Of a stretch of 64,000 nucleotides of DNA, positions 1 through 64,000 are shown piece by piece. The notes below the pieces were generated by a model. That model saw nothing but the letters and a program-made list of their open reading frames with translations. It had not been told where the DNA came from and searched no databases. Each line of letters begins with the position of its first letter. Positions within the stretch are counted from its first letter, which is position 1. The stretch is taken from NCBI RefSeq assembly GCF_000003195.3, contig NC_012870.2, forward strand, positions 37,168,377-37,232,376. Reading direction: 5' to 3'. The DNA comes from Sorghum bicolor (Eukaryota; Streptophyta; Magnoliopsida; Poales; Poaceae). A program made the translations under genes and the position numbers.

Positions 1-875
1 ATGAGTCCTACATCCATCACTACCTATATTGATCAGTCAAAAATTTTTATGAAGTTTGGAATCAAAAGGTCACATGAAATGATAAGTTGCATGCTTGTTG
101 GAATGGCCTCATTAAGTGAATAGAACCATGGGTCATCCACCAATCCTTGCAACCTTACCCAAATAACTCTAGATTAACTCTACAACAAAAGTCATGAAGG
201 GTTCATGTTGAGCTTGTGCCTAGAAAATGCTTCAATTGGCCTAAAACATTAGTTTGAGCTTTATCAAGATGCTGCTTCGACCAAAGTGAAATTTTGACTT
301 ATGTACCAGTTACAAGATTCAATGCAGTGTTGTTTTGTCACTCAAGAATTTGGCTAAGTCAGAAACTGTGTTTTAGTTTTGGGTACCCTAGTTGGGAGCT
401 TTGTATCTTCCAGCTTAGGCTGAACCAGTGCAAGGTCCTTTAATAAAAGTTGTAGTATAGTTTGTATGCTACAAACATTTTTAAAGTTCCCAAGTCTAAA
501 TCTTTTTTTAACCATGTCAAATAATAGCCACAATATTTAATCTGCTGTAATTTCCACCACATCGAATTTCTAAGTCCGGGATTGCAGTTCATCACATTGG
601 CATTCCGTGTTCTCCAAATTTTGCTAAACAACTTGTTTGGATCTCAAAATAGAAGTTGGAGTACATATTGTGGACAAGAGCATACTGAAAGATGGCACCT
701 GTTGAACTTCGTTTTGCCCATCAATTTTGAGTTTTGCTAATCATTATCAATTCATTAACACTCATGGGTTGGCATCAAATTATCTACTAATCTACAACTC
801 TAATGACCATGGCACCTTAATCAAAGTTGGAGAGCGTCAAGAGATGAGCAAACTTCATTTCTGGCCCAACGTCCA
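1..875. other. Unclassified transposon-like flank
   Basis: No coding region can be supported here; the open frames are short and unrelated to known proteins. The AT-rich style, with scattered phrases resembling the chromovirus LTR interiors elsewhere in the window, suggests old LTR sequence, but I could not align it to a specific element. It ends where the LTR terminus at 876 begins. Confidence 0.35.
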
Positions 876-3800
876 TGTCACAGAACCGACCAAATTATAA
901 GAGTTCAAGTGTAGAAACGATCGACAAGCAATCAAGTTTCCAAACTTGAGCCCATATAATCCCGGTAGTCAACTGAAATCACGAAGGATTTCAAACCAAC
1001 TCGCAACAAACCAAGATCGTAATAGTTCAACATAAATACAGCGAATGTTACACAGTCATTCATTGCCGTCGAAGCGGTACCACATCGGAGTTATTGAGTT
1101 ATTACAACACATGTACGAAGTAGCGGAAGCAAAATAATTACACACACTTGTTCAAGTTCAGTTCACAAGTTCTTGTTATTACCAGAGTCTACACCATCCT
1201 TCTAAAAGCAACAGGTACGAGTTTGTTAGAGAACCGTGCCCAACAGTTAGTCCTCATCCCCAGCGGGATGGAGACAGGTCTTGCAGAAGTCGTCATAAAA
1301 GATGTCATCTGCAACAGGTGGGAATAAACCCTGAGTACGAGAATGTACTCAGCTAGACTTACCCATCTAGTAAAACATAAAAGACACCAAGGATCATGCA
1401 AGGCCAATATGAATTAGGGCTAGTTGACTCAACATTTGCCAAAAGCTTGCATTACAACTAACTTATCGTGGAAGCATCATGTTTATTCATTATCAGCCTA
1501 CCACTAGATTAGCACCTGTACTAAAGCACTTCACTTTATTATTACAAGCAATAATAACCATATCAAGTTCATCATATGTTCTTCCTTGCTATCATCATTA
1601 TCATGAACCAAGTTCATTAGTGAATGCTACGTTTGCCGCTGCTCTGTCAAGTTCTCACTGACCGGGAGAGACGGCGATTTGAATCGAATTCCTATCCAGC
1701 TGGAGGGGTATTCCTTGCACTCACCCAAGCATCCCCCGTCGGAGAGCCAACGGGTCACCTTTGGTACGACTCAGGAATCGCGGCTCCGATCAGTGCCGCA
1801 CTCCTAGGGCTCCCACTCTGCCAGGGAGGTCAGGAATTTTAAATCACCTGCCTTTGGGCTTACGCCAATGGTCCCCCGCACACCGCACTTCCTCCGGTAA
1901 TGCGCACTTTATATTTGCCGACCTTCCGGCCTGTGTCATACTACTCGGCTTCGCGGTCGGAACGAGTTATCCGGCCAACTAAGTGTCAGGCATGCGTTCA
2001 ACATGACAAGAGGACGTACAACGGTCGGTCCTTAGCTGCCACAGACGGAGTTACTACAACCTTGCAAAACTCAGCCCGGCTTAAGTCAAATTTAATCAGG
2101 TTCCATCCACGATAGCACATATAGACCATCGTGATCCGACACAACCCTATATCGCGCAGGTGACAGGAAATCACCCGACTTCTACCGATTAAGCATGGCT
2201 AAGCTACTACCCGATCCTAACTCTACAACCAAGGTAGGGTAAATTATTTGGACAAGGATGGAGTAAAAGTGCAGCAAAGGTTTCATCACAACTCCTATAC
2301 TTAATGCATCAATAGATATAACATATTCAAGTAAACTTTTGAAAGTAAAGGGATACTTAGGATGCTTCGGGGCTTGCCTTTCACGAACAAGGCTGGCTCG
2401 TGGTTCGGGCACTCAACTTCTTCTTCGGGCTCCTCGAGTCCGACTTGCTGGACCTCCACCTCCTGGCTGCCCTCCTGGCCTTCGGGGTTCGCTTGGAGCT
2501 CGAAGGAAGCGGTCACGTCCGATGCACCTATTGAATGCTCAACTAATCAGAAGACGTGCATAAAAGAGGATGAATGCTTGATACATAACTAAACTCACTA
2601 GACACTAATTTACGGAGTAATTTCTAAGTGAACTTACAAGAAAACCACATGAATTGATCAAACTGGACAAGTCAACTTATAAACAGCAAGCACCCAAAAC
2701 AGGACAGCTCAGTAATCAGACCATAACTTGTGATAGGCAGATCCAACAAACATGAGTGAATACATTCTGGAAAGCTCATGAAATTTTCTACAAATTCTTT
2801 AAACATCACAGCAAGATTCATAAGTTAAACCAGCCTTAAAAAACAAAGTTCCAGGTTCTGTCCCAGAAAACAGAGAGCACCTATTTCTGGAACCCAACTT
2901 GGAACAGCCATAACTTTTAAACTGCTAGCCCAATTGATCCCAAATTTAAACCACAGCTAGTTCATCAAGTTTACAACAACTTTGATTTAGACAAGTTTCC
3001 CAGAAAACTCAGTTATCATTAAGCAAAAGCTAAATTACTTCCTTGCAGTCCAGAACAGCTTTTAGCCCACCAATTAATTATTTAATGATATAACCAAAAC
3101 ATAAACAATGCCAAACACATGGCTTATGAGCACAAGCACACCACAAGATAACCAGAACATCATATGATAACCTCCAAATATTTATTAACAAGGCATTTAT
3201 TAATTTAATTCTAGAAAGGAGCATAATTACAAGATACTGGTAAAAGTGCTCAGAAAAATCTACAAAAATTACAGCAGCACAAGTATAGCACCAAAGCATC
3301 ACCATAAAATTTCAGAGCAAGAGCACATACCAAATTAAAGATATACTTTTAATATACGACAAGGTCTTTATTTCATAAATTGAGAAACATGGCTTATAAA
3401 GTGTCAAACAGCAGATTTCAGATTATTTACAGGTTATCAATACCATAAACAAGTTTATTACCAAAGTAGAGCACCAGCATAAGCACCAATTATTTTATAT
3501 GATTTAATTAAGGAAACAAGCCAAATTTCAATCATAAATTACATATCAGAGCTGCGTTACTTCAAAAATCATGAAATATTTATCATAGCCTTCTACTACC
3601 ACACAGAGACTACCATAAAAATTTCACAACAAGATAAGCAGTATATCAAAAGATATGAATTTATCCATGAATAACAAGATTAAATCCCAATAAATATTTT
3701 TCCCAGAAAACATGGTTCATTTTATATTTTTATTAACAACTAGCCATCTCAAGGAATACTACAAAATTGGTTTCACCATTTTTGGATCTCCAGAACTCGA

Positions 3801-4096
3801 GATATGATTTTTGCAAAAACAGCTCAAATCCCAAAACAAACAAAGGAGAAAGAGAGGCTGACAGAGGGACCCCACGAGTCAACCGACCCCACATGTCAGC
3901 GACCCGAGAGCAGAGGCGCGACTTGACCGCCGGAGATCTCGTCGACGGAGAGGTCTCGGCGACGACCAAGGTCACCATCGTGCTCCCCTCTCCAAACCGC
4001 ATCGAGCGGTGCCCGAAACCCTAACTCTACTGGACCCTAGGTACCTCGCCCTCGCGAATGGCGGCATAGCGGTGGTGCGCGGCCGACCGCCGGAGC
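876..4096 (-). repeat. 3' part of an A/B-family chromovirus LTR, joined to element D
   Basis: Read on the minus strand, this stretch parallels the later part of the B LTR (about 16700-19923 and 51060-54281) and ends with the same terminal bases, ...GGTTCTGTGACA, at 876. It starts abruptly near 4096 inside the GC-rich LTR interior, directly after the orf0 fragment of D. It is much closer to the A/B LTRs than to the LTR at 5448-9945, which should be its partner if this were one simple element. The base pairs beyond its end (TGGAC on the minus strand) do not match the 5' flank of D (CTTTC), so this is not an ordinary LTR pair. Confidence 0.8.
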
Positions 4097-4524
4097 ATGG
4101 CACTCATGGCGGAACTAGAACTGTACCCCAGCATGGTTTCTCTCATTTCTAAAGGCCCAGTCCCTATCTGTGACACAAAGGTATCGGTTGGGTTTACTCT
4201 AGGAAAGGTTCCTATTGGGCCATTGACTAGTTCATCACCAAAGTCTTGGCAAATTTCCAACAACACCTCTAGAGCTGCTACTTGGGTGCCCTCCCAAGGG
4301 GTTTGCTCATTAGACTCCACTATCCAACCTAGCCACTGTAGATTATTTGGACAAGCGGGAACTATAATTTGAACATCCACCCAAGGCAAAGACCCTGCAT
4401 TCTCCACCTCCCTCCAAGTATACTTAGGTGGTTCTTCATAGCCCACAGAGCTTAGCACCCTCCACAACAAGGTAGGAGTGCCAAACATGTCCAGAAAAGT
4501 TTCACTCGCATGTGGCACTGCCAT
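4027..4524 (-). pseudogene. Truncated chromovirus orf0 (element D)
   Basis: This minus-strand frame opens with an ATG preceded by a pyrimidine-rich ...ACTATAG, the same arrangement as the other orf0 copies. Residues 1 to about 140 match the N-terminal domain of orf0 in A and B: a TPTLLWRVL helix, EPPKYTW, a tryptophan-rich middle, then QTPWEGTQVAA and ICQDFGDEL. Similarity stops near position 4096, and the last 20-odd residues are read from GC-rich LTR sequence, so the coiled coil and acidic tail are lost. The protein function is unknown. The N-terminal pattern resembles a double-stranded-RNA-binding fold, which is inference. The protein is clearly diverged from A and B, so D represents another subfamily. 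Confidence 0.75.
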
Positions 4525-5447
4525 CTATAGTAAAAGACCACAATTTGGGTAAGGGAAAGTTACCTGCAAGAGAAGTATTTAATTACAGCTTTCAGGATTA
4601 TAGGAAATTAAGTACAGCATAAGGAAATGCATGAATGATTCATGATGCATGCATGGCTCATACGTCCTCACAACTCCTAGAAAAGAATAATTCTAGCGGT
4701 ATAGACGGTGGCATACATATGTGCTCTCTTTATACAAAACTAATCGGTCTACACGTTTCGCTGTTAGCATACCTGCAGAAAATTTCATTTTAGCCCAACC
4801 CCACAAGAGTATATGTGCAGAAATGAAAGTCTGATTTTCTACCTTCAAGCTAGGTACTCCGATATATATTCCCTAACATATATCGCAGCACACTATCCAT
4901 GTGGAGCACGCCCATATATACACCAAACATGTATACACGGTCGTACCACTACCTACAATTAAGTACCTTCATATAAACATGTGTGTAACATGTAAATATT
5001 CTAGTAACCACAGCTAACTCTCCCCTAGACCAACGGTTGGATGGTCATACTCTCACAACTCACACTTACCATAGCGTATAGGTATATAGGTACATACATT
5101 ACCACTCAATCAAGTGGCATCCATACAATTTCATGTCGTATGGACGACGAAAAAGAAAATATTGAGGTATATGATCCATTCATTACCACTTAAGTAAGTG
5201 GCATCCATACTATTGCATGCCGTATGGACGATGAATGGAAAAACCCCGAGTTAGTATTACTTATAGCCGCCTAAAAGTCCTTATTTGGGCATAAAGGGTA
5301 TGACCAGTGGCATGATATATTTTTGTTCAAACACTTTTAGAACAGCCCTATGTATAGTGTAAGATATCAAATAGTTTGGAAAAAGAAATTCATTTGTTTT
5401 AATTACATCCATGATGGTTAAATGCTTAATCTTGCTCCGATGCCAGC
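4525..5447 (-). other. Element D leader (PBS to orf0)
   Basis: This is the untranslated leader between the primer-binding site and orf0, alignable in patches with the leaders of A and B. It contains a 5'-splice-donor-like G|GTAAGTGTGAG (minus strand, GT at 5069-5068), also present in A and B, and ends in an acceptor-like TATAG just before the orf0 ATG. No coding region is seen. Confidence 0.65.
5434..5445 (-). other. Primer-binding site of element D
   Basis: TGGCATCGGAGC on the minus strand lies two bases after the LTR end. It matches the initiator-Met tRNA PBS (TGGTATCAGAGC) except at two positions. A and B carry exactly the same variant. Confidence 0.8.
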
Positions 5448-8400
5448 TGTAACAGAACCGACCAATTTATAAGAATTCAAGTGAATTAGCGACCACGAGA
5501 GAGGTCAAGACAATGGACTTGAACCCATATAAACCCGGTAGTCCGACGAAAACTCAAAAGTTCTCGATTCAACCAATATACAATCAAGATCGTACATGAT
5601 CAAGCATCTCCATCACTGATTACATACATTCAACATAGATCACAGTTTTACAACCATCAGAGTCCTAGTGAAACTTATTACAACACAAGTTTGATAGCGA
5701 AAGCAAAGTAGTTTTGAAACATCAAGCACACATAGTCGTTACATGCCAGTTCGTGATCAACCCAACAAAAGCATGAGTGGAGAAACTAGAACTGATCTTG
5801 CCCGAGATCTACTCGTCATCCACAGCTAGATGCTTACAGTTAGCACAATAACCGTGGTACACGAAGTCATCTACAACAAGGGTAAATAAGACCCTGAGTA
5901 CGAAATGTACTCAGCTAGACTTACCCATCATAAACCAGAAATAAAGTGACACCAAGGATTACGCAAGGCTCATTTATGTGGGATGGTTTAACTCACATTT
6001 TGCATAAAAGCTTTAGTTGAAGTTAAACATCTACCTTCTTATTAGCAGCAAGTTAATTACTTAAAATAGCTCTCCCCTAGATTAGCACCTGTGCTAAGCA
6101 AACACTTGAGTATTAAGCATCACAATAATAACCATATCGAGATTATCATATAGCCGTAATTATCCTCCTTATAACCATTAAGTTCATTTAGTGTGCTATA
6201 CATTGCCGCTGCTGAAGTCACGTTCTCACTATCCAGAAGAGACGGTGATTCGAATCGATTCCTATCCAGCTGGAGGGGCATTCCTAGCACCCACCCAGGC
6301 GTACTTTGCAAGAGCAGCCTTAGGTCACCTTTAGTACTACTCAGGACTAAGTCGCGGGTCCAATCAGCGCCGCATCCCCAAGGACGACAATCTGCCAGGG
6401 TCAGGACTCTAACCTGACACCTCGGTCTTAAGCCATTGACTCCCCGCACATACTTACTCCCAACTAGGGTGTGCACTGAAACAAAATGGGGTGCCCGGCC
6501 TGAGTTGACTCATAGGCTTCACGGTTGAAATGACTTATCCCACCAACTAAGTGTCTGACATGCGTTCAACATGACAAGAGGACGTACAACGTATCGGTCC
6601 TTAAATGACACATAGATTCACACCCAAGACATCCATGCCTTGTTGCTGCACTATCTTCATCCCGTCCGGTCTCCATTCATTATTAACACATGGTTATTTC
6701 CACGATAGCAAATATAGCCAACCGTGATCAGATATCCACCTATCTCTCACAGGTGACAGGAAATCACCCGGCTTCTACCGAGCTAAGCATAGCTAAGCAG
6801 TACTTCGATCCTGGACCTACTCAGGTGAGGTATAAGGTGGACAAGGTAGTCATTATGAAGCAAGGGTGTCATATCAATGCCTAACACTTAATGCATCAAT
6901 ATATAACCATAGTCATTTGACTCTTGAGCATGATAACAAAAATATTAGGAGTCTTATAATGCTCCGGGGCTTGCCTTCAATGTATGTAGTCGGGCGGTGG
7001 TCAGGGCACTCCGGCAAGTCCTCCTCCTCAGCTCCTCCTTCTTGAGGTGGATCCCTCTGCTGTTCCTCCAGCTTGGGTGGGGCGAACTCCAACACCGTCA
7101 CGCCTTGGGGTGCACCTAGGTATGCATGACAAGGTAATAAACATAGAGAATGCATAAAGAATGCAATATGTCATGATGAGGAGCTAAAGGAACATGTAAC
7201 AAGGTGCAACATGACCAAAAGCTTCCATTTTTAAGTATATAACAGATTATCAAGTAGGTCCATATCTTCTCTCTAGTATAGAAGCTAACTATACAAACCA
7301 CTCAACTTAAACTACCCTAGATCAGCAACTGGGTTGCTGGGCAGGCTGGTCAGTCACAAGATTCAGCTATAACTTGGTCATCTGCTGGTCAAATTAAGTG
7401 AGTGAGCACTTTCTGGAAAGCTTAATAAATTGTCTACAACTAACTTTTAGTCATCACAGGGGAATTCCCAACAGAAACAGTCCAAAACATACAAAGTCTC
7501 GAGTCTTCTCGGGAAATTCCAGAGAACAAGCACTTCGCAGCAGCAACTTGTAACAGCCATGACTTCTAAACTATTCAGCCAATTGTATGCAATTTAGACA
7601 CAAGATAGATAAGTAAGTTAGCTACAAGTTTGTTATAAACAAGTTTTCCAGCAAACTTCATCTTCAAACATTCTTATGGAATTTCTATCAGCCACACAGA
7701 ATTTGCTCTAGACAAGGCATAAATAGCAAAAATAATATTTTAGCATATATTAAGAAAGTAACATTGATCCAAACCAAAAGTACCAGCAGCTAGAATATGT
7801 CCAAGAAACATCATAAAAACAACATGTCAAGACCAAAACTTATTTTTGGCATACCTTTTTCTATTTATTTATTTATTTATTATTAAAGGTGGATTATTGA
7901 GCATATAGCATCAGTGCTCCAAAAATACCAACAAAATTACAGTAAGCTGTTCATGCTACAACAAGGTTACTGTAAAATTTTCATGGCCTTTTGACATGTA
8001 GATCATAGTGTACAAAAATAACAAGCTACCAAAGGTATTAAAGGAATAAATGGAAAATAATAACAAAAAGTGTGAAACAACATATTTCAGATTTTTCGTA
8101 GCTATAAGTTCACATGGTTACATCATCCAGCAAGTTTCATCCACAAAGGAGCTATAACCTATTTATTAAAAGTACCACAAGAAACTACTATTTAAACAAG
8201 GGATAATTATAACTTCATCATACAGTGACCAAAAATCATGCAAAATTTACCAGAGCCTACTCCTAGCATAAGTGACATCCTCCTAAATTGGCATGGCCAT
8301 TGGAATCACAGATTTAAAGATACAATTACCCTTTTTATTAGGGAATAAATGAGATAAATCATAACTAACTATTTCTGCAAATACATGGCATGTTTCATAT

Positions 8401-9945
8401 TTTTAATAAAAACTATACTAACTCAAGAACATTCCAAACTTTGAATCACTCAATTTGGATCTGCCTAGCTCAAGTTATGAATTTTTAAAATTAGCACTAA
8501 AATCTGCCAAAAACAAAAATAGAGGGAGAGAGGCTAACAGGGGGACCCACGCGTCAGCGACTTCACAGTGAGGGCAGAGGTTTCTCCACCCGGAGAACTC
8601 GACGACGGCGAGGTCTTGGTCGCATCCAAGGGCACCATCGTGCTCTCCTCTCTCTTCCGCGTCGATTGAGGTAGGTTTCCCTAACTCTACTGCACCAAAG
8701 GTTCCTCGCCGCCGAGAATGGCTGCGCGGCGGTACGCCGGTGAGCTGGGGCCACGGCGACCCAGTAGAGGTTCACATCGAGCAAGAGTGAAGCAAGAGGA
8801 AGGAATAGGAGAAAGAATCGCGGCCAGAGGTGGACCAGAGAGCTCTGGACACGTCGCCGGTGAGCTCGGTTTACTTCGGCGAGGTGGAACTCGCGGTGGA
8901 GCGAGCAATCTGGGCTCACCGGTGCTCGGCTGGGACAATGGATGCTAGGACAAGGTAGAGGATGTCTTAGTGGAGCTCCGTGCGCGCTAGCTTGGCTCGG
9001 GATGTGGCATAGAATGCTGGCGAGCTCGCCGAGCGACGGCGGAGCGCGACTGAGCTCAGGCGGGAGGAAGAAGACAAGCTGGAGCTAGGAGTGGGCGTGT
9101 TTGAGGCGTCTAGGAGGTGCGTGGCGCTCAAGTTGACGTGTTGGTGCTGACCGGCGGGGTCGCCATTGATGTATGGTCGACAGCTGGCCGGACACGGGGC
9201 AGCGCACGTCGGCTCTGCTTAAATGAAACGATGACCGAACTCGCCATCTCCGTGATTGAAACCAAAGCTTTGCCAACATTTTACTCGCGATTTACTTGGT
9301 GGTTTTGGCTCAAATTTGTTCTATTGGACCGAGCTACACAAGTTCTACAACTTTGGTTTAAGAATCAAAGTCTAACTCGGCCTGCATTTCAAACTACAAG
9401 GCTCCCAAGTACCCAACCTCGAAACTGTGTAAACCAGACTTAGGTAGAAATTGGCTGTGTAAAAACAGCACTAATTTCTGACTTGTGGGCCACTTTTGAG
9501 CATGTTCCAAACATTTTCGTGACGAGGTCCAAAAACAACTTTTGTAGCTTATAAAATTTGCTACAACTTTTTTTAGGGACCATTGCCATGCAAGGTCTCT
9601 AACATTGCTTTTATAAAAGATCTTTGAAAAGAAGTCTAGGAGGTCAAAGTAGGTCAAACTAGGGTTACCATGACATAGGGCCATTTTTGGGTGAAACTTC
9701 CAACATGAACATTGCTCCAAAACATGTTGTAAGCTTGGTTAAAGTATTTGTGAGGACAATTGACACCCATTTGCATTAGTCACACTAGGGCATACACATA
9801 TATAAGCATTCAAACAATCTTTTGCATAAGAATTTACATGTAATAACACATGATGATGGCATGATGCTTATGAGTGAATGTGATAATGCTCATGCTAATG
9901 CAATGCAAGTGCTTAACATGCAAGGCTAATACTAGAAGTGTTACA
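5448..9945 (-). repeat. 5' LTR of element D (about 4.5 kb)
   Basis: On the minus strand it begins TGTAACACTTC at 9945 and ends ...GGTTCTGTTACA at 5448, immediately followed by the PBS. Length and termini fit the long LTRs of the Tekay/Del lineage. It shares organisation and scattered blocks with the A/B LTRs, including the marker-like stretch at about 5880-5945 and a GC-rich middle at about 8560-9130, but is clearly diverged from them. The open frames in the GC-rich middle overlap on both strands and I do not regard them as genes. It is inserted in the RT region of fragment E. Confidence 0.85.
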
Positions 9946-11042
9946 GAAAGGCAATAAAAAGTGATTATTCTTAGTTGCCTTATTAAACTTTCTGTAGTCT
10001 ATGCATATCCACCATCGTGTGAAGGTTCATTGAGGGATTAACTCATTCCTCTCATTTTGGACAATAGTTATACCTCCCTTTTTAGGTACAACTACAAAAG
10101 TGCTTACCCACTCGCTATGCGGCACAACATAAATGATGCCCGCATGTAATAATTTTAAAACTTCTTTCTTTACAACCTCTCTCATCGCATTGTTGAGTCT
10201 ATGTTGGGGTTCTCTAGATGGTGGAACATTAGGATCTATAGGAATGCAATGGGTGCCAAGAGCAGGACTATGTCCTTTAAGGTCCTAGAGTGAGTAGCCA
10301 AAGGCTGAGTGATGTTTTTCTAAAATAGACATTAGGCGAAGAGTCTGCTCCTAAGTGAGTTTATCACTTATAATAATAGTAGACTCTGGATCGTCACCTA
10401 GAAAAGCATATCTAAGACTAAATGGTAAAGGTTTAAGCTTAATAGGAGGTTTTGGTAGTACTGCAAACTCATCTAAAGTTTCTTCCTTAGAAGGGTCAGG
10501 TTCTTCTTCTATGAAGAATCTAGCTTCATCTTCTAATCCTATTTTTCCTAAAAAGTCTAAGAATGCAGCCCTAAGTTCCTCCAATGGTTCATATTGTGGA
10601 CAAGGTTCGGTCCTAGAGTTTAAAGAGTATGAAATGGACAATGGGAACTGATGTTTTTGCCTAAACAAATGTTTAGCTTCCCAGATTGTCCTCATGGAGA
10701 AGTCGTCTAAAAGGTTGTCCTATCAATAGGTTGAAGTCCCATGTGTTAAAAATATAAAAGGTTAGATGCATTGAGGTTCATTCTCCCTGAATGGGTAGGA
10801 TGTGTAAGATTCCTAAACTAGGGATAATATGTCCTGAGAGACTTCTTATGAATTTTATTGTTGGGGTTAATGTCATGTGTTGTAATAAATGTTCTACAAG
10901 AGATAGAGACATGATATTTATTCCTACAACTGGATTATAGAGAGCATTTATTTGATCTGTATTGATTATGCAACAAATCAGAATAGAAGATGACTCCAAA
11001 TAGATTACTTTAGAAGAAAGCTCTGCTTCTTCTAACCATTTG
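9946..11042 (-). pseudogene. Athila-like pol fragment E (protease-like to RT start)
   Basis: Minus-strand translation gives, in order: a protease-like block (NKWLEEAELS, then YNPVVGINIMS), a linker ending in KLKPLPFSLRYAFLG and IIISDKLT, and the N-terminal part of reverse transcriptase (IIYVVPHSEWVS, VVVPKKGGITIV, CIDYRKFNKATK). The same order and wording appear in F at 62.8-64 kb, so E and F are relatives. RT is cut at NNHFLLPF, where the D LTR begins. At least two in-frame stops (after FGYSL and in the ELIPQ segment) and frame changes make it nonfunctional. The position of the catalytic protease aspartate reads N-P-x-V-G. Confidence 0.8.
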
Positions 11043-11596
11043 TTGACGGTCGATAACATCAACTTTTATTATAACTTTAAACCTCAAGGAGAACATGAAT
11101 ACACACTAGCATAGGGTCTAAACTGACAATTTCCATGAGTTTCGTATATTCTGTATTTTTCAGGGTGAATTTCAGGAAAGCTAGAAAAGAGGGACCCTAG
11201 TGCAAAACAAATATGGAAACGTACCCGCCACAGGAAACAGCGTGAGAGGATTCAGGAACACTCTAGAAGACACCCAACGCGAGGGGGGAGCCAATGGCCG
11301 CCAGGTCGGGCTGGCCGGCCCCACCCTAGCGCCGGCCGACCCCCTATTGCTAGGGTTTGCTCCCCCTTCTGGAAGCTTCCTCCATGGCTTTTGAGGAGTC
11401 ATCTCGGCCATTAGTTAAGTTGGTTTGATGTGACGGCGCACGCGAATCCCACCAGACTATAAATACGCAGGTAGACCCCCTGGAGAGCACCTCATTATCA
11501 TCAAGGCCTCAAGCCATCAAGCATCAAGCGTCTTCAAGTTCATCAAGAGCCTTCTAGTTCATAGTCTAAGTTAGTTAGATTAGAAGTAGAGGAGAT
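11043..11596 (+). repeat. LTR-like fragment with TATA box
   Basis: It begins TGTTGACGGTCG, close to the start of the G LTR (TGTTGACGGTGG), and contains a GC-rich stretch with GGCCGGCC/GGCCGACC motifs (about 11310-11345) followed by TATAAATA at 11458. That is the same layout as the G promoter. I read it as an Athila- or Tat-type LTR piece in plus orientation, but no matching partner LTR lies in the window, and the left boundary overlaps the end of E similarity. Confidence 0.45.
11458..11465 (+). promoter_or_regulatory. TATA box in LTR-like fragment
   Basis: TATAAATA sits about 110 bases downstream of a GC-rich GGCCGACCCC block. Downstream sequence is rich in CAAG/ATCA repeats, as in the transcribed part of the G LTR. 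Confidence 0.45.
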
Positions 11597-12199
11597 TGTT
11601 GACGGTGCTTAACTACCAAATATAATCAACAAATAAACAAAGAAAAGGATCCAAATGCAACCAACACCCAGACTTAGGGTTTTATGTTACAGAATTCCAT
11701 GAGTTTTGGTGTTTGTCTATTTCTATAGGGGGTTATTTGGAATTATGGAGGAAAGGCCCACACGTCGGGTTTACATAGAGATATTAATGTGCCGCGCAAT
11801 TTTCCCTAACCTAGAAGAGTCCAGAAGCCTAGAGGGGGCTATCTTCGACAAAATGCTAAAGGAGCCCTGCCTTTACCATAAGGGAGGGGCAAACCACAAG
11901 CTCGAGGACTACCGTATGCTGAAGAAGCACTTCGACGGCCTGGGGTTCAAGAAGGACGCCCGTGACGACCTGAAGAAAGAGAAGAATGGCGAAAAAGGGG
12001 ACGACAAAGACGACGAAGGGTTCCCAGCAGTCCACGACCGCTACATGATCTACGGTGGACCCTCGACGCAGCTAACCGCAAGACAGCGCAAGAGGGAGCG
12101 CCGCGAGGTCTTTGCGGCAAGGATGACGGTGCCCCAGTACCTCAACTGGTCAAACACCCCCATCACCTTCGATCGAGACAACCACCCTGACAAGGTAAT
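11597..12199 (+). pseudogene. Tat/Retand-like gag remnant with LTR-like head
   Basis: A second TGTTGACGGT start at 11597 is followed by about 140 bases of LTR-like sequence and then coding-like sequence from about 11750. The readable frame contains FDKMLKEPCLYHKGGANHKL, LKKHFDGLGFKK, a lysine/aspartate-rich stretch, then IYGGPSTQLTARQRKRERREVF and FDRDNHPDKV. That order is typical of the gag-to-protease region of grass Tat/Retand Ty3/gypsy elements. It is cut at 12199 by the LTR of A, before the protease catalytic motif. The frame runs on into the LTR to 12362 by chance. Confidence 0.7.
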
Positions 12200-15100
12200 T
12201 GTAACACCCCAGTGTTATGGTTGCATTAATCATGTGCATAGCATAAGCATCATCATCTACTCAAAGCATATCATGATCATCATCTATCTTGAGCCATGTC
12301 ATTCTATGCAAAATTGTGCTTTAAATTGCTTAAATGGGATTCCTATGCTTATGTTTGAGTGAACCATGCTTGTGTTTGTGCTCTATGCTTTGGTAATTAG
12401 TTTATCTATGCTTAACTTAACCTTGGGAACAATGTTCATGTTGATCACTTCTCCGAAATAATCACCTAAGTCATACTTATGTAAATAGGCCATAGAAACC
12501 TCTTTTGCTTAGGCGTTTAAAAAGTGTTTCATAAAATGTTTGCATGTCAAAACTTGCTACAACAAAGTTGTAGCAAATTTTATAAGGAACAAAAGTTATT
12601 TTATGGCCATCTCATGCAAATGATCACAAATAGCTCAAAAGTGACCCACAAGGCAGATTTGGGGCTGTTTCCAACACTTAGAAAAATTTCTAAGTCCGGG
12701 AACACAAACAGTTTGCTCGATCGATTTTGGAAACACTATATCTGTTAATCCCGGCTGATCTGGCTTTTGCTCTAGTTGACAAAGATGTAGAACTCGATTG
12801 GAACTCCAACTTTGTCAACTGCATCATCTTCTATCACGGGCTGGTTTGGGAGTTATCCGTTGCTGAAGTCGCTCTGTCAGTCGGTCGCCGTTTTCTCTGA
12901 ATCGAAGCCGAGCTCACCGTCGGGGATGGCCAGAGCGCCACCTGTCCGCCAGATGTCGTCCGTACACCAGCGATGGCCCCGCTTGTCAGCTCCCAGTGCA
13001 CGCATGACCTCCACGGCGTCGCCCCGAGCAGAGTGGACGCGTCCACTTCCGCTCTGCCTCGCCCCTCTCGCCACAAACGCGGCCGCCGTGAGCTCTCCGT
13101 CGCGAGCGCACTCCGGCGAGCTCGCGCACGTTCCTTGCTGCGCCATTGCCCACCAAACTTCACCCACAGCTCCGCCATGAACCGCTCTCCATTCCCCACC
13201 CACCACCTCATCGTGAAATCCACCGGTGAGCCGCCATTCCCTTCTTTCCCCAAATCGGGTCGCTGTGATCATCTTTTCCGGCGAGCCCAATGCCGAGCCC
13301 TGTGAAGCCTCTTGTCTCCTCTGGTCAGGTAGTAGAGGTAGAGTAGGTCCTTAGCGAGCGTTTGCGCCACTTGGTAGACGCTCTACCGAGCTCTCCGTCG
13401 CCGGACACGATGCGCAGCGCCGCCGTGTTTCCGCCGGAGATGGGTGCTCCCGTGGCCAGCGTGTTCCACGAGGTTTCAAGCCAAGCCACGTACCTAGGAA
13501 GCTTCGCCGTAGTCCGCTGGTGCTGTAGAAGGTCTTAGGTCACGCTCTACCGGCCTGAGGGCTCCGGCGTAACGCCGAGCACCTCCGCCGAGCCGCCATT
13601 GTCGACGGCGAGCCCCTTCTGGTGGCTTCGCCGTGGGGAAAAGGGGGTCAATCGAGTCGCTAGAGTCTGGGGATCACGTTGGTGCCCTTGGTTTGGCCGG
13701 AGACCTCGCCGTCGTGGAGAAATCACCGGCGAAAGTCGCCTCGGCCGTGAGGGAGAAGAACCTGACAGCCGGGGTCCACTGTCAGCGTCACCTCCTTCCC
13801 TCCTTTTCTTTTATTCAAAATCCTGATTTTTGGCTTTCTTGCAAAAATCATATCTCCTGTTTCTGAGATCCAAAAATTGTGAAACCAATTTTGTGGTATT
13901 CCTTGAGATGGCTCGTTTGTAATAAAAATATAAAATGAACCATGTTTTCTGGGAAAATATTTATTAAGGATTTAATCTTGTTTTTCATGGATAAATTCAT
14001 ATCTCTGGTTATACTACTTAGTTTGCCATGAAAATTTTATGGTAGTCTCTGTGTGATGCTAGAATGCTATGATAAATATTTCATGATTTTAGGAGTAATG
14101 CAACTCTGATATGTAATTTATGATTGAACTTTGGCTTGTTTCTTTAATTAAATCATATAAAATAATTGGTGCTTATGCTGGTGTTCTACTTTGGTAGAAA
14201 ACATGTTTATGGTATTCCTAAGATATAAATAATCTGAAATCTGTTGTTTGGCACCATATAAGTCATGTTTTCCAATTTATGAAATAAGCACCAAGTTACA
14301 TGGTAAGTGTATATCTTTAACTTGGTATGTGCAATTGCTCTGAAATTTCTCTGGTGATGCTTTGATGCTATACTTGTGCTCTTGTAATTTTTGTAGATTT
14401 TTCTGAGCACTTTGACTAGTATCTTGTAATTATGCTTCTTTCTAGAATTAATTAATAAATGCCTTGTTAAGTAAATGTTTGGGGTTATCATCTGGTGTTG
14501 TGGTAATCTTGTGATATGCTTGTGTTCATAAGCCATGTGGTTGGCCTGGTTTATGTTTTGGTTATGTCATGAAATAATTAATTATAGGGTTAAAGGCAGT
14601 TCTGGACAGCAAGGGAGCAATTTAACTTTTTCTTAATGATAATTTGGTTTTCTGAGAAACTTATCTAAATCAAAGTTGTTGTAAACTTATTGAACTAGCT
14701 GTGGTTTAAATTTGGTATCATTTGGTCCAGTAGTTTAAAAGTTATGGCTGTTCCAAGTTGGGTTCCAGAAATAGGTGCTCTCTGTTTTTTCTGGGACAGA
14801 ACATGGAACTTTGTTTAAATGACTGGTTTAATTTATGAATCTTGCTGTGATGTTTAAAGATGAATTGTAGACAATTTCATAAGCTTTCCAGAATGTCCTC
14901 ACTTAGATTGGTTGCATCTTTGTGGTAATAGTTATGATCTGTTTACTGAGCTACTCTCGTTCTAGGTTGCTTGCTGTTATGTGCTATCATGATAGGTTTT
15001 GGGTTAGGATAACTTGTTAACTTGTGTGGACTTGTTATAACTTTTGCTCCGTAAATGAGTGTCCAGTGAGTCGCTTATGCATCAAGCATTCATTCTTTTG

Positions 15101-15236
15101 TATGCACACCTTCTTATTCACTGAGCATGCAATAGGTGCATCGGACGTGGCAGTGTCCTTCGATCTACAAGTGAATCCCGAAGGCCAGGAGGGCAGCCAA
15201 GAGGTGGAGGTCCAGCAAGCCGGACTCGAGGAGACA
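12200..15236 (+). repeat. 5' LTR of element A (internally deleted)
   Basis: It starts TGTAACACCCCAGTGTTATGG and ends GAGACA just before the PBS. Compared with the B LTR it lacks about 1.5 kb: similarity runs to CCGAGGAG (18373 in B) and resumes at the last few bases of the LTR. The segment at about 12750-13850 is also diverged from B. There is no 3' LTR of A in the window to compare with. Confidence 0.8.
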
Positions 15237-15238
15237 GC

Positions 15239-15250
15239 TGGCATCGGAGC
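15239..15250 (+). other. Primer-binding site of element A
   Basis: TGGCATCGGAGC lies two bases after the LTR end. It carries the same two differences from the initiator-Met tRNA PBS as B and D. Confidence 0.8.
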
Positions 15251-15519
15251 AAGTTCAGCATTATAAATGCAGCGTTTGTGTATTTAAAAACAAAAGAGTT
15301 TTTAAATAAAATGGTGTAAATCAATAATTAAGTTATGCCAGTGGTCGAATCCTCCTTGCCCACATAAGGACTATAGGTGGCTATTTAAGTACTGACTTCG
15401 GGGGTTTTATTTATGCATCTTCGGCAGTACTCAGGTATGGATGTGTGATGACCGCACTATGCTACCCTGTGGTCTAATGGTGGAGGTAGCCTTCATATGT
15501 GAATTAGCCACATATGTCT
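15251..15519 (+). other. Element A leader, first part
   Basis: Noncoding leader, nearly identical to 19938-20200 of B. It continues at 54282 beyond element B, where the first bases TGTCGCTAGATTTAAATTATGC match B at 20203. Confidence 0.8.
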
Positions 15520-18500
15520 TGTAACACCCCAGTGTTATGGTGCATTGATCATGTGCATAGCATGAGCATCATCATCCATTCAAAGCATCCATGATCATCA
15601 TCTACCTTGAGCCATGTCATTCTATGCAAAAATGTGTTTAAATTGCTTAAATAGGCTTCCTATGCTTATGTTTGAGTGAACTATGTTTGTGTTTGTGCTT
15701 AATGCCTTGGTAATTAGTTTATCTATGCTTAACTTGACTTTGGGAACAATGTTCATGTTGATCACTTCTCCAAAATATGCCTTTAAGTCATACTTATGCA
15801 AATAGGCCCTATAAACCTATTTTGCTTAGGCTTTTAAAAAGTGTTTCATAAAATGTATGCATGTCAAAACTTTCTACAGCAAAGTTGTAGCAAATTTTAT
15901 AAGGAACAAAAGTTGTTTTATGGCCATCTCATGAAAAGGATCACAAATAGCTCAAAAGTGACCCACAAGGCAGATTTGGGGCTGTTTCCAACACTTAGAA
16001 AATTTTCTGTCTGGAATCACTGCAGTTTGCTCGAGGGGGTATTGTTCATCTTCCAGTTTGAATTCTAGGCCGAATCAAGCCTTGATCTAGTAAGCAATGT
16101 TGGAGTACTCATGTAGCTCTCCAGCATGGAGCAATTAGCCAGCAAAATCATCGAGTGGTTTAGGAGTTAATCGTCGGGCAAAATCGAGTTTCAGTCGGTT
16201 TGGGAAGTGAATGGAGCCGTCGTCAGACAGGGGGAGCTCGCCGGTGTTGCCGCGTGTCTGGACCCGTGGCGTCCGTACGTCGCCATTGGTCCCGCACGTC
16301 AGTCGCCGGTGTTGCCGCGTGTCTGGACCCATCTCCGGTCGCGTGGACAGCGCCATTCCACTCCCGGTCCCCTCTCTCTCGCGTGCGTCGTCGTCTCCGC
16401 GTCGCCGCCGTTGCTTCGGCGAGCTCGCGCGCGCGTGTCTCCTTGTCTCCGGTCAAGCAACTGTGTCCAGTGCTCCCAAGCCTCTCCACTCCACCGTCGT
16501 CAAGTTGGCTGCGACTGCCGAGCCTCGGTGAGCCCGCATTGCCTTCTCCGCCGCGAGCTTGCCTCGCCGGAGTTCCGCCATGGCCACCGGCGTCGTGGCC
16601 AGGGCTCTGTAGCCCACCATTCTTTCTCATTCTTGTTCCAAAAGCTCCGCTAGGTCATGCTGATGCTCGTCCGCATCCTCTTCCGCTCTGTCTCCGGCCA
16701 GAGACGCCGGCGGTCGGCCGCGCACCATCGCCGTGCCGCCATTCGCGAGGGCGAGGTGCCTAGAGTCCGGTAGAGTTAGGGTTTTGGGTACCGCTCGATG
16801 CGGAATGCGGTGGAGAGCACGATGGTGCCCTTGGCCAGCGCCGAGACCTCGCCGTCGACGAGATCTCCGGCGGTCAAGTCGCGCCTCTGCTTTCGGGTCG
16901 CTGGCAGGTGGGGTCCGTTGACTCGCGGGTCCCCTCTGTCAGTCTCTCTTTCTCCTTTGTTTAAATTAGGGTTTGAGCTGTTTTTGCAAAAATCATATCT
17001 CCTGTTTCTGAGATCCAAAAATTGTGAAACCAATTTTGTGTTGTTCCATGAGATGGCTAGTTTTTAATAAAAATATAAAATGAACCATGTTTTCTGGGAA
17101 AATATTTATTAAGGATTTAATCTTGTTATTCATGGATAAATTCATATCTCTGGTTATATTGCTTAGTTTACTCTGAAAATTTTGTAGTAGTCTCTGTATG
17201 GTATTAGAGTGCTTTGGTAAATATTTCATTATTTTTGGTGTACTGCAGCTTTGATATGCAATTTATGGTTGAAATGTGGCTTGTTTCCTTAATTAAATCA
17301 TATAAAATAATTGGTGCTTATGCTGGTGCTCTACTTTGGTAGTAAACATGTTCATGGTATTTCTCATATAAAAATAATCTGAAATCTGTTGTTTGGTACC
17401 ATATAAGTCATGTTTCTGAATTTATGAAATAAGAGCCTTGGCACATGTTAAATACATATCTTTATTTTGGCATGTGCAATTGCTCTGAAATTTTTATGGT
17501 GATGCTTTGGTGCTATACTTGTGCCTCTGTAATTTTTGTAGATTTTTCTGAGCACTTTGACTAGTACCTTGTAATTATGCCCTTTTCTAGAATTAATTAA
17601 TAAATGCCTTGTTAAGTAAATATTTGAGGGTTATCATTTGGTGTTCTGGTAACCTGGTGATCTGCTTGTGCTCATAAGCCATGTGGTTGGCATGGTCTAT
17701 GTCTTGGTCATGTCATCAATTAATTAATTAAAGCGGTTAAAAGCTGTCTGGACAGCAAGGGAATAATTTAACTTTTGATTAAAGATAACTTGCTTTTCTG
17801 GGAACTTGTCTAAATCAAAGTTGTTGTAAACTTATTGAACTAGTTGTGGTTTCAATTTGGGATCATTTGGTCCAGTAGTTTGAATGTTATGGCTGTTCCA
17901 AGTTAGGTTCCAGAAATAGGTGCTCTCTGTTTTTCTGGGACAGAACCTGGAACTTTGTTTAAATGACTGGTTTAATGTATGAATTATGCTGTGATGTTTA
18001 AAGATGATTTGTAGACAATTTCATAAGCTTTCCAGAATGTCTTTACTTATATTTGTTGGACCTGTCTATCATTAGTTATGATTTATTTACTGAGTATACT
18101 TGTTTTGTGTGCTTGCTGTATTAGTATCATGATAGGCTTTGGGCTAAGTTAACTTATTAACTTGTGTGAGATTGTTATAACTTTTGCCCCGTAAATGAGT
18201 GTCCAGTAAGTTACTTGTGCTATCAAGCATTCATCTTTAGCATGTGCATCTTCTTATTGTTCGGGCATGCAATAGGTGCATCGGACGCGACAGCCTCCTT
18301 CGATCTGCAAGCGAATCCCGAAGGCCAGGAGGGCAACCAGGAGGTGGAGGTCCAGCAAGTCGGACCCGAGGAGCCAGAAGAAGAAGTTGAGTGCCCGAAT
18401 CACGAGCCGGCGTCGTTCGTGAAAGGCAAGCCCTGGAGCATTCTAAGTCTCCCTTTATCTTCAAAAGTTTACTTAATATGTTATATCTATTGCTGCATTA

Positions 18501-19923
18501 AGTTTAGGAGTTGGGATGAAAACCTTTGCTGCACTTTATTCCATCCTTGTCCAGATAATTCATCCTACCCTGGTTGTAGAATCAGGATCGAGTAGCAGCT
18601 TAGCCATGCTCTAATCGGTAGAAGTCGGGTGATATCCTGTCACCTGCGCGATATAGGCTTATGTCGGATCACGATGGTCTATATGTGCTATCGTGGATGG
18701 AACCAGATTAATTTGACTTAAGCCGGGCGGAGTTTTGCAAATTTGTAATAACTCCGTCTGTGGCAGCTAAGGACCGATCGTTGTACGTCCTCTTGTCATG
18801 TTGAACGCATGCCTGACACTTAGTTGGCCGGATAACTCGTTCCGACCGCGAAGCCGAGTAGTATGACTCAGGCCGGAAGACCGACAAGTATAAAGTGCGC
18901 ACTACCGGATGAAGTGCGGTGTGCGGGGGACCATTGGCGTAAGTCCAAAGGCAGGTGAGTTAAAATTCCTGACCTCCCTGGCAGAGTGGTATCCCTGGGA
19001 GTGCGGCGCTGATCGGAGCCGCGATTCCTGAGTTGTACCAAAGGTGACCCGTTGGCTCTCCGGCAGGGGATGCTTGGGTGAGTGCTAGGAATAACCCTCC
19101 AGCTGGATAGGAATTCGATTCGAATCGCCGTCTCTCCCGGTTAGTGAGAACTTGACAGAGCAGCGGCAAACGTAGCATTCACTAATGAATTGGTTCATGA
19201 TAATGATGATAGCAAGAAGAAGACACGATGAATTTGATATGGTTATTATTGTTTGCAATAATCAAGTGATGTGTTGTAGTACAGGTGCTAATCTAGTGGT
19301 AGGCTGATGAATAAATATGATGCTCTCAAATTAACTTAGTCGTAAGTTAAGCTTTTGGCAAAAGGGTGAGTCAGCCGGCTCCACTTTATATCAAGCTTTG
19401 CATGATCCTTGGTGTCTTTTATGTTTTACTAGACGGGTAAGTCTAGCTGAGTACATTCTCGTACTCAGGGTTTATTTCCCACCTGTTGCAGATGACATCT
19501 TTTATGACGGCTTCTGCAAGACCTGTCTCCATCCCGCTGGGGATGAGGACTAACCGTTGGGCACAGTTCTCTAACAATCTCGCCTCTGATGCTTTTGGAA
19601 GGATGGTGTAGACTCTGGCAGTAACTCAAACTTATGAACTGAACTTTGGAAAGTGTGTGTAACTATTTTGCTTCCGCTACTTCGAACAAGTGTTGTAATA
19701 ACTTAATACTCCGATGTGGTGCCGCTTCGACGGCAATGAATGACTATGTAACATTCATTGTGTTTATGTTGAACTATTACGATCTTGGTTTGTTGCAAGT
19801 TGGTTTGAAGTCCTTCGTGATTTTAATTGACTACCGGGATTATATGGGCTCAAGTTTGGAAACTTGATTGCTTGGCGATCGTTTCTGCACTTGAACTCTT
19901 ATAATTTGGTCGGTTCTGTGACA
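15520..19923 (+). repeat. 5' LTR of element B (about 4.4 kb)
   Basis: TGTAACACC...CTGTGACA. It pairs with 49919-54281 at high identity over the whole length. Relative to the 3' LTR it has a local duplication around 16240-16340, where a GTTGCCGCGTGTCTGGACCC unit is seen twice, and retains about 46 bases (around 15910-15960) that the 3' copy lost between two AAAAGT repeats. Confidence 0.9.
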
Positions 19924-19925
19924 GC

Positions 19926-19937
19926 TGGCATCGGAGC
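19926..19937 (+). other. Primer-binding site of element B
   Basis: TGGCATCGGAGC two bases after the LTR end. It is an initiator-Met-type PBS with two differences, as in A and D. Confidence 0.85.
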
Positions 19938-20654
19938 AAGTTCAGCATTATAAATGCAGCGTTTGTGTATTTAAAACAAAAGAGTTTTAAAATAAAATGG
20001 TGTAAAACAAATAATTAAGTTATGCCAGTGGTCGAATCCTCCTTGCCCACATAAGGACTCTAGGTGGCTATTTAAGTACTGACTTGGGGGGGGGGTTTAT
20101 TTATGCATCTCCGGCAATACTCAGGTATGGATGTGTGATGACCGCCCTATGCTACCCTGTGGTCTAATGGTGGAGGTAGCCTTCATATGTGAATTAGCCA
20201 CATGTGTCGCTAGATTTAAATTATGCAACGTCGCACCTACGCCCTGGTAAGTGTGAGCTGTGAGAGCATGATCGTCCAAACGGCGGTCTAGGGGAATGTT
20301 CGCGGTGGTTTTCTGGAGTGGTTACATGTCGAAACCATGGAACCACAAAAGAAAATTAATTGGGGAGTATTTAATTTCTCGGGTAGTTGTGGTGTCATTG
20401 TTTGTGCATGTTGGGCGTGTCCAAGCAATGTGCACTTAGTTTACTGCTTTCTTGAGTGATATTGGGAACTGTTGGGCTGAAATGAAGTTTTCTGCAGGTA
20501 CTCTAACAGCGCACGTGTAAACCGATAGTTATCGTATCGAGAGACGCACGTATGCCACCGTATATCCGTTAGAATATTAATTTTCTAAGTTTGTGAGGAC
20601 GTACGGTTTGTGCATGCATCATGTCGCATTCATACATACATTCTGTCTACCCCT
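19938..20654 (+). other. Element B leader, before insertion of C
   Basis: Noncoding leader. A run of nine G near 20087-20095 and a strong donor-like G|GTAAGTGTGAG (GT at 20247-20248) stand out. The leader is cut at 20654 by element C and resumes at 34772; bases 20650-20654 are CCCCT, the TSD of C. The equivalent intact leader is 54282-54819 in A. Confidence 0.8.
20247..20252 (+). promoter_or_regulatory. Candidate 5' splice donor in B leader
   Basis: GTAAGT preceded by CTG, matching the plant donor consensus. The same site and context occur in A (54324-54329) and, on the minus strand, in D (5069-5064). It is paired with YAG sites abutting the orf0 and gag start codons. Splicing is inferred, not observed. 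Confidence 0.5.
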
Positions 20655-23600
20655 TGTAACATCCCTGATGTTACGGTTACTAAAAACGGATCATGTCATC
20701 ATAAGCATTGCAAACCATAATTGTTAAAGCACAGTAGTATGCATCAACTTAAAATAAGTTTACTTTGATTGCTTGAGCTTAGGGAAGTAGAGTGTGCTTC
20801 TGTGGTGTGTTGTTGCTTGTGTGGTTGCTAAAACCCTAGGGTAAAAGATTTCCGAGAAAATGGGGGGGGAAAACCCTGATTTCTGGATCCTAGATTTGTC
20901 CCCTTTTGCTTAAGTCAAAAACTAAGCAAAATTTGAGGTTGAGTTCAAAAGCAAAGTTGTAGCTCTTGGCAAGATGTACAACTTTGGTGTTTTGAGTTTT
21001 TGAAGTTTCAACACAAAATTCAAAGTAATTTTGAAAATACAGATTTCCAGAAAGTGTCCCCTTTTCCAACTTAAATCCCCAATTCAAAATCCATTTGGAA
21101 TTTTGAAAAGTGGTCAACATGAAAGTTGTAGAGCACAAAAAGTTGAGCAACTTTCATGTTGGGAGTTTTTCAAGTTGTTATACAAAATCAAAAGTAATTT
21201 TGGAAATTCTGTTTTGCCCCAATTCAAAAATTTGGAATTTCTTTGGTTTGAGTTTGATTTTCAAACTGTCTGGCAAAATTAACCTATTTCCAGTGAGAAT
21301 CAGCTTGGGACACCTAAATATGATTTGTAGCTTGCAAAATTTGGCACAACTTTTGTTTTGGTGGAAATTTGTCTTTAGTTCAAATTTTGGTCGGATTTCA
21401 CAAAAAGACAAACTGAGTGGATGAGGCCGGCTACAGTGATCGGCAGGGGGGGTGCTCTGCCGCCGGGGCAGAGCCGCCTCCGCGCGCGCCGCCACGCAGC
21501 TGGCCACGCAGCTGCTTGCTGCTGTGCTTCGCGTGGACGTCCTCATCCGCGAACCGCCTTCTGTTGTGGGGATAAAGCCCCGAGTGGCCAGAGTCCCCTC
21601 TTCCTTTTCTTGAACCCCGACGCCGACGAGCTCCCTGCGCCTCTCCAATTCGCCTCACTCGCTGCCGTTTCAAGCCACCTGAGCACCCCAGCAGCTCCGC
21701 CGTGAGCCCCGCCACCGATTGCGCCCCCAAACACACGCTCTATCCTACCGTAGCTTCCACCCGAGCCGTTTCTCCCCCAACTCCGGCCGAGCGCCACCGC
21801 AAGCACGTCACCGTGGCCAGCTTCACCCCGCGCCTCCCCGCTGCTGTTTCTTGCTTCGTTGAAGTCACGGTGAGCTTCTGGTGCTGTTGCGCCGCTTACT
21901 TCACGCTCTACTCGCCTGAAGCGGCCGGCGTTGGTTCGGCCGCGACGGCCATCCGCCATGAGCGTGGACAGGGAGGGTAGGAGGGAGTAGAGGTGGTCTC
22001 GTGTGTCCTAGAGGTTGCGTGAGACGCTGGAGATGCTAACCCACCCCGCCGCGCAGGCCGGGAGCTCACCGGCGCGGAGCCGGAGCTCACCGGAGCGGTG
22101 GTGGGAGGTTGAAGACGCCTCTGACGGGCGGGACCCGCCCGTCAGTGGCCGCGTGAGAGAGAGCGCGCGCGGTCCGCGCGGGAGAGCACTCTCGGGCCGA
22201 CTTGGGCCGGATCCCAGCGGGCCGCCAGCGTGGCACAGTGCCCTTTTCTTTTTCTTTTTGTTTAAAAGTGCTTAATGTTTGAATTTGAATGGTGAATTCT
22301 GTGCTGATCCAAAAATAATGAGAATTTTTGTATAAACTCTCTGAAATATGTAGGATCCAAGAAAAATACTAGGTTCTGCTTTCTAATAGTTTGCAAGGAT
22401 ACAAAAATTGGCCCTTTTAATTAGCAAATAAAACTTGTATGATTTTTAATAATTTATTTGTATGTTCAAAAATCACCAAAAATTGTGGGGAGCCTCTAAA
22501 TATTATTCCCTGGCTCCACACAAAATTTGGTGGCATTTGGGTATTGTTAGATTAGAATACTAATAAACCCTTATTTAATACTTAAATAATAATTCCAAAA
22601 CCATTAATCAATAATTAATTAAGTTCTCATGATTAAGGTTGAATGATTTTGGGATTATGTGATGACCTGAGGTCATTGACCTTAATGACCTTTGGCATTT
22701 AATTATTGTTTGACCTTAATGCTTAATTATTGTCATTAGTAATTAATTAAGGTAAATAAGATTAATAATTAGTTAATTCAGGTTAATTATGAATTAAAAG
22801 AGATTTTATTTTACAGATGCAACCTCTTGGGTAAAAACAATAGGTTATTAAACAACTTTATTTATTGATTATTCTATATTGCATTGGGAAGAAAAATTGT
22901 ACTTGATTTGGCCCTTCTTGCATAATTGTCATATGCATATCATGAGCATTCATCATTTTGCGTATAGTGCACGTGACCGAAGGAGCGCCCGTTGAACCGA
23001 ACCCCGAGGTCGGTGCTCCGTTCGAGGAAGTCGGATCCGAGACTTGGGAAGTCTCCGAGGGTCCCTCTCTGCCCTGCAACCAAGGCAAGCCCCGGATGCA
23101 TTAACCCCTCCTTGAATGTTTTGAATCTTTTATCACTTGTAAATCGAAAATGCTGCATTATGTAGTTAAGAATTGGGTTAACCTACTTGCTGCATTTACT
23201 ACCTTGATATCTGTTATCCTGTCCTTGACACCTGTTTATTTTAAAACTGCGTAGCGATGCTTAGCCCTGCTACTAGATAGGTTTTCAAACAAGAAAGTTT
23301 GAAGGGTTGTTGTGGGATACACTTATGATCAATGATGTTTCAATTTGAGACCGGTCGGTGGACTTGCTCTAAGAATGGAGTCTTAAAGTAGTGTCTCCGA
23401 CTGTGTCGATTAAGGACCGGTCCGTTGATGGCTTGCTGGGTTGAGAATTTATAGTACTAGCCACTTGCCTTCGGTAAGCCCGGTCTTGTGATCCCTCGAC
23501 GCGAACAGCTACTCGCGCACTGGGAGTGGAAAGATGGCGAGAGTAGTGTGTACCCACCTTACGGATCTGAGATGACCGGAAAACATCTAGATCGGCTGTA

Positions 23601-24690
23601 GGATGGTGGAGTACTGTGCTCTCGGGTGCCGCGAACCTGGTCAAATTTGGGGAGAGCTTGATTTGGGTTGACATATGCAAGATTTAGTTCTACATATGTC
23701 GGGTGGTTAGGAACTCCAGCTGGATTGCTAAGCGATTCGAATCGTCGTTGCTCCCCGATTGGGAGACTCAATTCCTTCGACCCTCTTCGTAGCTAAATAT
23801 GCAACTAAGTGATAAAATGAGAAAAAGGAAAATGTCTCATGAGGTTCGGATCCCAATTCCCGGACTCATAGCGACATGAAGCTATGGCCATCAATAAATA
23901 ATACTTAATGATAGGACTAGGAACTCACGGATTCGTCTGTGGGATACAACCAGTTAGACTATCCTCGAATTCCTCTGCCTCTGCGAGGGAGGAGTTCAGA
24001 GTAAAACTTGAAAATAAGGATGCACTACTAGTAAGCTTTTACGCAAAACACTTTGGCTCCTTGCCCAGCCACCCCTTGTCTACCCTAAGCCTGCATCCCT
24101 AAATTCTCCTCTTTTCCCGTCGGATAAGTCTTGTTGAGTACTCCCGTACTCAGGGTTTCAATACCCCTATTGCAGGTGAAGCACAGGAGCCGACTTGTTT
24201 CGGACCCTGTTGTGTGACCGTCGTCGAGGTTGACGACGAAGAAGAGTGAGCGTGACCCATGGGCAGGGTCTGTAATTTATTCTGTCTATATTAAAGTTTC
24301 AGTTGCTCCGCTGGACCAGGCTTGTAATAACACTCTACTATTTGGAAGAACTCCTTTTGTAAATTAAGTTATGTAATACTTCCGCTGTTTCACTCTGAAA
24401 TATTATTTTGGTCTGTGTTGTCGAGTTACTGCTTTATCTTCGCAACGAATGATCCTGGTGTTAAGGTGGCCACTTGCTATCCTGTAAGGGCGAGAAGAAA
24501 CAGTTCTCGTTGTTTGACCATTACCAGTGGTCAGGACGAGCCAGCTTGGTACGCCACGGGTAGCAGTGGAATGAGCGTCCAGCATGCTCATCGGACTTCT
24601 AAAGTGGGAGGACTCCCGACATCACCGTCAGAGGTCCTTAGGACAATGGCAGGTGTCGGTGGGCCCAAACACTTAGGAGGTTCTGCCACA
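20655..24690 (+). repeat. 5' LTR of element C (4036 bp)
   Basis: It starts TGTAACATCCCTGATGTTACGG and ends GGTTCTGCCACA. By eye it differs from 30720-34766 at only about 20 positions plus one 11-base indel, so the insertion is recent. The ends form an 8-base inverted repeat (GTAACATC/GATGTTAC at 20656-20674). The GC-rich block at about 21420-22240 gives overlapping open frames on both strands that I reject as genes. Confidence 0.95.
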
Positions 24691-25062
24691 GCTGGTATCA
24701 GAGCATTCGTTGCTAAGATGACTGCTGAACCTTTTGAAAAACTTCAAAAATTCGTTTGGAACTAATACTATGAACCTGCCTATTTTGAGTCCAAGTGCTT
24801 AGTCCTAACCTACCCCTGTCTATAGGCTTTCTTAGAATTTTTGAAGTGGTATGGAGGAGCAACATAAAGTATTGCCCTATGTTGTAGAAGTTTAAAGTAA
24901 TAATGTTACGAATTGTTAGTAGGAATCGTAAGTTCGTGCATGCATCATGATGTATTAACTGATTAAGTTCCTTCCTCCTTGTTGGGTTGGGTGAATAGAA
25001 TCAATCCTATTCTTGCTAACCTTTAAGGTCTCTCTTACTAATCTAAACTTACCCTCTACAGG
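24691..25062 (+). other. Element C leader
   Basis: Noncoding leader from PBS to orf0. It has a donor-like C|GTAAGT at 24928-24933 and, before orf0, CTAAC/ACTAAT branch-point-like sequence and a pyrimidine-rich tract ending ACAG at 25061, one base before the ATG. If spliced, the intron would be about 134 bases. Confidence 0.7.
24693..24704 (+). other. Primer-binding site of element C
   Basis: TGGTATCAGAGC is the canonical 12-base match to the 3' end of plant initiator-Met tRNA, two bases after the LTR. Confidence 0.9.
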
Positions 25063-25767
25063 ATGGCTCGTCAGAAGCAGACCCCGCGTAAGCGGACCGG
25101 TCCAAAAGGAGTTCCCCGACATCAGCTAGCTCCACGCAGTGATCAAGCCAGTAGTAGCCGTTCACCGCCTCAGCAGGAGGTGGACAGGTTGTCCGCCGAG
25201 TTGACTGAGGTGATGAGAGAGAGAATGTATAATGTTATGGAGATTGGCAAACTTAAAGCTCAACTGGCCAAAGAAAAACAAGCTACGGAAAATTGTGAAG
25301 CTATGTTGTCCCGGATGGTGGAGGAGCGGAATGCAGCCATTGCCCGAGAGGAAGAAGCTAGGAGCACCCATAGGCATGAGCTAACTAGGATGAACGCAAA
25401 GTTGGGCAAGGCAAAGTATCTTAAGGATTTGTATGTGAAGATGGCGGCCACGGTCACCGCACAACGGGATGTCGCGTGGCAACGAGAGGACCAGCTCCAG
25501 CTGGAGAAACTGGAGCTGGCACATCACTTGGATACAGTCAATGACTTGGCTATGCAGTATCGTGATATTGCATTTGATCTGTATCATCAACTCCATCCAC
25601 CTCCCGGCGAAGGAGAAATGGATACAGATGGCGAGTTGGCAGATGATGGAGAACCCGACCCAGGCCTCAGTGATGAAGAGGAGTCCGACCCCGATGACCA
25701 CAACCCAGGGGGTAATCAAGATGATGGCAATGACGACCCGGGCTACAGTTCTGGCCACACCGATTAG
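25063..25767 (+). CDS. orf0 protein with histone-H3-like N terminus, coiled coil and acidic tail
   Basis: An open frame of 234 residues upstream of gag in element C; no enzymatic domain is visible. Residues 2-15 (after Met removal, ARQKQTPRKRTGPK) match the histone H3 tail ARTKQTARKSTGGK at ten of fourteen positions, keeping K4, R8, K9 and K14. A one-residue shift then leads to PRHQLA against H3 PRKQLA. Residues about 38-190 are charged and heptad-like, predicting a coiled coil. Residues about 193-234 are strongly acidic (DEEESDPDD). There is no histone fold. The start is chosen because it is the first ATG after an acceptor-like CTACAG and puts the H3-like stretch at the N terminus. The coiled coil ends in YHQLHPPP, comparable to NNLLHPIP in the A/B orf0. 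Function is unknown; chromatin mimicry is inference. Confidence 0.8.
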   Translation: MARQKQTPRKRTGPKGVPRHQLAPRSDQASSSRSPPQQEVDRLSAELTEVMRERMYNVMEIGKLKAQLAKEKQATENCEAMLSRMVEERNAAIAREEEARSTHRHELTRMNAKLGKAKYLKDLYVKMAATVTAQRDVAWQREDQLQLEKLELAHHLDTVNDLAMQYRDIAFDLYHQLHPPPGEGEMDTDGELADDGEPDPGLSDEEESDPDDHNPGGNQDDGNDDPGYSSGHTD

Positions 25768-25980
25768 TTCGGTGAAACCGAGGGCAACGTCGTTGTAGGG
25801 GTCTTAGCTTGCCGTAGTGGGGTTCGGGTTTGTCATATAAGTTTTCTTTTGGTTTGAGAAGTTGAACCTGTTTACTCTGGGTGTGTCGAACTAATGTTTA
25901 ATAAGTGAATGAAAGAATGTAAGATATGTTCTGGGTTATGAATTTTACGTGATAACAGGTATCTACGATTCTTGTAACAG
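25768..25980 (+). other. Spacer between orf0 and gag-pol in C
   Basis: A 213-base noncoding gap. It ends CTTGTAACAG directly abutting the gag ATG, an acceptor-like site. No ribosome-entry signal is recognisable. Confidence 0.6.
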
Positions 25981-28900
25981 ATGCCGATGCGTACTCGCGG
26001 ATCCGATGGGGCTGGGACATCCCAGGGAGGGGATGATATCCCCAACCCTCCACCTGCTCCACCTTCTTTGGCTGACGCCATTGCTGTCTTGTTAAGTGCC
26101 ACAACTGACAATGCTCGCTTGCTGCGCGAGCTAGCACAGCGTCAACCACACCCTGCTCCAAACTTTAGGGCATCGCGCAACGGGGATGGAGAGGCTCGGT
26201 ATGTGGATTTTACCGAGACCAGGCCCCCGGTGTTCACTAAGGCCGATGAGCCTTTAGAAGCAGACGACTGGCTCCGAACCATGGAGCATAAGTTCAGTTT
26301 GATTCAGTGTTCAGAAACTCAGAAACCCTTATTTGCAGCTCAGCAGCTTCGGGGAGCTGCAGGTGCCTGGTGGGAGAACTTTTTAGCTATTCAAGCTCCC
26401 GGACACCAAGTTACCTGGACCGAGTTTAGGGACGCGTTTCGCGCCCACTACATCCCCGAAGGGCTCATGGCCATGAAGGCCGAAGAGTTTCTCGCCTTGC
26501 AGCAAGGCGATAAGAGTGTTATGGAATACGTGGCAAGGTTTAATCATCTCTCTCAATATGCCACGGATCATGTGAACACTGACAGAAAGAAGAAAGCCTG
26601 TTTCATGCGTGGTCTAAATACTAAACTTCAGACCATGATGACCACTTGCCAAAATGCTACTTTCTATGAGGCGGTAAATATTGCCATCGCCTCTGAGGAA
26701 AAGAATAGGAAACATAAGGAAGCCAAGAAGAAGGCTGCTTCCTCTTCTTTCTCTGGTCGCGGTCAAAAGCGCCAGAGGATCATTTATCATCCACAGGGCC
26801 ACGGACGTTTCCAAGCGCCGTCATCTTATCGTGGTCCTTTCTCCCCTCCACAGTACAGACCCGGGCAGCAGGTATACTCTCGACCTACTGCCATCGCTTT
26901 TGCACCACGCCAGCCGAACGCCCCGGGTGTTCGCCCTATTGCTCCGCCCAGCCACAATTACCCTTGCTTCAATTGTGGTAAGCCTGGGCATTTCTCTAAA
27001 GAGTGCCCTTTTCCCCGCCAAACCAACCCTACCTTTCCAAGGCCACCTATGGGCCAACCCCAGCCGAGTCAGTTCAGAACTGGGGTTCAAAAAGGGCAAC
27101 AGGTACAGAAAGGTAGACCGGTAAAGAAGACAGGGCAAGTCTTCCATACTGAAGTGGAGACAATTCCAGAGGGTGAACCAGTGATGATGGGTACGTTTCC
27201 TGTTGCGAAGCATCCTGCTTTAATGCTCTTTGATTCTGGTGCATCTCATACATTTATCAATCGCACCTTTGTGTTAAAGCATGACATACCCATTGGGGAA
27301 ACGCAAGATCATTTTTATATACAGTCGCCAGGAGGACGGCTGATGTCTAAAGAAATGGTTCACCAAGTACCCATCGAATTTGGTGGACACAATTTTCCTA
27401 CTAGCATGATTGTTCTTAAGGACCAAGAGATTGATGTCATCTTAGGCATGAACTGGATGGCGCAACGAGGGGTTGTGCTAGACACTTTGCACCGAACTAT
27501 TAAAATCCCATTGCCCAATGAGAATTCCTACTTGCTAATCCAATTAGTTACTCCCAAACGGACAATTGGGCAAGTTCATGCCGCTAATGTGTCTGAAGTT
27601 AAAGATATCCCGGTAGTTCGAGATTTCCCGGATGTATTTCCTGAAGACTTACCAGGTCTGCCTCCGGACCGGGATGTACAATTCAGTATAGAATTGAAAC
27701 CAGGAACGGCCCCAATATCTCGAAGGGCCTACAGAATGGCACCGAAAGAGCTGGCCGAATTAAAAGCCCAATTACAAGAGTTGTTGCAGAAGGGTTTTAT
27801 TCAGCCCAGTTCTTCTCCATGGGGTTGCCCAGCCTTGTTTGTGAAGAAGAAAGATCAGACATTAAGGCTGTGTGTCGACTATCGTCCTCTAAATGAGGTG
27901 ACGATTAAGAACAAGTACCCTTTGCCCCGCATTGACTTATTGTTTGACCAGCTAGCTGGGGCCAAAGTGTTCTCAAAAATTGATTTGAGATCAGGGTACC
28001 ACCAAATTAAAATTAGGCCGGAAGATGTACCCAAGACAGCTTTTACAACCCGTTATGGGCTGTATGAATACTTGGTGATGTCGTTTGGGTTGACCAACGC
28101 ACCGGCCCATTTTATGTACCTGATGAACTCTGTCTTCATGCCAGAACTAGACAAATTTGTGGTCGTCTTCATCGATGACATCTTGATTTACTCCAAAACT
28201 AAGAAGGAACATGCTGAACATTTGAGAATCGTGCTGACCCGTCTCAGGGAGCATCAGCTATATGCCAAGTTCAGCAAATGTGAGTTCTGGCTGGACAAAG
28301 TCCATTTCCTGGGTCATGTATTATCAGCGGAAGGAGTCGCTGTAGACCCAGGCAAGGTAGAAGATGTGTTGAATTGGAAACCCCCGACTACGGTACATGA
28401 GGTCCGTAGTTTTCTGGGCATGGCGGGATATTACCGTCGTTTTATCCCGGACTTTTCCAGAGTCGCCAAACCAATCACAACCTTGCTCAAAAGTCAAACA
28501 AAATTTGTTTGGTCACCCCAATGTGAGCAAGCTTTTCAGACTCTGAAAAGGTTGTTGACAACTGCACCTGTCTTAGCCCAGCCAGATATTGAAAAACCCT
28601 TTGATGTATATTGTGACGCATCAGGAATCGGGTTAGGCTGTGTGCTGATGCAGGAGGGTCGCGTAATTGCATATGCTTCCAGGCAACTCAAACCTCATGA
28701 AGAGAATTACCCGACCCATGATCTCGAACTAGCCGCCGTGGTACATGCATTGAAGATCTGGCGTCATTATTTGTTGGGAAACACATGTCATCTATATACA
28801 GATCACAAAAGCTTGAAGTATATCTTTACTCAAGCCGAGCTTAACATGCGCCAGCGAAGGTGGCTAGAACTAATTAAAGACTACGACCTTGAGGTGCATT

Positions 28901-30513
28901 ATCACCCTGGCAAGGCAAATGTAGTAGCGGATGCCCTCAGTCGTAAGGCTCACTGTAATTGCTTAACAGTGACGCCTAGGGATATAACTTTGTGCCAAGA
29001 GCTAGAGAACTTAGGAATAGAAATGATTTCCCAAGGAAGCCTTTCCAATCTAAAGATCGATTTCAATCTCGAGGCTCAAATCATAAAGGCACAAAAAGAA
29101 AACAAAGGCATGAGACATCTTAAAGAGAAGATTTCTAATAGAGCACCCACAGACTTAAAGGTGGATGATGCGGGAGTAATCTGGTTCAAGAACCGGTTAG
29201 TGGTTCCAAGGGTACCTGAGCTACGTCAGCAAATCCTGGATGAAGCTCATACCACGAGGTATTCCATTCATCCGGGAAGCAATAAGATGTATCAGGACCT
29301 GAAGCAAAGGTTTTGGTGGACAAAAATGAAGATAGAAATAGCTCGCTATGTGGCCCAGTGTGACACCTGCCGAAAGGTCAAAGCCATTCATCTCAAATCC
29401 GCTGGGGAGTTGCAACCTTTGCCTATCCCCGCATGGAAATGGGATGACATAAGTATGGATTTCATAGTAGGATTGCCCAAGACGGCCAAGGGCTTTGATT
29501 CCATTTGGGTCATAGTAGATCGTCTCACCAAAACAGCACATTTTCTGCCGATAAAGCTATTGTATCCTGCCTCCACCTATGCTAAGATTTATTTCGACCG
29601 TATCCTAAGTCTGCATGGGGTGCCAAAGACAATAGTGTCAGATAGAGGCACACAATTTGTCTCCCAATTCTGGAAATGTTTACATAAGTCCCTGGGCACT
29701 AAGCTTTTATACAGCACAGCCTACCACCCTCAAACTGGTGGGCAAACTGAAAGGGTAAATCAAACCCTAGAAGATCTATTAAGATCCTGTGCCCTGAATT
29801 TTCCAGATAAGTGGGATGACTGCTTGCCTCTAGCAGAATTTTCCTACAATAATAGTTATCAAGAGAGTATCAAAATGGCTCCCTTTGAGGCACTGTATGG
29901 TCGCCGATGTCGAACTCCGTTACACTGGTCAGAACCTGGAGAAAGATGGTTCTTCGGAGTTGACTTAGTGAAAGAGACTGAGAACAAAGTGAAACAAATC
30001 CAAAATAACTTGAAAGTTGCTCAGTCCCGACAGAAAAGTTACGCTGATAAAAGACGTCGACCATTAAAGTTCGCCAAAGGTGATCATGTGTATTTGAAAG
30101 TATCCCCAATGAAAGGAGTAAATCGTTTTGGTGTTAAAGGCAAGTTAGCGCCTCGTTACATTGGTCCATTTCCAATTATTGACCGATGTGGGCAAGTCGC
30201 TTACCGCCTTAAACTGCCCGAACGATTATCCGGGGTACATAATGTGTTCCATGTGTCTCAACTGAAAAAGTGTCTTCGGGTACCAGATCGAGTTCAAGAT
30301 ATTGAAGATGTAAAGCTTGAACCAGATCTAACTTATTCGGAATATCCTATCCGAGTACTGGATCAAAAAGCTAGAGTTACTCGAAGGACGACCACTAAAT
30401 GGTATAAAGTACAATGGAGTCAGCACTCTGAAGAAGAAGCCACCTGGGAATCTGAAGATTACTTGCTAGAGAATTTTCCTGAATTCCATGCTTCTCTTCA
30501 GGACAATATATGA
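25981..30513 (+). CDS. gag-pol: Gag-Pol polyprotein with chromodomain (element C)
   Basis: A single open frame of 1510 residues. Gag comes first, with [14 protein letters not shown] and the zinc knuckle [14 protein letters not shown] (C329-C342). Protease has LFDSGASH (D418). Reverse transcriptase runs about 560-800 with FIDDIL (D732, D733). RNase H has [10 protein letters not shown] (D879). The integrase zinc site is H1090, H1097, C1127, C1130, and the core triad is D1160, D1221, E1257 with the expected 35-residue D-E spacing. A chromodomain lies at about 1456-1502 ([16 protein letters not shown]). The chromodomain lacks the first and third cage aromatics, as in most plant Tekay-type (group II) chromodomains. 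Gag and pol share a frame with no stop or shift, so the ratio of products must be set by processing or RNA choice. The frame is fully intact, consistent with recent activity. Confidence 0.95.
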
Positions 30514-30681
30514 TAACCAGAGGATGTACTCTAGTGAAGAAACAGAGTCGCCAAAGCCATGTACTTAATGTACATATATGCTTATAATGAAGTAATTTTT
30601 CCCCAATTCCTTGCCTTATGGAAAAGTTGAAGATGAAAGAGTTTTGACAAATTTCCTTTTCCATTACTTACCCTAAGGTTT

Positions 30682-30701
30682 TAAATCTCGGGGACGAGAT
30701 T
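30682..30701 (+). promoter_or_regulatory. Stem-loop before PPT of element C
   Basis: AAATCTCG-GGGA-CGAGATTT is a perfect 8-base inverted repeat a few bases upstream of the polypurine tract. Equivalent hairpins occur in B and in the Athila-like G. Confidence 0.6.
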
Positions 30702-30706
30702 TCTTT

Positions 30707-30719
30707 AAGGGGGAAGGGC
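30707..30719 (+). other. Polypurine tract of element C
   Basis: AAGGGGGAAGGGC abuts the 3' LTR start, in the position needed for plus-strand priming. Confidence 0.85.
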
Positions 30720-33700
30720 TGTAACATCCCTGATGTTACGGTTACTAAAAACGGATCATGTCATCATAAGCATTGCAAACCATAATTGTTAAAGCACAGT
30801 AGTATGCATCAACTTAAAATAAGTTTACTTTGATTGCTTGAGCTTAGGGAAGTAGAGTGTGCTTCTGTGGTGTGTTGTTGCTTGTGTGGTTGCTAAAACC
30901 CTAGGGTAAAAGATTTCCGAGAAAATGGGGGGGGAAAACCCTGATTTCTGGATCCTAGATTTGTCCCCTTTTGCTTAAGTCAAAAACTAAGCAAAATTTG
31001 AGGTTGAGTTCAAAAGCAAAGTTGTAGCTCTTGGCAAGATGTACAACTTTGGTGTTTTGAGTTTTTGAAGTTTCAACACAAAATTCAAAGTAATTTTGAA
31101 AATACAGATTTCCAGAAAGTGTCCCCTTTTCCAACTTAAAAGCCCAATTCAAAATCCATTTGGAATTTTGAAAAGTGGTCAACATGAAAGTTGTAGAGCA
31201 CAAAAAGTTGAGCAACTTTCATGTTGGGAGTTTTTCAAGTTGTTATACAAAATCAAAAGTAATTTTGGAAATTCTGTTTTGCCCCAATTCAAAAATTTGA
31301 ATTTCTTTTGAATTGAGTCTGATTTTCAAACTGTCTGGCAAAATTAACTTATTTCCAGTGAGAATCAGCTTGGGACATCTAAATATGATTTGTAGCTTGC
31401 AAAATTTGGCACAACTTTTGTTTTGGTGGAAATTTGTCTTTAGTTCAAATTTTGGTCGGATTTCACAAAAAGACAAACTGAGTGGATGAGGCCGGCTACA
31501 GTGATCGGCAGGGGGGGTGCTCTGCCGCCGGGGCAGAGCCGCCTCCGCGCGCGCCGCCACGCAGCTGGCCACGCAGCTGCTTGCTGCTGTGCTTCGCGTG
31601 GACGTCCTCATCCGCGAACCGCCTTCCGTTGTGGGGATAAAGCCCCGAGTGGCCAGAGTCCCCTCTTCCTTTTCTTGAACCCCGACGCCGACGAGCTCCC
31701 TGCGCCTCTCCAATTCGCCTCACTCGCTGCCGTTTCAAGGCACCTGAGCACCCCAGCAGCTCCGCCGTGAGCCCCGCCACCGATTGCGCCCCCAAACACA
31801 CGCTCTATCCTACCGTAGCTTCCACCCGAGCCGTTTCTCCCCCAACTCCGGCCGAGCGCCACCGCAAGCACGTCACCGTGGCCAGCTTCACCCCGCGCCT
31901 CCCCGCTGCTGTTTCTTGCTTCGTTGAAGTCACGGTGAGCTTCTGGTGCTGTTGCGCCGCTTACTTCACGCTCTACTCGCCTGAAGCGGCCGGCGTTGGT
32001 TCGGCCGCGACGGCCATCCGCCATGAGCGTGGACAGGGAGGGTAGGAGGGAGTAGAGGTGGTCTCGTGTGTCCTAGAGGTTGCGTGAGACGCTGGAGATG
32101 CTAACCCACCCCGCCGCGCAGGCCGGGAGCTCACCGGCGCGGAGCCGGAGCTCACCGGGGCGGTGGTGGGAGGTTGAAGACGCCTCTGACGGGCGGGACC
32201 CGCCCGTCAGTGGCCGCGTGAGAGAGAGCGTGCGCGGTCCGCGCGGGAGAGCACTCTCGGGCCGACTTGGGCCGGATCCCAGCGGGCCGCCAGCGTGGCA
32301 CAGTGCCCTTTTCTTTTTCTTTTTGTTTAAAAGTGCTTAATGTTTGAATTTGAATGGTGAATTCTGTGCTGATCCAAAAATAATGAGAATTTTTGTATAA
32401 ACTCTCTGAAATATGTAGGATCCAAGAAAAATACTAGGTTCTGCTTTCTAATAGTTTGCAAGGATACAAAAATTGGCCCTTTTAATTAGCAAATAAAACT
32501 TGTATGATTTTTAATAATTTATTTGTATGTTCAAAAATCACCAAAAATTGTGGGGAGCCTCTAAATATTATTCCCTGGCTCCACACAAAATTTGGTGGCA
32601 TTTGGGTATTGTTAGATTAGAATACTAATAAACCCTTATTTAATACTTAAATAATAATTCCAAAACCATTAATCAATAATTAATTAAGTTCTCATGATTA
32701 AGGTTGAATGATTTTGGGATTATGTGATGACCTGAGGTCATTGACCTTAATGACCTTTGGCATTTAATTATTGTTTGACCTTAATGCTTAATTATTGTCA
32801 TTAGTAATTAATTAAGAATTAATTAAGGTAAATAAGATTAATAATTAGTTAATTCAGGTTAATTATGAATTAAAAGAGATTTTATTTTACAGATGCAACC
32901 TCTTGGGTAAAAACAATAGGTTATTAAACAACTTTATTTATTGATTATTCTATATTGCATTGGGAAGACAAATTGTACTTGATTTGGCCCTTCTTGCATA
33001 ATTGTCATACGCATATCATGAGCATTCATCATTTTGCGTATAGTGCACGTGACCGAAGGAGCGCCCGTTGAACCGAACCCCGAGGTCGGTGCTCCGTTCG
33101 AGGAAGTCGGATCCGAGACTTGGGAAGTCTCCGAGGGTCCCTCTCTGCCCTGCAACCAAGGCAAGCCCCGGATGCATTAACCCCTCCTTGAATGTTTTGA
33201 ATCTTTTATCACTTGTAAATCGAAAATGCTGCATTATGTAGTTAAGAATTGGGTTAACCTACTTGCTGCATTTACTACCTTGATATCTGTTATCCTGTCC
33301 TTGACACCTGTTTATTTTAAAACTGCGTAGCGATGCTTAGCCCTGCTACTAGATAGGTTTTCAAACAAGAAAGTTTGAAGGGTTGTTGTGGGATACACTT
33401 ATGATCAATGATGTTTCAATTTGAGACCGGTCGGTGGACTTGCTCTAAGAATGGAGTCTTAAAGTAGTGTCTCCGACTGTGTCGATTAAGGACCGGTCCG
33501 TTGATGGCCTGCTGGGTTGAGAATTTATAGTACTAGCCACTTGCCTTCGGTAAGCCCGGTCTTGTGATCCCTCGACGCGAACAGCTACTCGCGCACTGGG
33601 AGTGGAAAGATGGCGAGAGTAGTGTGTACCCACCTTACGGATCTGAGATGACCGGAAAACATCTAGATCGGCTGTAGGATGGTGGAGTACTGTGCTCTCG

Positions 33701-34766
33701 GGTGCCGCGAACCTGGTCAAATTTGGGGAGAGCTTGATTTGGGTTGACATATGCAAGATTTAGTTCTACATATGTCGGGTGGTTAGGAACTCCAGCTGGA
33801 TTGCTAAGCGATTCGAATCGTCGTTGCTCCCCGATTGGGAGACTCAATTCCTTCGACCCTCTTCGTAGCTAAATATGCAACTAAGTGATAAAATGAGAAA
33901 AAGGAAAATGTCTCATGAGGTTCGGATCCCAATTCCCGGACTCATAGCGACATGAAGCTATGGCCATCAATAAATAATACTTAATGATAGGACTAGGAAC
34001 TCACGGATTCGTCTGTGGGATACAACCAGTTAGACTATCCTCGAATTCCTCTGCCTCTGCGAGGGAGGAGTTCAGAGTAAAACTTGAAAATAAGGATGCA
34101 CTACTAGTAAGCTTTTACGCAAAACACTTTGGCTCCTTGCCCAGCCACCCCTTGTCTACCCTAAGCCTGCATCCCTAAATTCTCCTCTTTTCCCGTCGGA
34201 TAAGTCTTGTTGAGTACTCCCGTACTCAGGGTTTCAATACCCCTGTTGCAGGTGAAGCACAGGAGCCGACTTGTTTCGGACCCTGTTGTGTGACCGTCGT
34301 CGAGGTTGACGACGAAGAAGAGTGAGCGTGACCCATGGGCAGGGTCTGTAATTTATTCTGTCTATATTAAAGTTTCAGTTGCTCCGCTGGACCAGGCTTG
34401 TAATAACACTCTACTATTTGGAAGAACTCCTTTTGTAAATTAAGTTATGTAATACTTCCGCTGTTTCACTCTGAAATATTATTTTGGTCTGTGTTGTTGA
34501 GTTACTGCTTTATCTTCGCAACGAATGATCCTGGTGTTAAGGTGGCCACTTGCTATCCTGTAAGGGCGAGAAGAAACAGTTCTCGTTGTTTGACCATTAC
34601 CAGTGGTCAGGACGAGCCAGCTTGGTATGCCACGGGTAGCAGTGGAATGAGCGTCCAGCATGCTCATCGGACTTCTAAAGTGGGAGGACTCCCGACATCA
34701 CCGTCAGAGGTCCTTAGGACAATGGCAGGTGTCGGTGGGCCCAAACACTTAGGAGGTTCTGCCACA
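30720..34766 (+). repeat. 3' LTR of element C (4047 bp)
   Basis: TGTAACATCC...TCTGCCACA, nearly identical to the 5' LTR. The main difference is an extra 11 bases at about 32813-32830, a tandem copy of an AATTAATTAAG-type unit. The CCCCT target duplication follows at 34767-34771. Confidence 0.95.
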
Positions 34767-34771
34767 CCCCT

Positions 34772-34858
34772 TCCCTTACAATTTCGTCCCTTTTAAATAA
34801 ATAAATGTTGCTTAAACTAATTCTCTTTTACCCATGGTATTCCTATTCCTTTCCACAG
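34772..34858 (+). other. Element B leader, after C
   Basis: End of the B leader, collinear with 54730-54819 of A. It ends in CCTTTCCACAG directly before the orf0 ATG, an acceptor-like tract. Confidence 0.75.
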
Positions 34859-35944
34859 ATGGACGCACCCGCTTCACCCCGTCCCAGTGACACTTTCTTG
34901 CACGAGTTTGGTACTCCTACCCTGCTCTGGAGAGTGTTACGGACTGTTGGGTATACTGAGCCACCTCAGTATTCTTGGTGGGAGATGGAGAGCACAGGGG
35001 GGATACAGTGGTTTGCTGTGCAGGGAGTTGTCCCTCCGCATGGGGACAAGCCTGCATGGACAGGCTGGACTTGTAGCTCAGATGGGCAGACTCCCTGGGA
35101 GGCAGCTCAGGTTGCAGCCCAGACTATCCTGCTCGATATCTGTCAGAGGTGTGGTGATGAGCTGACGGGAGGACCAGCAGCTTCCATTCCCAGTGCTGAC
35201 CCAGCAGCAGCGGAGTGGAAACAGGCTGACGGTTGTGCTTTGGTCCGAGGCAGGGGAGAGAGGGCTGAGAGTTCTAGTCCTGCTATGAGTGCTATGATGG
35301 CTGTGCTCAAGCTGATCAGTCAGCGAGAGGGCACCTATCCACAGGTGATGGTGGCTGTTCGCAGGGCCCAGGAGATGCAGCGGAAGGCTGAAAAGCGTGC
35401 TCGCAAGTTTCACAAGCAAGCTAGACTCCTGGAGCAAGCTCAGAAGGACCGCAATGACTGGGAGGACATTGCGGAGTACCGTAGGCAGCAGTGGGTGAAG
35501 GCCATTAGGGAGAGAGATCATAAGTAGGATCAGATGAGTCAGTTAGCTAGAGAGAGGGAGACCCTTCAGGAGCGCTTGTTGCAGCTCACCCGTGAGAGGG
35601 ATACTGCACTCCGCGTGTCGGAGAACAGGCGCCGAGCATGGGAGATGCACCGAGTTCAGTCGCTTGAGCGGGAGAACTATCTGCAGGATCAGATTGAGGC
35701 TGGTCTTGTGGAGATTCACCGTCTCAACAACTTGCTACACCCTATTCCTCGCCCTATACCCGTGTATCCAGAGGTAAGACCTCAGGTGATTGTGGCCGAT
35801 GATGATGGTATGGAGGTCGATGGACCAGCAGCGGCTGCACCACCTTTGCACGAGGACGTGGAGGACGAGGAGCTTGAGCCGGTTAGCGACGAGGATGGAG
35901 AGGCGATCTTCGACGCCGACTCGGACGACGAGCCTAGAGTGTAG
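34859..35944 (+). pseudogene. orf0 of element B (one premature stop)
   Basis: A 361-residue frame with one TAG at codon 223 (35525-35527), where A has CAG. Residues about 14-110 form a compact tryptophan-rich domain (TPTLLWRVL, EPPQYSWWE, QWFAVQGVV, QTPWEAAQVAAQTILLDIC) with an alpha-beta-beta-beta-alpha look reminiscent of double-stranded-RNA-binding domains. Residues about 157-302 are a strongly charged coiled coil. Residues about 312-361 are acidic (HEDVEDEELEPVSDEDGE). There is no H3-like start, unlike orf0 of C, but the coiled-coil end and acidic tail are comparable. An in-frame ATG lies upstream at 34805, but 34859 abuts the acceptor-like CCACAG and agrees with A. Function is unknown. 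Confidence 0.8.
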
Positions 35945-36304
35945 GGAGTAGTGGGTAGTGTTATGTGAGGATCTTTTGTAGTTTGCCAGCCAGCCGTGGT
36001 GCTTTTGTAACCATGTTGTAATCCGGAGCGTTGACCGTGACTCTGGCATGTACTGTGATGGTGTAATAACTTTGTGGACCCAATGTGCAATCTTAACATG
36101 TTTGTGATGTTATGACGATGTTATCCGTTGTGGTGCATATTGCGGATATCTCTGTCATGTGTTGGATTGGTGATGTTGTTTTGTGGAATTGAATTATTGT
36201 GCCTTTTCTGTAAAGCTATTCTCTTGAATACTTTCAGGCATAAATACAAGTTCTTCTGCGGCAAATCTTGTCATCATCAATGCTCACTCACTGTGTCTTT
36301 ACAG
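35945..36304 (+). other. Spacer between orf0 and gag in B
   Basis: Noncoding; the reading frame across it is open by chance. It ends GTGTCTTTACAG directly before the gag ATG, with CTCAC branch-point-like sequence about 20 bases upstream. The same arrangement occurs in A. Confidence 0.6.
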
Positions 36305-36470
36305 ATGTCTCGTGGCACCCGAGGTGAGGAACAGCGTGCAAACATGAATCCACCACCTCCTCCCCCACCACCAAATCCAGCTGAGCTGATGCAAATGATG
36401 GTGGAAAATCAGAGGATGCTCACTGAGACCATCAATTGGATGGCAAATCAGGGTGGTCGTAATGCACAGG
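36305..36470 (+). pseudogene. gag-pol: gag of element B, N-terminal piece cut by G
   Basis: Gag begins MSRGTRGEEQRANMN followed by a proline run ([13 protein letters not shown]) and is interrupted after codon 55 by the G insertion. The last five bases, ACAGG, are the TSD of G, and the frame resumes at 45683. The remainder matches A at 56267 onward. Confidence 0.85.
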
Positions 36471-38055
36471 TGTTGACGGTGGATATACCATAGAAATCCA
36501 CATACAAAACACCGTCAACATGCCTCGGTTGCAAGGGGAAACGACATGACATGAACATATTTTATCCATAACTAGTTCCACTTGTACTCTTAGCTTGTTT
36601 ATGCAGGAACAACAAATTCAAGACATTATTTGACAAAGCCAACATCAGAATCATCAAGAGGAGATCGAGGGGACAACAGGTGACACCCTGGGCCCACAGG
36701 GAGGGGGTCGCCCGACCCCTCTTTGGTGGGACCCAGGTGTGCCACCTAGTCCACCGACATAAGGGACCCCTGTGGACACTGCTGGTGGGCCCAGAGGCCC
36801 AGAAGTGGGGTCGCCCGACCCCACATCAAAGGCGGTTCCAGGGTCGGTGGCCTCCCACCGACCTTCCCCACATGTCCCACATGTTGATTTGCCCCTGCCG
36901 TTGATCAAATGGCGGTTGTGAGGTCGGTTTGATCCAAGGGTGGAGAGAAGATGTCACGCGGATCGATGACGTGGCGATGGAGTAACCCCTACTCCATCTC
37001 CCTCTATAAAAGGCAGCCTCCATCCTTCATTTCAAGTGTGCAATTCCAAGGCCAAGTGCATTACAAGTTCCAAGCATACAAGTAGAGTAGTAGTTAGTCT
37101 AGAGTGGGAGTTAGAGTCGAGTCGAGCGAAGCTCGGGGTCTCCGGAGTCGTCTTCTGGAGAGTCTAGTATAGCTCTTGTACCTTTCTACTTTTGTAAGAC
37201 TTTCCTTTTATTAATATATTATTCTTACTTTACTTTACTGAGTTCTTACTTAGTGCAAGTCTTTTAGTCTTGTTGTGCATTTACTTTAGTAATATAGTTG
37301 TCTTAGTGAAGTTAGTGACCTGTAACCACTCCTGTGTGTGCATCATCCTCCTATCTTGTATAGGAGCTCTAGCTAGCTACAACTAGTTAGCGTTGTAGGA
37401 TTAAGTGTGAGCGTGGTGCTCATACTTAAGATTACCTTTGATTACCGCTGGCTTGAACGGAAAGTAGGAGCGCACTCCCTAGTAGGTGACAGATCGTGGG
37501 CGGCATTAGGTTCTCCTCACGTACAGGCTAGTTCTTAAAAGGTAAGGCGTCCATAAGCCCAATAGTCGCTTTCGGTAAGGGGTTAGGTGAAAAACCTTCT
37601 AAGCGTCTTACCAGCTCGGCTATCCCTCGCACACAGTTAGTAAGGCTCTAGCGTAGTTAAGACAATTATCTATTAAAGTAAGTCACAGAAGTCAAGTTAG
37701 ATACATAGGAGTCCTTTACTCACTCGTTGTCCTCCCACCTAGCTAACTCTACCATTTACCTTTAGCATAGGACCTTGGATTCACCACTACCCTTTCTATT
37801 CGTTATTTACCACCCTTATTCACTAGTTGATACTAGATAACTCAAGGAATCTCATTCCCCTTTTTGTTAAACACACTTAGCCGCTTTCCCTTGGGAAAAT
37901 ATAAATTACGATACCTTGGAATACTCCTTGGTGAAGTGCTACAGCGGTACATTCTGTACGCTTGCGGAATTATCCAATAGTAAATAGAGTTACACTACCA
38001 GGGCATTTCTGGCGCCGTCGCCGATATCCGGTGGTTGCGTTAAGAAGTGTCAACA
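36471..38055 (+). repeat. 5' LTR of element G (1585 bp)
   Basis: TGTTGACGGTGG...GTGTCAACA. The first 11 bases recur inverted at 36510-36520 (CACCGTCAACA), giving a terminal hairpin. GGGTCGCCCGACCC motifs occur near 36708 and 36815. A TGACGTGGC box (36967) and TATAAAA (37005) mark the promoter. Confidence 0.95.
36967..37011 (+). promoter_or_regulatory. LTR promoter of G: ACGT box and TATA box
   Basis: TGACGTGGC at 36967-36975 has the ACGT core bound by plant bZIP factors. TATAAAA at 37005-37011 follows about 30 bases later. Both are repeated in the 3' LTR (44589 and 44627). Promoter use is inferred from position. Confidence 0.65.
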
Positions 38056-38063
38056 AGCATTTC

Positions 38064-38081
38064 TGGCGCCGTTGCCGGGGA
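38064..38081 (+). other. Primer-binding site of element G
   Basis: TGGCGCCGTTGCCGGGGA, eight bases after the LTR, is complementary to what I recall as the 3' end of plant Asp tRNA. This PBS type is common in Athila-like elements. Confidence 0.75.
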
Positions 38082-38198
38082 GAGCGTCTGTCTAAGAGTT
38101 TTAACAAAAAGAGAATCCAGAGTTTGCTAGTTATCAAGTAGTGATAGGGATAACCCATCACTTGTCTTGTCTTCCTTTATTGTGAAGCCTGACAGTGT

Positions 38199-40262
38199 AT
38201 GAGCGGTTTCCAATTGCCGTCAAACTTCGTTGAAGATCCTGAGCAACTGTTGAGGAGAACTAGACGTCGTCAAGTTCCACCTCAAAGGTTCATCTCGAAC
38301 CTGAATCCGTTAGAGGAAGGAGTATCTGCACCGGTTATCAAAGAAGCTATGGCCCAGAAGACCATCTCTGAGTACTCTGCACCGTCGGCTGACAATGTCG
38401 CCACGGGTCCGCAGCTTAACTTGGGGGATGCGACTTTTGAGTTGAAGCCTGCGCTTATCAATATGGTGCAAGCTAATCCCTTCTGTGGAAAGCCACACGA
38501 GGATGCCAATGCCCATCTCCAACACTTCTTGGAGGTGTGCGGCACCTTCACCATCAAGAATGTCGCCGCAGACGCCATCCATCTTCGCCTCTTCCCATTC
38601 TCGTTATTGGGGAAGGCGAAGCAATGGTTCTACGCCAACAAGGGTGAAGTGACCACGTGGGAGAGGTGCGCCAATGCATTTCTCAAGAAGTTCTTTCCGA
38701 TGGGCAAGACCAGCGCCCTTCGTGGAAAGATTTCCAGCTTCCAACAGCAAGCAGATGAGACGATTCCCGAAGCATGGGAACGTCTGTAGGAGTACATTCG
38801 TGCCTGTCCTCATCATGGGATAGAGGAGTGGCTCCTAATCCAAGGTTTCTACCATGGCCTGACCGGTTTGGCCCGTAGTCACCTTGATGCTGCCGCTGGA
38901 GGAGCATTCTTGCAACACAATGTCAAGGATGCCAAGGACCTCATTGAAAAGATGGTTATAAACCAAGGATGGAATGAGGAACGCCTCCAACCCAAGAGAA
39001 GAGGTGTCCATGCCTTGAATGAGATGGACATGCTCTCTGCTAAGATGGACCTCTTAATGAAGAAGATGGAAGAAAGTTCCAAGCAAGAGACCATTCAACC
39101 TTATGCCACTGCACGGGCCATTGAATCTGATTCATGGTGCGAAGTGTGCGGAGGAGATGATCATTCGGGAAACAATTGTCCCGAAACAAAGGAGGAAGTG
39201 AGCTTCATCAACAACAACAACAATGGGTACCGGCCCCAACAACAGCAATGGAACTCGCGCCCCTTCTACCAAGGTAATCAATGTAATGGTTACAATCAAA
39301 ATGTCAATAATTCTTTTGGTAACCAACCTTCTCTTAGAGATCTTGTCTTAGGCCAATCTAAAATCAATGATAGCATTAACAAGAAAATGATGGCTAATGA
39401 TAAGATCCTTGAAAACTTAAGTGAAAAGTTGGATAGCTTTAACTCTGCTATGAAAAATCAGTTGAGCTTTAACAAAATGCTAGAAACACAATTAGCTCAA
39501 TTAGCAGCAGCTGTCCCATCCTTCGAGCAAGGTAAGATCCCAGGGAAACCTGAGGACCCAATTGAAGGAGTTAAACTAGTTACTACGAGGTTCGGTAAGC
39601 CTCCGGTACAATCCAACTGGAGCTATCTTCTGGATTCGCCCTTCATCACCAAGAAGGACGACCCAGGCCTGCCGACCATCACCTGTGAGATCGGACCGCA
39701 AATCTTCCATAACGCCTTCTGCGACCTTGGATCGGGTGTCAACATCATGGCCAAGGTAACTTATGATAATTTGCTAGGGGGGCCTTTGCACCCCACATTT
39801 GTTCGTTTGCAGATGGCAGATCAGACGATCAGGTTCCCAGAGGGGTTGGCAAGGGACATACTGGTAAAGGTCCAAGACGACTACGTCCCTGCCGACTTCA
39901 TCATTTTGGATATGGGATCCAATAATGATGTCTCGATCATCTTGGGAAGGCCATTCCTCAACATGGTCAATGCAGTCATCTATGTGGGGTCCGGCCAGAT
40001 TCACCTCCAATTCCCAGGATGGAAGGTAAAATGTCCATTCAATGGTTATAAAGCTAACATGCAGGTGAAGGACAAAGAACCTCCGACTAAGCCTCGCCAC
40101 ATCCGACGCCGAAGGGACAAGAGAGGTAAGTCGGCCAAAAGGGCCGAAAAGAAAGAAGAGGAACCCGCTGAACCAAAAATCGATACCAAGCAAGTATGGC
40201 GGGAGAAAGAGGTGCAATCAAGGTCCACGTCTCCGGGACCATCTGATGCACCCAAAGAATGA
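38199..40262 (+). pseudogene. gag: Gag-protease of element G (one amber stop)
   Basis: The frame encodes 687 residues if a single TAG at codon 197 (38787-38789, in ERL*EYIRACP) is ignored. The first about 250 residues are a plant retrotransposon gag core (LEVCGTF, LRLFPFSLLGKAKQWFY, FFPMGKTSALR, LIQGFYHGL). A zinc knuckle C314-C317-H322-C327 follows, then an asparagine- and glutamine-rich stretch. Protease comes next, with FCDLGSGVNIM (D509) and IILGRPFL. The C terminus is basic and highly charged (RRRRDKRGKSAKRAEKKEEE). Pol does not follow. The start is the first ATG after a CTGACAG. The stop may be a C-to-T change of CAG. Confidence 0.85.
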
Positions 40263-41356
40263 ACAAGATGGAGAGGTCCTGCTCTACGGACCTAAAACAT
40301 GGAGCCCTTGCTGATAAGGTAAATCAGTAGTTATCCCATATTTATTTTCTGCATTTCAATTTCTACTATTCACTTTTCAATTGCATTCTTACTTTGAATT
40401 TTGCATATCTTATTTCGACAAAATGTTTAGCCATAATAAATAAAATCTTGAGAATAACTTGTCATAAAAATTTGAGCTGCTGGAGCTCCCAAAGGGGGGT
40501 CGCCCGACCCCACCTTGGGGCCCACTTCACCACATTTCAACCTTGCTAGTCATAGAGGTTCCAACCCAGCACTTGGATGCTCTGGGAGCTCCAATGTGGG
40601 GGTCGGCCGACCCCCATATTGGCCCCACTTGCCTCCTGCTGGCCACCATTTGAATCACAATGGAGTCCTATGCTTGTAACACTAGCTAAAGTTTGAAAAA
40701 GAGTGGTCCCTTGATCCTTTAGTTTAGTCATAAGATGCTCCTTTCATCTTTGATTCTTTTGGGACCACTCCACTAGCTTAAATTCTGCAAAGTGGTCACC
40801 TAGGCATGCTTGAGTGCTCCCATGGTCCATAGGAATCACTTTAGACATGTCTCCACTTTTGCCATTCATCTTTTACCTTTCACAAAGCACTAAAACAGGG
40901 AATCTCAGAAACAATTTGAAAACTTTTGGTCCACACCTAGCCTTTACTTTTCCGGACAATCAATGACACAATGTTTAAAGTGGAGGAGGGGCTAGGATGG
41001 GGGTCGGCCGACCCCCATTTTGGACCATCTCTGCAAAATCTTGAAAGCATGCAGAATGGTTCCCTGTATAAAGCTAAACTCAAATTCAAAGTGCTTCTAG
41101 GGGGGGTCGGCCGACCCCTATATTGTGGGTCCACTACTTGCCCTTCTCCCCCTATAAATACCACAGCATTGTGAGCTCAACTCCACACCCAAAACCACCA
41201 GAACCATTTCGAGCTCACAATCCTTTCTCTTCTCTCTTTGTTACAAGCCATTTCTCAAGTTTAGTTTAGAAATAGTCATCAAAACAAAAAATCAAAAAGA
41301 TTCCCCTTGCATAGTAGTAGTAGTAGGAGCTTGGTTTGCCTCACTTGTGTAGGAGG
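40263..41356 (+). other. Intergenic region of G with palindromes and internal promoter
   Basis: No gene. It holds a GGGTCGCCCGACCC motif near 40497, perfect palindromes at 40597-40616, 40997-41018 and 41103-41118 around GGGGTCGGCCGACCCC, and TATAAATA at 41153. In an autonomous element the RT-integrase part would be expected between protease and the accessory ORF. Confidence 0.7.
41153..41160 (+). promoter_or_regulatory. Internal TATA box before accessory ORF of G
   Basis: TATAAATA lies about 200 bases before the ORF ATG at 41357 and about 35 bases after a GC-rich palindrome. The 5' region that follows is CA-rich, then pyrimidine-rich (CTTTCTCTTCTCTCTTTG), typical of plant leaders. Confidence 0.55.
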
Positions 41357-42708
41357 ATGAAGAAGCATATCTTCGGCAAGTTCAAGAAAGCAAAGGGTGA
41401 GAGCTCTTCTCAAGGCTCTCACCATGCTCATGGAAGGGAGGAAGAAGAAGGTTACCATGGGATGGTACCCTACGAGCCTCCATCAAGGATGAGAGAGCCC
41501 GAGAGCGGCCTCATGTTAAGTCAAGAAGAGTTGCAAAGGCACTACATCATCCGAGAGGGTCTCTTCCTACACACTAGCATCATCGATCCGGACCTTTTGG
41601 CCCGCACAGGTATGGATGTTGAATTCGATAAGGTGTTTAGAGCAATTGGTTGGAGTAGTTTTTGGCAAGTGCCTGAATTTGGAAAAGAATTGCTTGCTAA
41701 GGAATTTCTATGCACCCTAAAACTCACAAATAATGGAATATCTTTTCGCATGTGTGAGCAAGAACATCAATTAAATTGGAGTTTGCTAAACACTGCTTTA
41801 GGGTGTGAACATGAATGTGAACTTGATCTAGATCATGCCACTAGAATGTTGGATAAAATTAGATTCTGGAAAGCAATTTCTGGCTCTAATGATTGATCAA
41901 ATCCTACTCCCATTGAAATCCATAATCCAACCTTGCGCTTTCTTCACTTCTGGATCATGCTCTATATCCTGGCATGGGAACTGATACTTGAATTGATGAT
42001 GAACTTAAAATTCTCTATGCCATGGTTAGTAAAATCAAGGTCTCCCCTGTGAAACTGCTAGTGAACTATTGGCTTAACTCTATTGAGTATGGGAAGCCCA
42101 TCTATTTCACATCCTTTATTACTCGAATAGCCGATACTTTTGGATTACTTGAATCACATTATTTTGAAGACATTGGCTATGTTAGAGGAGTGGTAGATGA
42201 GAACTTCTTTATCAATGCTAACATGCTCATAAGAGACCCAAATGGTGAACTTAAAATGATTTATCCGGGCTATACAACCGAAATTCCTCTCCCATGTGGG
42301 AGGCGCCGGTTGTATGGGGTCCGCACACTTACCATTAGACTAGCCCGAGTGGCAAGTCCAGATGTTGCAGGGACACGCAGGGTGACAAGAAGGATGATGC
42401 AAGCCGCCCAGATGGAGCAAGGAGGATCCTCGCACCATGACGTTGAAGAGGGCGATGAAGCGATGTCAGTGGATGCTTCAGACTCCATGGGTCTACCTCC
42501 ACAACGCACTCCACGCCCAAGGGACAGGGCTAGGCGTCACCAGCCCACAGGTATGGACAGTCTCATTAATGACATGGGCGAATTGCAGATTGGGCAAGAA
42601 GCAACATTGCAACTGGCGTTACAAAACGGCCAACATATCCGACGTGTGCGAGAGGAAGACGCACAACGCTGGGCCGGATGGTACCAGAATTTCCCGCCAC
42701 CACAGTGA
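41357..42708 (+). pseudogene. Athila-type accessory ORF of G (frameshifted)
   Basis: Part one, 41357-41896, starts MKKHIFGKFKKAKG and contains FRAIGWSSFWQVPEFG, LAKEFLCTL and LNTALGCEHECELDL, ending in TGA. Part two, 42022-42708 in another frame, contains KIKVSPVKLLVNYW, YFTSFITRIAD and VVDENFFINANM, and a charged C-terminal segment ending WAGWYQNFPPPQ. Similarity-like continuity (NPTLRFLH between the two parts) shows a single gene broken by a frameshift and a stop. It resembles the poorly characterised Athila ORF-1/plant transposon protein families. I see no transmembrane segment or signal peptide, so I do not call it an envelope gene. Confidence 0.65.
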
Positions 42709-44078
42709 GCGAAGATCTAGCTTGGGGGAGATCCTCTCCCCCACTAAGGTAAGTATTCTATCCTATTTATTTTCATGCATTTTATCATTCTTACTTAAAA
42801 AAAAATATTTATTAGCATTTCCCTTTAGCATATATGCTTCATGTATGTTTATATCCCTCATGGAAATTATGACTAGTTGCTTGTTAATGTTTCTCTAGTG
42901 CCTAGTATACAACTTAGTATTTCTCTAAGTATGGATCACTTAGCTCACTTAAACTGCCATGAACCTAAAAACTTTGTGGGTTGCAAGTGCTAGAACTAAG
43001 TCTAAGTTGTTGTGGGACATGAGATAGTAAGACAAGAGCTACTATAATATTTTTCTAAGCATGCATGATTATCAGAGATTTATTCTTAAAATGATCAAAA
43101 CCTTAATTGTTCCTCAATGGTGATGAATTCCTACCACAGCCATATCTACTTTACATAATTGCAACCTTTCCACATAAGCTATTTGCTTTGTGTTGAGTGT
43201 CGTCAAGTCTTGTTGACCCTTGTTAAGAGACTTTTCATGCTCCTAAGATCAAGATCACGTACACACCACATATATATATGCTGCTTCTACACTGGAAGTA
43301 CGCAACCACATGTATTTCGCATCCACTAAATAGGTTGCTCCATACTCTAAATGGTAGAACATCTCTCTAAGCATTATTCGGTAAATGAGACATCAAAAGG
43401 CTAGGCAAAATGAAATAAAAAGATGGACATGTGCAAGTCCACAGAAAAAGAAAATTGAGCACATGAAAGCTCATATATATAAAAAAAAGAAGAAAAAAAT
43501 GCTAGCCATGTCTCAATACATAGAGAGTCTATCAAATAAAGGAGCAACCTAGTCCACCATATATCACACTTGCACATCTTGATCTGGGAGTATGACACTT
43601 CTCTTCAAGGATCCGAGCTTTGACTTCGCAATACATGCAAAGTAAGTATGCTATCTCCTTTCATCCCTACCTTGAACTCCACATAAGCCTTTTAGAAATA
43701 GGATGAAATAGAGAAGGCAACTCTTACCAGATGCCTTGGTGAGGAATCATACACCATTTGAGTGACATGAGAGAACCATAAGAGGAACATTTAAGCTTTC
43801 TTTTGAAAATATCACAAAACCTCTGATATGAAACTTGCTAAGAATGAGAAAGTTAGTGCTCAAGTCAAACTGTTCTGTCTCTCAACCACCTAAGACAAAG
43901 GAAAAGCCATAAGCCCCATAAGGGACTAAGGTAATAGGGGTAAGTTTACATAGCTAAATTTTTCATGCAAAGAGAAGAACTTTGTTGTACACATGGTACT
44001 CTTGAAATGTGAACATAGTAACAATACCTGATCCACCGAGGCTAAGTTTGATTGTTTGCTCGGGACGAGCAAAGGTTA
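42709..44078 (+). other. 3' noncoding region of element G
   Basis: About 1.4 kb with no supported gene. It contains A-rich and AT-repeat stretches (about 43260-43280 and 43470-43500) and ends with the hairpin and PPT before the 3' LTR. A long 3' noncoding region is common in Athila-like elements. Confidence 0.6.
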
Positions 44079-44092
44079 AGCTTGGGGGATCT
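44055..44092 (+). other. Hairpin and polypurine tract of G
   Basis: TTTGCTCG-GGA-CGAGCAAA (44055-44073) is a perfect 8-base stem with a GGA loop. It is followed by AGGTTAAGCTTGGGGGATCT up to the LTR start. The CTCGGGACGAG core is identical to the hairpin core before the PPT of chromovirus B. Confidence 0.7.
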
Positions 44093-45677
44093 TGTTGACG
44101 GTGGATATACCATAGAAATCCACATACAAAACACCGTCAACATGCCTCGGTTGCAAGGGGAAACGACATGACATGAACATATTTTATCCATAACTAGTTC
44201 CACTTGTACTCTTAGCTTGTTTATGCAGGAACAACAAATTCAAGACATTATTTGACAAAGCCAACATCAGAATCATCAAGAGGAGATCGAGGGGACAACA
44301 GGTGACACCCTGGGCCCACAGGGAGGGGGTCGCCCGACCCCTCTTTGGTGGGACCCAGGTGTGCCACCTAGTCCACCGACATAAGGGACCCCTGTGGACA
44401 CTGCTGGTGGGCCCAGAGGCCCAGAAGTGGGGTCGCCCGACCACACATCAAAGGCGGTTCCAGGGTCGGTGGCCTCCCACCGACCTTCCCCACATGTCCC
44501 ACATGTTGATTTGCCCCTGCCGTTGATCAAATGGCGGTTGTGAGGTCGGTTTGATCCAAGGGTGGAGAGAAGATGTCACGCGGATCGATGACGTGGCGAT
44601 GGAGTAACCCCTACTCCATCTCCCTCTATAAAAGGCAGCCTCCATCCTTCATTTCAAGTGTGCAATTCCAAGGCCAAGTGCATTACAAGTTCCAAGCATA
44701 CAAGTAGAGTAGTAGTTAGTCTAGAGTGGGAGTTAGAGTCGAGTCGAGCGAAGCTCGGGGTCTCCGGAGTCGTCTTCTGGAGAGTCTGGTATAGCTCTTG
44801 TACCTTTCTACTTTTGTAAGACTTTCCTTTTATTAATATATTATTCTTACTTTACTTTACTGAGTTCTTACTTAGTGCAAGTCTTTTAGTCTTGTTGTGC
44901 ATTTACTTTAGTAATATAGTTGTCTTAGTGAAGTTAGTGACCTGTAACCACTCCTGTGTGTGCATCATCGTCCTATCTTGTATAGGAGCTCTAGCTAGCT
45001 GCAACTAGTTAGCGTTGTAGGATTAAGTGTGAGCGTGGTGCTCATACTTAAGATTACCTTTGATTACCGCTGGCTTGAACGGAAAGTAGGAGCGCACTCC
45101 CTAGTAGGTGACAGATCGTGGGCGGCATTAGGTTCTCCTCACGTACAGGCTAGTTCTTAAAAGGTAAGGCGTCCATAAGCCCAATAGTCGCTTTCGGTAA
45201 GGGGTTAGGTGAAAAACCTTCTAAGCGTCTTACCAGCTCGGCTATCCCTCGCACACAGTTAGTAAGGCTCTAGCGTAGTTAAGACAATTATCTATTAAAG
45301 TAAGTCACAGAAGTCAAGTTAGATACATAGGAGTCCTTTACTCACTCGTTGTCCTCCCACCTAGCTAACTCTACCATTTACCTTTAGCATAGGACCTTGG
45401 ATTCACCACTACCCTTTCTATTCGTTATTTACCACCCTTATTCACTAGTTGATACTAGATAACTCAAGGAATCTCATTCCCCTTTTTGTTAAACACACTT
45501 AGCCGCTTTCCCTTGGGAAAATATAAATTACGATACCTTGGAATACTCCTTGGTGAAGTGCTACAGCGGTACATTCTGTACGCTTGCGGAATTATCCAAT
45601 AGTAAATAGAGTTACCCTACCAGGGCACTTCTGGCGCCGTCGCCGATATCCGGTGGTTGCGTTAAGAAGTGTCAACA
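44093..45677 (+). repeat. 3' LTR of element G (1585 bp)
   Basis: Same length as the 5' LTR with about six base differences by eye (for example near 44442, 44789, 44970, 45001 and 45615-45628). TSD ACAGG follows at 45678-45682. Confidence 0.95.
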
Positions 45678-45682
45678 ACAGG

Positions 45683-48600
45683 AAGGGCCAGCTCCCAACC
45701 AGTATAGTACCTTCAAGGACTTCATGGACACAAAGCCCCCACCTTTCAGAGAAGCTGAAGAACCTCTTCAAGCTGAAGAATGGCTGAACACGGTGGAACA
45801 AAAGTTCCGCTTACTTCGGTTGACTGAAGGTTTGAACGCAGAATATGCAGCTCACCAATTGCAAGGACCGGCAGGCATCTGGTGGAATCAGTATCGGGAA
45901 GCTCTCCCAGCTGACACTGTGCTTGACTGGAATCTTTTCCGTGATGCTTTTAAAGGGCATTTCATTCCACCTGGTGTTATGGAGATGAAGCATACTGAGT
46001 TCATGCAGTTAACTCAGGGCAACAAGACTCTGAAGGAGTTTTTGCATGCTTTCAATCATTTGTCTAGGTATGCTCCTGAGTTTGTGAACACAGAGACGAA
46101 AAAGATTGCTAGTTTCAAGCGGGGTTTGGGCCCCAAATTGCTGAAGACTATGGGCCGCACTAAGTGTGCAACTTTCAATGAGTTTGTTAGTGATGCTCTC
46201 ACTCAAGAGAACTATAACACTGTGTACACTGCGACCAAGACTCGCAAGAGGGCTTTTGAGGCCGGGACAGGGTCATCTCAGTCCAAGGCTCCAGTGGCAG
46301 CTAAGCCACCGTTCCGTGCTCCAACGCCGAACCAGCGGTACCGCCCTCCGGTGAAGAAGAATCAGGCAAAGACGGGTTTTCGCAAGGGGTACTCTATTGC
46401 TCTTCCTAGGGGCAACACGGGTCCCAACTATGCCATGACTCCGCCTGCCAACCGTCCATGCTGGAACTGCAATCAGACCGGGCATTGGCGGAGCAACTGT
46501 CCTTACCCGCCAAAGAAGGGCAACCAAGGGAACGTCCGTCAGGGGCGTGTTCACTACACTACTGTGGAAGCAATCCCTGCTGGTGAGGTAGTCACGGCTG
46601 GTAAGTTTCTAGTTAACCAATATGATGCACTCATGCTTTTTGATTCTGGAGCATCACATTCCTTTGTGAGTTCTGAATTTGTGTCTAAGCATAGCATCAA
46701 GGCCATTACACTTGATAAGGGCAGTTATTGTATTAGTGCTGCGGGGAATGATATTTCTACCAATCAAGTGGTTTTGGGGGCAACTCTGGAAATAGGAGGC
46801 CGTCAGTTTCTTGCTGATTTGGTTGTTCTACCCGGTGTGGGCATAGATGTAATTCTAGGGATGAATTGGATGAGTGGTAACGGAGTTCTTATCGACACCA
46901 CCACTCGTGTAGTGATGTTGAAAGACCCAAATACCAAGGAGGCATTTCTAGTGCAACTCCCTCGTGATATTCAAATCCGTAGCACTGTGAATGCAGTTAC
47001 ATCTAAGGCTATTCATCCCGGTGGTGTGTGAGTTTCCGGATGTATTCCCTGATGATTTACCTAGGCTTCCTCTGGATCGGGATGTGGAGTTCAAAATTGA
47101 ATTGATTCCAGGTAGCACTCCTATCTCTAGAAGACCTTATAGAATGCCACCCAATGAATTAGCTGAGCTTAAGACCCAACTAAATGAGTTGTTGAAGAAA
47201 GGTCTTATTCGTCCTAGTTCTTCTCCTTGGGGTTGTCCGGCTATCTTTGTGAAGAAGAAGGATCAATCGTTGCGCATATGTGTGGACTATCGTCCCCTAA
47301 ATGCGGTGACTATCAAGAACAAATACGCTCTTCCTCATATTGATATTTTGTTTGATCAGTTGTCTAAAGCTAAGGTATTCTCCAAGATTGATTTGTGATC
47401 TGGGTACCATCAGATCAAGATCCGTCCTGAAGATGTACCTAAGACAGCTTTCTCGACGAGGTATGGGTTGTATGAGTACCTTGTCATGTCCTTCGGTCTT
47501 ACAAATGCACCTGCTCACTTCATGTATCTCATGAATTCGGTGTTCATGCCCGAATTGGACAAGTTTGTGGTGGTCTTCATTGATGATATCTTGGTATATT
47601 CCTGCAATGAAGAGGAGCATGCAGAGCATCTGCGTGTAGTGTTGTCGCGTTTGCGCGAACATCAGCTTTATGCCAAGTTTAGCAAATGCGAGTTTTGGCT
47701 AAAGAAAGTACCTTTCTTGGGCCATGTCTTATCTGAAGAAGGCATATCGGTGGATCCGGCTAAGGTGTAAGAAGTGCTGGATTGGAAAGTTCCAACTTCG
47801 GTACACGAGGTTCGGAGTTTTCTTGGTCTCGCTGGATATTATCGTCGGTTCATTCCCGAATTCTCAAAGATATCCAAGCCTATGACTCGTCTACTTCAGA
47901 AAGATGAGAAGTTTGTGTGGACACCTGAGTGTGAAGAGGCATTCCACAAGTTGAGGACATTGCTGACATCAGCTCCTGTCCTAGCTCAACCTGATATCGA
48001 AAAGCCCTTTGATGTCTTTTGTGACACGTCGGGCATTGGTTTAGGCGGTGTGTTGATGCAGGAAGGTCGCGTAATCGCGTATGCCTCACGCCAACTTCGA
48101 AAACATGAGGTCAATTACCCTACTCATGACTTAGTATTGGCAGCAGTGGTTCATGCTTTGAAAATTTGGAGGCATTATTTGCTGGGTAATCTATGTAATA
48201 TCTACACCAATCACAAGAGCCTCAAGTATATCTTCACTCAACCTGAACTGAACATGCGATAGCGAAGGTGGCTTGAGTTGATTAAAGATTATAATCTCCA
48301 AGTGCACTATCATCCGGGCAAGGTAAACGTGGTGGCGGATGCCTTGAGTCGGAAAGCGCACTGTCACTCAATCCAAGTGGAAGAACCGTTGTTGTCACAT
48401 CTTATGCATCCACTTGTGCTCAACCAGATTTCTCTGGAAAGTACCATTCGCAATCGAGTCATCGAATTGCAGCAGACAGATGTAGGTATCCACCATATTA
48501 AGAGAAAAATGATGGAAGAAGAAACCAAGCATTTCCGGGTCGATGAGAACGGAATTCTTTGGTTCAAGGATCGACTTGTGGTTCCGAAAGACCGTGAGCT

Positions 48601-49876
48601 GCGAAATCAGATCTTATCTGAGGCTCATTCATCCAAATTGTCTATCCATCCTGGTAGTAGCAAGATGTATCAGGATCTGAAACCATTGTTTTGGTGGACA
48701 AAGATGAAGAAGGAGATCGCTGCTTTTGTCGCTCGTTGTGACAATTGTTGTCGTGTGAAGGCTGTTCACATGAAAGCTGGTTTGCTTCAACCCTTGTCAA
48801 TTCCTGGTTGGAAATGGGAAGAAGTTAGCATGGATTTCATCAGTGGACTCCCAACTTCTGTTAAGGGTTACGACTCCATCTGGGTAATTGTAGATCGTTT
48901 GACCAAAGTTGCTCGATTTATTCCAGTCCGAACTGACTATCGTCCACATCAGTATGCGGAGTTGTATTTCGAGCACATTGTTCGTCAGTATGGTGTGCCT
49001 CGAACAATCATATCTGATCGTGGACCACAGTTCACTGCTCGTTTTTGGGAATGTCTGCATGAGCAGATTGGTACTCATTTAGTCCGTAGCTCTGCTTATC
49101 ATCCCCAAACAGCTGGACAAACTGAACGAGTTAACCAAATCCTCGAAGACATGTTGAGGGCATGTGCTCTCTCTTCAAAAGTTTCTTGGGTTAAGTGGTT
49201 GCCATTAGCTGAGTTCTCCTACAACAATAGTTATCAAGAGAGTATAAAAATGGCTCCATTTGAAGCTTTGTACGGTCGAAAGTGTTGAACCCCGTTGAAT
49301 TGGGTAGAAGCTGGAGAACGAAGATTTTATGGCATCGATTTCGTGAACGAAGCAGAGCAGAAAGTCCGTACTATCCAGCAACATCTGGAAGCTGCTCAAG
49401 CTCGTTAGAAAAGTTATGCTGACAAGAGAAGGAAGCCGATGGAGTTTTCAGTTGGTGACCATGTGTACATCAAGGTGTCTCCGATGAAGGGTGTACAAAG
49501 GTTCGGAGTCAAGCGAAAGCTTGCACCTTGTTATGTGGGACCTTATCGGATTCTCGAAAAGAAAGGGAATGTGGCATACAAAGTTCAACTCCCAGTTGCG
49601 CTTCGAGCTATTTTCCCTGTCTTCCACGTATCACAATTAAAGAAGTGCCTTTGCGTACCGGAGGATAGAGTGGAAGTTCGAGATATCAAGTTAAAGTCAG
49701 ATCTGGTGTATGAGGAGAAACCCGTAGCGATTCTTGATCGCAAGGAACGGGAGATGCGTAATCGTGTGGTTCAGCTCTACAAGGTATTGTGGAGCAACCA
49801 TGGGGAAGAAGATGCCACTTGGGAGACGGAGGATTATTTAAAAGAAGTTTACAAAACAATCTTCGAAAATCAGTAA
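45683..49876 (+). pseudogene. gag-pol: Gag-Pol of element B, main part, with five stops and a frameshift
   Basis: This continues the gag cut at 36470. Domains in order: gag ([14 protein letters not shown]), zinc knuckle [14 protein letters not shown], protease [12 protein letters not shown] with FIDDILVYS, RNase H with [10 protein letters not shown], integrase with the HHCC site, DRGPQF and QTERVNQ, and a C-terminal chromodomain (YKVLWSNHGEEDATWETEDYL). A net 5-base deletion near 47015 shifts the frame between protease and RT. Stops follow at 47396 (TGA), 47768 (TAA), 48260 (TAG), 49286 (TGA) and 49406 (TAG). Where A or C can be compared, each is a C-to-T change. RNase H reads DTSG where A and C have DASG. 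The element cannot make a full Pol. Confidence 0.9.
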
Positions 49877-49882
49877 GCTTTC

Positions 49883-49918
49883 AAATCTCGGGACGAGATT
49901 TTTGTAAGGGGGGAGGGC
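49883..49918 (+). other. Hairpin and polypurine tract of B
   Basis: AAATCTCG-GGA-CGAGATTT at 49883-49901 is followed by AAGGGGGGAGGGC at 49906-49918, which abuts the 3' LTR. It is equivalent to 30682-30719 in C. Confidence 0.8.
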
Positions 49919-52900
49919 TGTAACACCCCAGTGTTATGGTGCATTGATCATGTGCATAGCATGAGCATCATCATCCATTCAAAGCATCCATGATCATCAT
50001 CTACCTTGAGCCATGTCATTCTATGCAAAAATGTGTTTAAATTGCTTAAATAGGCTTCCTATGCTTATGTTTGAGTGAACCATGTTTGTGTTTGTGCTTA
50101 ATGCCTTGGTAATTAGTTTATCTATGCTTAACTTGACTTTGGGAACAATGTTCTTGTTGATCACTTCTCCAAAATATGCCTTTAAGTCATACTTATGCAA
50201 ATAGGCCCTAGAAACCTATTTTGCTTAGGCTTTTAAAAAGTGTTTCATAAAATGTTTGCATGTCAAAACTTTCTACAGCAAAGTTGTAGCAAATTTTATA
50301 AGGAACAAAAGTGACCCACAAGGCAGATTTGGGGCTGTTTCCAACACTTAGAAAATTTTCTAAGTCTGGAATCACTGCAGTTTGCTCAAGGGGGTATTCT
50401 TCATCTTCCAGTTTGAATTCTAGGCCGAATCAAGCCTTGATCTAGTAAGCAATGTTGGAGTACTCATGTAGCTCTCCAGCATGGAGCAATTAGCCAGCAA
50501 AATCATCGAGTGGTTTAGGAGTTAATCGTCGAGCAAAATCGAGTTTCAGTCGGTTTGGGAACTGAATGGAGCCGCCGTCAGACAGGGGGAGCTCGCTGGT
50601 GTTGCCGCGTGTCTGGACCCGTGGCGTCCGTACGTCGCCGTTGGTCCTGCACGTCAGTCCTCGACGCGTCCTTCAGCTCGCCACGGCGCCCCCGGTCGCG
50701 TGGACAGCGCCATTCCACTCCCGGTTCCCTCTCTCTCGCGTGCGTCGTCGTCTCCGCGTCGCCGCCGTTGCTTCGGCGAGCTCGCGCGCGCGTGTCTCCT
50801 TGTCTCCCATCAAGCAACTCCGTGCAGTGCTCCGCAAGCCTCTCCACTCCACCGTCGTCAAGTTGGCTGCAACTGCCGAGCCTCGGTGAGCCCGCATTGC
50901 CTTCTCCGCCGCGAGCTTGCCTCGCCGGAGTTCCACCATGGCCACCGGCGTCGTGGCCAGGGCTCTGTAGCCCACCATTCTTTCTCATTCTTGTTCCAAA
51001 AGCTCCGCTAGGTCACGCTGATGCTCGTCCGCATCCTCTTCCGCTCTGTCTCCGGCCAGAGACGCCGGCGGTCGGCCGCGCACCATCGCCGTGCCGCCAT
51101 TCGCGAGGGCGAGGTGCCTAGAGTCCGGTAGAGTTAGGGTTTTGGGTACCGCTCGATGCGGAATGCGGTGGAGAGCACGATGGTGCCCTTGGCCAGCGCC
51201 GAGACCTCGCCGTCGACGAGATCTCCGGCGGTCAAGTCGCGCCTCTGCTTTCGGGTCGCTGGCAGGTGGGGTCCGTTGACTCGCGGGTCCCCTCTGTCAG
51301 TCTCTCTTTCTTCTTTGTTTAAATTAGGGTTTGAGCTGTTTTTGCAAAAATCATATCTCCTGTTTCTGAGATCCAAAAATTGTGAAACCAATTTTGTGTT
51401 GTTCCATGAGATGGCTAGTTTTTAATAAAAATATAAAATGAACCATGTTTTCTGGGAAAATATTTATTAAGGATTTAATCTTGTTATTCATGGATAAATT
51501 CATATCTCTGGTTATATTGCTTAGTTTACTCTGAAAATTTTGTAGTAGTCTCTGTATGGTATTAGAGTGCTTTGGTAAATATTTCATGATTTTTGGTGTA
51601 CTGCAGCTTTGATATGCAATTTATGGTTGAAATGTGGCTTGTTTCCTTAATTAAATCATATAAAATAATTGGTGCTTATGCTGGTGCTCTACTTTGGTAG
51701 TAAACATGTTCATGGTATTTCTCATATAAAAATAATCTGAAATCTGTTGTTTGGTACCATATAAGTCATGTTTCTGAATTTATGAAATAAGAGCCTTGGC
51801 ACATGTTAAATACATATCTTTATTTTGGCTTGTGCAATTGCTCTGAAATTTTTATGGTGATGCTTTGGTGCTATACTTGTGCCTCTGTAATTTGTGTAGA
51901 TTTTTCTGAGCACTTTGACTAGTACCTTGTAATTATGCCCTTTTCTAAAATTAATTAATAAATGCCTTGTTAAGTAAATATTTGAGGGTTATCATTTGGT
52001 GTTCTGGTAACCTGGTGATCTGCTTGTGCTCATAAGCCATGTGGTTGGCATGGTCTATGTCTTGGTCATGTCATCAATTAATTAATTAAAGGGGTTAAAA
52101 GCTGTCTGGACAGCAAGGGAATAATTTAACTTTTGATTAAAGATAACTTGCTTTTCTGGGAACTTGTCTAAATCAAAGTTGTTGTAAACTTATTGAACTA
52201 GTTGTGGTTTAAATTTGGGATCATTTGGTCCAGTAGTTTGAAAGTTATGGCTGTTCCAAGTTAGGTTCCAGAAATAGGTGCTCTCTGTTTTTCTGGGACA
52301 GAACCTGGAACTTTGTTTAAATGACTGGTTTAATGTATGAATTATGCTGTGATGTTTAAAGATTATTTGTAGACAATTTCATAAGCTTTCCAGAATGTCT
52401 TTACTTATATTTGTTGGACCTGTCTATCATTAGTTATAATTTATTTACTGAGTATACTTGTTTTGTGTGCTTGCTGTTTTAGTATCATGATAGGCTTTGG
52501 GCTAAGTTAACTTATTAACTTGTGTGAGATTGTTATAACTTTTGCCCCGTAAATGAGTGTCCAGTAAGTTACTTGTGCTATCAAGCATGCATCTTTAGCA
52601 TGTGCATCTTCTTATTATTCGGGCATGCAATAGGTGCATCGGACGCGACAGCCTCCTTCGATCTGCAAGCGAATCCCGAAGGCCAGGAGGGCAACCAGAA
52701 GTTGGAGGTCCAGCAAGTCGGACCCGAGGAGCCAGAAGAAGAAGTTGAGTGCCCGAATCACGAGCCGACGTCGTTTGTGAAAGGCAAGCCCCAGAGCATT
52801 CTAAGTCTCCCTTTATCTTCGAAAGTTTACTTAATATGTTATATCTATTGCTGCATTAAGTTTAGGAGTTGGGATGAAAACATTTCCTGTACTTTATTCC

Positions 52901-54281
52901 ATCCTTGTCCAGATAATTTATCCTACCCTGGTTGTAGAGTCAGGATCGAGTAGCAGCTTAGCCATGCTCTAATCGGTAGAAGTCGGGTGATATCCTGTCA
53001 CCTGCGCGATATAGGGTTATGTCGGATCACGATGGTCTATATGTGCTATCGTGGATGGAACCGGATTAATTTGACTTAAGCCGGGCGGAGTTTTGCAAGT
53101 TTGTAGTAACTCCGTCTGTGGCAGCTAAGGACCGATCGTTGTACGTCCTCTTGTCATGTTGAACGCATGCCTGACACTTAGTTGGCCGGATAACTCGTTC
53201 CGACCGCGAAGCCGAGTAGTATGACTCAGGCCGGAAGACCGGCAAGTATAAAGTGCGCACTACCGGAGGAAGTGCGGTGTGCGGCGGACCATTGGCGTAA
53301 GTCCAAAGGCAGGTGAGTTAAAATTCCTGACCTCCCTGGCAGAGTGGTAGCCCTGGGAGTGCGGCGCTGATCGGAGCCGCGATTCCTGAGTTGTACCAAA
53401 GGTGACCCGTTGGCTCTCCGGCAGGGGATGCTTGGGTGAGTGCTAGGAATAACCCTCCAGCTGGATAGGAATTCGATTCGAATCGCCGTCTCTCCCGGTT
53501 AGTGAGAACTTGACAGAGCAGCGGCAAACGTAGCATTCACTAATGAATTGGTTCATGATAATGATGATAGCAAGAAGAACACACGATGAATTTAATATTG
53601 TTATTATTGTTTGCAATAATCAAGTGATGTGTTGTAGTACAGGTGCTAATCTAGTGGTAGGCTGATGAATAAATATGATGCTCTCAAATTAACTTAGTCG
53701 TAAGTTTAGCTTTTGGCAAAAGGGTGAGTCAGCCAGCTCCACTTTATATCAAGCTTTGCATGATCCTTGGTGTCTTTTATGTTTTACTAGACGGGAAAGT
53801 CTAGCTGAGTACATTCTCGTACTCAGGGTTTATTTCCCACCTGTTGCAGATGACATCTTTTATGACGGCTTCTGCAAGACCTGTCTCCATCCCGCTGGGG
53901 ATGAGGACTAACCGTTGGGCACGGTTCTCTAACAATCTCGCCTCTGATGCTTTTGGAAGGATGGTGTAGACTCTGGCAGTAACTCAAACTTATGAACTGA
54001 ACTTTGGAAAGTGTGTGTAACTATTTTGCTTCCGCTACTTCGAACAAGTGTTGTAATAACTTAATACTCCGATGTGGTGCCGCTTCGTTGGCAATGAATG
54101 ACTATGTAACATTCGTTGTGTTTATGTTGAACTATTACGATCTTGGTTTGTTGCAAGTTGGTTTGAAGTCCTTCGTGATTTTAATTGACTACCAGGATTA
54201 TATGGGCTCAAGTTTGGAAACTTGATTGCTTGGCGATCGTTTCTGCACTTGAACTCTTATAATTTGGTCGGTTCTGTGACA
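49919..54281 (+). repeat. 3' LTR of element B (about 4.36 kb)
   Basis: TGTAACACC...CTGTGACA, paired with 15520-19923. It lacks about 46 bases present in the 5' LTR near its start and differs in the 50640-50700 segment. It is followed by TGTCG and the second half of the A leader. Confidence 0.9.
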
Positions 54282-54819
54282 TGTCGCTAGATTTAAATTA
54301 TGCAACGTCGCACCTACGATCTGGTAAGTGTGAGCTGTGAGAGCATGATCGTCCAAACGGCGGTCTAGGGGAGTGTTCGCGGTGGTTTTCTGGAATGGTT
54401 ACATGTCAAAACCACGGAACCACGAAAGAAACTTAATTGGGGAGCATTAAATTCTCGGGTAGCTGTGGTGTCATTGTTTGTGCATGTTGGGCATGTCCGA
54501 GCAATGTGCACTTAGTTTACTGCTTTCTTGAGTGATATATTGGGAACTGTTGGGCTGAAATGAAGTTTTCTGTAGGTACTCTAACAGCGCACGTGTAAAC
54601 CGATAGTTATCGTATCGAGAGACGAATGTATGCCACCGTATATCCGTTAGAATATTAATTTTCTAAGTTTGTGAGGACGTACGGTTCGTGCATGCATCAT
54701 GTCGCATTCATACATACATTCTGTCTACTCCTTCCCTTACAATGTCGTCCCTTTTAATTAAATAAATGTTGCTTAAACTAATCCTCTTTTACCCATGGTA
54801 TTCCTATTCCTTTCCACAG
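54282..54819 (+). other. Element A leader, second part
   Basis: Noncoding. It contains the donor-like G|GTAAGTG (GT at 54324-54325) and ends CCTTTCCACAG immediately before the orf0 ATG at 54820. A putative intron 54324-54819 would be 496 bases. A donor joined to the gag acceptor (56266) would remove orf0. Confidence 0.7.
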
Positions 54820-55905
54820 ATGGACGCACCCGCTTCACCCCGTCCCAGTGACACGTTCTTGCGCGAGTTTGGCACTCCTACCCTGCTCTAGAGAGTGTTA
54901 CAGACTGTCGGGTATACTGAGCCACCTCAGTATTCCTGGTGGGAGTTGGAGGGCACGGGAGGGATACAGTGGTTTGCTGTGCAGGGAGTTGTCCCTCCAC
55001 ATGGGGACAAGCCTGCATGGACAGGCTGGACTTGTAGCTCAGATGGGCAGACTCCCTGGGAGGCAGCTCAGGTTGCAGCCCAGACTATCCTTCTCGATAT
55101 CTGTCAGAGGTGTGGTGATGAGCTGATGGGTGGACCAGCGGCCTCCATTACCCGTGCTAACCCAGCAGCAGCGGAGTGGAAGCTGGCTGATGGTTGTGCT
55201 TTGGTTCGAGGCAGGGGATAGAGAGCTGAGAGTTCTAGTCCTGCTATGAGTGCTATGATGGCTGTGCTCAAGCTGATCAGTCAGCGAGAGGACACCTATG
55301 CACAGGTGATGGTAGCTGTTCGCCGAGCTCAGGAGATGCAACGGAAGGCTGAAAAGCGTGCTCGCAAGTTTCGCAAGCAAGCTAGACTCCTGGAGCAAGC
55401 TCAGAAGGACCGCAATGACTGGGAAGACATTGCGGAGTACCGTAGGCAGCAATGGGTGATGGCCATTAGAGACAGAGATCATAAGCAGGATCAGATGAGT
55501 CAGTTAGCTAGAGAGAAGGAGACAGTGCAAGAGCGCTTGGTGCAGATCACTCGTGAGAGGGACACTGCACTCCGTGTGTCGGAGAACAGGCGTAGAGCAT
55601 GGGAGATGCACCGAGTTCAGTCGCTTGAGCGGGAGAACTATCTGCAGGATCAGATTGAGGCTGGTCTTGTGGGGATTCACTGCCTCAACAACCTGCTACA
55701 CCCTATTCCTCGCCCTATACCCGAGTATCCAGAGGTGGGACCTCAGGTGATTGTGGCCGATGATGATGGTATGGAGGTCGATGGACCAGCGGCAGCTGCA
55801 CCACTTTTGCACGAGGACGTGGAGGACGAGGAGCTTGAGCCTGTTAGCGACGAGGATGGAGAGGCGATCTTCGATGCTGACTCGGACGAAGAGCCTGTAG
55901 TGTAG
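54820..55905 (+). pseudogene. orf0 of element A (two premature stops)
   Basis: Collinear with orf0 of B over 361 codons. Stops occur at codon 24 (TAG at 54889-54891; B has TGG) and codon 134 (TAG at 55219-55221; B has GAG). Codon 223, the site of the B stop, is CAG here. The N-terminal tryptophan-rich domain, coiled coil (about 157-302) and acidic tail are all recognisable and otherwise well conserved with B. Because the stops in A and B are at different codons, the common ancestor had an open orf0. Confidence 0.8.
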
Positions 55906-56266
55906 GGAGTAGTGGGTAGTGTCTGGTGGGGATCCTTTGTAGTCTGGCAGCTAGCGGTGATGCTTTTGTACCCATGTTGTAATCCGGAGCTTTGACCTTG
56001 ACTCATGGCATGTACTGTGATGGTGTAATAACTTTATGGACCCGATGTGCAATCTTAACATGTTTGTTATGTTATGACGATGTTTCCCATGGTGGTGCAT
56101 ATTGCGGATATCTCTGTCATGTGTTGGATTGGTGATGTTGTTTTGTGGAATTGAATTATTGTGCCTTTTCTGTAAAGTTATTCTCTCGAATACTTTCAGG
56201 CATAAATATAAGTTCTTCTGCGGCAAATCTTGTCATCATCAATGCTCACTGACTGTGTCTTTACAG
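55906..56266 (+). other. Spacer between orf0 and gag in A
   Basis: Noncoding, collinear with 35945-36304 of B. It ends GTGTCTTTACAG abutting the gag ATG. Confidence 0.6.
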
Positions 56267-59200
56267 ATGTCTCGTGGCACCCGAGGTACGGAACAGCGTG
56301 CAAACATGAATCCACCTCCTCCTCCTCCACCACCCAATGCTGCTGAGTTAATGCAAATGATGGTGGACAATCAGAGAATGCTCACTGAGACCATCAATCG
56401 GATGGTGAATCAGGGTGATCGTAATGCACATGAAGGGCCAGCTGCTAACCAGTACAGTAGCTTCAAGGACTTCATGGATACAAAAACCCCACCTTTCAGA
56501 GAAGCTGAAGAACCCCTTCAAGCTGAAGAATGGCTGAACATGGTGGAACAAAAAATCCGCTTGCTTTGGTTGGCTGAAGGTTTGAAGGCAGAGTATGCAG
56601 CTCACCAACTGCAAGGCCCAGCAGGCACCTGGTGGAATCAGTATCGGGAAGCTCTTCCAGCCAACACTGTGCTTGACTGGAGTCTGTTCCGTGATGCTTT
56701 TAAAGGGCATTTCATTCCTCCTGGTGTTATGGAGATGAAACATACCGAGTTCATGCAGTTAACTCAGGGCAACAAGACTTTGAAGGAGTATTTGCATGCT
56801 TTCAATCATTTGTCTAGGTATGCTCCTGAGTTTGTGAACACTGAGACGAAAAAGATTTCTAGTTTCAAGCGGGGTTTGGGTCCCAAGTTGCTGAAGACTA
56901 TGGGCCGCATTAAGTGTGCAACATTCAATGAGTTTGTCAGTGATGCTCTCACTCAAGAGGACTATAACACTTTGTACACTGCGACCAAGACTCGCAAGAG
57001 GGCTTTTGAGGCCGGGACAGGGTCATCACAGTCCAAGGCTCCAGTGGCAGCTAAGCCACCGTTCCGCGCTCCAACGCCTAACCAGCGGTACCGCCCTCCG
57101 GTGAAGAAGAATCAGGCCAAGACGGGTTTTCGCAAGGGGTACTCTGTTGCTCTTCCTAGGGGCAACACGGGTCCCAACTATGCCAACACTCCACCTGCCA
57201 ACCGTCCGTGCTGGAACTGCAATCAGACCGGGCATTGGCAGAGCAACTGTCCTTACCCGCCAAAGAAGGTCAACCAGGGGAACGTCCGTCAGGGGCGTGT
57301 TCACTACACCACTGTAGAAGCAATCCCTGCTGGTGAGGTAGTTACGGCTGGTAAGTTTCTGGTCAATCAACATGACGCACTTGTGCTTTTTGATTCAGGA
57401 GCATCGCATTCTTTTGTGAGTTCTGAATTTGTGTCTAAGCATTATATCAAGGCAATTACACTTGATAAAGGCAGTTATTGTATTAGTGCTGCGGGAAATG
57501 ACATTTCCACCAATCAAGTGGTTTTGGGGGCTACTCTGGAAATAGGAGGCCATCAGTTTCTTGCTGATTTGGTTGTTCTACCCGGTGTGGGCATAGATGT
57601 AATTCTGGGGATGAAGTGGATGAGTGGCAATGGAGTTCTTATCGACACCACCACTCGTGTAGTGATGTTGAAAGACCCAAACACCAAGGAGGCATTTCTA
57701 GTGCAACTCCCTCGGGATATTCAAATCCGTAACACTGTGAATGCAGTTACATCTAAGGCTATTCAGGACATTACGGTGGTGTGTGAGTTCTCGGATGTTT
57801 TTCCTGATGATTTACCCAGGCTTCGTCCGGATCGGGATGTGGAGTTCAAAATTGAATTGATTCCCGGTACCGCTCCTATCTCAAGAAGACCTTATAGAAT
57901 GCCACCCAACAAATTAGCTGAGCTTAAGACCCAACTGAATGAGTTGTTGAAGAAGGGTCTTATCCGTCCTAGTTCGTCTCCTTGGGGTTGTCCGGCTATC
58001 TTTGTGAAGAAGAAGGATCAATCTTTGCGCATGTGTGTGGACTATCGTACCCTAAATGCGGTGACCATCAAGAACAAATACCCTCTTCCTCGCATTGATA
58101 TCTTGTTTGATCAGTTGTCTAAAGCCAAGGTATTCTCCAAGATTGACTTGCGATCTGTGTACCATCAGATCAAGATCCGTCCTGAAGATGTACCTAAGAC
58201 AGCTTTCTCGACGAGGTATGGGTTGTATGAGTATCTCGTCATGTCTTTCGGGCTTACAAATGCACCTGCCCACATCATGTATCTCATGAATTCGGTGTTC
58301 ATGCCCGAATTGGACAAGTTTGTGGTGGTCTTCATTGATGATATCTTGGTATACTCCTGCAATGAAGAGGAGCATGCAGAGCATCTGCGTATAGTGTTGT
58401 CGCGTTTGCGTGAACATCAGCTTTATGCCAAGTCTAGCAAATGCGAGTTTTGGCTGAAGAAAGTACCTTTCTTGGGCCATGTCTTATCTGAAGAAGGCAT
58501 ATCGGTGGACCCAGCCAAGGTGCAAGAAGTGCTGGATTGGAAAGTTCCAACTTCGGTACATGAGGTTCGGAGTTTTCTCGGTCTGGCTGGATATTATCGT
58601 CGATTCATTCCCGAATTCTCAAAGATATCTAAGCCTATGACTCGTCTACTTCAGAAGGATGAGAAGTTTCTGTGGACGCCTCAGTGTGAAGAGGCATTCC
58701 ACAAGTTGAGGACATTGCTGACCTCAGCTCCTGTTCTAGCTCAGCCCGATATCGAGAAGCCTTTCGATGTCTTTTGTGACGCATCAGGCATCGGTTTAGG
58801 CTGTGTGTTGATGCAAGAAGGTCGCGTTATCGCGTATGCCTCGTGCCAACTTCGAAAGCATGAGGTCAATTACCCTACTCATGACTTAGAATTGGCAGCA
58901 GTTGTTCATGCTTTGAAAATCTGGAGGCATTATTTGCTGGGTAATCTGTGTAATATCTACACCGATCATTAGAGCCTCAAGTATATCTTCACTCAACCTG
59001 AACTGAACATGCGGCAGCGAAGGTGGCTTGAGTTGATTAAGGATTATAATCTACAAGTGACTATCATCCGGGCAAGGCGAACGTGGTGGCGGATGCCTTG
59101 AGTCAGAAAGCGCACTGTCACTCAATCCAAGTGGAAGATCCGTTGTTGTCACATCTTATGCATCCACTTGTGCTCAACCAGATTTCTCTGGAGAGTACTC

Positions 59201-60031
59201 TTCGCAATCGAGTCATCGAATTGCAGCAAACAGATGTAGGCATCCACCATATAAAGAGGAAAATGAAGGAAGAAGAAACCAAGCATTTCCGGGTCGATGA
59301 GAACGGGATTCTTTGGTTCAATGATCGACTAGTGGTCCCAAAAGACCGCGAGCTGCGAAATCAGATCTTATCTGAAGCTCATTCATCCAAATTGTCTATC
59401 CATCCTGGTAGTAGTAAGATGTATCAGGATCTGAAACCGTTGTTTTGGTGGACAAAGATGAAAAAGGAGATCGCTGCTTTTGTCGCTCGTTGTGACAATT
59501 GTTGTCGTGTGAAGGCTATTCACATGAAAGCTGGTTTGCTTCAACCCTTGTCAATTCCTGGTTGGAAATGGGAAGAAGTTAGCATGGATTTCATCAGTGG
59601 ACTCCCAACTTCTGTTAAGGGTTACGACTCCATCTGGGTGATTGTAGATCGTTTGACCAAGGTTGCTCGATTTATTCCAGTCCGAACTGACTATCGTCCA
59701 CATCAGTATGCGGAGTTGTATTTCGAGCACATTGTTCGCCAGTATGGTGTGCCTCGAATAATTTTATCAGATCGTGGACCACAGTTCACTACTCGTTTTT
59801 GGGAATGTCTGCATGAGCAAATTGGTACTCATTTAGTCCACAGCTCTGCTTATCATCCCCAAACCGCAGGTCAAACTGAAAGGGTTAACCAAATCCTTGA
59901 GGACATGTTGAGGGCATGTGCTCTCTCGTCGAAAGGTTCTTGGGTTAAGTGGTTGCCATTAGCTGAGTTCTCCTACAAAAATAGTTATCAGGAGAGTATC
60001 AAGATGGCTCCATTCGAAGCCCTGTACGGTC
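56267..60031 (+). pseudogene. gag-pol: Gag-Pol of element A, truncated in integrase
   Basis: The start [15 protein letters not shown] is chosen because it abuts TTTACAG and matches B. Gag has the zinc knuckle from C315 ([14 protein letters not shown]), protease D376 (LFDSGASH), RT D691-D692 (FIDDILVYS), RNase [11 protein letters not shown], then a TAG at 58970 in the TDH*SLKYIF segment. A one-base deletion near 59058 shifts the frame. Integrase resumes at about 59083 with the HHCC site, DRGPQF and QTERVNQ. RT has VYHQIKI where B and C have GYHQIKI. Sequence ends at EALYG (about 60031), so the integrase C terminus, chromodomain, PPT and 3' LTR are missing. Confidence 0.9.
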
Positions 60032-60385
60032 AATTACCTAGACTTGGATCAAATTTTCTTTTTATTTTATTTAAAACTTAGGATTACACAAAACTATTGT
60101 ATATTACTCAAAACAAAAACTTTGATTGGTTTCATGGTTAAGCATCTCTTTTTTTATTTATTTCTGAATAATAGTAAATTAAACCAAGAAAGAAAAAGTA
60201 ATACTTATCTAGATACACGTGGGGGTGCCTCCCCCAAGCTAGATGTTGACATAGTCGTTCACTCTTATGGCCTGCATATTCGGTCTCACTCTTCTTAAGC
60301 CTCAAAATCCTGCACAACTCAAATAGACAACAAAACTCGTGGAGTATGTTAAGGGTTAGGTAATTGTCTAGAGCTTATGAGAGCT
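60032..60385 (-). other. Noncoding 3' part of Athila-like element F
   Basis: Between the A breakpoint and the F pol end. On the minus strand AGCTTGGGGGAGGCACCCCC at about 60215-60240 resembles the sequence following pol in grass Athila elements. No LTR terminus is seen at 60032, and no gene. Confidence 0.5.
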
Positions 60386-63300
60386 TAATATGAGAATTCT
60401 ATGAACTCAATCACATCAAGTTCCTCTACTAGGTTGTTTTGTGGCTCGAGATAGATTTTCTAGCGTTGACCATTTACCTTAAAAGTGTTACCTATGTCGT
60501 CTTGGATGGTAATGGCTCCATGAGTTGAAGTGTCAATAACCTTGTATGGTCCATCCCACTTACTTCGTAGCTTACCATGCCCAAAGAGCTTAACTCTTGA
60601 ATTGAATAGTAGAACCTTATCTCTAGGCTTAAACTCCTTGTGCTTGATTCTCTTATCATGCCATCGTTTTGTTCTATCTTTATACATCCTTGAATTGTGG
60701 TAGGCTTTCTCTCTCCATTCTTCTAGCTCAGATAGTTGCATCAGACGATTCTCGCTAGCGAGGTGGAGATCCATGTTCCATTTCTTGAGTGCCCAATGAG
60801 CCTTAAACTCTACTTCCACAGGCAAATGACAAGTTTTTCTATATACAAGTTGATAAGGTGACATGCCTATGGGTGTTTTGAATGCAGTTCTATATGCCCA
60901 AAGTGCATCAGGAAGTTTGTCCTTCCACCCCTTACCTATCTCATCTACGGTCTTTTGTAAAATATTTTTGATTTGTTTGTTAGATGTTTCAGCTTGACTG
61001 CTAGTCTAAGGATGGTATGGTGTTGCGACGTTGTGTCGAACTCCATGATCGGCTAGGTACTTCCGGAAGATTTTGTCGATGAAGTGGGAACCTCCATCGC
61101 TTATAACTATCCGAGGTATACCAAAGGGAGGAAAGATTACTTCATGGAACATTCTCTTGGCATGTTTTGAATCAGCTGATCGACAAGGTAGGGCTTCTAC
61201 CCATTTGGACACGTAGTCCACAGCTACTAAGATATACTCGCAATTCCCAGACATAGGGAATGGCCCCATGAAATCAATGCCCCATACATCGAAAAGTTCT
61301 ACTTGAAGATTATTTGTGAGAGGCCTTTCATTTCGTTAGTTGATATTCCCATGTTTTTGACATCGGTGGCATCTCCTGACAAAGTCCTTTGTATCTTCAT
61401 ACATCGTTAGCCAGAAAAAACCACTTTGCCAAATTTTAGCATGTGTCCGGAACGCTCCATAGTGTCCTCCATATGGCGAGGCATGGCATCTTTCCATAAT
61501 TTGCGTAGCCTCAGCCATAGGAACACACCTTCTCAAGAGTCCATCAGCGCATACTCGGAAAAGATATGGCTCATCCCAAAGGTGGAAACGACTATCGTCA
61601 AGTAACTTCCTTTTGTTTGCACCAGGTGGGATATAGCATTTTACTATAAAGTTTACGATGTCTGCGTACCATGGATCTGCATGTGTTATTTTAAGCAGGG
61701 TGTCATCCCTTAGGTAGTCATTTATGGGAAGCTCATCATGTGTTTCCTTATATTGAAGCCTAGACAAGTGGTCGGCTAAAGAATTCTCAACTCCTTTCCT
61801 ATCTCGGATTTCTATGTCAAAGTCTTGGAGTAGAAGAATCCATCGAATTAGACATGGCTTAGCATCTTTCTTAGTGAGGAGGTACTTGAGAGCAGCATGG
61901 TCTGAATAGATGATTATCTTTGCCCCCACTAAGTAAGATCTAAACTTGTCTATAGCAAAGACAACAGCCAAAAGCTCTTTTTCAGTTGTAGTGTAATTGA
62001 GCTGTGGTCCAGACAAGGTTTTGCTAGCGTAGGATATGGCATAATGCTTTTTATTCTTGGTTTGTCCTAAAACGGCACCAACCGCAAAATCGCTAGCATC
62101 ACACATGATCTCAAAAGGAAGATTCCAATCAGGTGGTTGGATTATCAGGGCTAAGATGAGTGCTTTCTTAAGAGTTTGAAAAGATTCATGACACACATCA
62201 CTAAAGATGAAAGGTGCATCCTTAGCTAGGAGACTAGTTAAGGGTCTAGCAATTTGAGAGAAGTTCTTGATAAAGCGTCTTTAGAACCCTGCATGTCCCA
62301 AAAAGCTACGGATTCCTTTCACATTCGTGGGAGGTGGAAGTTTCTCAATAACTTCAATCTTTGCTTTGTCCACCTCTATACCACGTTCGGACAATTTATG
62401 TCCTAGCACTATTCCTTCCTGAACCATAAAATGGCATTTCTCCCAGTTCAGGATTAAGTGCTTTTCTTCACATCGCTGCAAGACTCTATCTAAATTCTCC
62501 AAACAATGATCAAAGGTTTTGCCATAGACGGTAAAATCATCCATCAAAACCTCCAAGATCTTCTCGATCATGTCTGAGAAAATAGACATCATGCACTGTT
62601 GGAAAGAAGCTGGAGCATTGCACAATCCGAACGACATTCGTCGGTATGCATAAGTTCCATACGGGCATGTAAAGGTAGTCTTTTCTTGGTCATCTGGGTG
62701 GATTGGGATTTGGTGATATCCAGAATAACCATCAAGGAAACAAAAGAAAGAGTGGTTTGCAAGCCGTTCCAACATTTCATCAATGAAGGGTAACGGAAAG
62801 TGATCTTTCTTTGTAGCCTTGTTAAATTTTCGATAGTCAATACACATACGCCACCCAGTGACAATTCGTTGAGGGATGAGTTCATTTTTCTCATTCCTAA
62901 CAACCGTCATTCCTCCTTTCTTTGGCACTACTTGGACAGGGCTAACCCACTCACTATGTGGCACAGGATAAATAATCCCAGCACGGTAGAGTTTGAGGAC
63001 CACTTTCTTAACAACCTCTCGCTTAGCATTGTTAAGTCTCCGTTGAGGTTCCCTAGAAGGTGTAGAATTTGGATCAATAGGGATACGATGAGTACAGAGA
63101 ATGGGACTAATGCCCGTGAGATCTTCGAGAGAGTAGCCAAATGCTAACTATGCCTTTCAAGAACAGTGACAAGTTGTTGTGTTCATAATCGGAAAGCTTG
63201 TCACTGATAATTACTGGAGTTTTTGGGTTGTTGTGCAAAAAGACATATCTAAGGCCAGAAGGAAGAGGTTTTAACTCTATCGAAGGAGGTGTAGGTTGTT

Positions 63301-64000
63301 CATTTTTGTCTAGCTCAACGGGTTCTACCAACTCTTCTTCTTCTGGAACAAAGTGTTCATGATTAAAGAATGGTTGGGCCATCTCCTCTTGAGTCACCAT
63401 TAAGATCTCCTCAATAGGATCTGGTTCAAGTTTGGGTTCCACTATCATGTTAATTGATCTAGCAAGAGGAACAACAATAGTGGAATTCCCAACCTTGAAG
63501 TCTAAATGACCTCGTTGTGGTTGTTCTTGTAGAAGTTTCATGATTGGTCTGCTAATCAAGAGAGGAATGTCCAGTATGTCAAAAATGTGAAAATCTAGAC
63601 ATATTCCAGAGTTCTTGATTCTAACAGGAATTGCCCGTAATACCCCATGGCTTTCTAGAATTAATCCATATGGACTTTGTAAATGTTTTTGAGATGGGGT
63701 TATGGACTCGTTGGGATAAAGAGTGTCAGCTATCTCCTTGGAAATAACATTTATCCCAACATATGGATTGTAGTGGACCTTCCTAGGGGACCCTCTAATT
63801 TGGCACAGAAGAATGGTTGAAGGAGTTATGATTCGAGCTACCTCAAGAGACAGCTCTGCTTCTGTTAGCCATTCATAACTCAGAATAGCCGAAAGGCTTT
63901 TGATGTGTTCTATGTCAACAGATTATACTCTTAGAATGGATTGTGGTCCCTGCTAGAGGTCGTGTTTGGATAGGAAAATTCGAGGTGTTTCCATAATCTT
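60386..64000 (-). pseudogene. pol: Athila-like pol of element F (protease-like, RT, RNase H, integrase), degraded
   Basis: Read on the minus strand from the window edge. First comes a protease-like block (YEWLTEAELS, YNPYVGINVIS, FDILDIPLLISRPI), then a linker with LKPLPSGLRYVFL. RT starts near 63150 after a frameshift (WVSPVQVVPKKGG, CIDYRKFNKATKKDHFPLPF, LMDDFTVYG). RNase H follows ([14 protein letters not shown]), then the integrase zinc site ([10 protein letters not shown] to CHRCQKHG), core ([17 protein letters not shown]), and C terminus ([17 protein letters not shown]). In-frame stops lie at 62281, 61336, 61006 and 60460. The RT wording identifies the Athila lineage. The usual catalytic Asp of protease reads N-P-Y-V-G. 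Gag and 5' LTR would lie beyond the window. Confidence 0.85.

Follow-up and report, generated by a model that had tools for sequence, protein, structure and literature searches.

The window analysed here, a stretch of 64,000 nucleotides of Sorghum bicolor, contains an open reading frame, orf0 (25063-25767), whose translation begins like the N-terminal tail of histone H3, which raises the question of whether a retrotransposon protein imitates H3 and, if so, which part of the tail is imitated. The element carrying orf0, here called element C (20655-34766; all of its features lie on the forward strand), was delimited by LTR alignment and end inspection as a complete Ty3 chromovirus with TG...CA termini and a perfect 5-bp target duplication, CCCCT (20650-20654 and 34767-34771). 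Its 5' LTR of about 4.0 kb (20655-24690, LTR alignment) and its 3' LTR (30720-34766, LTR alignment and end inspection) aligned over 4048 columns with 17 mismatches and 3 gap openings (99.26% identity), which, at a substitution rate of 1.3e-8 per site and year, places the insertion roughly 0.16 million years ago. Element C is young and intact, with a purine-rich tract preceding the 3' LTR and, at 24693-24704, a primer binding site found by inspection, TGGTATCAGAGC, which we take to be the complement of initiator tRNA-Met.

Element C holds two intact open reading frames, orf0 (234 aa, ATG start) and gag-pol (25981-30513; 1510 aa). In the latter, Pfam matches followed the Ty3/gypsy chromovirus order of gag, zinc knuckle, protease, reverse transcriptase (RT), RNase H, integrase and chromodomain. 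The chromodomain with which the integrase ends (residues 1459-1501; 30355-30483) matched Pfam Chromo at 25.0 bits, slightly below the cut-off of 25.1, and PDB chromodomains at E values between 0.0085 and 0.1. Two motifs have been described for Tekay chromodomains, EEXTWEXE and (K/R)-X-(L/T)-R-X-(k/r), the latter ending in a lower-case k/r (PMC3350952). Element C carries EEATWESE, in agreement with the first, and its best stretch for the second, RVTRRT, is a partial match with T in the last position. As the assignment rests on these motifs, the second of them partial, and not on an RT tree, the name is kept to Tekay-like.

Without its Met, the orf0 start (MARQKQTPRKRTGPKGVPRHQLAPR; 25063-25137) agreed with H3 (ARTKQTARKSTGGK) at 10 of 14 positions, as the first-pass annotation had reported, or at 10 of 13 with the Met counted. 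The HMMER alignment also reproduced the one-residue insertion that this annotation had placed before PRHQLA, opposite PRKQLA in H3. The chance of 10 matches out of 14 at a fixed place was 5e-7, 7e-8 or 7e-10 given the composition of the 14-mer, of the first 25 residues or of the whole orf0, respectively, and none of 400,000 permutations of the orf0 14-mer reached 10/14, all of these figures being post hoc, with H3 picked once the match had been noticed. Because H3 was chosen after the fact, the test on the protein family outweighs them.

The comparison by profile that had been proposed for this family did retrieve H3 from the PDB. A profile of 22 relatives (A2) matched histone H3 at E = 2.7e-5, and the best 60 of its 154 PDB matches were all labelled H3, H3 variant, Cse4 or H3/CENP-A chimera. 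A tail-only profile of nine rows gave 9.1e-8 for a 25-residue H3 chain and then 1.4e-6 for a longer H3 variant chain, with the best 60 of 145 matches again being H3, H3 variants, Cse4 or H3/CENP-A chimera; since its rows were hand-picked and include the most H3-like members (P0155, P0051 and P0102), these values are flattered and that of the A2 profile is the fairer one. Single sequences performed weakly: the window orf0 found H3 at E 0.3, after chorismate mutase at 0.079, P0051 gave no PDB match at E <= 0.01, and P0123 found H3 at 0.86, after other chains that were mostly coiled-coil or helical. The H3 likeness of orf0 in the PDB emerges from profiles, not from single sequences alone. At the level of sequence, mimicry of H3 is strongly supported.

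Relatives of orf0 were collected by a first search (58 proteins among 386 candidates), a profile search (445 proteins, 120 of which were listed) and a tail search with P0045 (three proteins, two of them new). Their starts include MAKTKITARKSTGPHGVPRHQLAPR, MARTKKTPRKSTGPKGVPRHQLAPR, MPPRTRKTARKSTGPIGVPRHQLAPR, MARTKQTPRKKTGPKGVPRHHLAAK and MARTKQTARKKTGPKGVPRHQLAPR, the last of which shares 12 of 13 residues with H3 when the Met is counted, against 10 of 13 for the window orf0. P0155 (MARTKQTARKKTG) and P0051 (MARTKITARKSTG) reach 12/13 each. The proposed mimicry thus withstands part of the refutation set out for it, in that divergent relatives share the H3-like beginning, some being closer to H3 than the window copy. 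At the DNA level, no relative was confirmed in viral contigs (searched with A2, the window orf0 and P0102) or in genome contigs (searched with A2).

Conservation was assessed on 154 proteins (153 found plus the window copy), of which 105 had a readable tail, defined by GVPRHQLAPR with at most three changes and at least nine residues ahead of it. Among the 49 left out, 41 start downstream of the tail, through the gene callers' choice of start or contig ends, and two of these (P0007, P0089) begin with unrelated residues. Seven others start within the tail, either at the S10 place of H3 (P0046, P0047 and P0064, probably gene calls at an inner Met) or at the L of QLAPR (P0080, P0081, P0084 and P0085), while P0044, whose tail has T6, R8 and K9, exceeded the number of changes allowed in the motif.

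In H3 numbering, T6 and K9 were invariant (105/105 each), and R8 (99/105), G12 (95/105), T11 (92/105) and S10 (91/105) were mostly kept; these counts and those that follow are not independent, many rows being close relatives. T3 was found in 85/104 and A7 in 83/105, with P in 21 of the latter. The R2 equivalent was R in 68 and K in 20 of 102 proteins, the A1 equivalent A in 38 and P in 55 of 102, and the Q5 equivalent Q in only 8 of 105. Counts within GVPRHQLAPR depend on the filter that required that motif. The first-pass annotation had listed K4, K9 and K14 together as matched lysines; in the family this held for K9, whereas the K4 equivalent was K in 43 and R in 61 of 104 proteins and the K14 place held K, H or I. 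With the Met counted as residue 1, the K9 place fell at residue 10 in 45 of the 105 proteins and at residue 11 in another 41; it lay further along in 16, whose called starts are longer, and at residue 5 or 7 in the remaining three. A later find, P0154, keeps K9 and has K at the R8 place.

Between six subfamilies (94 of 98 aligned proteins), identity was 0.59-0.81 in the tail and 0.18-0.40 in the body, in a set whose distant members have 5-residue words in common with the query. Since these words probably often lie in the tail, families that have lost it would be missed. As judged from these alignments, the constant part of the tail is T6-x-R8-K9 together with GVPRHQLAPR, and the lysine truly kept is K9. 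The invariant T-x-R-K block points to K9 rather than K4 as the focus.

The AlphaFold2 model of orf0 (74-row alignment, mean pLDDT 79.4) has three parts: disordered residues 1-35, which include the tail with a net charge of +8 over residues 1-25; a single predicted helix of 142 residues (36-177; 25168-25593; net charge -3), with a mean pLDDT of 90-98 per ten-residue block from residue 41 to 180; and a disordered acidic end (178-234; 25594-25764; net charge -21). The model contains no histone fold behind the tail, the body being one long helix and the acidic end, and neither the window orf0 nor the list of Pfam families for 74 members showed a histone match. Pfam matches of orf0 were scattered, weak and mainly to coiled-coil or helical families. 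Those to chorismate mutase (CM_2, 18.6 bits against a cut-off of 27) and ATG16 were dismissed as coiled-coil likeness.

Between the LTR and the orf0 ATG lie eight other ATGs with short open reading frames. A pyrimidine-rich stretch ending CAG|G (25043-25062), a candidate 3' splice acceptor, abuts the orf0 ATG, and a second candidate, ttcttgtaacag|ATG (25961-25980), abuts that of gag; both were found by inspection. All seven orf0 and gag starts examined (25063, 25981, 34859, 36305, 54820 and 56267 on the forward strand, 4524 on the minus strand) adjoin such a pyrimidine-rich stretch with AG, compared with 2.8% of all ATGs on the two strands of the window (72 of 2547). Five of the seven are independent (two sister copies are close), and the criterion was defined after inspection. 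The search for a donor established none, its one candidate, at 24928, scoring 6 of 8. We infer from these sites that orf0 and gag-pol come from alternatively spliced RNAs, each translated from its first ATG, in which case the Met of the H3-like start would be the first.

A sister family, with an RT 85% identical to that of element C, occupies the same window with three orf0 copies: 34859-35527 (forward), which ends early at a stop at 35525-35527; 54820-55905 (forward), whose N-terminal part is interrupted by stops; and 4524-4027 (minus). None of this family's orf0 carries the H3-like tail. In the model of the 34859 copy, the front adopts an alpha-beta-beta-beta-alpha arrangement with dsRBD matches, an arrangement absent from the element C orf0, which is modelled as disordered there. 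The body of the sister orf0 aligned weakly with the element C family in hhalign (probability 17.5% and 22.2%), while BLASTP with shuffled and reversed controls gave better support for certain relatives, chiefly those of the S3 subfamily (MARTKKTPRKSTG-like). By sequence comparison and modelling, the sister orf0 combines a front resembling a dsRBD with a rod that is partly similar, in the same slot as the tail-bearing orf0.

Element C itself appears to have inserted into a copy of the sister element, slightly less than 90 bp upstream of that copy's orf0 start, and pieces of its upstream flank (20205-20655) match 54282-54733. Direct repeats at 36471-36770 and 44093-44392, identical across 300 bases and 7.6 kb apart, enclose the open reading frames of another element and are probably a young insertion within the sister's gag.

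How the tail might work is best weighed against the other explanations of its sequence. The chief rival to K9-centred mimicry is that the tail serves as an H3-type nuclear import signal (of the importin-5/importin-4 type), alone or with the particle, its likeness around K9 having no signalling role. H3 contacts importins through its PRxQLA stretch, and the orf0 tail is basic, with +8 over 25 residues. Such signals usually accept exchange of K and R, yet the K9 and T6 places never vary in the readable tails, the exchange with R being seen at K4; moreover, the equivalents of K18 and K23 in orf0 are H and R. Importin-5 has been reported as the main importin for cytoplasmic H3 (PMC9560165), and 5' aORF proteins of grass Tekay elements are predicted to be nuclear (PMC11728184). 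On balance we consider import an unlikely explanation. If the tail were instead aimed at the K4 side, engaging LSD1-type demethylases (LDL1/2, FLD) as a pseudo-substrate or PHD fingers as a ligand, it would resemble SNAIL1, which mimics H3 to bind LSD1-CoREST (PMC5663869), and the retained R2 (as R or K), T6 and R8 would fit. R replaces K4 in 61 of 104 proteins, however, and in 41 of 105 the tail before K9 is longer by one residue, a difference not easily accommodated by a protein that reads the free N-terminus; we regard this as improbable.

The first-pass annotation had also suggested binding by the element's own integrase chromodomain, in which case an internal H3 peptide would fill that domain and keep it off chromatin until integration. 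One element encodes both the chromodomain and the H3-like tail, and in BAZ2B a histone-like linker works inside the reader protein (PMC5663869). Group II chromodomains are described as lacking Y24 and usually Y48 (PMC3350952), and in element C an H stands opposite Y48, although HMMER pairs the first cage Y of Clr4, across a one-residue gap, with a Y of the element C domain, and the cage may partly remain. Because the third cage place is H and the first is uncertain, a host partner is likelier than the element's own chromodomain. The orf0 family of the closely related sister element, moreover, lacks the tail, and we assign this explanation a low probability. Descent or convergence without mimicry, the tail being simply a basic segment for RNA, DNA or acidic partners or the product of RNA-level constraint at a splice acceptor and other signals close by, is in our view similarly doubtful: the tail is basic and disordered and the candidate acceptor abuts it, so that RNA constraint is conceivable, but a generic basic tail needs neither T6 nor K9 in 105 of 105 proteins, and it is the H3 protein that is matched, from residue 1 onward as in H3 itself.

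The reading that we favour, and to which we give about even weight, takes orf0 for a probably nuclear accessory protein that carries, at its N-terminus, a conserved mimic of the H3 tail, centred on K9 and aimed at host silencing. The mimicry proposed at the outset is supported in part and retained in this form, with the tail kept by relatives and T6, R8 and K9 as its constant residues; its K4-centred version is weakened, and a sister family manages without such a tail. H3K9 methylation coupled to DNA methylation is the main route of transposon silencing in plants. An anti-silencing bait or pseudo-substrate is favoured because H3K9 methylation silences plant transposons, the viral protein TrAP inhibits the methyltransferase KYP, and the sister family has a dsRBD-like front.

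Removal of the initiator Met, which is predicted for orf0, would expose the tail with a free end, as in H3. The coiled coil that the long helix presumably forms could multimerise orf0 and display several tails together, and basic partners may attach to the acidic end. Host writers and readers of H3K9 methylation (candidates are SUVH4/5/6, CMT2/3 and ADCP1-like proteins) might then take the tail for a pseudo-substrate or bait, binding it or methylating it at K9. The most likely outcome would be that H3K9me-dependent silencing of the element is blunted; a less likely one is that the element's particle is tethered to these proteins at chromatin. The dsRBD-like front of the sister family may act on the small-RNA layer of the same defence, and if both fronts bear on one defence, orf0 would be a modular anti-silencing protein. 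On our reading, orf0 carries one of two alternative front modules, H3 tail or dsRBD-like, against host silencing. More tentatively, and with less than even confidence, a plant chromovirus lineage may have captured or evolved an H3 tail as a front module that can be swapped with a dsRNA-binding one, the two fronts striking H3K9me/DNA methylation and small RNAs. A retrotransposon keeping a copy of the tail that bears the silencing mark would, if this is true, be making a direct counter-move to H3K9me, and ORF0 proteins, for which no function has been established so far, would gain one.

Extra open reading frames of this kind are already known. Grass Tekay elements with an ORF0 or 5' aORF include Retrosat2, RIRE3, RIRE8, FRetro3, maize Tekay and sorghum Sb7, in which, as in element C, a divergent additional frame lies upstream of gag-pol (PMC3485330, PMC11728184). 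In Retrosat2, RIRE3 and RIRE8, ORF0 is followed by ORF1 and the LTRs measure about 3 kb or more, compared with about 4.0 kb in element C, and metabolic enzymes have been proposed for ORF0 (PMC3485330). The LTR ends are TGTCACACCC in RIRE8 and Retrosat2 (PMC3485330), against an LTR start of TGTAACATCC in element C, which also has an ORF0, the families being compared by their published descriptions. The weak dsRBD-like structure reported for the maize and sorghum 5' aORF (PMC11728184) fits the sister family, not the element C orf0. The word 'histone' does not occur in the main texts of PMC3485330 and PMC11728184, and no description of an H3-like tail in a retrotransposon was found in the open-access literature among the titles and abstract openings of the matches listed, one of the sources, on mouse, containing both ARTKQTARKS and the word retrotransposon (PMC2861705). 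Within that scope, ORF0/5' aORF is known already and no earlier account of its H3-like tail was found.

The element C orf0 nevertheless has counterparts in other systems, as it presents a conserved H3-like sequence in a non-histone protein, the feature by which histone mimics are recognised. G9a and SNAIL1 are likewise non-histone proteins with H3-like stretches, but they are host proteins and not encoded by a mobile element (PMC5663869). The geminivirus protein TrAP is, like orf0, the product of a plant parasite, and it binds and inhibits the catalytic domain of the H3K9 methyltransferase KYP, with no H3-like tail mentioned in the portion of that source considered here (PMC4606454). Closest in kind is influenza NS1, a parasite protein whose H3-tail-like stretch engages host chromatin proteins (PMC12937675, PMC5663869); the NS1 stretch is C-terminal and has been linked to H3K4 recognition, whereas that of orf0 is N-terminal, where the tail of H3 itself lies, extends over about 25 residues, is centred on K9 and is found family-wide.
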